In this document: positions 1 through 40,528 of the stretch, in pieces | Position numbering within the stretch: position 1 is the first letter of the stretch | How the letters are laid out: each line of letters starts with the position of its first letter | Origin: an uncultured Actinomycetes bacterium | Lineage (GTDB): Bacteria > Actinomycetota > Thermoleophilia > Miltoncostaeales > Miltoncostaeaceae | Direction: 5' to 3' | Length of the DNA: 40,528 nucleotides | NCBI GenBank assembly: GCA_937871165.1 | Contig: CALMXK010000056.1 | Span: 1-40,528, forward strand | Notes under the pieces: generated by a model | Databases searched by the model: none | Told to the model about the DNA's origin: nothing | The model's input: the letters and a program-made list of their open reading frames with translations, nothing else | Program-made: the position numbers and the translations under genes

Positions 1-69
1 TTTCAAGCAGAAGACGGCATACGAGATTCGCCTTAGTCTCGTGGGCTCGGAGATGTGTATAAGAGACAG
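1..69. other. Illumina Nextera P7 adapter, not genomic
   Basis: Bases 4-27 match the P7 flow-cell oligonucleotide (CAAGCAGAAGACGGCATACG then AGAT). Bases 28-35 (TCGCCTTA) are an i7 index, the one I know as Nextera N701, and 36-69 are the Nextera read-2 tail ending in the 19-base transposon mosaic end at 51-69. Read on the minus strand the adapter gives the peptide LLYTSPSPRD, a well-known contaminant at protein ends. The real genome starts at about base 70. Confidence 0.98.
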
Positions 70-617
70 TCCTTGGAACGCGTGAACGCCTCGCGTACGC
101 TCACCCCTTCGAAGATCAGGACCGGCAGGATCAGGTAGGTCGCGAGCGCCCAGCCGACGCCGATCACGGTCCCGATGATCTGGCCGACGATGCCGCCACG
201 CTCCTCGATCGCCCGGATGATCGACTGCACGACCACGGAGACCGCCGCCCATGGCGCGATCCTGCGGGCGTGGTCGGACGCGGCCCGCAGCGCGCTTGCC
301 ACCGTGGGATCGCCGCCGTTCATGCGCTCGTCGGCGGCACACATCAGCGCGACGTTGAAGAAGATGGCGATGTACGACAGCACGTAGCTGACGAGCGCGA
401 AGACCACCCACTCCAGCGGGCCCATGGCGTCGCGGACGGTGGCGGCCACGTCGATCAGCGCCCGGGCCTCGTCCCAAAACAGGCCGAAGAACGTCGCCGC
501 GATGACGGCGATCGCCGCGACGCCCGACAACAGCGGCAGCAGCAACAGACTGCCGTCGCGGCGAAGCACGTCCCAGGACATCCGTGTGAGGTGCAGTCCC
601 TTGCGAATCCGTTCCAT
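70..617 (-). CDS. DUF6159-like multi-pass membrane protein, 3' end lost
   Basis: About 182 residues are visible before the sequence runs into the adapter, so the C terminus is missing. The ATG at 617 is chosen because GGAGA lies 4 nt before it; the frame stays open further upstream without such a site. Hydrophobic segments fall at about residues 23-47, 70-92, 121-135 and 142-169. The N-terminal part (MSWDVLRRD followed by a run of leucines and the first membrane segment) resembles DUF6159 membrane proteins, whose function is unknown. It lies 56 nt downstream of the lipid kinase on the same strand and may be co-transcribed. The family call is from memory of the pattern and is moderate; that it is a real membrane protein is near certain. 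Confidence 0.75.
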
Positions 618-673
618 CGAATCTCCAAATCCGGTTGCAGTACCAACAGGTATCGGCACCCGCTCGCGGGGAG

Positions 674-1618
674 TCAACCCGCTTCGTGTTCGGCGATCGG
701 CACGGTGACCACGCGAAGCGCCGGTCCGGGCGTGAAACGGATGTCGGCGAACCGGCCGAGTGGCTCACCGTCGGCCTGAACCGCGATGGGATGGTCCACG
801 CGCACGGCGACCTCGCGCAACGCCCACCCGTCGTGAATGCCCTCGCGCCCGATGTGGCTTCCCGCCTGGAGACCGCCGCGGATCACCGTCGTCAAGTTGC
901 GCGGGCCGGTCTCCTCGATGCCCATCCAGCGAAGACGCCCGTCGAACGCGGCTCCCGGGGTCAGCTGCAGCGGACGCGCGCCGAAGAACGCGTACGGCGA
1001 ACCGGCGGCGACAATGACGGCCGAGAGTTCCAGCTCGTCGTCGTCGTCGGCCTGCATTGTGATGCACGGCGCACGGCGCGTGGAGCGCACCGCTTCGGCC
1101 ACCGAGACAAGCCCGAAACTCATCTGGCGCAGTGTCTGCTTGAGCAGCGGATGCGACTCGACCCGGTGGACGGTGTTCGCGTCGATTCCGACGCCGGCGT
1201 TCACGCAGAAGGTCCGGGTCAGCGTCTCGGTGTGCACCGCCCCGAGTCTGACGGTTCGGATCACCGGCGTCGCGAGTGCGGCGGCGAGAAGCGGAACAGC
1301 GTCGGTGGCGGGATGGGGCCACCCCATTGCGCGGGCGAAGACATTGGTGCTGCCGCCTGCGAGTGGAAGCAGCGCCACCGGTCCGTCGGCCAGCGCTCCC
1401 GCGATGTCGTTGACCGTTCCGTCGCCGCCGAGCGCAACCACGATGGTCGCCCCATCGGCCACCGCCTGGCGGGCCAGATCACCGGCGCGCATCTGGCGCG
1501 TGGTCTCATGCTCGGCCTCGAGCCCGTGTGCCGAGAGCGCCTTGACCACCTGGGCACGCAGCGGCCCGCGTGCTCGGGTTGCGGCCGGGTTCACGATCAG
1601 CACGACGCGGTCACTCAC
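674..1618 (-). CDS. Diacylglycerol kinase-family lipid kinase
   Basis: A 314-residue protein of the DAGK catalytic family (YegS/DgkB/LCB5-like), which phosphorylates diacylglycerol or a related lipid at the inner face of the membrane. The nucleotide-binding GGDGT motif is at residues 64-68, preceded by a VVLIVNPAA strand start and followed by the family's PLAGGSTNVFAR segment (normally P-x-GT-x-N-D-x-A-R; here the threonine and aspartate positions differ). The C-terminal half has the beta-sandwich pattern ending in VQADGEPLG. The GTG at 1618 overlaps the stop of the upstream hydrolase gene; a TTG at 1639 in the same frame is an alternative start. No signal or membrane segment is seen. The exact lipid substrate cannot be read from the sequence. 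Confidence 0.9.
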   Translation of the reverse strand: MSDRVVLIVNPAATRARGPLRAQVVKALSAHGLEAEHETTRQMRAGDLARQAVADGATIVVALGGDGTVNDIAGALADGPVALLPLAGGSTNVFARAMGWPHPATDAVPLLAAALATPVIRTVRLGAVHTETLTRTFCVNAGVGIDANTVHRVESHPLLKQTLRQMSFGLVSVAEAVRSTRRAPCITMQADDDDELELSAVIVAAGSPYAFFGARPLQLTPGAAFDGRLRWMGIEETGPRNLTTVIRGGLQAGSHIGREGIHDGWALREVAVRVDHPIAVQADGEPLGRFADIRFTPGPALRVVTVPIAEHEAG

Positions 1619-2309
1619 CGGCGAGTTCAACCCTCGCAAGAAATCCGGCGAGCATCCGGTCGAACGTCTCGGGCTGCTCCTTCATCACCCAGTGGGCGGC
1701 GCCCGGCACCCGCGCCAGGATCGCACCGGCGATCCCTCGAACGAGCTCATCCGACCGGGCCGGAGGGGTCAGGCGATCCTCGTCGCCAACCACCACCATG
1801 GTCGGCATCGCGATCTCATGCAGTCGATCCATCGCATTCCACGCGGCGCAGGCCTCGTAGTCCATCGCAAGCGTCTCGCCTCCGATGCGCGCGATGCGCT
1901 CGGCTTCCTCCTCCAGCGTCGCAGGCTCGATGTCGTGCCAGCCCCGGGTCAGCAGGCGGCGGGCCTCGATGGCCACGTCGGCTCGGGCGGCCACCGTCAA
2001 CGCCGGCGGGACGGGGATCTGAGCGCCGGTTCCGACCAGCACCAGCCCGTCGACCAGATCCGGTTCGTTCAGGGCGACCTGCAGCGCGATCGCCCCACCC
2101 AGGGAGTGGCCAACAAGCACGTTGGGCCCGGGAACGTCCGCGATCGCCGCGCCGACCCATTCCGCGTATCCGCCGACCGTCTGAAGCGGCGCGCCGACCG
2201 GGTGGCCCGGAAGGCCGATCACCATGCTTCCGTCAAAGCGCGGCTCCTGGAACTCCCAGCTCTCGATGCCGCCGCCTGATCCATGGATGAAGATTGGCCG
2301 AGGTGCCAT
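1611..2309 (-). CDS. Alpha/beta hydrolase
   Basis: A 232-residue alpha/beta-hydrolase fold enzyme. The oxyanion-hole segment HGSGGG is at residues 9-14, and the nucleophile elbow GHSLGG places the catalytic serine at 69. The acid is probably Asp178 in GDEDRL, and the base is His206 in PGAAHW. The size and compact cap fit small esterases or lactonases; the substrate is unknown. It is the first gene of a minus-strand operon with the lipid kinase, whose start overlaps its stop, which suggests a joint role in lipid metabolism (inference). The ATG at 2309 follows TAGGAT by 6 nt, so the mRNA is probably leaderless. Confidence 0.9.
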   Translation of the reverse strand: MAPRPIFIHGSGGGIESWEFQEPRFDGSMVIGLPGHPVGAPLQTVGGYAEWVGAAIADVPGPNVLVGHSLGGAIALQVALNEPDLVDGLVLVGTGAQIPVPPALTVAARADVAIEARRLLTRGWHDIEPATLEEEAERIARIGGETLAMDYEACAAWNAMDRLHEIAMPTMVVVGDEDRLTPPARSDELVRGIAGAILARVPGAAHWVMKEQPETFDRMLAGFLARVELAGE

Positions 2310-2315
2310 GGGTCC

Positions 2316-2321
2316 ATCCTA
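2316..2321 (-). promoter_or_regulatory. -10-like TAGGAT, leaderless start of the hydrolase operon
   Basis: On the minus strand TAGGAT is followed by GGACCC and then the ATG at 2309. Transcription starting about 7 nt after the hexamer would begin at the start codon. No clear -35 element is seen. Confidence 0.6.
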
Positions 2322-2373
2322 TGCTCACAACCACCCCGCGGCGGTCCACGGCAGGGGTCGATATGCGGTCTGG

Positions 2374-2379
2374 TAGCCT
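2374..2379 (+). promoter_or_regulatory. -10-like TAGCCT upstream of the HAD phosphatase-ileS unit
   Basis: TAGCCT ends 9 nt before the GTG at 2389 and no Shine-Dalgarno fits between. Together with the TAGGAT on the other strand it makes a compact divergent promoter region in the 79-nt gap. Confidence 0.55.
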
Positions 2380-2388
2380 GCCCGGTCT

Positions 2389-3042
2389 GTGAATCCCCTG
2401 CTTATCGCGTGCGACTTCGATGGGACCATCACGCAGCGCGACACACTCCATGTCATCGTGGAGGAGTTCGGAGATCTCGCCCTTTGGGATGAGATCGAGC
2501 CCCGTCTGCGAAGCGGCGCCATGAATGTCGAGCAGGCCTTGCAGGCCGAATTCGACAGCGTTCGCGTGGACGTGGCGGATGTCCACCGGGTCGTCGCCGA
2601 ACATGCGCCGGTCCGCCCCGGATTCCGCGACTTCGTGGAGTGGGCGACGGCCGCGGGGCATCAGGTGCTGGTGTGTTCCAACGGCTTTCGCTCAGTGATC
2701 GAGCCGGTGCTCGCCGGGCAGGGTCTCGACCTGGAGCTCGTGGCGAACGACGCTCGGTTCGATCGGTCCGGCACGACGATCATCTGGGACGACCGCGGCA
2801 CGCGCTGTGAGCTGTGCGACCGTCCGTGCAAGCGGGGCCCGATGCGCGAGTATGCAAACGGGCGACGCATTGCCATGATTGGCGACGGGATTTCGGACCG
2901 ATGCGGTTCGGGGATCGCCGACATCGTCTTCGCTCGCGCGGGACTTGCCGAGGATCTGGCCGCCCAGGGCCGAGAGTTCTTTCCGTTTAACGATTTCCAC
3001 GACGTGCGCGCCGGATTTGCGCGCCTGGAGGATGACGCGTGA
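2389..3042 (+). CDS. MtnX-like HAD-IB phosphatase
   Basis: A 217-residue haloacid-dehalogenase phosphatase. Motif I DFDGT has the nucleophile Asp9 and Asp11, motif II is SNG at 97-99, the motif III lysine is probably Lys148, and motif IV is GDGISD at 165-170. The overall pattern is closest to the MtnX / phosphoserine-phosphatase-like branch (MtnX acts on 2-hydroxy-3-keto-5-methylthiopentenyl-1-phosphate in methionine salvage), but no other salvage genes are nearby, so the substrate is open. A cysteine-rich stretch CELCDRPC (140-147) precedes the lysine and might hold a metal or a disulfide. The GTG start at 2389 is supported by the -10-like hexamer just before it. Its stop overlaps the ileS start as GTGA. 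Confidence 0.85.
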   Translation: MNPLLIACDFDGTITQRDTLHVIVEEFGDLALWDEIEPRLRSGAMNVEQALQAEFDSVRVDVADVHRVVAEHAPVRPGFRDFVEWATAAGHQVLVCSNGFRSVIEPVLAGQGLDLELVANDARFDRSGTTIIWDDRGTRCELCDRPCKRGPMREYANGRRIAMIGDGISDRCGSGIADIVFARAGLAEDLAAQGREFFPFNDFHDVRAGFARLEDDA

Positions 3043-6000
3043 GTTGGCGTTCGCTACCCGCGGTGGTCGGGTCCGATGGAGGATGGGACGCGATGGAGCA
3101 GGCTGTCCTCGCGCGCTGGCGTGAGGACCAGGTCTTCGCGAAGAGTCTCGAGCTGCGCAAGGACGGCGAGCCGTTCGTGTTCTACGAGGGGCCGCCGACG
3201 GCAAACGGGCGGCCCGGAAGTCACCACGTGCTCTCGCGCGTGTTCAAGGACATCTTCCCGCGCTTCCAGACGATGCAGGGGCGCTTCGTGGAGCGTCGCG
3301 CGGGCTGGGACTGTCACGGCCTGCCGGTGGAGATCGAGGTCGAAAAGCAACTCGGCATCAGCGGCAAGCCCGAGATCGAAGCGTTCGGCATCGCGGAGTT
3401 CAACGCGCGGTGTCGCGAGTCGGTCAGCGGCTACCTGGACGAGTGGGAGCGCCTGACCGAGCGGATCGGCTTCTGGGTGGACATGTCCACGGCCTATCGC
3501 ACGATGGACGCCACGTACGTCGAGTCGGTGTGGTGGAGTCTCGCCGCGTTGTGGGACAAGGGTCTGATCTACGAGGCCGACAAGGTGGTGCCGTACTGCC
3601 CGCGTTGCGGCACGGCGCTGTCGAGCCATGAGGTGGCGCAGGGCTACAAGGATGTCGACGACCCGTCGATCTTCGTGCGCTTCCCGTTGACGGACGACCC
3701 GACGCTCAGCCTGCTGGTGTGGACCACGACGCCCTGGACGCTGCCGAGCAACCAGGCCGCCGCGATCCATCCGAACGTGACCTACGCCGAGGTCGACAAC
3801 GGCGGCGATCGCCTGATCCTCGCGAAAGCACTGGTGGACAAGGTGTTCGGCGAGGGCACCCCCGTGGTCCGCGAGATCGCCGCGTCCGACCTGGTCGGTC
3901 GCACCTACGACCCCCCGTTCCCGTTCGTCCCCGGTGCGCACCGCATCGTGTCCGCCGACTTCGTGACAACGGAGGACGGCACCGGCATCGTGCACATCGC
4001 CCCGGCATTCGGCGAGGACGACATGGCCGTCGGTCGCGCAAACGACCTGCCGCTCACCAACCCGGTGGACAAGCAGGGTCTGTTCACCGAACAGATCACC
4101 GGCTTCGCGGGTCGGTTCGTGAAGGACGCCGACCGCGACCTGATCGCGGATCTCAACAGTCGCGGACGCCTCTTTCGCGAGCTGACCTACACCCACACCT
4201 ATCCGCACTGCTGGCGCTGCGCCACGCCGCTGCTCTACTACGCCAAGCCGTCCTGGTACATCCGCACCACCGACGTGCGCGAGCGCATGATGGAGCTCAA
4301 CCAGACGGTCGGGTGGCATCCGTCCCGGGTGCGCGACGGGCGGTTCGGTCGCTGGCTCGAGGACAACGTGGACTGGGCGATCTCGCGGGAGCGCTACTGG
4401 GGCACACCCCTGCCGCTGTGGCGCTGCGACGAGTGTTCGCAGATCACGGCGGTCGGCGGGTTCGACGACCTGCGTGCCAAGGCGGTCAATCCTCCGGGCG
4501 AGGACTTCGATCCGCACCGGCCCTACGTCGACGACGTGGTCGTGCGGTGCGCGTGCGGTGGCGAGGCCCACCGTGTGCCCGAAGTGATCGACGTCTGGTA
4601 CGACAGCGGCGCCATGCCGTTCGCCCAGCAGCACTACCCGTTCTCCGGTGAGCAGGCGCTCGAGGGCAAGTTTCCGGCCGACTACATCTGCGAGGCGCAG
4701 GACCAGACGCGCGGGTGGTTCTACTCGCTGCACGCGGAGGCCACGATGCTGTTCGACAGCGTCGCCTACCGCAACGTCGTGTGTCTGGGTCACATCCTCG
4801 ACACCGACGGCCAGAAGATGAGCAAGACCAAGGGCAACGTCATCGAGCCGTGGACGGTGCTCGACAAGTACGGGGCGGACCCGTTTCGCTGGTACCTGCT
4901 CACGGCGCAGCAGGCCGGTGAGTCGTTTCGCTTCAGTCTGGACGCCATCGAAGAGGCCATGCGCCGCTTCCTGCTCACCGTGTGGAACACCTACTCGTTC
5001 CTCGTCACCTACGCGTCGCTTCCCGACGGGTGGTCGCCCGAGATGGGCGCGCCCGAGGTGGCCGACCGTCCGGCGATCGACCAGTGGGCGCTTGCGCGCT
5101 TGGACGAGACGGTGGACGAGGTGACGGCGCAGCTCGCGGACTATGACGCTGCGACCGCCGGTCGCGCCATCGCGAACTTCGTGGACGAGCTCTCCAACTG
5201 GTACGTGCGCACGTGTCGTCGCCGCTTTTGGCGTTCTGACGACCGTGCCGATCAGCAGGCCGCCTTCGCCACCTTGCACGAGTGCCTTGCCACCACGGCC
5301 AAGTTGCTTGCACCGTTTTGTCCGTTCCTGGCGGACGAGATGTACGTCAACCTCGTGGCGGCCCATGACTCGGCCGCCCCGTCGAGTGTGCACCTGGTCG
5401 ACTGGCCCACCTCGGGCGGACGCGCCGACCCGCAGCTGGTGCACGCGATGGACGAGGTTCGTCGCGCGGTCTCACTCGGCCGCTCCGCACGGAAGGAAGC
5501 GAAGATCCGTGTACGCCAGCCGCTCGCCGAGGCGGTGGTCGCATGCGCTCCGGCCGACGCAGCCGCGATGGACGCCCACACCGGCCTGATCGCCGACGAG
5601 TTGAACGTCAAGTCGGTGCGCTTCGTGACCGACCCGGCCGATCTGCTGCACGTCACCATCAAGCCGAACTACCGCACGCTCGGGCCGCGCTTCGGCAAGT
5701 CCATGCCCGACGTTGCGACAGCGTTCGGTGCCTTGGACGGGCCGACGGTCGTCAACGCACTCGACGGCGGCGACTCGGTGTCCATCACCGTCGCCGGTGA
5801 GTCGCACGCCATCGGCGGCGACGATGTGCTGCGCGAAGTGCATCCGTCGGAGGGCTACGTGGTTGCCAACGACGGGCCGGTTGCCGTGGGTCTCGCCACC
5901 GAGCTGAACGACGATCTGCGGTTGGAAGGCCTCGCCCGCGAAGTCATCCACGCGGTGCAGGCCGCGCGCAAGGCCGCGGGACTTCGGGTTGAGGAGCACA

Positions 6001-6197
6001 TCCTTTTGCACCTGGACGGTTCCGGTGCGATCCGCGAGGCGGTGCACGCACACGGGGCGCACATCCAGTCGGAGACCCTCAGCGATGAGATCTCGATCGG
6101 CCATGGCGCGCCGTTTGCGGGCATCCATCGCGAGGAGCACGTGCTCGACGGCGAGCCGCTCGCAGTACGGCTCGATCGGGTCGCGACCGCCGGATAG
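3039..6197 (+). CDS. ileS: Isoleucyl-tRNA synthetase, long eukaryote-like type
   Basis: A 1052-residue class I synthetase that charges tRNA-Ile in the cytoplasm. The adenylate site appears as PTANGRPGSHHVL (residues 53-65, the HIGH-equivalent), followed by the GWDCHGLPVE block. The editing (CP1) domain occupies roughly 190-400, and the KMSKT signature is at 593-597. WYDSGAMPF lies before it and an anticodon-binding helical domain follows. The length and the form of these motifs fit the IleS2-type enzymes found in actinomycetes, archaea and eukaryotes, a group generally insensitive to mupirocin. The GTG at 3039 overlaps the stop of the phosphatase gene by four bases, so translation is probably coupled. 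No T-box leader is seen in front of the pair. A hairpin follows the stop codon. Confidence 0.97.
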   Translation: MSWRSLPAVVGSDGGWDAMEQAVLARWREDQVFAKSLELRKDGEPFVFYEGPPTANGRPGSHHVLSRVFKDIFPRFQTMQGRFVERRAGWDCHGLPVEIEVEKQLGISGKPEIEAFGIAEFNARCRESVSGYLDEWERLTERIGFWVDMSTAYRTMDATYVESVWWSLAALWDKGLIYEADKVVPYCPRCGTALSSHEVAQGYKDVDDPSIFVRFPLTDDPTLSLLVWTTTPWTLPSNQAAAIHPNVTYAEVDNGGDRLILAKALVDKVFGEGTPVVREIAASDLVGRTYDPPFPFVPGAHRIVSADFVTTEDGTGIVHIAPAFGEDDMAVGRANDLPLTNPVDKQGLFTEQITGFAGRFVKDADRDLIADLNSRGRLFRELTYTHTYPHCWRCATPLLYYAKPSWYIRTTDVRERMMELNQTVGWHPSRVRDGRFGRWLEDNVDWAISRERYWGTPLPLWRCDECSQITAVGGFDDLRAKAVNPPGEDFDPHRPYVDDVVVRCACGGEAHRVPEVIDVWYDSGAMPFAQQHYPFSGEQALEGKFPADYICEAQDQTRGWFYSLHAEATMLFDSVAYRNVVCLGHILDTDGQKMSKTKGNVIEPWTVLDKYGADPFRWYLLTAQQAGESFRFSLDAIEEAMRRFLLTVWNTYSFLVTYASLPDGWSPEMGAPEVADRPAIDQWALARLDETVDEVTAQLADYDAATAGRAIANFVDELSNWYVRTCRRRFWRSDDRADQQAAFATLHECLATTAKLLAPFCPFLADEMYVNLVAAHDSAAPSSVHLVDWPTSGGRADPQLVHAMDEVRRAVSLGRSARKEAKIRVRQPLAEAVVACAPADAAAMDAHTGLIADELNVKSVRFVTDPADLLHVTIKPNYRTLGPRFGKSMPDVATAFGALDGPTVVNALDGGDSVSITVAGESHAIGGDDVLREVHPSEGYVVANDGPVAVGLATELNDDLRLEGLAREVIHAVQAARKAAGLRVEEHILLHLDGSGAIREAVHAHGAHIQSETLSDEISIGHGAPFAGIHREEHVLDGEPLAVRLDRVATAG

Positions 6198-6225
6198 GCG
6201 ACCGTCGTCGACACCCGCGGGTGAA

Positions 6226-6250
6226 TCGGGGGCCGCTCGTCGGCCCCCGA
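6226..6250 (+). terminator. Hairpin downstream of ileS
   Basis: A perfect 9-bp stem (TCGGGGGCC / GGCCCCCGA) encloses a 7-nt loop, 28 nt after the ileS stop. No U-tract follows, so termination rather than RNA processing is an inference from position. Confidence 0.55.
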
Positions 6251-6345
6251 TGCGCCCCGGCGATGTTCCTGCGCCCGATCCGGACTGCCGTTCAGTGATC
6301 TGGAAGGCGCCGCAAATCAGTGTTTTCCGCGGTGTCGCCGCCCGT

Positions 6346-6351
6346 TAGGAT
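6346..6351 (+). promoter_or_regulatory. -10-like TAGGAT, leaderless start of ppk2
   Basis: TAGGAT ends 6 nt before the ATG at 6358. The interval GACGTG has no ribosome-binding site. The same hexamer and spacing occur before the hydrolase at 2309. Confidence 0.6.
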
Positions 6352-6357
6352 GACGTG

Positions 6358-7227
6358 ATGGGCAACAATAAAAACGGGACTCGCGACGCGCCGCCACCGA
6401 AGCGCAAGAAGATGGATCGCCAGATCTACGAGACGGAGCTGCTGAAGCTGCAGGCTGAGCTCGTGGAGATGCAGGAGTGGATCCGAAGCACGGGCCAGCG
6501 ACTCGTCGTGGTCTTCGAGGGACGTGACGCCGCGGGCAAGGGCGGGGCCATCAAGCGCATGGTCGAGTACCTCAACCCGCGCGTGTGTCAGATCGTTGCG
6601 CTCCCGATGCCGACCGATCGTGAGCGCACGCAGTGGTACTTCCAGCGCTACATCCCGCATCTGCCGGCCGCCGGCGAGATCCGGCTGTTCGACCGGTCGT
6701 GGTACAACCGCGCCGGTGTCGAGCACGTGATGGGGTACTGCACCCCGCAGCAGCATCGGCGCTTCCTGCACCAGGTGCCGATCTTCGAACGCATGCTGAT
6801 CGAAGAGGGCATCATCTTGCGCAAGTACTGGTTCAGCGTGAGCGACGCCGAGCAGCAGAAGCGGTTCAAGTCGCGGCTGACCGACCCCATGCGGCAGTGG
6901 AAGCTGTCGCCCACCGACATGGAATCCCTGACTCGGTGGGAGGACTACTCACGCGCCAAGGACGAGATGTTCGTGCACACGGACATCCCCGAGGCGCGCT
7001 GGAACGTGGTGGAGAGCGAGGACAAGAAGCGCGCCCGCCTCAACATGATCCATCACCTGCTGAGCTCGATTCCGTACGAGAAGGTGGACCGCCCCGCGCT
7101 CAAGTTGCCGAAGCGGCCCGAGTCGACCGGCTACCAGCGAACCGATCGAGGGCTGCAGCTCGAGGTGCCGGACTTTTCGGCGACGGTCGACGGCGAGCCG
7201 GCCGTCGACTACGACCGGGAGTCGTAA
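6358..7227 (+). CDS. ppk2: Polyphosphate kinase 2 (PPK2 family)
   Basis: A 289-residue PPK2 that moves phosphate between polyphosphate and a nucleoside mono- or diphosphate. The Walker A motif GRDAAGKGG is at 55-63 and the Walker B / lid segment FDRSWYNRAG at 111-120. The lid continues with ERMLIEEGI and the RLTDPMRQWKLSP block typical of one-domain PPK2 enzymes. A basic N-terminal tail (KRKK, 15-18) precedes the core, and the last 40 residues are acidic and probably disordered. The ATG at 6358 is chosen over the overlapping GTG at 6355 because of the leaderless spacing. It converges on the AraC-type gene with only 6 nt between them. Whether it favours AMP, ADP or GDP is not clear from reading. 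Confidence 0.93.
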   Translation: MGNNKNGTRDAPPPKRKKMDRQIYETELLKLQAELVEMQEWIRSTGQRLVVVFEGRDAAGKGGAIKRMVEYLNPRVCQIVALPMPTDRERTQWYFQRYIPHLPAAGEIRLFDRSWYNRAGVEHVMGYCTPQQHRRFLHQVPIFERMLIEEGIILRKYWFSVSDAEQQKRFKSRLTDPMRQWKLSPTDMESLTRWEDYSRAKDEMFVHTDIPEARWNVVESEDKKRARLNMIHHLLSSIPYEKVDRPALKLPKRPESTGYQRTDRGLQLEVPDFSATVDGEPAVDYDRES

Positions 7228-7233
7228 CACGGG

Positions 7234-8115
7234 CTACCCGGTCTGGACGTTCTCCCGGCGCTGGGCGGCCCGGTAGTCGCTCGGCGCCGCGCCGCGGTTG
7301 CGCTTGAACGCCCGTGAGAAGTACAGCTGGTCGCGAAAGCCGGTGCGGTAGGCGATCTCGCCGATCGACAGGTCGCTGAACAACAGCAGGCGCGATGCCT
7401 CGAGCATCACCCGGTCGGAAATCAGCTCCTTCGTGGTTCGCCCCGACGCCTCGACAAGCGCACGCGAAAGCGCCGCCGCCGGCACCCGCAGCGCCTGGGC
7501 GTAGTGCGCGGCGTCGTGGTGGCGCGCGAAGTCCGTCTCCAGTTGGGCGCTGAAGCGGCGGTGCAGCTGAACGGCGTTGTCGGCAACAACCGGCCGCTCC
7601 GCCTGCGAGGCCGCGAGCCAACGCTCCACGAGCAGCAGGATCGTGGCGAGCAGATGCCGCTCCACATCCAGACTCGCACTGTCGGGAGGGCGTGCGAGTT
7701 CCGCGGTGAGCGCCGACACGAGCGCATTCATGTGCGTCGAATCGGAGGGTGGAACCGTCGCCACCTGGCAGCGTGGGGTGTGCAGGATCCAGGCGAGTCC
7801 ACCGCAGTCGGCGAGCATCTCCTCCCGAAAGCGCACCACCGCGCCGACCAGGTCGACTCCTCGCTCAAGCACATGGACCTGACCACGTCCAATGATCGTG
7901 ACCGAGCCCGGGGTGAACCCGGCCACGGCGCCGTCGATACGGTGGTGCCCCTCTCCGGAGCACACCCACAAGAGCTCGTGGTAGTCGTGACGGTGGGGGT
8001 CGCGAGCACCGTCGGCGCCGTCGCCGATCGCGGTGTTGCGGAACTGCATCACCTCGATCATCGCGTCGGGCCGCGCCAGCTTGTCCATCGGCAAGTTCGC
8101 GCGGTGGGGCGTCAT
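7234..8115 (-). CDS. AraC-family transcriptional regulator
   Basis: A 293-residue regulator. The N-terminal half has a cupin-like ligand-binding fold, with the metal-site-like HRHDYHELLWV near residue 42 and a second beta segment (FTPGSVTIIGRGQVHVL). The C-terminal 100 residues hold two helix-turn-helix motifs. The first has IAYRTGF, and the second carries the signature DQLYFSRAFKRNRGAAPSDY near the end. The inducer is unknown. It is divergent from the glycosyltransferase, with 160 nt between them, and so may act on that gene or on itself (inference). The ATG at 8115 has no clear ribosome-binding site; Met10 is a possible later start. Confidence 0.9.
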   Translation of the reverse strand: MTPHRANLPMDKLARPDAMIEVMQFRNTAIGDGADGARDPHRHDYHELLWVCSGEGHHRIDGAVAGFTPGSVTIIGRGQVHVLERGVDLVGAVVRFREEMLADCGGLAWILHTPRCQVATVPPSDSTHMNALVSALTAELARPPDSASLDVERHLLATILLLVERWLAASQAERPVVADNAVQLHRRFSAQLETDFARHHDAAHYAQALRVPAAALSRALVEASGRTTKELISDRVMLEASRLLLFSDLSIGEIAYRTGFRDQLYFSRAFKRNRGAAPSDYRAAQRRENVQTG

Positions 8116-8210
8116 GGTCGGACTCTGCCAGCTGGCGAGCCCTCACGCCGGGGCCGGGGCAGATGTCCCAGGACGCGCATTGTCCCTGCATCTGCGCTGG
8201 GCGGCGGGCG

Positions 8211-8216
8211 TATCAT
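8211..8216 (+). promoter_or_regulatory. Possible -10 hexamer for the glycosyltransferase
   Basis: TATCAT is the best -10 match in the 160-nt divergent gap. It would give a 5' leader of about 50 nt. No -35 partner lies at normal spacing, so this is a weak call. Confidence 0.3.
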
Positions 8217-8275
8217 GCGGGCGATGTCGGCCCCTTCCCCGCGCCTTGGGCGTTGCACACCGGTTGCCGATCGTC

Positions 8276-9169
8276 GTGGCTGACCCGTCCGCGGCACCCG
8301 CGTTGGTGTCGGTCGTGATCGTCTCCTACCAGTGTCGCGATCATCTGCTCGACGTCCTTGGGGACCTGGACCTGATCCGACGCTCGATGTCGTTGCAGGT
8401 ACTGCTCGTCGACAACGCCTCCACCGACGGTACGCCCGCGGCCGTTGCCGAGCGCTTCCCCTGGGTGCAGATGGAGGCGTCGGCCGTGAACCACGGATTC
8501 GGAGCGGCCAACAATCGCGCAATTGCGAAGGCCGACGGCGACGTGATCCTGCTGCTCAATCCGGACACCCGGATTACGGCCGAGGCGCTTCAGGCCTGCG
8601 CCACGGAACTTCGCCGTCATCCGACGGTCGGCATCCTGACCCCGCGTGTCGAGGATGAACATGGTCGGATCGATCCGAACTGTCGTCGCGGCTTCCCGAC
8701 ACTGTGGGGTGTGTTCTGCCACGTCACCCGCCTGGACCGCGTGCTGCGCGGGCGGCGGTCGCGGCGCTACACCGTGGGGTGGGTGCGCGACGACGAGATC
8801 GCCGATGTCGAGGCGGTGAGTGGCGCCGTGATGTTCTGCCGGGCGGACGTGCTGCACGAGCTCGGCGGTTTCGACGAGCGCTTTTTCATGTACGGCGAGG
8901 ACATCGACCTGTGCCTGCGTGTCGCCGAACACGGCTGGCGCGTGCAGTACTGGCCACGCACAACGGTGGTTCATCTGGGCGGCAAGTCTGGAATGACGGT
9001 CAAGTCGCGTATCGCCTGGGCGCGCAGCATCGGCGACCTGCATCGCTACCACCGGCCTGGTTGGGACGGCCGCCTGGGTGGGCTCGCGGCAAGCGCCGCC
9101 GGCGGGCTGCTGGCACTCAGTCGGGCCGTCACGGACGCCGCACAGCGTCGCCGAACACCCCGCGGGTAG
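8276..9169 (+). CDS. Family 2 glycosyltransferase, rhamnosyltransferase-like
   Basis: A protein of about 297 residues with the GT-A fold of family 2. It has VSVVIVSYQ at the start, VDNASTDGT (45-53), the DXD-region LLNPDTR (93-99), VSGAVMFCRA (181-190) and the GEDIDLCLR block (207-215) typical of WbbL-like rhamnosyl- and galactofuranosyl-transferases. No membrane helix is evident, so it probably works at the inner face of the membrane in cell-surface glycan assembly. The GTG at 8276 is the start nearest the conserved core; in-frame TTG codons lie just upstream (8246, about 8264), and the frame is open to 8033. The acceptor is unknown. No other glycan genes adjoin it. Confidence 0.88.
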   Translation: MADPSAAPALVSVVIVSYQCRDHLLDVLGDLDLIRRSMSLQVLLVDNASTDGTPAAVAERFPWVQMEASAVNHGFGAANNRAIAKADGDVILLLNPDTRITAEALQACATELRRHPTVGILTPRVEDEHGRIDPNCRRGFPTLWGVFCHVTRLDRVLRGRRSRRYTVGWVRDDEIADVEAVSGAVMFCRADVLHELGGFDERFFMYGEDIDLCLRVAEHGWRVQYWPRTTVVHLGGKSGMTVKSRIAWARSIGDLHRYHRPGWDGRLGGLAASAAGGLLALSRAVTDAAQRRRTPRG

Positions 9170-9174
9170 GTCAC

Positions 9175-9189
9175 CCAACCCCTGGTTGG
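9175..9189 (+). terminator. Short hairpin after the glycosyltransferase
   Basis: CCAACC / GGTTGG pair over a 3-nt loop, 5 nt after the stop codon, without a U-tract. A weak candidate terminator. The rest of the gap to 9343 holds a possible -10 (TACTCT at 9267-9272) and nothing else recognised. Confidence 0.3.
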
Positions 9190-9343
9190 CGGGCCGATGG
9201 TCGCGCACCTGTGGGCCGTGCGTCCAATGGTGAGCCCTCCCTGAAGATCAAGGTTCCCTGCTCAGGTACTCTTTACAACCCTGTCGCAATTCGTGCGACG
9301 GTGCGCGAGAGCGCCCGTCGAGACGACTCCAACCGAGGGCCAG

Positions 9344-10753
9344 ATGCCGAACACACACAGCTATAGCCTCACAATTCGCGCCGAGATCGAGTCAACGATC
9401 GGAAACTTCGGACGCGTCATGGCCGCGATCGGCGAGACCGGCGCGGACATTGGTGGGGTCGACATCGTACGGTCCTCGAAGGGCTCGATCATCCGCGACA
9501 TCGCCATCTCCACGGCGGACGCGGAGCAGGGGCAGAAGGTCGTGGGTGTTCTTGACGCGCTGCCCGGCGTGACGGTGATCTCGGCACACGATCGTGTCAC
9601 CCAGGCCCATGTCGGCGGCAAGATGACGATGGTGAACGCTGCGGCACTGACCAGTCGCGACGACTTGTCGATGGCGTACACGCCGGGTGTGGCCCGCGTG
9701 TGCATGGCGATCCACCACGACGAGGAGCGCACCTGGGATCTCACGATCCGCGGCAACAGCGTCGCGGTCATCACCGACGGCTCAAACGTGGTCGGCCAGG
9801 GTGACCTCGGTCCGCTCGCCGCGCTCCCGGCCGCCGAAGCGAAGTGCATGTTCTTGCGCGAGATGGCGGGCGTGGACGGCTTCCCCCTTCCGCTTGACGA
9901 GAAGGATCCGGACAAGATCGTCGCGACCATCGCCAAGATCGTCTCGGTGTTCGCCGGTGTGCACATCACCGACATGGCGGCGCCGAAGTGCTTCGAGATC
10001 CAGGACAAGCTGCGTGAGGTCATCGACATTCCGGTGATGCACGACATGCAGGGCGGCACCGCCGCGGCGATCCTCGCCGCGCTCATCAATGCGCTCGAAC
10101 TCGCGGGCAAGTCGATGGCGGACGCCACCGTCGTGATCGCCGGGCTCGGCCCGAGCGGTGTGGCGACTGCGCGGCTGCTTCAGGCCGCCGGCGTCGGGGA
10201 GATCATCACCTGCCACCGTGGCGGCGCGCTTCACGCGGGCACCCCGCAGGAGCGTCCCGAGCTGCAGTGGATCGCCGAGAACACGAACCAGAATCGCAAG
10301 GAAGGGTCCGTCAAGGAACTCGTCAAGGGCGCGGACGTGTTCATCGGTCTGTCGGTCCCGGGTGTCATCGACGCCGACGACATCAAGACGATGGCCGACA
10401 AGCCGATCATCCTGGCGCTCGCAATGCCGACGCCGGACGTGAGCCCGGAGGCCGCGGCCGCCGGCGGCGCGTTCGTCTACGGCACCGGCCGTCCGGACCT
10501 TCCCAACCAGATCAGCTCGACGCTCGCCTTCCCGGGAATCTGGCGCGGCGCGCTCGACTGTCGCGCCAAGGACATCGACCGCTCGATGATCATGGCCGCC
10601 GCCAAGGCGATCGCCGCGAGCATGGGTGGCGCGGTCGGTCAGGATCACGTGATCCCCTCGGTGTTCGATCCGCAGCTGGTCCCCGCGGTGGCGAAGGCTG
10701 TGCGCGAGGCGGCGGAAGCCGCCGGCTTGGCCCGCATCACGGCTGCCGTCTAA
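9344..10753 (+). CDS. NAD(P)-dependent malic enzyme with N-terminal ACT domain
   Basis: A 469-residue enzyme that oxidatively decarboxylates malate to pyruvate. Residues 8-82 form an ACT-like domain (YSLTIRAEI then GRVMAAIGE), normally a small-molecule sensor. The malic-enzyme core follows, with SMAYTPGVA around Tyr112, the catalytic lysine region AEAKCMF (Lys167), the metal-binding DMAAPKCFEI and DIPVMHDMQGG segments, and a Rossmann motif GLGPSG in the NAD domain. The C terminus carries PDLPNQISS. The start at 9344 follows GAGGG by 7 nt. The cofactor preference cannot be decided by eye. It ends at a hairpin-rich convergent junction. Confidence 0.93.
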   Translation: MPNTHSYSLTIRAEIESTIGNFGRVMAAIGETGADIGGVDIVRSSKGSIIRDIAISTADAEQGQKVVGVLDALPGVTVISAHDRVTQAHVGGKMTMVNAAALTSRDDLSMAYTPGVARVCMAIHHDEERTWDLTIRGNSVAVITDGSNVVGQGDLGPLAALPAAEAKCMFLREMAGVDGFPLPLDEKDPDKIVATIAKIVSVFAGVHITDMAAPKCFEIQDKLREVIDIPVMHDMQGGTAAAILAALINALELAGKSMADATVVIAGLGPSGVATARLLQAAGVGEIITCHRGGALHAGTPQERPELQWIAENTNQNRKEGSVKELVKGADVFIGLSVPGVIDADDIKTMADKPIILALAMPTPDVSPEAAAAGGAFVYGTGRPDLPNQISSTLAFPGIWRGALDCRAKDIDRSMIMAAAKAIAASMGGAVGQDHVIPSVFDPQLVPAVAKAVREAAEAAGLARITAAV

Positions 10754-10767
10754 TCACGTTTCATGTG

Positions 10768-10799
10768 GGTGGTGCCGGGTCGTGAGGCCGGGCACCACC
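10768..10799 (+). terminator. Hairpin downstream of the malic enzyme
   Basis: A perfect 9-bp stem GGTGGTGCC / GGCACCACC with a 14-nt loop begins 15 nt after the malic enzyme stop. It is the first of three inverted repeats in this 127-nt convergent gap. Confidence 0.55.
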
Positions 10800-10810
10800 G
10801 ACGGGCGTGC

Positions 10811-10849
10811 AGTTAACCGTTCTGGTGTCTGACACCAGAACGGTTAACT
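10811..10849. repeat. Perfect palindrome with 19-nt arms
   Basis: AGTTAACCGTTCTGGTGTC, a single T, then its exact reverse complement. As RNA either strand would form a near-continuous hairpin of about 17-18 bp. It is AT-richer than its surroundings and lies between convergent genes. It could be a bidirectional terminator or a dispersed palindromic repeat of REP type; a genome-wide copy count would tell. Confidence 0.85.
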
Positions 10850-10855
10850 ATTCAT

Positions 10856-10875
10856 CCTGCAATTCGCAGGTTTTT
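10856..10875 (+). terminator. Small U-tailed hairpin terminator
   Basis: CCTGC / GCAGG pair over AATTC and are followed directly by TTTTT, the only textbook intrinsic-terminator layout noticed in the window. The stem is only 5 bp. It abuts the stop codon of the convergent lipoprotein gene at 10881. Confidence 0.5.
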
Positions 10876-10880
10876 GGCCC

Positions 10881-11486
10881 TCAGATCGACTGACCTGTCC
10901 TGTGGGCCGCTGCGCGGTGGCGGTCGGGCAGCTCCTCGGCGCGACGGGCATCCGATTCGGACAGGCAGGCCTTGCCGAATGCGGCGAGCTCGACCGTGAT
11001 CAGGGTGTCGGCCCGTTCATCGGCGGACGCGATCGCCAGACCCATTTCGGCGGAGCTCAGTTCGTCGTTGGCGGTCGTCGTGTCGCGCACCAGGTCGATG
11101 ACACGACGCCATGCGTCACGTGTCGCGCGTGCCGCATGAGCGAGATCTGCCCGGGACGTGACGCACCCTGCCGAGGATCCTTTGGCGGGCGCAGCCGACG
11201 TGGAGACCGCTTCTGCGCGCTCGAGCAACGTCTGGGCGAATCCCGCGAGGCAGATCGCGGTGTCGGCGGAAATGGTCGACCGATCCCGTGCCAGCTCGTC
11301 GCGACACGCGCCGGCGTCTGAAGCGACCTCGACCTCCGCGTCGACGTAGGTGACCAGCGCGGTGAGCGTGGCATCGGTGTCCTGCCGCGTCGTCGACCCA
11401 CATCCGGACGCGAGCAGGACGGCGAGCACGACGAGTGAGCCCCGTGCAACGAGAACGCGCAGACCAGGAATCGTCGGTGTGATCAC
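10881..11486 (-). CDS. Small predicted lipoprotein, function unknown
   Basis: A 201-residue exported protein. A hydrophobic signal (about residues 9-25, LRVLVARGSLVVLAVLL) ends in ASGC, with the lipobox cysteine at 29, so it is probably lipid-anchored on the outer face of the membrane. The mature part is largely helical and rich in Ala, Asp, Glu and Arg, with cysteines near 61, 79, 108 and 174. I do not recognise a family. The start is a GTG at 11486 preceded 8 nt upstream by TACGAT, which points to a leaderless transcript. The downstream neighbour is the palindromic junction and the upstream neighbour is mscL on the same strand. Confidence 0.8.
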   Translation of the reverse strand: MITPTIPGLRVLVARGSLVVLAVLLASGCGSTTRQDTDATLTALVTYVDAEVEVASDAGACRDELARDRSTISADTAICLAGFAQTLLERAEAVSTSAAPAKGSSAGCVTSRADLAHAARATRDAWRRVIDLVRDTTTANDELSSAEMGLAIASADERADTLITVELAAFGKACLSESDARRAEELPDRHRAAAHRTGQSI

Positions 11487-11494
11487 GTCAACCC

Positions 11495-11500
11495 ATCGTA
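11495..11500 (-). promoter_or_regulatory. -10-like TACGAT, leaderless start of the lipoprotein gene
   Basis: On the minus strand TACGAT is followed by 8 nt (GGGTTGAC) and the GTG start. It lies in the 36-nt gap after mscL, so the lipoprotein probably has its own promoter. Confidence 0.55.
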
Positions 11501-11522
11501 CGCGGCGGCCGGTCGGCAGTGC

Positions 11523-11951
11523 TCACGTGATCTGCAACCCGGCGTCCTCGGGATCGGGCGCCTCCGCTTCAACGGCGCTTGTGCAGTGTCGGCACCGGAT
11601 CGCATCGACCGCGATGAACTCCTTGCAGAACGGGCACTCCCGCTGCCCTTGGGCGCGGAAGTTTCCGAGGCCCGCGCGCTTGATCGCCGTGACGATGAGA
11701 AACAGGATTCCGGCAAGGATCACGAAGCTCACGAGCGACGCCAAGAACCTGCCGTAGTGCACCTCGCCACCGTTCAGGCCGAACGTCAGCGACTCCGTGG
11801 ATCCCTGGCCGGTCACTGCGGCGACGACATCCATGATCACGTTGGTGGCGAGCGACTCCACCAGGCCGGCGAACGCCGCGCCGATGATGAAGCCGATCGC
11901 CAGATCGACCAGATTCCCACCGAAGGCGAAGGCCTTGAAGTCCTTCCACAC
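11523..11951 (-). CDS. mscL: MscL-type mechanosensitive channel with C-terminal zinc ribbon
   Basis: A 142-residue protein. Residues 1-48 match the start of MscL (FKAFAFGGNLVDLAIGFIIG, first membrane helix, then the periplasmic loop). A second membrane helix spans about 70-91. MscL channels open under membrane tension to release solutes during osmotic downshock. In place of the usual helical tail there is a zinc ribbon, CPFC (106-109) and CRHC (120-123), then an acidic end. The start is a GTG at 11951 with an excellent ribosome-binding site (AGGAGGTG, 4 nt away), although the frame is open further upstream. It is divergent from the metalloprotease gene. Confidence 0.92.
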   Translation of the reverse strand: MWKDFKAFAFGGNLVDLAIGFIIGAAFAGLVESLATNVIMDVVAAVTGQGSTESLTFGLNGGEVHYGRFLASLVSFVILAGILFLIVTAIKRAGLGNFRAQGQRECPFCKEFIAVDAIRCRHCTSAVEAEAPDPEDAGLQIT

Positions 11952-11955
11952 GGTC

Positions 11956-11963
11956 CACCTCCT
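11956..11963 (-). promoter_or_regulatory. Strong ribosome-binding site deciding the mscL start
   Basis: AGGAGGTG on the minus strand, 4 nt before the GTG. It argues against the longer upstream frame. Confidence 0.8.
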
Positions 11964-12052
11964 CACCCGAATTTTCGACGGCGCATTGTCGCAGCGTCGG
12001 CGGTCGGAGCCCCGGTGATGCCTGCCGAATTTGTTTGCCGACGGCGCCCCGG

Positions 12053-12058
12053 TAGCGT
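12053..12058 (+). promoter_or_regulatory. Possible -10 TAGCGT for the metalloprotease gene
   Basis: TAGCGT is followed by a short leader of about 26 nt that contains GGAGGAAGG before the ATG at 12091. The same TAGCGT hexamer precedes the nuo operon. Confidence 0.45.
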
Positions 12059-12090
12059 CACCGGACCGTCTGACTGGAGGAAGGACGACC

Positions 12091-12714
12091 ATGAATGCTT
12101 TGTGGAAGGGCGCAATCCCGCGCGCCCGGTGGCTGTCGATGGTGGCGATCACCCTGACCGTCGGTGTCGGCTCGGCCAGCGCCAGCCCATTCCTCGGCGT
12201 CAAATGGTCGTCACGGACCGTGACCTACTTCGACGCCACCAACCGCCATTCCGCGGTGGCGGAAGCGGCCGCCCGATGGAACGGCAGTGGAGTGAACGTC
12301 CGCCTGGTTCGCACGACGAGTCGTCGGCGCGCCAACGTCGTGGTGAGTGCGAGTCGCTCCATCTCGGCGTGTGGCGCAGGCGTGACCGACTACACCGCCG
12401 CCAACGGACGGATGCGCCATGCCAACGTGTTGATCTACGGTGGCCGCTGCAGCCGCGAGAACCAGGTGTTCGCGCTCACCCACGAGTTCGGTCACGTCCT
12501 CGGCCTCGGGCATGAGACCACCAGGTGCTCGCTCATGAACCGGTCCGGCAGCGACCGGGGTGGCGACCGGTGTCCGATGCCGCCCTCCTCCTCGGTGTGG
12601 CGCTGCCGGGTGATCGAACAGATCGATGCCCAGCGGGCCGTGCGGCTGTACGGCGGTCGCGCCAAACCGGTGCGGCGCAATCCGTTCTGCCCTGTGCCGG
12701 CAAGGTCGTCATAG
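12091..12714 (+). CDS. Secreted matrixin-like zinc metalloprotease
   Basis: A 207-residue exported protease. An N-terminal signal peptide (basic RAR at 11-13, hydrophobic 15-27, likely cleavage after the Ala-Ser-Ala run near 32) precedes a small catalytic domain. The extended zinc site HEFGHVLGLGH at 131-141 gives three histidine ligands and the catalytic glutamate, and a Met-turn-like CSLMN follows at 146-150. This is the metzincin layout, as in M10 matrixins. Several cysteines (94, 120, 146, 160, 170) suggest disulfides outside the cell. No propeptide with a cysteine switch is evident. The ATG follows GGAGGAAGG by 6 nt. Substrates are unknown. Confidence 0.88.
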   Translation: MNALWKGAIPRARWLSMVAITLTVGVGSASASPFLGVKWSSRTVTYFDATNRHSAVAEAAARWNGSGVNVRLVRTTSRRRANVVVSASRSISACGAGVTDYTAANGRMRHANVLIYGGRCSRENQVFALTHEFGHVLGLGHETTRCSLMNRSGSDRGGDRCPMPPSSSVWRCRVIEQIDAQRAVRLYGGRAKPVRRNPFCPVPARSS

Positions 12715-12727
12715 GCTGATTCACGCC

Positions 12728-12757
12728 GGGCCGCACGCTCCCGTGGGCGTGCGGTCC
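12728..12757. terminator. Bidirectional hairpin between convergent genes
   Basis: GGGCCGCACGC pairs with GCGTGCGGTCC (11 bp, one G-U) over an 8-nt loop. It fills the 44-nt gap between the metalloprotease stop and the stop of the permease on the other strand, so it probably serves both. Confidence 0.65.
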
Positions 12758-12758
12758 G

Positions 12759-13535
12759 CTAATCGATCAGCCGTCGGCCCATCATGCGGATCGGCAGCCA
12801 AAACAGGAGGGCGGTCAGCGCCACCAGCGCGGCGGCGTGCCCGAACGTCAGCCAGCTGACGGTGCCGAGCACCAGGTCGCGAGTGCCCTGGACCATGTGC
12901 GACAGTGGCAGACACCACCCGACGATCTGCGCCCACTGCGGCAGCTGATCGAACGGGAAGAAGATGCCGCCGAACAGGAACATCGGCGTCAGCAGGCCGG
13001 TGAAGAAGATGTTGTAGTGCTCGATGTTGGAGACGGCCGCCGTGTACAGCATCCCGATCACCGCGAAGCACAGGGCGCCGATCACGAACATGACCGGTAC
13101 GAGCAGCGCCCACCAGGAGGCGATCAGGCCGAGGGCTGCCATCACGATGCCGAACACCGTGCCGTAGATGACCCCGCGGGTGGTGGCCCACATGTACTCG
13201 CCAACCACGACGTCACCCACCGACAGGGGGGTGGTGATCGCCGCCGAGTAGACGCGGCGCACGTAGATGCGCACGAAGGCGTTGTAGGTGGTCTCCAGGA
13301 TTGCGCCGAACATGACGCTGGAGCAGGCGACGCCCGGGGCGATGAACTGCACGTAGTCGACGCCGTCGACCGTACGCAGATACGTGCCGAGCCCCATGCC
13401 CATGATCAGCAGGTAGGCGAGCGCCTCGACGAACCTGGGACCGAGTGTGGTGAGGATCGTCTTGCGCCCGATCAGGGCATTTCGCTGCCACATCGCGGCG
13501 GCGGAGCGCAGATGGACCTGGGTGTCGGCCGCCAT
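12759..13535 (-). CDS. ABC-2 type transporter permease
   Basis: A 258-residue integral membrane protein with about six hydrophobic segments. It begins with WQRNALIGRKTILTTLGPR and ends with an arginine-rich RMMGRRL tail. The pattern (LTPMFLFGGIFFPFDQLP, then WCLPLSHMVQGTRDL) is that of the ABC-2 exporter permeases related to NodJ and to polysaccharide or drug exporters. It needs an ABC ATPase partner, and none is encoded nearby in this window. The ATG at 13535 lies 8 nt after the stop of the oxidoreductase gene, so the three minus-strand genes form one operon. The transported substrate is unknown. Confidence 0.88.
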   Translation of the reverse strand: MAADTQVHLRSAAAMWQRNALIGRKTILTTLGPRFVEALAYLLIMGMGLGTYLRTVDGVDYVQFIAPGVACSSVMFGAILETTYNAFVRIYVRRVYSAAITTPLSVGDVVVGEYMWATTRGVIYGTVFGIVMAALGLIASWWALLVPVMFVIGALCFAVIGMLYTAAVSNIEHYNIFFTGLLTPMFLFGGIFFPFDQLPQWAQIVGWCLPLSHMVQGTRDLVLGTVSWLTFGHAAALVALTALLFWLPIRMMGRRLID

Positions 13536-13543
13536 CGCGCCGC

Positions 13544-14494
13544 CTACGGGTTGACGAGCACGAGCTTGCGCCCCGCCGTGCCGGCTGCCTGGCGCATCCA
13601 CGCAACCGGGGCCTCCACCAAGGGAAGCGGCTCGACGGCCAGGCGAATCGCTCCGGCGTGGACCATGGCGAGCAGGTCGTGGTACGAGCGCGCCACGTCG
13701 GCGTGGGCCTCGGTGAACACGCTGAACCCACGGACGTCGAACCGTCCGCCGCGCAGGGATCCGCCCGGGACCGTGGCGGTGGTCGCCGCGGCGTTGCCCA
13801 CCTGGATGAATCTGGCGCGCGGCGCCGCTGCGCCCAGGGCCATCTGGAACGGCGGCCCCCACAGCATGTCGATGATCAGGTCGGCGCCCGGCGCGCAGGA
13901 GTCGCGCAACTCGGTGGCCACGTCGCCGTCACCGATCGCGACGAACCAGTCGGCGCCCAGTCCGAGGGCACGTTCGACGCCCTCCTTGGTTCGCGAGACG
14001 GCAACGATGCGTCCCGCGCCGCTTTGGCGGGCGGTCTGGATGGCCACCTGGCCGACGACGCCGCTCGCTCCGAGCACCAGCACCGTCTCGCCCTCGCGCA
14101 CTTCACCGCGGGTGCGAACACTCATCCACCCGGCGAGCCCTGCGATGCCGTAGGCCGCCGCCGTGGTGTCGTCCACATCGTCGGGCACCGGGATCAGGTG
14201 ACCGTCGGGAACGCTGCAGTACTCGGCGAAGCCGCCGGTGGTGACGATGCCCCAGGCCCTGGTGCCGAGCGGCACGGTGTCCGATTCCACGACTTCGCCG
14301 ACGACCTCGGCGCCGACGATGAACGGCGGATCGGGCATGTCGCCGTAGAAGCGCCCCGATCCGATCGCGAGGTCGACCGGGTTGACGCCGGCGGCAAGCA
14401 TGCGAAGGACGCTGAATCCCGGCTGCCGCCTGGGCTCGTCGACCTCGTGGATTGACGGGGTTGCGCCCCAGGACGTGACCGTCAGTGCTTTCAC
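13544..14494 (-). CDS. Zinc-independent quinone oxidoreductase-like dehydrogenase (MDR family)
   Basis: A 316-residue medium-chain dehydrogenase/reductase. The N-terminal GroES-like half carries GVNPVDLAIGSG and PFIVGAEVVGEV, and the Rossmann half starts with LVLGASGVVGQVA, the NADPH-binding motif. The cysteine/histidine pattern of zinc alcohol dehydrogenases is absent, which fits the quinone-oxidoreductase branch. The start is a GTG at 14494 that overlaps the stop of the TPR gene as GTGA. It sits between a TPR protein and an exporter permease, so its substrate might be related to the exported compound (inference only). Confidence 0.88.
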   Translation of the reverse strand: MKALTVTSWGATPSIHEVDEPRRQPGFSVLRMLAAGVNPVDLAIGSGRFYGDMPDPPFIVGAEVVGEVVESDTVPLGTRAWGIVTTGGFAEYCSVPDGHLIPVPDDVDDTTAAAYGIAGLAGWMSVRTRGEVREGETVLVLGASGVVGQVAIQTARQSGAGRIVAVSRTKEGVERALGLGADWFVAIGDGDVATELRDSCAPGADLIIDMLWGPPFQMALGAAAPRARFIQVGNAAATTATVPGGSLRGGRFDVRGFSVFTEAHADVARSYHDLLAMVHAGAIRLAVEPLPLVEAPVAWMRQAAGTAGRKLVLVNP

Positions 14495-14796
14495 AGGGCC
14501 TCGAGTGCCGTGGCGAAATCGTCCGCCATTCCGGTGTGACCGAACTTTGTCGCCTGATCGATACCGCTCAGATATGCGTCGGCAGCCTCGTCGGTGCGAC
14601 CGAGGTGGGCGAGCGCATCGCCGAGCTTGCCCCACGCGTTGCCCTCATCCTCGGCGAGGGCGAGGTACGCCTGCAGTTCGTGCGCCGCTTCCTCCCACCG
14701 CTTCGCCCGCACAAGTTCGTTCGCGTATCCGTAGCGAGCGCGCGGCTCGTCCGGCTGGTCGGCGGCGAGCGTGCGAAAGAGGTCCAGACGATCCAT
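14491..14796 (-). CDS. Short tetratricopeptide-repeat protein
   Basis: A 101-residue, all-helical protein with two to three TPR-like helix pairs. The clearest are residues around 20-50 (RYGYANELVRAKRWEEAAHE) and 55-85 (AWGKLGDALAHLGRTDEAAD). Such repeats act as protein-binding scaffolds. The ATG at 14796 is chosen over an upstream in-frame start because TAACGT ends 8 nt before it, as at other leaderless genes here. Its stop overlaps the start of the oxidoreductase gene, which makes it the first gene of the operon. Confidence 0.8.
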   Translation of the reverse strand: MDRLDLFRTLAADQPDEPRARYGYANELVRAKRWEEAAHELQAYLALAEDEGNAWGKLGDALAHLGRTDEAADAYLSGIDQATKFGHTGMADDFATALEAL

Positions 14797-14804
14797 CTGC
14801 AGGG

Positions 14805-14810
14805 ACGTTA
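14805..14810 (-). promoter_or_regulatory. -10-like TAACGT, leaderless start of the TPR operon
   Basis: TAACGT on the minus strand, 8 nt before the ATG at 14796, within the 28-nt gap after the cupin gene. It suggests the TPR operon is transcribed separately from the cupin. Confidence 0.5.
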
Positions 14811-14824
14811 GCGGTCCCGGTGGG

Positions 14825-15292
14825 TCACCCGTCCTCACCGTCCCAGTAGTCGAGGATCGGCCCGGGCGGACCGTGAATGATCCGCGTCCCGTCGATGGCG
14901 CTGGCGCTGACCTTTCCCGAGTCCAGGTATTCGACGATGTCCGGGGCCACCATGGAGGACATCATGAGCACGCGGACCGGCGCTGCCGTGTCGTTTCGCA
15001 CCTGGTGCGCGCCGGCGCGTCCGCGGACGAACACCGCCACGTCCCCTTCGGCGAGCACCTGCACACCGTCCGGGGTGCGCAGCGTCGGGGTGCCGCGCAG
15101 CACGATGAGCCACTCTTCGTTGGCGTGGTGGGCGTGGTAGGGCCACAAGCGGTCCCCGGCGGCGAGCTCATAGACGCTTCCGCCGAGCAACTCGGCGCCG
15201 AGTCGAGAGCCAACCCACCCGTCCTTGCTCGTCCAGCCGGGGCGCGTCTCTTCCCCGTCCCATTCGTCGCCGTACAGGTTGAACGTCTTCAT
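14825..15292 (-). CDS. Cupin-domain protein
   Basis: A 155-residue single-domain cupin. The first conserved motif is PYHAHHANEEWLIVLRG, with the metal-ligand histidines and glutamate, and the second is AEGDVAVFVRGRAGAHQV. A C-terminal extension of about 45 residues (SSMVAPDIVEYLDSGK onward) goes beyond the minimal fold. It may be an enzyme or a small-molecule sensor; nothing identifies the ligand. The ATG at 15292 lies 6 nt after TATGCT on the minus strand, and the longer open frame upstream is rejected. It is divergent from a second cupin 63 nt away. Confidence 0.85.
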   Translation of the reverse strand: MKTFNLYGDEWDGEETRPGWTSKDGWVGSRLGAELLGGSVYELAAGDRLWPYHAHHANEEWLIVLRGTPTLRTPDGVQVLAEGDVAVFVRGRAGAHQVRNDTAAPVRVLMMSSMVAPDIVEYLDSGKVSASAIDGTRIIHGPPGPILDYWDGEDG

Positions 15293-15298
15293 GGCGCG

Positions 15299-15304
15299 AG
15301 CATA
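15299..15304 (-). promoter_or_regulatory. -10-like TATGCT, leaderless start of the minus-strand cupin
   Basis: TATGCT, then CGCGCC, then the ATG at 15292. No ribosome-binding site fits. Confidence 0.6.
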
Positions 15305-15343
15305 CGCTGTGGTTTCGGCGACACCACGACCCGGTCCGACCAT

Positions 15344-15349
15344 TAGGCT
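15344..15349 (+). promoter_or_regulatory. -10-like TAGGCT, leaderless start of the plus-strand cupin
   Basis: TAGGCT, then GGACCC, then the ATG at 15356. The GGACCC spacer is identical to that in front of the hydrolase at 2309. The two hexamers of the divergent cupin pair lie only 39 nt apart. Confidence 0.6.
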
Positions 15350-15355
15350 GGACCC

Positions 15356-15715
15356 ATGGATGTCGCAAACCTGGAACGCGCAGACGCGTTCACCACCGCC
15401 GACGGCAGCACGATCCGCGAGCTGTTCGGTCCGGCCACCACCAACGCCGCCAATCAGAGTCTCGCGGAGGCCACCCTCGCGCCGAGCCAGTCGACGCAGC
15501 GTCACTACCACCGCCGTGCGGAAGAGATCTACTACATCACGCATGGCGCCGGGCACATGGAAATCGACGGCGTCGAGCGGGATGTCGCTCCCGGCGACGC
15601 GATCCTGATCCCGCCCGGGGCGTGGCACCAGATCACCGCGACGAGCGCTGAACCGCTGCGCCTTCTGTGCTGCTGCTCGCCGCCGTACAGCCACGACGAC
15701 ACGTACTTCGCCTGA
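15356..15715 (+). CDS. Small cupin-domain protein
   Basis: A 119-residue cupin_2 protein. Motif 1 is QRHYHRRAEEIYYITHG, with two histidines and a glutamate placed to bind a metal, and motif 2 is PGDAILIPPGAWHQI with a third histidine. Stand-alone cupins of this size include isomerases and mannose-6-phosphate-isomerase-like proteins, but nothing fixes the substrate. A cysteine triplet (LLCCCSP) near the end is unusual. It is divergent from another cupin and is followed by the nuo promoter region. Confidence 0.88.
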   Translation: MDVANLERADAFTTADGSTIRELFGPATTNAANQSLAEATLAPSQSTQRHYHRRAEEIYYITHGAGHMEIDGVERDVAPGDAILIPPGAWHQITATSAEPLRLLCCCSPPYSHDDTYFA

Positions 15716-15856
15716 GCGGCGCCGGTCGGCGGCCCGTCGGCGCGCCGGTCCACGAACTTTGTGCTCCCGCAATACGACGTGATTCGCCGAGACCTGGACA
15801 AAACCCTGTGAGATCGTGCGGATCACCACGATGATGCGCGCCCGGCGGACCGGTGC

Positions 15857-15862
15857 TAGCGT
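15857..15862 (+). promoter_or_regulatory. Possible -10 TAGCGT for the nuo operon
   Basis: TAGCGT is the best hexamer in the 216-nt gap before nuoA and gives a leader of about 60 nt. No convincing -35 element is seen. Confidence 0.4.
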
Positions 15863-15906
15863 GTCACAAAGTTTGCGCCGTGGCAGTGATTCCCGTTGCC
15901 AGCGCG

Positions 15907-15945
15907 ATGAACTTTCAGGAAGCACCACCCGTTGACCCTGCGTGA
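15907..15945 (+). CDS. Possible 12-codon leader ORF overlapping the nuoA start
   Basis: ATG at 15907 opens [12 protein letters not shown] and stops at 15943-15945, just past the TTG start of nuoA in another frame. Translation of it would deliver ribosomes to the nuoA start, which has only a distant AGGA. No ribosome-binding site precedes it, so it may be chance. Confidence 0.2.
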   Translation: MNFQEAPPVDPA

Positions 15946-16291
15946 CTATCTTCCCGTGCTCGTCTTTTTCGCCATCGGCCTGGTGGTCGGCGGTGCGCTG
16001 CTCGGCGCGTCCTTCCTGTTTCGCCGCAAGCGGCGCAACAAGATCAAGGAGCTGCCCTATGAGAGCGGCATCCTCGCCACCGGTGCGGTTCGCCAGCGGT
16101 TCTCGATCGACTTCTATCTGACGGCCATGCTGTTCATCGTGTTCGACATCGAGCTCGCGTTCTTCTATCCGCTCGCCGTCGTGTTGAAGTCCGTGGGTGT
16201 CGCAGCCGTCGTGGAGCTCACGCTCTTCGTCGTGGTGCTCGGCGCCGGACTGGCCTACGTGTGGCGCAAGGGAGCACTCGAATGGCGCTGA
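15932..16291 (+). CDS. nuoA: NADH-quinone oxidoreductase subunit A
   Basis: A 119-residue membrane subunit of complex I with three transmembrane helices (about 8-30, 62-82, 87-109). The hallmark loop KELPYESG and the segment [21 protein letters not shown], which carries the conserved acidic residues, are present. It helps form the quinone-proximal entry to the proton path. The start is a TTG at 15932, with AGGA 11 nt upstream, which is weak; a GTG at codon 9 is the only other nearby choice and would clip the first helix. Its last four codons overlap nuoB. Confidence 0.93.
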
Positions 16292-16884
16292 TTCCACCAC
16301 CCGGCACACCGGCAGAGCGTTCCGCGCGCACCGGCGCCGACGTCGACTGGGACCTGCGCGACCCCGAGGTATCGGACTTCGTCAACCGGGGGCTCTTGCT
16401 CACCACCGTCGACAAGGTCCGCGCCTGGGCGCAAGCCTCGTCGGTCTTCCCGGCCACATTCGGCCTCGCATGCTGCGCGATCGAGATGATGCACACCGTC
16501 GCGCCGCGCATCGACATCGCGCGCTTCGGCGCCGAGGTGTTTCGCGCGAGCCCGCGCCAGGCCGACCTGATGATCGTGTCCGGTCGCGTGTCGCAGAAGA
16601 TGGCGCCGGTCCTGCGCCACATCTATGAGCAGATGCTCGAGCCCAAGTGGGTCATCTCGATGGGCGCCTGCGCGTCCAGCGGCGGCGTGTTCAACAACTA
16701 CGCACTCGTGCAGGGTGTCGACAAGATCGTGCCGGTCGACGTGTACGTGCCCGGTTGCCCGCCCCGTCCCGAGGGTTTGATCGAGGGCTTCCAGCTGTTG
16801 CAGACCAAGATGGGCTCATCCAAGGGCCAGCGGTCGAGCAAGCAGCTGATGGCCGACCTTGAGCAAGAGAAGGCACAATCCTGA
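16282..16884 (+). CDS. nuoB: NADH-quinone oxidoreductase subunit B (N2 cluster)
   Basis: A 200-residue subunit that carries the terminal [4Fe-4S] cluster N2, which hands electrons to quinone. The ligands are visible as the tandem Cys64-Cys65, Cys130 in MGACASSGG and Cys159 in VPGCPPRPE. It sits in the cytoplasmic arm next to NuoD and NuoH. The ATG at 16282 overlaps the end of nuoA by 10 nt and follows GGGAG at good spacing. The N-terminal 25 residues, rich in Pro and Ala, and the C-terminal tail of about 25 residues are poorly conserved extensions. Confidence 0.96.
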
Positions 16885-16898
16885 GCGACATCGCCATC

Positions 16899-17354
16899 AT
16901 GCTTGGGAGCGCCCGCCCCGGAGCGATCGTCGACGAATACGAGGAATTCGGCGAGACCACGATCGAGGTCAAGTCCGAACGGCTGCTCGACGTCTGCCGG
17001 TTCCTGCAAGGCCCGCCGGCGTCGTTCACCATGCTGACCGACGTCACCTGCGTGGACTTCCCCGAGGAGCCCGGCCGTTTTCGCATGGCCTACCAGCTGT
17101 ACTCGATGGAGAGTGCCGCCCGAATCCGTCTTCGTGTCTGGGCCGGCGCCGAGGATCCCCGAGTCGATTCGGTCGTCCCGGTCTGGCCGGGCGCCAACTG
17201 GTTGGAGCGCGAGGTGTACGACATGTTCGGGGTGCGGTTCACCGGCCACCCGGACCTGGCGCGCATCCTGATGCCCGACGACTGGGTGGGCCATCCGTTG
17301 CGCAAGGACTACCCGCTCGGCGGCGAGGAGGTGGCGTTCAGCGATGAGCTCTGA
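16899..17354 (+). CDS. nuoC: NADH-quinone oxidoreductase subunit C
   Basis: A 151-residue subunit (30-kDa family) of the peripheral arm. The signature ERE-x-YDMFGV is followed by GHPDLARILMPDDW and HPLRKDYPL. It packs on NuoD and has no cofactor. The ATG at 16899 is annotated, but it has no ribosome-binding site. An in-frame CTG at 16881 has GAGAAGG 7 nt upstream and would overlap the nuoB stop as CTGA, the same overlap style used elsewhere in the operon, adding six residues. The end overlaps nuoD by 11 nt. Confidence 0.94.
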   Translation: MLGSARPGAIVDEYEEFGETTIEVKSERLLDVCRFLQGPPASFTMLTDVTCVDFPEEPGRFRMAYQLYSMESAARIRLRVWAGAEDPRVDSVVPVWPGANWLEREVYDMFGVRFTGHPDLARILMPDDWVGHPLRKDYPLGGEEVAFSDEL

Positions 17355-18723
17355 ACCGACGCCACCACAAAATGACGAAGGCATCGCCGGCGGATTCCCG
17401 CTGGCATCCGAAGCGCGCGGCGTGCTGGAGGCAGCGCGACGCGAGGGTCGTGGCCTGACCGAGACCGAGCGCGCCATCGCGCAGGTGGAGGCGTTCACAC
17501 CCGAGGAGGCTTCGGCGCGCATCGCGCTGAACGAGGCCGTGGAGGAGGATCCCGGCATTCGCAGGCCGATGGTCATCAACCTCGGACCGCAGCATCCCTC
17601 CACCCACGGTGTGATGCGCCTCATCACCGAGCTCGACGGCGAGACGGTGCTCGATCTGCACCCGGTGATCGGCTACCTGCACACCGGCATCGAAAAGCAG
17701 TGCGAAAACAAGACGTGGTGGCAGGCCATCACGCTCGTGACGCGCATGGACTACCTGTCGCCGTACTCCAACACCCTGGCGTACTGCACGTCGGTGGAGA
17801 AGTTGCTCGGCCTCGAGGTGCCGGTGCGCGCCCAGTACCTGCGCGTGATCATGCTCGAGCTCAACCGCATCGCCAGTCACCTGGTGTGGCTCGGCACGAG
17901 CGGCCTGGAACTCGGCGCCATCTCGGTGTTCTTCTTCACCTACCGTGAACGCGACGCGGCGCTCGACCTGGGCGAGATGATCTCGGGCGAGCGGATGAAC
18001 AGCCGCTACTTCCAGGTCGGTGGATGTGCCGACGACATGCCCGACGGCTTCGAAGCCGAGCTGCGCAAGTTCGTCGACGCCATGCCCGGCCATGTGGACG
18101 AGTACGAGCAGCTGGTGGCCGGGAACCAGATTTGGCTGGATCGTCTGGTGGGTGTGGGTGTTCTGCCGGCCGACGAGCTGGTCGCGCTCGGAGTCACAGG
18201 CCCGGCGCTGCGGGCCGCCGGTGTGCCGCACGATCTGCGCAGGTCCAACCCGTACACCGGGTACGAGCGCTTCGAGTTCGACATTCCGACGTTCGAGAAC
18301 GGTGACGCCTACGATCGCTTCCGCGTGCGCATGCGCGAGATCCGCGAGTCCACGAAGATCATCCAACAGGCACTCGACTCGATTCCCGAGGGCAGCCACA
18401 TCGCCGACGACCGCAAGGTCGTCCTGCCGCCGCGCGAAGAGCTCGCCGTCTCGATGGAGGCGCTGATCCACCACTTCAAGCTGGTCACCGAGGGCTACCG
18501 CGTGCCGGCGGGCGAGGTGTACAGCGGCGTGGAAAGCCCGCGCGGTGAGATCGGGTGCTACGTGGCGAGCGACGGCGGCACAAAGCCGTACCGCGTCCAC
18601 ATGCGCGACGCGAGCTTCGTCAACCTGCAGGCGCTGCGCCCCATGGCGAAGGGCCAATACCTGGCCGATCTCGTCGCGATGATCGGTTCACTCGACAACG
18701 TGATGGGGGGCGTGGACCGATGA
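17344..18723 (+). CDS. nuoD: NADH-quinone oxidoreductase subunit D
   Basis: A 459-residue subunit (49-kDa family) that lines the quinone-binding cavity with NuoB. The core starts with NLGPQHPSTHGV at about residue 79 and includes HTGIEKQCENK, SHLVWLGTSGLELGA and the C-terminal SPRGEIGCYVASDGG. The first 75 or so residues form a helical, Glu/Ala/Arg-rich extension that is longer than the short N termini I know for this family. The ATG at 17344 overlaps nuoC. The stop overlaps the nuoE start as ATGA. Confidence 0.96.
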   Translation: MSSEPTPPQNDEGIAGGFPLASEARGVLEAARREGRGLTETERAIAQVEAFTPEEASARIALNEAVEEDPGIRRPMVINLGPQHPSTHGVMRLITELDGETVLDLHPVIGYLHTGIEKQCENKTWWQAITLVTRMDYLSPYSNTLAYCTSVEKLLGLEVPVRAQYLRVIMLELNRIASHLVWLGTSGLELGAISVFFFTYRERDAALDLGEMISGERMNSRYFQVGGCADDMPDGFEAELRKFVDAMPGHVDEYEQLVAGNQIWLDRLVGVGVLPADELVALGVTGPALRAAGVPHDLRRSNPYTGYERFEFDIPTFENGDAYDRFRVRMREIRESTKIIQQALDSIPEGSHIADDRKVVLPPREELAVSMEALIHHFKLVTEGYRVPAGEVYSGVESPRGEIGCYVASDGGTKPYRVHMRDASFVNLQALRPMAKGQYLADLVAMIGSLDNVMGGVDR

Positions 18724-19226
18724 CCGCAGCCGACATCAAGGCGCACATCGATCCGATCCGCCACGAGTACGCCGACGGGCGCTCACTCGTGCTGCCCGCC
18801 CTGAAGTACGCACAGACCGAGCAGGGGTGGCTGCCGCCGGAGGCGCTCGCCGCCGTCGCCGAGGCCACCGGCTACTCGCAGGCGTACGTCGAAAGTGTCG
18901 CCTCCTTCTACGACCGCCTCTACCTTGAGCCGGTCGGCAAGCGCGTGGTGTCCGTGTGCATCACCCTCTCGTGCATGCTGCGCGGCAGCGACGAGCTGAT
19001 CGAGGGAATGTGCGAGCACCTGGGGGTGGAACACAGCCACGGCGCGGTCACCACTCCCGACGGCGCGATCACCATCCAGGAGGCCCAGTGCCTTGGCGCC
19101 TGCGACAAGGCGCCGTGCATCCAGGTGGACGCCGAGAACACCATCGGCCCGCTCGGGCAATCCGAGGCCAACGCGCTACTCGACGAGCTGCGCGCCGCCG
19201 ACCGTCCACGCGAGCTTTGGCGGTAG
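18720..19226 (+). CDS. nuoE: NADH-quinone oxidoreductase subunit E (N1a cluster)
   Basis: A 168-residue subunit of the NADH-dehydrogenase module with a thioredoxin-like [2Fe-2S] domain. The four ligands are Cys80 and Cys85 (CITLSC) and Cys124 and Cys128 (CLGAC). An N-terminal helical bundle comes first. It pairs with NuoF. The ATG at 18720 shares four bases with the nuoD stop, and nuoF begins 4 nt after its own stop. Confidence 0.96.
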   Translation: MTAADIKAHIDPIRHEYADGRSLVLPALKYAQTEQGWLPPEALAAVAEATGYSQAYVESVASFYDRLYLEPVGKRVVSVCITLSCMLRGSDELIEGMCEHLGVEHSHGAVTTPDGAITIQEAQCLGACDKAPCIQVDAENTIGPLGQSEANALLDELRAADRPRELWR

Positions 19227-19230
19227 CGCG

Positions 19231-20526
19231 ATGCCGATCATGAACAACGTGTACCGGCACACCACCGCCGGCAAACATCTGACGGACCTGGCCGATTACG
19301 AGGCCGCCGGCGGGTACGTGGCGCTCAAGAAGGCGCTCGGCATGGATTCCGACGACGTGCTCTACCAGTTCCACCGGTCCGGCCTTCGCGGCCGCGGCGG
19401 CGCCGGCTTCCCGATGGGGCGCAAGGCGAGCTTCCTGCCGAAGGATTCGCCGCACCCCTCATACGTGGTGTGCAACGGCGACGAGTCCGAGCCGGGCACC
19501 TTCAAGGACCGCGAGATCATCGAGTTCAACCCCTTCCAGTTGTTGGAAGGGATCGTGATGGCCGGCTACGCCGTGCGCTCGCACCAGACCTACATCTATC
19601 TGCGCGGCGAGTACGAGCACCAGGCGAACGTGTTGCGCGCGGCACTCGCGCAAGCCAAGGCGGCCGGCTACGTCGGCGACAACATCGCCGGGTCGGGCTA
19701 CGCCTGCAACGTGACCATCTACCTGGGTGCGGGTGCGTACATCTGCGGTGAGGAGACGGCGCTGCTCGAGAGCCTCGAGGGCAAGCGCGGCCAGCCGCGG
19801 TTGAAGCCGCCGTTTCCCGCGGTGGCCGGCCTGTACCACTCGCCCACGCTCATCAACAACGTCGAGACGCTGGCCGCTCTTCCGCCGATCATCGAGAACG
19901 GCGGCGACTGGTATGCGGCGATCGGTCCGGAAAAGAGCCCCGGCAGCAAGCTGTTTTCGATCTCCGGTCACGTGATGAAGCCGGGCAACTACGAGATCGT
20001 GCTCGGCGACACCACGCTGCGCGAGCTGATCTTCGACATCGCGGGCGGGCTTCGTCCGGGACGCGCCTTCAAGACCTGTTGGGTCGGCGGTTCCAGTGTG
20101 CCGGTCCTGACCGAGGAGCACCTCGACACGCCGCTCGACTACGAGTCGCTGCAGGGCGTCGGGACGTTCCTTGGCTCCGGTGGCTGCATCGTGATGGACG
20201 ACTCCGGCTGCGTCGTTCGTGCGTCGCTGCGGTTGGCGCACTTCTATCGCCACGAGAGCTGCGGCAAGTGCAGCCCGTGTCGTGAGGGCACCAACTGGAT
20301 GGAGAAGATTCTGCAGCGCATGGTCGACGGCACCGGACGCATGGAGGATCTGGAGCTGCTCGATTCGCTCTTCGGCCGCATCTCCGGCAAGACGCTTTGT
20401 CCGCTCGCCGACGGCGCAATCGCGCCGATCAAGAGTTCCATCAAGTATTTCCGTGACGACTTCGTGCGCGTGATCGAAAACGGATCGCCTCGCCCGGAGC
20501 CGATGTGGGAGGTCGCAGGTGTCTGA
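19231..20526 (+). CDS. nuoF: NADH-quinone oxidoreductase subunit F (FMN, N3)
   Basis: A 431-residue subunit that oxidises NADH. The FMN/NADH-binding GRGGAGFPMGRK is at 54-65, with NGDESEPGTFKDR and the GAGAYICGEETALLESLEG region following. The [4Fe-4S] cluster N3 ligands are Cys344, Cys347 and Cys350 (SCGKCSPCREG) and Cys390 (TLCPLADG). It acts at the tip of the cytoplasmic arm with NuoE. The ATG at 19231 is chosen; the frame is open further upstream but within nuoE. The stop overlaps the GTG of nuoG by 8 nt. Confidence 0.97.
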   Translation: MPIMNNVYRHTTAGKHLTDLADYEAAGGYVALKKALGMDSDDVLYQFHRSGLRGRGGAGFPMGRKASFLPKDSPHPSYVVCNGDESEPGTFKDREIIEFNPFQLLEGIVMAGYAVRSHQTYIYLRGEYEHQANVLRAALAQAKAAGYVGDNIAGSGYACNVTIYLGAGAYICGEETALLESLEGKRGQPRLKPPFPAVAGLYHSPTLINNVETLAALPPIIENGGDWYAAIGPEKSPGSKLFSISGHVMKPGNYEIVLGDTTLRELIFDIAGGLRPGRAFKTCWVGGSSVPVLTEEHLDTPLDYESLQGVGTFLGSGGCIVMDDSGCVVRASLRLAHFYRHESCGKCSPCREGTNWMEKILQRMVDGTGRMEDLELLDSLFGRISGKTLCPLADGAIAPIKSSIKYFRDDFVRVIENGSPRPEPMWEVAGV

Positions 20527-22795
20527 CGCGTTGCCCACCAAGCCGACCATGGTCACGATCTCGATCAACGGCAAAGAGGTCCAGGCGAAGCCCGGAACGA
20601 TTCTGGTCGAGGCCGCCGCCCAGGCGGGCATCGAGATCCCGATCTTCTGTTACGAGCCCCGCCTCGGCCCGCCGATCGGCGCCTGCCGCATGTGCCTGGT
20701 CGAGGTGGAGGGCATGCGCGGCCTCCAGACCGCCTGCTCCACCCCGGTTGCCCCGGACATGGTGGTGCACACCAACAACGAGGCGGCCGCGACCGCCCAG
20801 GACGGCGTGCTCGAGCTCCTGCTCGCCAACCATCCGCTCGACTGCCCGGTGTGCGACAAGGGCGGCGAGTGCCCGCTGCAGGACCGCACCTTCAAGTTCG
20901 GTCCCGGCGAGACGCGATTCGTGGAGCCCAAGCGCCACTTCCCCAAGCCGCTCGATCTGTCGACCGAGGTCGCCATCGATCGTGAGCGCTGCATCGCGTG
21001 TTTCCGCTGCATCCGGTTCAGCCAGGACGTCTCCGAAGACGGCCAGCTCGGGTTCCAGGAGCGCGGCGCGGGCACCGAAGTCGCCACCTTCAGCGGCGAA
21101 CCGTACGAGAGCCGCTTCAGCGGCAACATCATCGACCTGTGCCCGGTCGGCGCGCTCACCAGCATCCCGTACCGATTCGTCTCGCGTCCCTGGGACGTGC
21201 AGAACGCGCCATCGGTGTGCGGGCTGTGCCCGGTGGGGTGCAACACCGAACTCACGATGCGCGAAGGCGAGACCAAGCGCACCACCGGTCGCCCCAATCC
21301 GAACATGACAGTGGAAGAGGGCTGGCTCTGCGACAAGGGCCGTTGGGGCTACCCGGCGGCATGGTCGGCCGATCGCATCCTTCGCCCACTCGTGCGCGAC
21401 GCAAACGGCACGATGGTGGAAACCTCGCTCGAGGCTGCCGTCGATGCGGCTGCCCGGCTGATCGCCGCGTCGTCGGCCACCCAAATCCTCGTCGGTGCGG
21501 CCTCCACGGTGGAGGACGGATTCCTGGCGCAGGAGCTCGCCGCAGTGCTGCCGAACGCGGCGGCGTCGCGACTGGGCTTCCCCGACAGCGCAGACCTGGA
21601 GCCGCTTCGCGCATTGCCGCGCGCAGAGCTCAGCGACATCGACACGGCAGGCGCCGTGGCGGTGGTCGGCGGCGACGTCACCAATCGTCACCCGATCGTC
21701 GAACTTCGCCTGCGCAAGCTGGTGCGAAACCGCGGTGCCCTGGCGATGGTGGGACCGCGCACGAGTCCGCTCGACGCACGTGCCACGTTCGGCGCCCGCA
21801 CGGCGCCCGGGCAGCTTTCGAGTGGCCTCGCGGTACTCGCCGCGGCACTCGAGGGTGCGTCCGCTCCGCTCATCATCTGGGATGAGGCCGATCTGGCCAA
21901 CGAGCCCGCCGCCGCGGCGGAGCTTGCGCGCATCGCCACAGCGGCCGGCGCACGTCAGATCGAGTTGGCGGTGGACGTCAACGGGCGCGGCCTTCGTGCC
22001 CTCGGACTTCCGTGTCAGACCGCTCCCGTCGCCGCCGGGGCACTGGTCGCGGTCAATGCCGATCCGCTCGAGTCTCCCGGCGCGATGGCCTGGGCCGACG
22101 CAATCGACGGCGTTGGCGCCATCATCGCGGTGGCGACACATCGGTCGGCCATCACCGAGCGCGCCGACGTGGTGTTGCCGACATTGATGCACCATGAGGT
22201 GGAGGGCGTTCTCGTGTCCACCACCGGACGTGCGCAGCGTCTTCGCCCTGGATCGCGCGGACCACGGGAGGCGGCAGCCGCATGGGAGCTGCTGATCGCG
22301 CTCAGCCACCGCACCGGCACGCCACTTCCGTTTCGTACGCCCGCCCAGGCATTCGCCGCCGTGGCGGCGGCGCGCCCGCCGTTTGCCGGTCTGAGCTACA
22401 GCGTCGTGGGCGACGAGGGTGCGCCGACCACCCACGTGGCGCAGTCGTCCGCGCCGCAGCGATCGACCGACGCCGTCGGCGACGGGATTGCGCTGGTGGT
22501 CACCACCGAGATCTTCGGCGACGCCGTCTCATGGCGCTCGGATGCCCTCGTGTCACGCCGTACGCCCGCGCACCTGGTGCTTGCTCCGCAGCAAGCAGCG
22601 ACGCTGGGGCTTGTTCAGGACCAGCGTGCACGGGTGAGCTCGCCGTTTGGCACCTGCATCCTGCCGGTGGTCGTTGACGCCCAGGCGCCCGAGGGTGCGG
22701 CGTTCGTGGCGATGGGACCGCCCGCATCCGGGACCTCCGCACTTCTTGCCGGTGAGCAAGTACCGGTGAACGTGATGATCGAGGTGGCCGAATGA
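20519..22795 (+). CDS. nuoG: NADH-quinone oxidoreductase subunit G
   Basis: A 758-residue iron-sulfur subunit. Residues 10-85 form a [2Fe-2S] ferredoxin domain (Cys44, 56, 59, 73). Next is the His-Cys [4Fe-4S] site (His105, Cys109, 112, 118), then another [4Fe-4S] site (Cys158, 161, 164, 208). After that come Cys234, 237, 241 and 271, the ligand pattern of the extra N7 cluster found only in some bacteria. The remaining 480 residues are a degenerate molybdopterin-oxidoreductase fold with an MopB_CT-like end (VLAPQQAATLGL). The GTG at 20519 overlaps the nuoF stop, and its own stop overlaps nuoH as ATGA. Confidence 0.96.
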   Translation: MSDALPTKPTMVTISINGKEVQAKPGTILVEAAAQAGIEIPIFCYEPRLGPPIGACRMCLVEVEGMRGLQTACSTPVAPDMVVHTNNEAAATAQDGVLELLLANHPLDCPVCDKGGECPLQDRTFKFGPGETRFVEPKRHFPKPLDLSTEVAIDRERCIACFRCIRFSQDVSEDGQLGFQERGAGTEVATFSGEPYESRFSGNIIDLCPVGALTSIPYRFVSRPWDVQNAPSVCGLCPVGCNTELTMREGETKRTTGRPNPNMTVEEGWLCDKGRWGYPAAWSADRILRPLVRDANGTMVETSLEAAVDAAARLIAASSATQILVGAASTVEDGFLAQELAAVLPNAAASRLGFPDSADLEPLRALPRAELSDIDTAGAVAVVGGDVTNRHPIVELRLRKLVRNRGALAMVGPRTSPLDARATFGARTAPGQLSSGLAVLAAALEGASAPLIIWDEADLANEPAAAAELARIATAAGARQIELAVDVNGRGLRALGLPCQTAPVAAGALVAVNADPLESPGAMAWADAIDGVGAIIAVATHRSAITERADVVLPTLMHHEVEGVLVSTTGRAQRLRPGSRGPREAAAAWELLIALSHRTGTPLPFRTPAQAFAAVAAARPPFAGLSYSVVGDEGAPTTHVAQSSAPQRSTDAVGDGIALVVTTEIFGDAVSWRSDALVSRRTPAHLVLAPQQAATLGLVQDQRARVSSPFGTCILPVVVDAQAPEGAAFVAMGPPASGTSALLAGEQVPVNVMIEVAE

Positions 22796-23790
22796 TCCAG
22801 GAGGCCTTCCTCGTCATCCTCATCAAAGCCGTGGTCGTGGTGTTCATCGTGGTCACGACCTTCGCGTACCTGATGCTCCTGGAGCGCAAGCTCATGGGAC
22901 GCATGCAGCTTCGCTACGGCCCCAACCGCACCGGCCCGTTCGGCCTGCTGCAACCGGCGGCCGACCTGGTGAAGATGCTGTTGAAAGAGGACTTCACGCC
23001 GGCAGGCGCCAACAAGGTGCTGTTCCAACTCGCGCCCGTCATGGCCGTGTTCGCCGCCGTGGGATCGCTGTCGGTGATTCCGTTCGGCGACAGCGTCACC
23101 CTGTGGGGCCACCACGTGAACCTGTACGGCACCGACCTGAACGTTGGGCTGCTGCTCGTGTTCGCCCTCTCGGGGATCGGCTTCTACGGCTTGATCCTGG
23201 GCGGCTACGCCAGCGGCAACAAGTACGCGCTTCTTGGCGCCGCGCGAAGTGCGGCCCAGCTCGTGAGCTACGAGGTCGCCATGGGCCTTTCGGTCGTCGG
23301 CGTGCTGATGCTCGCGCAGAGCCTGTCGCTCGTGGACATCGTCCACGCCCAGGCGGACACCGTCTGGTACATCCTGTTGCAGCCGGTCGGGTTCATCCTG
23401 TTCATGCTCGCCGGACTCGCCGAGACCAACCGCCCGCCGTTCGACCTGCCCGAGGCCGAAGGTGAGCTCGTCGCCGGCTACCACACCGAGTACGGCGGAA
23501 CGAAGTTCGCCGGATTCGCGATGGCCGAGTATCTGAACATGATCGTGGTCACCTCCATCGCGGCCACCCTGTTCCTCGGAGGATTCAGCGGCCCGTGGTT
23601 GCCCGGTCCGATCTGGCTGGCCATCAAGGTCTTCATCCTGATCGTCGGTCTCATCTGGATTCGCGCCACGATGCCGCGCCTTCGCTACGACCGGCTGATG
23701 AAGTTCGGCTGGAAGATCCTGCTCCCGCTCGCAACTCTCAACCTGCTCATCACCGCGCTCGTCGTGGGACTGGGCTTCCCGAACAAGTGA
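22792..23790 (+). CDS. nuoH: NADH-quinone oxidoreductase subunit H
   Basis: A 332-residue membrane subunit with about eight transmembrane helices that links the quinone site to the proton channels. ERKLMGRMQLRYGPNR lies in the first cytoplasmic loop, and the quinone-chamber loop AETNRPPFDLPEAEGELVAG, with its cluster of acidic residues, is intact, followed by HTEYGG. The start overlaps the nuoG stop. It ends 10 nt before nuoI, one of the few real gaps in the operon. Confidence 0.97.
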   Translation: MIQEAFLVILIKAVVVVFIVVTTFAYLMLLERKLMGRMQLRYGPNRTGPFGLLQPAADLVKMLLKEDFTPAGANKVLFQLAPVMAVFAAVGSLSVIPFGDSVTLWGHHVNLYGTDLNVGLLLVFALSGIGFYGLILGGYASGNKYALLGAARSAAQLVSYEVAMGLSVVGVLMLAQSLSLVDIVHAQADTVWYILLQPVGFILFMLAGLAETNRPPFDLPEAEGELVAGYHTEYGGTKFAGFAMAEYLNMIVVTSIAATLFLGGFSGPWLPGPIWLAIKVFILIVGLIWIRATMPRLRYDRLMKFGWKILLPLATLNLLITALVVGLGFPNK

Positions 23791-23800
23791 GCATGATTCG

Positions 23801-24268
23801 ATGAGCATTCAGGCCACACTCAAGGGATTCGGCGTCACTTTCAAAGCGATGCTGACCAAGCCCGAGACGATCGGGTACCCCGAGCACAAGACCCCCGTGC
23901 ATCCGCGCTTTCGCGGCCGCCATCGTCTGTGGCGCTACGAGAACGGTCTGGAGAAGTGCGTCGGCTGCTCCCTGTGCGCCGCGGCCTGCCCGTCGGACTG
24001 CATTCGTGTCGTGGCCGAAGAGAACCACCCCGATGAGCGCGTCTCCGCCGGTGAGCGGTTCGCGCGCATCTACGAGATCAACATGTCCCGCTGCATCTTC
24101 TGCGGATACTGCGAGATCGCGTGCCCGTTCGATGCGATCACACTCGAGAACGAGTACGAGCTCAGCGAGTACGACCGGCCGCGCGATCTGATCTACACCA
24201 AGTCCCAGCTGCTCATGCCGCACCCGAAGTCCGTGCCCAACCGCACGCCGGAGGCCGCCAATGGGTGA
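23801..24268 (+). CDS. nuoI: NADH-quinone oxidoreductase subunit I (N6a/N6b)
   Basis: A 155-residue subunit with two ferredoxin-type [4Fe-4S] sites: Cys53, 56, 59 with Cys63, and Cys98, 101, 104 with Cys108 (CVGCSLCAAACP and CIFCGYCEIACP). These pass electrons from NuoG to NuoB. An amphipathic N terminus (FGVTFKAMLTKPETIGYP) lies along the membrane surface. The ATG at 23801 is preceded by a second, out-of-frame ATG. Its stop overlaps nuoJ by 8 nt. Confidence 0.97.
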   Translation: MSIQATLKGFGVTFKAMLTKPETIGYPEHKTPVHPRFRGRHRLWRYENGLEKCVGCSLCAAACPSDCIRVVAEENHPDERVSAGERFARIYEINMSRCIFCGYCEIACPFDAITLENEYELSEYDRPRDLIYTKSQLLMPHPKSVPNRTPEAANG

Positions 24269-24782
24269 GCAGATCGCATTCGGCCTGACCGCGGCGGGCA
24301 TCGTGGGCTGCGCCCTCCTGGTGGTCTTGCTGAAGAACGCCTTCCAGGCCGCCGTCGCGCTGATCGGCACGCTGGTGTCGGTGGCCATCTTGTTCGTGCT
24401 GCAGCACGCGCCGTTCGTGGCGTTTGTTCAGATCATCGTCTACGCCGGCGCGATCGTGACGCTGTTCTTGTTCGTGCTCGCCTACCTGGGTGAGCGGGCG
24501 CTCTCCGATCCGGACCGGTTGGAACACTTCGAGGTGTTCTCGTGGATCACGATCCTGGTGATCACCGCGATGGGCGCCATCGTCATGTTCACGACCGCGC
24601 TCCCCAACTTCCACACGGTTCCCGAGACGACCGAGGACATCGGCAGCCCCACCGCGCTCGGTTTCGCGTTCCTGCGTGAGCATCTGCTGCCGTTCGAGGC
24701 TACGTCGCTCGTGCTGCTCGTCGGCGCCGTCGGCGCCGTCGTCCTTGCGAAGCGCGCTGTGATGGCGGAGGGCGGACGATGA
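24261..24782 (+). CDS. nuoJ: NADH-quinone oxidoreductase subunit J
   Basis: A 173-residue membrane subunit with five predicted helices. The family signature is VQIIVYAGAIVTLFLFVLAY, whose helix carries the pi-bulge region involved in gating. The long acidic loop between helices 4 and 5 (PETTEDIG) faces outward. The ATG at 24261 overlaps nuoI, and the stop overlaps nuoK as ATGA. Confidence 0.96.
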   Translation: MGEQIAFGLTAAGIVGCALLVVLLKNAFQAAVALIGTLVSVAILFVLQHAPFVAFVQIIVYAGAIVTLFLFVLAYLGERALSDPDRLEHFEVFSWITILVITAMGAIVMFTTALPNFHTVPETTEDIGSPTALGFAFLREHLLPFEATSLVLLVGAVGAVVLAKRAVMAEGGR

Positions 24783-25114
24783 ACGCGCTCGCTCACGCCG
24801 CCGCCGTGACCGGCGTGCCCCACAGCAGCTACATCGGCCTGTCCGTGCTCCTGTTCGCCATCGGCCTGTTCGGTGTCGCGCGTCGGCGCAATCCGCTGCT
24901 GCTGCTGCTCTCGGTCGAGTTGCTGTTGAACGCGGCCAACGTCGCGCTCATCGGTTTCAGCCGGTACTGGAACAACTCGGATGGTCAGATCTTCGCGCTG
25001 GTCGTGATGGTGGTTGCCGCGGCGGAGGTCGTGATCGGTCTCGGTCTCGTGGTCGCCGTGTTCCGCCAGCGACGTGCGCTTGATGTCGATGAGATGACGG
25101 AGCTTCGCGGATGA
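24779..25114 (+). CDS. nuoK: NADH-quinone oxidoreductase subunit K
   Basis: A 111-residue, three-helix membrane subunit. The two buried glutamates of the central proton axis are present in SVELLLNAANV (helix 2) and AAAEVVIGLGL (helix 3). The N terminus is about ten residues longer than in short homologues. It overlaps nuoJ and nuoL by four bases each (ATGA). Confidence 0.96.
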   Translation: MNALAHAAAVTGVPHSSYIGLSVLLFAIGLFGVARRRNPLLLLLSVELLLNAANVALIGFSRYWNNSDGQIFALVVMVVAAAEVVIGLGLVVAVFRQRRALDVDEMTELRG

Positions 25115-27069
25115 TCGGCACCTTGGGATGGATCGTCCTCGGACTGCCGCTGCTCGGCGCACTGGTGCTCATGGCATTCGGTGCGAAGGAGCCACCCAAG
25201 CGGGTGACGCAGCTCGTCGGGTGCGGATCCATCGGGCTGGCGTTCCTGGCCACCGTCGTCGCCTTTTTCTCGATGCTCTCGGAGCACGCCGAGGAGCGCA
25301 CGCACGTGTCGCGTCTGTGGGAGTGGATCGACATCGGACAGGGTCTGAAGGTGGACCTTGCGATCCGCATCGACCAGCTGTCGATCATGATGATGCTGGT
25401 GATCACGGGCGTCGGCTTCCTGATCCACCTGTACTCCACCGAGTACATGGCCCACGAAGACGGATATCGACGCTTCTTCGCCGAGATGAACTTCTTCGTG
25501 TTCTCGATGTTGCTGCTCGTCGAAGCCGCCAACTTCGTCTTCTTGATCGTCGGCTGGGCGCTGGTCGGTCTGGCGAGCTATCTGCTGATCGGCTTCTACT
25601 ACGACCGGCCGGTCGCGGTCGCCGCGGCGAAGAAGGCGTTCGTGATCAATGTGCTCGGCGACATCGGCATGGTGATCGCGTGCTTCCTGCTCGTGCGAGA
25701 ACTCGGCACGCTGGACTACGACCAGGTGTTTGCACTGGCCCCGCAGTTCATCCCTGCAGGGGGCGGCGTGGCCCTGTCGATCGCGCTGCTGCTGTTCGTC
25801 GGTGCCATGGCGAAAAGCGCGCAGGCGCCGCTGCACACGTGGTTGCCCGACGCGATGGAGGGCCCGACCCCGGTCAGTGCCCTGATCCACGCGGCGACCA
25901 TGGTGACCGCCGGCGTGTACCTGGTGGTACGCACCCACGTGCTGTTTGAACTGTCGCCGCTCGCCATGAACATCGTGGCCGGGGTCGGCGCCTTCACTCT
26001 GCTGATGGCCGCCACCATCGCGATCGCCCAGGTGGACATCAAGCGTGTACTGGCGTGGAGCACCGTCAGCCAGATCGGCTACATGATCATGGCGACCGGG
26101 CTCGGCGCCTACGCCTCCGGCATGTTCCACTTCCTGACCCACGCGTTCTTCAAGGCGCTGCTGTTCCTGACGGCCGGCATCATCATCCATGCCCTGCACG
26201 GTGAGCAGAGCCTCGACAAGATGGGCGCGCTTCGCAAACCGCTGCGCTTCGCCTACTTCGCGTTTGCGACCGGCTGCCTGGCGATTGCCGGCGTGCCCGG
26301 CTTCTCAGGCTTCTTCAGCAAGGACGAGATCATCTCCATGGCCGCGGCCCAAGGCACCTACGGCTGGGTGCTGTTCGGGGTCTCGACCCTGGGTGCGTTC
26401 CTGACCGCCTTCTACATGTTCCGGTTGCTGCTGCGGGTGTTCCACGGCACTGAGCCCGAGGGCGGCTACCACGGCGAGTTCCACATGTCCGGGGCCGCAA
26501 TGACGGTTCCGGTCGCGATCCTCACCGTGCTCTCCATCATCGGCGGCTGGATTCAGGTGCCGTTCGGATGGAAGAAGGTCACCGACTGGCTCGAGCCCGT
26601 CGTCGGAGGGATTCCGCAGAAGGTCAACGCGGACGGCACACTGACCGCGGTTGGTCATGTCGCCGCGGAGCCGAGCCACAATCTCGAGGTCATCACGATC
26701 AGCGCGTCGCTCGCGGTCGCACTGCTCGGCATCCTGCTCGCCTGGTACATCTTCGCGAACGGTCCGGAGCGTCGACTGCGGATCAGCGCCCGCCACCCGC
26801 ACCTGCGCAGCTTCCTGGAGGACGCCTGGCGCTTCGACGAGGTGTACGACGAGACGGTTGTACTCGCCGGCCGCGCGTCCGGTGACGGTCTGCGCGATCA
26901 CGTGGAACCGAAGGTCGTGATCGGCGCCGGCCGCGGCGTGCAGGAGCTGTTCAGTGACATGGCGCGATTCATGCACCAAATCCAATCGGGCCTCGTCCGC
27001 ACCTACGCCGTCGCACTGATGGCCGGGCTTGCTGCAGTCGCCGTCATCTTCATCCTGGTGAGCCGCTGA
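25111..27069 (+). CDS. nuoL: NADH-quinone oxidoreductase subunit L
   Basis: A 652-residue antiporter-like subunit at the distal end of the membrane arm, with the usual long C-terminal lateral helix region. The TM7 lysine segment AKSAQAPLHTWLPDAMEGP and the following VSALIHAATMVTAGVYL are intact. In TM5, where the family reads W-E-x-V-G-L-x-S-Y, this protein reads WALVGLASY: the conserved glutamate is Ala150 (codon GCG at 25558-25560). A glutamate at 138 in LLVEAANFVF, absent from the homologue I compared from memory, lies three helical turns earlier. The start overlaps nuoK, and the stop shares one base with nuoM (TGATG). Confidence 0.95.
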   Translation: MIGTLGWIVLGLPLLGALVLMAFGAKEPPKRVTQLVGCGSIGLAFLATVVAFFSMLSEHAEERTHVSRLWEWIDIGQGLKVDLAIRIDQLSIMMMLVITGVGFLIHLYSTEYMAHEDGYRRFFAEMNFFVFSMLLLVEAANFVFLIVGWALVGLASYLLIGFYYDRPVAVAAAKKAFVINVLGDIGMVIACFLLVRELGTLDYDQVFALAPQFIPAGGGVALSIALLLFVGAMAKSAQAPLHTWLPDAMEGPTPVSALIHAATMVTAGVYLVVRTHVLFELSPLAMNIVAGVGAFTLLMAATIAIAQVDIKRVLAWSTVSQIGYMIMATGLGAYASGMFHFLTHAFFKALLFLTAGIIIHALHGEQSLDKMGALRKPLRFAYFAFATGCLAIAGVPGFSGFFSKDEIISMAAAQGTYGWVLFGVSTLGAFLTAFYMFRLLLRVFHGTEPEGGYHGEFHMSGAAMTVPVAILTVLSIIGGWIQVPFGWKKVTDWLEPVVGGIPQKVNADGTLTAVGHVAAEPSHNLEVITISASLAVALLGILLAWYIFANGPERRLRISARHPHLRSFLEDAWRFDEVYDETVVLAGRASGDGLRDHVEPKVVIGAGRGVQELFSDMARFMHQIQSGLVRTYAVALMAGLAAVAVIFILVSR

Positions 27070-28616
27070 TGTCGCTGACCACCGTCCTCATCCTGCTCCC
27101 GCTGGTTGGCGCCGCGTTGACGTTGCTCGTCCCCGCGGGCAACCGGGACGGCGCACGCTCGATCGGCGTCCTGATCGCCCTCGTGGCCTTCGGGTTCAAC
27201 ATCGCCGCCTTCGCAAAGTTCGACCAGTCACGTGGCGCATTGCAGCTTGGTGACCGGGCGTCATGGATCAGCGACCTCGCGGTGGAGTGGAACGTCGGTC
27301 TCGACGGCATCTCCATCTGGATGACGCTGCTGACCACGGGCCTGTTCCTGCTGGCGTTCATCGCGATCGCCGCACGCATGCCCGACTCGCATCCACGTGC
27401 GCTCATCGCGCTGTTGCTGCTTGCCGAATGCGGGCTTCTCGGTGTGTTCGCCGCCGGTGATCTGGTGCTGTTCTACATCTTCTGGGAGGCGATGCTCGTT
27501 CCGTTCGCGCTCCTCATCTGGATGTGGGGTGACCGCACCCGCGGTCGCGCCGCCGCCAGCTTCGTCATCTACACGATGGTCGGCAGTCTGCTGATGCTGG
27601 TCGCCATCTTGTCGGCGGCGTTCATGGCAAAGGGGCCGAACGGGACGCTCACGTTCGCGATCGCCGACCTTGCCAACCATGAGTGGACGCAGTCGCAGAG
27701 CACGTGGCTGTTCGCAGCGTTCGCGCTGGCATTCCTGATCAAGCTGCCGATGTTCCCGTTCCACGGGTGGATGGCGGGCGCCTACTCGTCCGCACCGCTC
27801 GTCGTGACCGCGCTGCTGTCGGCGGTCATGAGCAAGGCCGGCGCATTCGGCCTCTTGCACATCGCGGTCCCCTTGTTTCCGGTCGGCGCCGAACAGCTCG
27901 CGCTGCCGGTGGGAAGTCTTGCGGTCTGCAGCATCATTTACGGCTCGCTGATGGCATGGCGCGCACAGACCATGCGCATGCTCGTGGCCTACTCCAGCCT
28001 GGCGCACCTCGGGTTCATCGTGCTCGGCATCATGTCGTTCACCTCGATCGGGGCCGAGGGTGCCGTCTTGCAGATGTTCAACCACGGTGTGGTGACCGCG
28101 GCGGCCTTCGCCATCGTCGGCATCATCGCCCGGGCCAAGCACGGCACCGAAGAGATGGATCAGATCTCGGGTCTTGCCAAGGGGGCGCCATGGTTGGCGG
28201 GCATCTTCCTCGTCGTCACCATGGCGGCGCTGGCGATCCCGGGATCGAACGCCTTCGCCGGTGAGTTCTTCATCTTGATCGGAACATTCGAGCGCCACCC
28301 GGTGCTGGCGGTGCTCGCCTGCTTCGGTACCGCGTACGCCGCCGTCTACATGCTGCGGTTGTACCAGACCACGATGAACGGACCGCTCGACGGCGAGCCC
28401 AAGAAGGCTGAGCTGCGCGGCCTGGATGTGCTCTACCTGGCGCCGCTTGTGGCGGCCATGGTGGTCGTCGGGCTCTGGCCCGCCGCCGTTACCCGAACGA
28501 CGAAGGCGTCGGTGGAGTGCGCGACGACCGCGGCAGGCTCGCTCGGTCTCGTCACCGCCGAGGGTCAGCCTCCACGAACTGCACCGATCACGACTGAACT
28601 GCTGGGCTGCCGGTGA
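27069..28616 (+). CDS. nuoM: NADH-quinone oxidoreductase subunit M
   Basis: A 515-residue antiporter-like proton-pumping subunit with 14 predicted helices. Unlike NuoL, it keeps the TM5 glutamate (Glu140, in FYIFWEAMLVPF) and the TM7 region with its lysine (FLIKLPMFPFHGWMAGAY). The final 40 residues form a soluble tail with two cysteines. The ATG at 27069 overlaps the nuoL stop by one base. The stop overlaps nuoN as GTGA. Confidence 0.96.
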   Translation: MSLTTVLILLPLVGAALTLLVPAGNRDGARSIGVLIALVAFGFNIAAFAKFDQSRGALQLGDRASWISDLAVEWNVGLDGISIWMTLLTTGLFLLAFIAIAARMPDSHPRALIALLLLAECGLLGVFAAGDLVLFYIFWEAMLVPFALLIWMWGDRTRGRAAASFVIYTMVGSLLMLVAILSAAFMAKGPNGTLTFAIADLANHEWTQSQSTWLFAAFALAFLIKLPMFPFHGWMAGAYSSAPLVVTALLSAVMSKAGAFGLLHIAVPLFPVGAEQLALPVGSLAVCSIIYGSLMAWRAQTMRMLVAYSSLAHLGFIVLGIMSFTSIGAEGAVLQMFNHGVVTAAAFAIVGIIARAKHGTEEMDQISGLAKGAPWLAGIFLVVTMAALAIPGSNAFAGEFFILIGTFERHPVLAVLACFGTAYAAVYMLRLYQTTMNGPLDGEPKKAELRGLDVLYLAPLVAAMVVVGLWPAAVTRTTKASVECATTAAGSLGLVTAEGQPPRTAPITTELLGCR

Positions 28617-30064
28617 ACACCTCCGTACTGACACCGTTTCTGATCGTGTCCGGCGCCGGTGTGCTGGCGCTGCTGCTCGGTGTGTTGCCGGCGCGGCGCG
28701 CGGCACGGATGCTGCCGACAGCCACGGGCATCGTCGCGTTGGTCGCGGCGATCATCATGTCGCGCGTCCAGTGGGGCGGCCCGGATGAGACGGCGCTCGC
28801 GTCCAACTACCTGAGCGACCGGTTCACCCTCCTGCTCGACTCCATCCTCGCCGTCATCGGCATCGCGGTGCTGCTGCTTGCGTGGCGTGAATCGTCATCG
28901 GCCGACAAGCGCGGCGAGTACGCGGGGCTGATCCTGTTGTCGGTGGCGGGAATGATGCTCGTCGCCGCCGCGGGCACGACGATCGTGCTCTTCCTCGGCA
29001 TCGAGCTCTTCTCGGTGTCGCTGTACATCCTCTGCGCACTGGAGACGTGGCGCTCACGTTCACTTGAGGCCGGCCTGAAGTACCTGATCGTCGGTGCCGT
29101 GGGCTCGGGAATCCTCGTCTACGGACTCGCCCTGCTGTACGGCGCCACCGGCACGACGGTCCTTTCGGAGATGCAGCATGCGTTGATCGACGGCGACATG
29201 CTGCGCGATCCGCTCCCGATTGCCGCGCTCACGATGATCGTCGTGGGGCTGGGCTTCAAGGCCTCCGCGGTCCCGTTCCACATGTGGACGCCGGATGTCT
29301 ACGACGGGGCGCCGACGCCCATCACGGCGTTCATGGCGACCGGCACGAAGGTTGCCGCATTCGCGGCCTTCATTCGGCTCTTCAGCGATTCGCTGCTCGG
29401 GATGTTCGACGACTGGCGACTGCCGGTTGCGATCCTGGCGGCGGTCACCGTCATCATCGGCAACATCGCCGCCCTGTTGCAGCCTGGGATGAAACGGATG
29501 CTCGCGTACTCGGGAGTGGCCCAAGCCGGGTACCTGCTCATCGGTATCGCTGCGGGCAGCGTGGCCGGCGTCGAAGCGGTGTTGTACTACCTGCTGGCGT
29601 ACACCGCCATGACGATGGCCGCATTTGCCGTCGTGGTGATGCGTGAGCGCGAGGTGCTCGACGGCGACCAGATCGGTGCGCTTCGCGGCATCGGGCGCTC
29701 GCGCCCGATGATGGGCGTGGTACTGACCCTCGCGATGCTGTCGCTCGCAGGCTTCCCGCCCCTGGCGGGCTTCATCGGCAAGTTCATGCTCTTCGGCGCA
29801 GCCGTCGATGCGGACCTCACCTGGCTTGCCATCGTCGGCGCGGTCGGCAGCATGATCAGTCTGGGCTATTACCTGAAGGTTGTCGCCGTGGCATGGCAGT
29901 CGGGACCGCCGGTCGACGACACCACCTACCGCACGCCGCGGTCCGTCACGATCGTGGCTGTCGTGTCCGCCGCTGCGATCGTCCTTGTGGCGCTGTTCGC
30001 CGACCCGCTGCTCACCCTGTGCAGCGACGCCGCGCAGGGCCTCATCGGCACCATCAACCGGTAG
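28613..30064 (+). CDS. nuoN: NADH-quinone oxidoreductase subunit N
   Basis: A 483-residue antiporter-like subunit, the third pump module and the last gene of the operon. The TM5 glutamate is present in LGIELFSVSLYIL, and the TM7 lysine region reads GLGFKASAVPFHMWTPDVY, followed by GAPTPITAFMATGTKVAAF. The GTG at 28613 overlaps the nuoM stop. A 9-bp hairpin follows 15 nt after its stop, which fits the end of the transcript. Confidence 0.96.
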   Translation: MNTSVLTPFLIVSGAGVLALLLGVLPARRAARMLPTATGIVALVAAIIMSRVQWGGPDETALASNYLSDRFTLLLDSILAVIGIAVLLLAWRESSSADKRGEYAGLILLSVAGMMLVAAAGTTIVLFLGIELFSVSLYILCALETWRSRSLEAGLKYLIVGAVGSGILVYGLALLYGATGTTVLSEMQHALIDGDMLRDPLPIAALTMIVVGLGFKASAVPFHMWTPDVYDGAPTPITAFMATGTKVAAFAAFIRLFSDSLLGMFDDWRLPVAILAAVTVIIGNIAALLQPGMKRMLAYSGVAQAGYLLIGIAAGSVAGVEAVLYYLLAYTAMTMAAFAVVVMREREVLDGDQIGALRGIGRSRPMMGVVLTLAMLSLAGFPPLAGFIGKFMLFGAAVDADLTWLAIVGAVGSMISLGYYLKVVAVAWQSGPPVDDTTYRTPRSVTIVAVVSAAAIVLVALFADPLLTLCSDAAQGLIGTINR

Positions 30065-30079
30065 CGGCTCAACGCGGCG

Positions 30080-30107
30080 ACAACTTGCGGTGTTACAAGC
30101 AAGTTGT
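30080..30107 (+). terminator. Hairpin at the end of the nuo operon
   Basis: A perfect 9-bp inverted repeat ACAACTTGC / GCAAGTTGT with a 10-nt loop, 15 nt after nuoN. It is AT-richer than its flanks and has no U-tract. The remaining bases to 30196 hold nothing recognised. Confidence 0.55.
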
Positions 30108-30196
30108 GCTCAGCCCTCCGTGATGATGTGGACGACCGGTCACATGCGTCGCCAAATCCGGGCAACGCCGGGCACGAGTAGCCAAACTGTGTCCGC

Positions 30197-31006
30197 ATGA
30201 CCGATTCGACAACCACGACGCCTGCCACCACCCGGGTCTGGCCGTTGATTGTCGTGGGTCTCGTCGCCGGCATCTTTTCCACCCTCTTCGGTGTCGGTGG
30301 AGGGACGGTGATGGTGCCGCTCCTGGTGTTGCTGCTGGCATACGACGCCAAGGTCGCGACCGCGACGTCGCTCGCAGCCATCATCGTCACCGCGACGGTC
30401 GGCGTCATTTCGCACGCCGAGTTGGGGCATGTCGATTGGCGCTACGCCATGTTGATCGGCGTTCCGGCGATCGGCGGACTGTTCGTCGGGCTGTGGATCA
30501 AGGACCGAATGAGCGTGCGGAGCCTGACGATCTGGTTCGCGGTGTTGATGGTTGCGATCGCCATCTGGATGCTGATTGAACAGTCGGCCGCAGGTGGAAA
30601 ACCTGAGGTGACGGCGGTGTCCGCCACGGTGATGGTTGCGCTTGGCGTCGTGGCCGGCATGCTTGCCGGGCTCTTCGGGGTTGGCGGCGGCATCGTGTTC
30701 GTTCCTGCACTTGCCCTGATTCTCGGCATGTCCCAGAAATTGGCGATCGGCACCTCCCTGCTTGCGATCGTGCCGGTGTCGCTTGTGGGATCGTGGCGCC
30801 AGCACCGTGCCGGAACCGTGCGGTGGCGCGCGGCGTTGACCATGGGGGCGGCCTCCACCGTGACCGCGTGGCTCGGTGCGCAGATCACCGACGCCGTGTC
30901 CGCACGGTGGCTGCGGATCGGATTCGCCTGTCTGATGGTCTTCACCGCGTGGCAACTCGCCAAACGGGCCGTTGCCACCCATCCGGCGCCCCAGCCAGCG
31001 GACTGA
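30197..31006 (+). CDS. TauE/SafE-family (DUF81) membrane permease
   Basis: A 269-residue membrane protein with seven to eight helices. The two homologous halves each carry the family glycine motif: GIFSTLFGVGGGTVMVPLL near residue 25 and AGLFGVGGGIVFVPAL near residue 155. The family exports small sulfur-containing or organic anions such as sulfite, sulfoacetate or taurine-derived products; the substrate here is unknown. The N-terminal Thr-rich 12 residues are cytoplasmic. It is not obviously coupled to nuo, since a hairpin and 132 nt separate them. The 277 nt after it (31007-31283) hold no gene; a locally AT-richer stretch near 31080-31210 may contain the promoter of the next gene. Confidence 0.9.
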   Translation: MTDSTTTTPATTRVWPLIVVGLVAGIFSTLFGVGGGTVMVPLLVLLLAYDAKVATATSLAAIIVTATVGVISHAELGHVDWRYAMLIGVPAIGGLFVGLWIKDRMSVRSLTIWFAVLMVAIAIWMLIEQSAAGGKPEVTAVSATVMVALGVVAGMLAGLFGVGGGIVFVPALALILGMSQKLAIGTSLLAIVPVSLVGSWRQHRAGTVRWRAALTMGAASTVTAWLGAQITDAVSARWLRIGFACLMVFTAWQLAKRAVATHPAPQPAD

Positions 31007-31283
31007 TCCCGCAGGTTCGTGGTCGTGTGGCGCGCGGTGCGGCAAATCACGGTCGACACCGGGGTTTCGCCACGTCGGCCCCAGGAAGCCTCTCAGGAAT
31101 ACCTTCAGCGATCCTCAACGTGAGCACAAGGTCTTCTGCCATTACGAGTTTCATACAACAGGATCCTCAAGGTCTTTCGCCTCACGCCCGATGCACCACA
31201 CGCAGATATCTCTCTCGTGGCGCGTGATCGACAGCTCGATCGGTGCCTCGTGAGCGTCTGCAGACTCATCACACCGAGAGGGT

Positions 31284-34200
31284 ATGGCCGCCATCAGGCA
31301 GTCGAGGAACACTGCTGGAAGCACTTCCGTTCGCGAGACCTCGCGCACGCCCAAGCGGGCGTCGCGAGCTCGCGCCCGGCTTCGCATCGCAGGGCGCCTT
31401 GTGGGAGTCTCGGCAATCGTCGGTGTGCTCGTGGCGCCGGTCGTGCTGGAGGCGAACCCTGCCAGTGGGCCGGGGCGGTTCTCCACCACCAACACCGGTA
31501 ACCTCAACAGCACGGTGCCGAGCGGAACATGCCGCGCGCGCGTGTCCGCCACGGGCGGTGGTGGTGGTTCGCCGAACTATGGCGCATCCGGTGGACGCGG
31601 TGGCGCCAACGCGACGATCAACGCAACGTTCGACGTCCTGCCGCTCCAACCATGGGCGGCCAGCGTCGGTGGCGGCGGCGCGTCGAACACGACCGGCGGC
31701 ATCAACGGCGGTGGCAGTTCGAGCGCGGTCTTCGGACATCAAGGTGGCGGTGGCGGTGGCCGAACCATTGTCACGATCGGCGGACAGCAGGTTGTCATCG
31801 CCGGTGGTGGTGGCGGTGGTGGAGCAAACCATCAGTCGAGCCCGATCGGCAACGGCGGCAACGCGGGCATCCTGTCTGCCGCCGGTGTCGGCGTCGGCGC
31901 GAACGGCACCAACGGTCAGGACAGTCCGACCAGTGTCACGGTCGGTGGTGGCCGTGGTGGCCAGGCGGCCGCGGGTGGCGCGGGCAGAGTGAACACGGCC
32001 AGCGGCGCGATCAGCGGTTCGGCTGGTGGCGGCATTGGAACGGGCAATGGCGGCAACGCCGGCCCCGACCCGAACTGGGACGGCGGCGGCGGCGGTGGCG
32101 CCGGCTACACCGGTGGCGGTGGCGGCGCGGCCACTTCCGCAACCGCGTCGTTCTCAGTCACCGGTGGTGGTGGCGGTGGTGGCTCAAGCTACGTCGCGTC
32201 GCAGTCGCCGACGGTCACAGCGACGGCTCCCACTGCGATCAGCGGATCCAACGGTACGATTGCGGGGGCCGGCAACCCAGGCGCCAACGGTCAGGTGAGC
32301 CTCGACTGGGTGCCCTGTCTGTACGACTTGACCACGACCAAGACGGTGTCCCCGAGCCCCGTGATCGCAGGCCAGACGGCGACATGGACGCTGACGGTCA
32401 CCAACAATGGTCCCGATGCGATGACCCTCGGCGACACGGTCACCATCGGCGACACCCTTCCCGGCCCTGGCACCCAGGTCGTGTCCGTGACGGCCTCGGG
32501 CGGAAGCAACGCCAACCTCACGCGCGGCGCGATCACCTGTTCGGGCATCACCGTCGGATCGCCGATGCCGGCATCCACCGATTGTTCGCGTGCATACTCC
32601 GCGGTCGCCGGCACCCCGGGCTCACCGAGCGGTGGCGTCCGCGGCATTGATTCCGGTGAGTCCATCACCATCGTCTACACCCAGGCGATTCCGGCATCGA
32701 CCGCGCCGACCACCTACACAAACACGGCAACGGTCCAGGATCGTCCGTCGATGACCGGCACGACGGACCTGGTCGGCACCATCGTGACCGACACGGCCGT
32801 GCGTGCCCTGCCCGTCCAGTCGAGCGCGGACCTGCGCATCACCAAGACCGCGAGCGCCCCGACCGTCACTGCAAGTGGCGCACTCACCTACACCCTGCTG
32901 ATCGAGAACCTCGGCATCTCGGACGCGTCAAGCGTGACCGTGACCGATCCGTTGCCCGCCGGCAGCACGTTCACGTCCGCATCGGCGGGTTGTACCGACT
33001 CGAGCGGAACCGTCACATGTGCAGTCGGGACGCTCGCCGCGGGCACCTCGACGACGCGCACGATCACGATCGCCGCGCCATCCACGGCGGGCACCATTTC
33101 CAACACGGCCACCGTCAGCTCCTCGAGCACGGATCCCGTCTCGACGAACAACTCCTCCACCGTCGCCACCAACGTCGTCGCGGACGCCGACCTGGGTGTC
33201 ACCAAGACGGTCAACACGGCGACTCCGCCAGTCAACGGGAACGTGACCTTCACGGTGACCGCGACCAACAGCGGGCCGCAGGCCGCGACGGGCGTCGTGG
33301 TCGACGACCTGCTTCCGGCGGGCCTGACGTTCGTGTCGGCGACGCCGTCGGTCGGCACCTACAACTCAGGCACCGGCGTGTGGACGATCGGCAATCTGGC
33401 GAATACCGCAAGCGCCACGCTCACGATCACCGCCACGGCCACTTCAGCCGCTTCGGTGACGAACACGGCGACGATCAGCTCTCCGAACGTCGCCGACGCC
33501 AACGCGACAAACAACACCGCTTCGGCGTCCGTCAACGCCACCGACGCCGATCTGGATGTCACCAAAACGGTCGACGATGCCAGCCCGAATCTGAACGGCA
33601 ACGTGACGTACACGATCTCCGTGCACAACAACGGTGCGGACACCGCCACGGGAGTGACGGTCACTGATCTGCTCCCGTCGGGGCTGACCTACGTCAGCGA
33701 CAACGGAAGCGGCGCGTACGTGTCGAGCACCGGCGTGTGGTCTGCGGGGTCCCTCACCAACGGACAGACGAAGACGCTGCAGATCACCGCACAGGTGACC
33801 ACGGCCAATCCCGTCACGAACACAGCGACCATCACCGGATCGTCGCAGTTCGATCCGACGAGTTCGAACAACACCAGTAGCGTCGCCGTGGATGCGCGCA
33901 CCGCCAATCTGGGTGTGACGAAGTCGGTGAGTAGTGCGTCGCCGGATGTGAACGGGAATGTGACGTACACGGTGACGGTGTCCAATAGTGGTCCGGATGG
34001 TGCGACGGGTGTGGTGGTCAATGACCTGTTGCCGTCGGGTGCGACGTATGTGTCGGATAACGGCAGTGGCGCGTATGTCAGCTCGACGGGTGTGTGGACG
34101 GTTGGGGCGCTTGCGAATGGTGCGTCGCGGTCGTTGCAGATCGTTGCGACGATCACGTCGCACACGCTTGTCACGAATACGGCGACGGTGACGTCGACGA

Positions 34201-37200
34201 GTACGGACACGGTGTCGGGCAACAACTCGGCGAGTGTGGGTGTGAATGCGAAGGATGCGAACCTCGCGATCACGAAGTCGGTGAACACCGCGTCGCCGGA
34301 TCTGAATGGCAATGTGACGTACACGCTGACGGTGACCAACAACGGTCCGGATACTGCGGCTGCGGTGTCGGTCAATGATCTGCTGCCGTCGGGGTTGACG
34401 TATGTGTCGGACAACGGTTCGGGTGCGTATGTGAGCTCGACGGGTGTGTGGACGATTGGGTCGATGACGAGTGGTGCGTCGACGTCGTTGCAGATCACTG
34501 CGACGGTGACGACCACAAACCCGGTGACGAACACCGCAACGGTGGCGAGTGCCACCACATTCGATCCGGCGACCTCGAACAACAGCGCGTCGGTTGCAGT
34601 GGATGCGCGCGCCGCCGACCTTGCCGTCACGAAGTCGGTCAACAACGCCACACCCGACGTCAACGGCAACGTGGTGTTCAGCGTGACGGTGACCAACAAC
34701 GGTCCCGACGCCGCGACCGGTGTGTCGGTCAGCGACCTGCTTCCGAGCGGGCTCACCTACGTCAGCGACAACGGGAGCGGCGCGTACGTGTCGAGCACCG
34801 GCGTCTGGACGATCGGCGCACTCGCGAACGGCGCATCTCGGACCCTGCAGATCACCGCCACGGTGACCGTCAACACCGCCGTCACGAACACGGCGACCGT
34901 CACCTCCACGAGCACCGATCCGACGAGCGCCAACAACAGCGCAAGCGTCACCGTCGACGCCAAGGAAGCCGACGTCCGCATCACCAAGTCGGTCAGTGAC
35001 ACCACCCCGAACCTCGGGGACACCGTCACCTACACGCTGACCGTCACCAACAACGGACCGTCAGCGGCCACCAACGTGGTCGTGCATGACCTGTTGCCGT
35101 CGGGTGTGACGTTCTTGAGCGCGTCGCCCGCCATCAGCGGCACGGACGTGCTCGGCCAGTACTGGAATGTCGGCTCCCTCGCAAACGGCGCGTCCCAGAC
35201 GATCACGGTGTCTGCACGGGTGGACAGCGTGAGCGCGCAGACAAATACCGCGGTTGTGTCGGCGGACCAGTTCGACACGAACACGGCCAACAACACCGCG
35301 CAGGCGACGACGAGCGCCAAGCAGGCGAACCTTGCCGTCACGAAGACCGTGGACAACGCGACGCCGCAGGTGGGCGGCAACGTCACCTACACCGTCACGG
35401 TCACCAACAACGGTCCGGACAGCGCGAGCGCAGTGGTCGTCAATGACGTGCTGCCTTCGGGGCTGACCTACGTCAGCGACGATGGTGCAGGCGCGTATGT
35501 CAGCTCGACCGGTGTGTGGACGATCGGGACGCTCGCCAATGGTGCGACGCGGACGTTGCACATCACTGCGACGGCAACCGGCCCGTCGGCGGTCACGAAC
35601 ACGGCGACGGTGAGCAGCGGCACCTACGACCCGGCGGCCGGCAACAACACGGCGTCGGTTGTGGTGAACGCGAAGGACGCGGACCTGGATGTGACCAAGA
35701 CGGTCAGCGACTCCAGCCCGAACCTGAACGCCAACGTCACCTACACCATCTCCGTGCACAACAACGGACCCGACACCGCAGCCGGCGTCGCAGTCACCGA
35801 CCTGCTTCCGAGTGGGTTGACCTACGTATCGGACAACGGCAGCGGCGCATATGTGTCAAGTACCGGCGTGTGGACGGCCGGATCCCTCACCAGCGGACAA
35901 ACCAAGACCCTGACCATCACCGCGACGGTCACGAGTACGGCCCCGGTGACCAACACCGCCAGCATCACCGCCTCGTCGGTGTTCGACCCGACGGCCTCGA
36001 ACAACACGAGCTCAGTGGCCGTTGATGCGCGCGCGGCGAACCTCGCGATGACGAAGACGGTGAGCAATGCGACGCCAGATGTGAATGGCAACGTCACCTA
36101 CACGCTGACGGTCGCGAACAATGGTCCTGACGCCGCGGCCGGCGTTGCCGTGAATGACCTGCTGCCCTCGGGCGCCACGTATGTGAGCGACAACGGCGCG
36201 GGTGCGTACGTGTCGAGCACCGGCGTGTGGACGATCGGCGGCATGGCCAACGGTGCGTCCACCTCGCTCCAGATCACGGCGAAGATCACGACGCAAACGG
36301 CGATCACCAACACGGCGAGCGTCACCTCAACCAGCACCGACACCGTGTCGGGCAACAACACGGCGAGCGTCGTCGTGAATGCGAAGGATGCGAACCTCGC
36401 GATCACCAAGACCGTGAACAATGCGTCACCGGATCTGAACGGCAATGTCACGTACACGCTGACGGTGACGAACAATGGTCCGGACACCGCTGCGAGCGTG
36501 ACGGCGAATGACCTGCTGCCGTCGGGTCTCACGTACGTGAGCGACAACGGCTCCGGTGCATACGTCAGCTCAACGGGAGTGTGGACGATCGGTTCCCTTG
36601 CGAGTGGCGCGTCGACGTCGTTGCAGATCACTGCGACGGTGACGACGACGAGCCCCGTCACGAACACAGCGACGGTCGCGAGCGCAACCACCTACGATCC
36701 GACGAGTTCGAACAACACCAGTAGCGTCGCCGTGGATGCGCGCACCGCCAATCTGGGTGTGACGAAGTCGGTGAGTAGTGCGTCGCCGGATGTGAACGGG
36801 AATGTGACGTACACGGTGACGGTGTCCAATAGTGGTCCGGATGGTGCGACGGGTGTGGTGGTCAATGACCTGTTGCCGTCGGGTGCGACGTATGTGTCGG
36901 ATAACGGCAGTGGCGCGTATGTCAGCTCGACGGGTGTGTGGACGGTTGGGGCGCTTGCGAATGGTGCGTCGCGGTCGTTGCAGATCGTTGCGACGATCAC
37001 GTCGCACACGCTTGTCACGAATACGGCGACGGTGACGTCGACGAGTACGGACACGGTGTCGGGCAACAACTCGGCGAGTGTGGGTGTGAATGCGAAGGAT
37101 GCGAACCTGGCGATCACGAAGTCGGTGAATACCGCGTCGCCGGATCTGAATGGCAATGTGACGTACACGCTGACGGTGACCAACAACGGTCCGGACACCG

Positions 37201-40200
37201 CTGCGAGTGTGACGGCGAATGACCTGCTGCCGAGCGGCCTCACCTACGTGAGCGACAACGGGTCCGGTGCGTATGTGAGCTCAACGGGTGTGTGGACGAT
37301 CGGCTCGCTGACCAGCGGCGCATCCACCGCGCTGCAGATCACGGCGACGGTCACCACCACGAGCCCGGTGACGAACACCGCGACGGTGGCGAGTGCGACG
37401 ACCTTCGACCCGACCACCTCGAACAACAGCGCGTCGGTCGCAGTGGATGCGCGCGCCGCCGACCTGGCCGTCACGAAGTCGGTCAACAACGCCACACCGG
37501 ACGTCAACGGCAACGTCACCTACACGATCACCGTTTTGAACAACGGTCCCGACGCCGCCACGGGCGTCACGGTGAACGACCTGCTGCCGACTGGCGCCAT
37601 CTATGTGAGCGACACGGGGGCCGGCGCGTACGTCAGCTCGACCGGTGTGTGGACGATCGGCTCCGTTGCGAACGGGGCGTCGACGTCGTTGCAGATCACC
37701 GCGACGATCACGACGCCGAACGCCGTCACGAACACTGCGACCGTCACCTCGACGAGTACGGACACGGAGTCGGGCAACGACTCCGCCTCGGTCGGTGTGA
37801 ATGCGAAGGATGCGGATCTTGAGGTTGCGAAGTCGGTGAGTGACGCGTCGGCGAATGTCGGCGACAACGTCACCTACACGGTGACGGTCACGAACAATGG
37901 TCCGGATTCGGCGACGGGTATTGCGGTCACCGACCAGCTGCCGGCCGGTGTCACGTATGTCAGCGATGACGGGTCGGGTGCGTACGTCAGCTCGACGGGT
38001 GTGTGGAGTGTCGGGACGCTTGCGAGTGGTGCGAGCGCGACCCTGCACATTGTGGCGAGTGTGGATGTGAATACGGCGGTGACGAACACCGCGTCGATCA
38101 CGGCGTCGTCGGTGTTCGATCCCACGACCTCCAACAACACCGACACCGCGACCGTCGACGCACCCGAAGCCGACGTCCGCGTCACCAAGTCGGTCGATGA
38201 TTCCACGCCGAACCTCGGCGACACCGTCACCTACACGCTCACCGTCAGCAACAACGGTCCATGGAGCGCGACGAACGTCGTGGTGCATGACCTGCTGCCG
38301 TCGGGTGTGACGTTCCTGAGCGCGTCGCCCGCCATCAGCGGCACGGACGTGCTCGGCCAGTACTGGAATGTCGGCACCCTCGCGAGCGGTGCGTCCCAGA
38401 CGATCACGGTGTCGGCGCGGGTCGACAGTTTGAGCGCGCAGACGAACACGGCGGTGGTGTCGGCGGACCAGTTCGACACGAACACGGCCAACAACACCGC
38501 GCAGGCGACAACCAGCGCCAAGCAAGCGAGCCTGGCGGTCACGAAGACCGTCGACACCGCGACCCCGCAGGTCGGCGCCAACGTGGTGTTTACGGTCACT
38601 GTGACCAACAGCGGCCCGGATGCGGCGAACTCGGTTGTGGTGAACGATCTGCTGCCGGCGGGACTCACCTACGTCAGTGATGACGTGAGCGGCGCCTACG
38701 TCAGCTCCACCGGTGTGTGGACGATCGGCGCCCTGGCCAACGGCGCGTCACGGACGTTGCACATCACGGCCACCGTGACGAGTCCGAGTGCGGTGACGAA
38801 CACTGCGACGGTGAGCAGCGGCACCTACGATCCGACGGCGGGCAACAACACGGCGTCTGTGAGTGTGAACGCCAAGGACGCGGACCTGGACGTCACCAAG
38901 ACGATCAGCGACGCCAGCCCGAACCTGAACGACACCGTGACCTACACGATCTCGGTGCACAACAACGGTCCGGACGACACGACCGGCGTCGCTGTCACAG
39001 ACCTGCTGCCGACGGGCTTGACCTACGTCTCGGACACCGGCTCGGGCTCCTACGCCAGCGCCACCGGCGTGTGGACGGTCGGCGGGCTCACCAGCGGCCA
39101 GACCAAGACCGTGCAGATCACGGCCACGGTCACCAGCACCGCGGTTGTGACCAACACCGCAACCATCACTGCGTCGTCGCTCTTCGATCCGACGAGCTCG
39201 AACAACACCAGTTCAGTCGCTGTCGATGCGCGTGCCGCCGACCTGGCGATCAGCAAGACGGTCAACAACCCGACGCCGGACGTGAACGGCAACGTCACCT
39301 ACACCGTCACCGTCACGAACAACGGACCGGACGCCGCCACCGGCGTTGCGGTGAGCGACCTGCTGCCGAGTGGCCTCACATACGTGAGCGACACCGGTGC
39401 CGGCGCGTACGTCAGCTCGACCGGCGTGTGGACGATCGGCTCGATGACCAGCGGCGCGTCCACCTCGCTGCAGATCACCGCCACCGTCACCACACACAGT
39501 CTGGTCACCAACACCGCGACCATCACCTCAACGAGCACCGACACCAATTCGGGCAACGACACCGCAAGTGTCGACGTGAATGCGAAGGATGCGAACCTGG
39601 CGATCACCAAGACGGTGAGCAACGCGACGCCGAATCTGAACGGCAACGTCACCTACACGCTGACGGTCACCAACAACGGTCCGGACACTGCGGCGAGTGT
39701 GACGGCGAATGACCTGCTGCCGAGCGGCCTCACCTACGTGAGCGACACCGGTGCGGGCGCGTATGTGTCGAGCACGGGCGTGTGGACGATCGGAGCGATG
39801 ACCAGCGGCACGTCGACATCACTGCAGATCACGGCCAAGGTCACCACCACGAGCCCCGTCACGAACACCGCGACGGTGTCGAGCGCCACCACATTCGATC
39901 CGGCGAGTGCCGACAACACGGCATCGGTCGTCGTCGACGCGCGCGCTTCGGATCTTGCGATCACCAAGACGGTGAACACCGCAACGCCGGATGTGGACGG
40001 CAACGTCGTCTACACCCTGACCGTGACCAACAACGGTCCGGACGCGGCGACCGGCGTCACGGTCAACGATCTCCTCCCGTCCGGCGCCACCTATGTGAGC
40101 GATACCGGCGCGGGCACCTACTTCTCGGCAACCGGCGTGTGGACGATCGGCTCACTTGCGAACGGCGCCTCGACGTCGCTCCAAGTCACGGCGAAGATCA

Positions 40201-40528
40201 CCACCCATACCGTCGTCACAAACTCCGCAGCAGTCACGTCGACGAGTACGGACCCGGTGTCGGGCAACAACGCCGCAAGCGTCGACGTGAATGCGAAGGA
40301 TGCGAACCTGGCGATCACGAAGTCGGTGAACACCGCGTCACCGGATCTGAACGGCAATGTGACGTACACGCTGACGGTGACCAACAACGGTCCGGACACC
40401 GCTGCGAGCGTGACGGCGAATGACCTGCTGCCGAGCGGCCTCACCTACGTGAGCGACAACGGTTCGGGTGCGTATGTGAGCTCGACGGGTGTGTGGACGA
40501 TCGGCTCGCTGACCAGCGGCGCATCCAC
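31284..40528 (+). CDS. Giant exported DUF11-repeat surface protein, 3' end beyond contig
   Basis: One frame is open from the ATG at 31284 to the contig end (3081 full codons) with no stop, so a caller that requires a stop codon would miss it. An in-frame TGA at 31251 bounds the start, and GAGAGGG lies 1 nt before the ATG, which is tight. Residues 1-38 are basic, and 39-56 form a hydrophobic signal-like segment (LVGVSAIVGVLVAPVVLEA). A glycine-rich region covers roughly 90-330. From residue 348 on there are at least 23 immunoglobulin-like DUF11 (TIGR01451 'conserved repeat') domains. Each begins like ADLxVTKTV and contains NNGPD, DLLPSGLTYVSD, STGVWTIG, VTNTATV and a closing SNN. Cysteines occur only before the third domain. 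Such proteins are usually cell-surface stalks or adhesins. Any anchor lies in the missing C terminus. Confidence 0.93.
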   Translation, partial: MAAIRQSRNTAGSTSVRETSRTPKRASRARARLRIAGRLVGVSAIVGVLVAPVVLEANPASGPGRFSTTNTGNLNSTVPSGTCRARVSATGGGGGSPNYGASGGRGGANATINATFDVLPLQPWAASVGGGGASNTTGGINGGGSSSAVFGHQGGGGGGRTIVTIGGQQVVIAGGGGGGGANHQSSPIGNGGNAGILSAAGVGVGANGTNGQDSPTSVTVGGGRGGQAAAGGAGRVNTASGAISGSAGGGIGTGNGGNAGPDPNWDGGGGGGAGYTGGGGGAATSATASFSVTGGGGGGGSSYVASQSPTVTATAPTAISGSNGTIAGAGNPGANGQVSLDWVPCLYDLTTTKTVSPSPVIAGQTATWTLTVTNNGPDAMTLGDTVTIGDTLPGPGTQVVSVTASGGSNANLTRGAITCSGITVGSPMPASTDCSRAYSAVAGTPGSPSGGVRGIDSGESITIVYTQAIPASTAPTTYTNTATVQDRPSMTGTTDLVGTIVTDTAVRALPVQSSADLRITKTASAPTVTASGALTYTLLIENLGISDASSVTVTDPLPAGSTFTSASAGCTDSSGTVTCAVGTLAAGTSTTRTITIAAPSTAGTISNTATVSSSSTDPVSTNNSSTVATNVVADADLGVTKTVNTATPPVNGNVTFTVTATNSGPQAATGVVVDDLLPAGLTFVSATPSVGTYNSGTGVWTIGNLANTASATLTITATATSAASVTNTATISSPNVADANATNNTASASVNATDADLDVTKTVDDASPNLNGNVTYTISVHNNGADTATGVTVTDLLPSGLTYVSDNGSGAYVSSTGVWSAGSLTNGQTKTLQITAQVTTANPVTNTATITGSSQFDPTSSNNTSSVAVDARTANLGVTKSVSSASPDVNGNVTYTVTVSNSGPDGATGVVVNDLLPSGATYVSDNGSGAYVSSTGVWTVGALANGASRSLQIVATITSHTLVTNTATVTSTSTDTVSGNNSASVGVNAKDANLAITKSVNTASPDLNGNVTYTLTVTNNGPDTAAAVSVNDLLPSGLTYVSDNGSGAYVSSTGVWTIGSMTSGASTSLQITATVTTTNPVTNTATVASATTFDPATSNNSASVAVDARAADLAVTKSVNNATPDVNGNVVFSVTVTNNGPDAATGVSVSDLLPSGLTYVSDNGSGAYVSSTGVWTIGALANGASRTLQITATVTVNTAVTNTATVTSTSTDPTSANNSASVTVDAKEADVRITKSVSDTTPNLGDTVTYTLTVTNNGPSAATNVVVHDLLPSGVTFLSASPAISGTDVLGQYWNVGSLANGASQTITVSARVDSVSAQTNTAVVSADQFDTNTANNTAQATTSAKQANLAVTKTVDNATPQVGGNVTYTVTVTNNGPDSASAVVVNDVLPSGLTYVSDDGAGAYVSSTGVWTIGTLANGATRTLHITATATGPSAVTNTATVSSGTYDPAAGNNTASVVVNAKDADLDVTKTVSDSSPNLNANVTYTISVHNNGPDTAAGVAVTDLLPSGLTYVSDNGSGAYVSSTGVWTAGSLTSGQTKTLTITATVTSTAPVTNTASITASSVFDPTASNNTSSVAVDARAANLAMTKTVSNATPDVNGNVTYTLTVANNGPDAAAGVAVNDLLPSGATYVSDNGAGAYVSSTGVWTIGGMANGASTSLQITAKITTQTAITNTASVTSTSTDTVSGNNTASVVVNAKDANLAITKTVNNASPDLNGNVTYTLTVTNNGPDTAASVTANDLLPSGLTYVSDNGSGAYVSSTGVWTIGSLASGASTSLQITATVTTTSPVTNTATVASATTYDPTSSNNTSSVAVDARTANLGVTKSVSSASPDVNGNVTYTVTVSNSGPDGATGVVVNDLLPSGATYVSDNGSGAYVSSTGVWTVGALANGASRSLQIVATITSHTLVTNTATVTSTSTDTVSGNNSASVGVNAKDANLAITKSVNTASPDLNGNVTYTLTVTNNGPDTAASVTANDLLPSGLTYVSDNGSGAYVSSTGVWTIGSLTSGASTALQITATVTTTSPVTNTATVASATTFDPTTSNNSASVAVDARAADLAVTKSVNNATPDVNGNVTYTITVLNNGPDAATGVTVNDLLPTGAIYVSDTGAGAYVSSTGVWTIGSVANGASTSLQITATITTPNAVTNTATVTSTSTDTESGNDSASVGVNAKDADLEVAKSVSDASANVGDNVTYTVTVTNNGPDSATGIAVTDQLPAGVTYVSDDGSGAYVSSTGVWSVGTLASGASATLHIVASVDVNTAVTNTASITASSVFDPTTSNNTDTATVDAPEADVRVTKSVDDSTPNLGDTVTYTLTVSNNGPWSATNVVVHDLLPSGVTFLSASPAISGTDVLGQYWNVGTLASGASQTITVSARVDSLSAQTNTAVVSADQFDTNTANNTAQATTSAKQASLAVTKTVDTATPQVGANVVFTVTVTNSGPDAANSVVVNDLLPAGLTYVSDDVSGAYVSSTGVWTIGALANGASRTLHITATVTSPSAVTNTATVSSGTYDPTAGNNTASVSVNAKDADLDVTKTISDASPNLNDTVTYTISVHNNGPDDTTGVAVTDLLPTGLTYVSDTGSGSYASATGVWTVGGLTSGQTKTVQITATVTSTAVVTNTATITASSLFDPTSSNNTSSVAVDARAADLAISKTVNNPTPDVNGNVTYTVTVTNNGPDAATGVAVSDLLPSGLTYVSDTGAGAYVSSTGVWTIGSMTSGASTSLQITATVTTHSLVTNTATITSTSTDTNSGNDTASVDVNAKDANLAITKTVSNATPNLNGNVTYTLTVTNNGPDTAASVTANDLLPSGLTYVSDTGAGAYVSSTGVWTIGAMTSGTSTSLQITAKVTTTSPVTNTATVSSATTFDPASADNTASVVVDARASDLAITKTVNTATPDVDGNVVYTLTVTNNGPDAATGVTVNDLLPSGATYVSDTGAGTYFSATGVWTIGSLANGASTSLQVTAKITTHTVVTNSAAVTSTSTDPVSGNNAASVDVNAKDANLAITKSVNTASPDLNGNVTYTLTVTNNGPDTAASVTANDLLPSGLTYVSDNGSGAYVSSTGVWTIGSLTSGAS
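31551..32265 (+). repeat. Glycine-rich low-complexity segment
   Basis: Within the giant protein, runs of Gly-Gly-Gly with Asn, Ala and Ser (for example GGGGGG near 31749 and 31800) alternate with short beta-prone stretches. The coding DNA is runs of GGT/GGC. It precedes the first DUF11 domain and resembles other glycine-rich surface-protein segments. No function is assigned. Confidence 0.8.
33851..34264 (+). repeat. 414-nt exact direct repeat, copy 1
   Basis: Identical base for base to 36695-37108 (offset 2844 nt). It spans all of domain 5 plus the start of domain 6. The flanking bases differ at both ends. Its codons favour GTG, TCG, ACG and GCG and forms such as AGT, unlike the C-ending codons of domains 4 and 7. 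Confidence 0.95.
34968..40528 (+). repeat. Nine-domain super-repeat, period 3201 nt
   Basis: Domains 8 to 14 recur as domains 17 to 23, each at an offset of exactly 3201 nt (34968 to 38169, 35325 to 38526, and so on to 37101 and 40302). The markers are a divergent domain with ADVR and VLGQYWNVG (8 and 17), a TSAKQA-linked domain (9 and 18) and an ADLDVTKT domain with SVHNNG (10 and 19). The second copy is cut off by the contig end. Confidence 0.88.
36695..37108 (+). repeat. 414-nt exact direct repeat, copy 2
   Basis: Covers domain 13 and the start of domain 14. Identity to copy 1 ends at 37109 (G against C), after which similarity stays high for about 100 nt. Confidence 0.95.

Follow-up and report, generated by a model that had tools for sequence, protein, structure and literature searches.

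A giant CLIPPER-domain fibre protein and a class-wide VTG ending that hints at an undescribed way of handling surface proteins

Judged from their sequences, the probable C-terminal part of a giant DUF11 protein and its relatives across one bacterial class (the grouping assigned by the genome tool) end in a DUF11-type cap followed by a short, predicted flexible tail that usually closes on [P/G]xVTG and carries no membrane helix. The protein that led to this ending is encoded at the 3' end of a 40,528-bp stretch of DNA, here called the window, which is the entire contig C56, so that position 40528 is a true contig end. The reading that we favour, if by a modest degree, is that of a giant secreted fibre consisting of a head, a self-cross-linked stalk, a C-terminal part encoded on a second contig of the same genome, C7, and a VTG end read by a factor other than a sortase.

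Results

The giant gene and its DUF11 array

The giant gene (31284..40528, + strand) is represented by its N-terminal 3081 codons, an open reading frame whose translation begins with an ATG at 31284 and runs stop-free to 40526 at the contig end. The first-pass annotation had described a giant DUF11 surface protein with a signal-like N terminus and a glycine-rich region, a description supported by the 3081-residue translation with its 23 DUF11 domains, in which both N-terminal features are present. By inspection, the signal-peptide-like N terminus has its hydrophobic core at residues 39–55 (31398..31448, + strand) behind a long Arg-rich n-region and, together with the 23 repeats, gives the combination of signal peptide and repeat stalk by which fibrillar adhesins are recognized. 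The genes scanned upstream encode subunits of respiratory complex I, in an operon, and a TauE/SafE permease; the top PDB match of NuoM is 8e9g, a mycobacterial complex I. These upstream genes, the part of the window examined, include no sortase or secretion gene, in agreement with the earlier statement that none neighbours the locus, but one sortase is encoded elsewhere in the genome, by a single gene on contig C99 away from the window.

Profile scans with Pfam DUF11 (PF01345; score 2417 bits, cut-off 24.6) and NCBIfam TIGR01451 each gave 23 stretches, matching the earlier count of at least 23 domains. Domain 1 is diverged and domain 23 is cut by the contig end. Domain parsing and alignment set domains 1 and 2 (32322..33185, + strand) apart as a diverged pair with four of the six cysteines of the open frame. 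All six (residues 83, 345, 419, 434, 570 and 579) lie before domain 3, which begins at residue 635, as had been noted in the first pass. Profile matches, alignment and a two-domain model define domains 3–23 (33186..40528, + strand) as a homogeneous stalk with a mean identity of 64% and a predicted Lys7/Asp41/Asn92 triad. Its units are 118–120 residues long, mostly 118 and 119 in alternation, with a periodicity far above chance. Repeat comparison revealed no difference between domain 5 and domain 13 (100% identity), which lie inside an exact 414-bp duplication with an eight-domain offset (copies at 33851..34264 and 36695..37108, both + strand), a sign of recent growth of the array. Further repeats of 53–65 bp occur at offsets of seven, eight and nine domains.

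Predicted cross-linking of the stalk domains

DUF11 was renamed CLIPPER in 2025, when a crystal structure (9IFR) showing a bond between Lys and Asn, with an Asp as the presumed catalyst, was reported and gains in heat and protease resistance were shown (Costa et al., PMC12617251). A profile of the stalk domains retrieved 9IFR, with Lys7 aligned to Lys715 and the Asn of a TNTA motif aligned to Asn806; by our own count, the aligned Asp sits one residue after the paper's number, 748. The Lys of the TK motif is present in 23 of 23 window domains and in 36 of 36 when those of C7 are added. Over the same two contigs, all 36 domains have Asp or Glu at the isopeptide position, and the TNTA Asn was found in each of the 35 domains long enough to show it. 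The two N columns of the SNN motif are variable, holding N in 28 and 24 of the 36 domains and otherwise mostly D. The first-pass annotation had held the TK Lys and the SNN Asn to be kept in every domain and had speculated that they might form an isopeptide bond. The conservation of the Lys stood, and the bond was right in kind, by homology to CLIPPER; but such a bond had already been published, and the SNN Asn was not the correct partner, being ruled out by the alignment that places Asn806 on TNTA. This alignment, together with the invariance of TNTA against the variability of SNN, points to Lys7 and Asn92 of TNTA, approximately 85 residues apart, as the predicted bonding pair.

Structure prediction of two adjacent domains with AlphaFold2, a check proposed in the first pass, yielded a confident all-beta model (pLDDT 96, pTM 0.80). 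The cap domain also gave a confident all-beta model, whose best PDB match was 9IFR (TM 0.75 by target), as expected of a CnaA-like beta-sandwich fold. The top fold matches of the domain pair were integrins, taken as generic similarity between tandem beta-sandwiches, and designed armadillo proteins, which a short tryptophan motif had brought to the top of the PDB profile search, were dropped after this motif was masked. The CLIPPER adhesin B9T28_05395 of Acinetobacter silvestris, the source of 9IFR, shares the CnaA-like domain, the aligned Lys and Asn and the tandem stalk. The protein described here differs from it in having many more, nearly identical copies and a different head, and in lacking both the CTTC disulfide motif and the OmpA anchor.

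The glycine-rich head

The glycine-rich head covers approximately residues 63–345 (31470..32318, + strand) and was delimited through a match to Gly_rich_2 (PF21722) below the family cut-off (12 bits against 24.3) and through comparison with relatives. It shares its order of glycine-rich motifs with the ALK/LTK glycine-rich domain (PF12810, ALK_LTK_GRD) and with Gly_rich_2, but in a profile scan it reached the cut-off of no family, these two included, whereas clear matches occur in giant proteins of relatives. Two genomes of the same taxonomic family, G041 and G035, contain giant open frames (5918 and 3012 residues) whose glycine-rich domains match PF12810 at 6e-18 and 1e-11, respectively; in the 5918-residue frame of G041 (locus L118, 1–17754) domains of this type are repeated. 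The head aligns in motif order with the glycine-rich domains of both frames, yet pairwise BLASTP between them was not significant, and the head had no match in a search of public named genomes. The ALK/LTK-type matches of the relatives and the shared motif order make a binding tip for adhesion a reasonable guess, though no more than that given the BLASTP result and a head that falls below every family cut-off.

Contig C7 as the probable C-terminal part

The open frame of contig C7 (locus L030) comprises a partial DUF11 domain, 13 full DUF11 domains and a DUF11-type cap, with a natural stop at 5431. The C56 array is left open at the 3' end alone and the C7 array at the 5' end alone, for which a single gene is the simplest reading. 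In long matches C7 resembles the window array at 53–57%, against 31–41% for other DUF11 loci, and no further array in the genome comes this close. The same odd domain type recurs on both contigs, with domain B3 of C7 having its closest relatives in domains A8 and A17 (60%). No overlap between C56 and C7 was found, and the two share no 27-mer. That C56 and C7 belong to one gene, with the C-terminal part on C7, appears probable; the whole protein would then have at least approximately 4870 residues and at least 36 DUF11 domains, plus whatever lies in the gap between the contigs.

Two observations were made around the ends of this frame. At bases 1–69 of C7 the assembler left in an entire Illumina Nextera i5 adapter, index included, which translates into a false open reading frame start, MCIRDS. 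Directly 3' of the frame lies a gene (L030, 5428–6684) whose product carries GIKWG repeats and, at its C terminus, a FIMAH domain, and a second GIKWG-type repeat protein (L079, 1–1308) adjoins the only sortase gene of the genome.

Both the length of the stalk and the join of the contigs have to be weighed against other readings. An exact 414-bp duplication is a hazard for short-read assembly, and together with the 53–65 bp repeats it could have misled an assembler into wrongly expanding or collapsing the array. A stalk length of such artificial origin is nonetheless very improbable, as the copies differ throughout outside the exact block and the frame runs for 3081 codons free of frameshifts and stops. 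A fairly unlikely reading, if less so than an assembly artefact, is that C7 closes some other DUF11 gene and that the C terminus of the window gene was not assembled. The C7 domains resemble one another at 46% and the C56 domains at 47%, compared with the 64% within domains 3–23, and the adapter hides the true 5' neighbour of C7. Against this, a genome that is 94% complete offers one array open at the 3' end and one open at the 5' end, and the start of a second array was not found in it.

The C terminus of C7, behind the cap, reads KKRVQRSAVTG-stop. The first-pass annotation had proposed that the C-terminal anchor be sought; a probable C terminus was located on C7, but it holds no classical anchor, only VTG, with no LPXTG signal, membrane segment or known anchor detected by inspection of the C terminus and family scan. 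Position -5 of this end has neither of the commonest residues, P or G. In public named genomes, a search with the C7 end returned distant DUF11 proteins only.

The VTG ending across the class

The class-wide comparison used 91 distinct open reading frames, from all loci fetched, in which the cap lies at most 25 residues from the stop; scoring was confined to the top candidates of each genome, and the counts are therefore lower bounds. An exact VTG end was present in 72 of these 91, a fraction somewhat favoured because part of the retrieval used a profile containing the tag (an earlier family search had used the C7 protein itself), and a Gly end in 84. A cap-domain profile built without the last eight residues still retrieves the VTG ending. 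Gly, Ala or Pro predominate at position -4 and Pro or Gly at position -5, and all three VTG codons vary synonymously. None of the 91 has a hydrophobic segment in its last 60 residues, and none a terminal membrane helix. Among background open reading frames, three of 859 end in VTG.

The ending appears confined to the class in the material compared. It was absent from the 21 open reading frames from outside the class, several of which carry a membrane helix together with a signal resembling LPXTG or LANTG, and in a phylum-wide search the listed matches from other classes all stop short of the final position of the profile, that of the tag. The source genome itself encodes seven proteins ending in VTG or VAG. 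A variant of the tag was observed on its contig C149 (L038, 3572–9077, minus strand), where three adjoining DUF11 open reading frames end in PSPAG or PSPTG. Searching for VTG as a DNA pattern was abandoned as a finder because it was too noisy, most matches not being gene ends. No NCBIfam or Pfam model covers VTG in the proteins scanned, and nothing relevant on a VTG tag was found in the open-licence literature.

In the cap model, pLDDT exceeds 90 in most blocks to approximately residue 130 and falls to 69 in a coil tail. The linker between cap and tag is variable in sequence and is predicted, with falling confidence, to be exposed coil.

Discussion

PEP-CTERM and GlyGly-CTERM tags carry a membrane helix and a basic end, and the VTG ending has neither. 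It has in common with them a short homologous C-terminal region borne by many otherwise different surface proteins (PMC1569441, PMC13393428). LPXTG and LAXTG signals likewise stand at the C-terminal end of a stalk, and xPVTG, xAVTG and xGVTG resemble their core motif, but VTG comes without a membrane helix, a basic tail or any residue after the Gly, and occurs in genomes lacking PF04203. AbpA of oral streptococci has a short signal without a hydrophobic segment, LPKTSAVK, that is processed by SrtB (PMC4974636). It resembles VTG in being short, C-terminal and free of a hydrophobic segment and differs in requiring residues past the cut site as well as a sortase, and in being limited to a single adhesin family of oral streptococci.

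The likeness to LPXTG and LAXTG and the precedent of AbpA, a signal that works without a membrane helix, make a sortase the obvious candidate reader of the tag, and the source genome does encode one. VTG would then be a shortened sortase signal, cut between T and G, much as SrtB processes LPKTSAVK. We regard this as improbable. A PF04203 sortase was detected in 11 of the 42 genomes of the taxonomic family, the source genome included, whereas 19 tagged genomes of the family (one of them with the tag only as VIG) have none, among them the near-closed genomes G018 (one contig) and G019 (three contigs). With the ending present in these relatives too, the tag cannot in general be read by a PF04203 sortase; sortase anchoring was dropped as a general explanation, and a sortase is probably beside the point. 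Neither C7 nor any of the 91 class tails combines an LPXTG motif with a membrane helix and a basic tail, and nothing follows the Gly of VTG, while AbpA requires its AVK tail. (In relatives that do have the sortase domain, at loci L147–L156, it lies mostly in open frames of approximately 750–1090 residues, which suggests a possible fusion with a large N-terminal part.) It is less improbable, if still unlikely, that VTG is no sorting signal at all and serves cap stability, C-terminal protection, as a protease mark, or fibre-fibre assembly. The tag was found behind one type of cap, and the seven long surface-like open reading frames ending in GVTG in six class genomes are all DUF11-like, other hits to the pattern looking like chance; but the variable linker and the predicted exposed coil fit recognition better than packing. 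A similarly low probability is given to the reading of the whole protein as a sheath or S-layer-like structural component and not an adhesin. No adhesive domain scored above its family cut-off, as such a component would have it, but a single gene of giant size that encodes head, stalk and cap agrees with the layout of fibrillar adhesins described by Costa et al. (PMC12617251).

The conservation and position of the tag suggest a sorting role. Tentatively, and with somewhat less than even confidence, we propose that [P/G]xVTG marks surface proteins of the class for an undescribed, sortase-independent route of sorting or attachment, in which the proteins present a free C-terminal VTG and no membrane anchor and of which the giant protein would be among the largest clients.

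In the proposed picture, the window gene would cover a giant secreted fibre protein from its N terminus through its central region. Each CLIPPER domain is expected to cross-link itself, giving a rod resistant to proteases and force that would carry the glycine-rich head away from the cell. The C-terminal part, on C7, would consist of a cap and a short VTG tail, and the reader of this end may be an extracytoplasmic factor distinct from PF04203 sortases, which would sort the protein to, or fix it at, the cell surface.

Giant cross-linked stalks are a known kind of structure, and the isopeptide bond has been published; taken by itself, the protein therefore adds a large new member to that kind. 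The new part is its C-terminal ending, a short, helix-free tag found class-wide on surface proteins, in many genomes without a matching sortase. The VTG ending hints at an undescribed way of handling surface proteins in the class, and the pattern of the tag implies a factor not yet named. Were the tag a sorting signal, one would expect a secreted or membrane-bound enzyme or receptor, which a comparison of tagged with untagged genomes could find, and the presence or deletion of VTG would provide a simple experimental handle.
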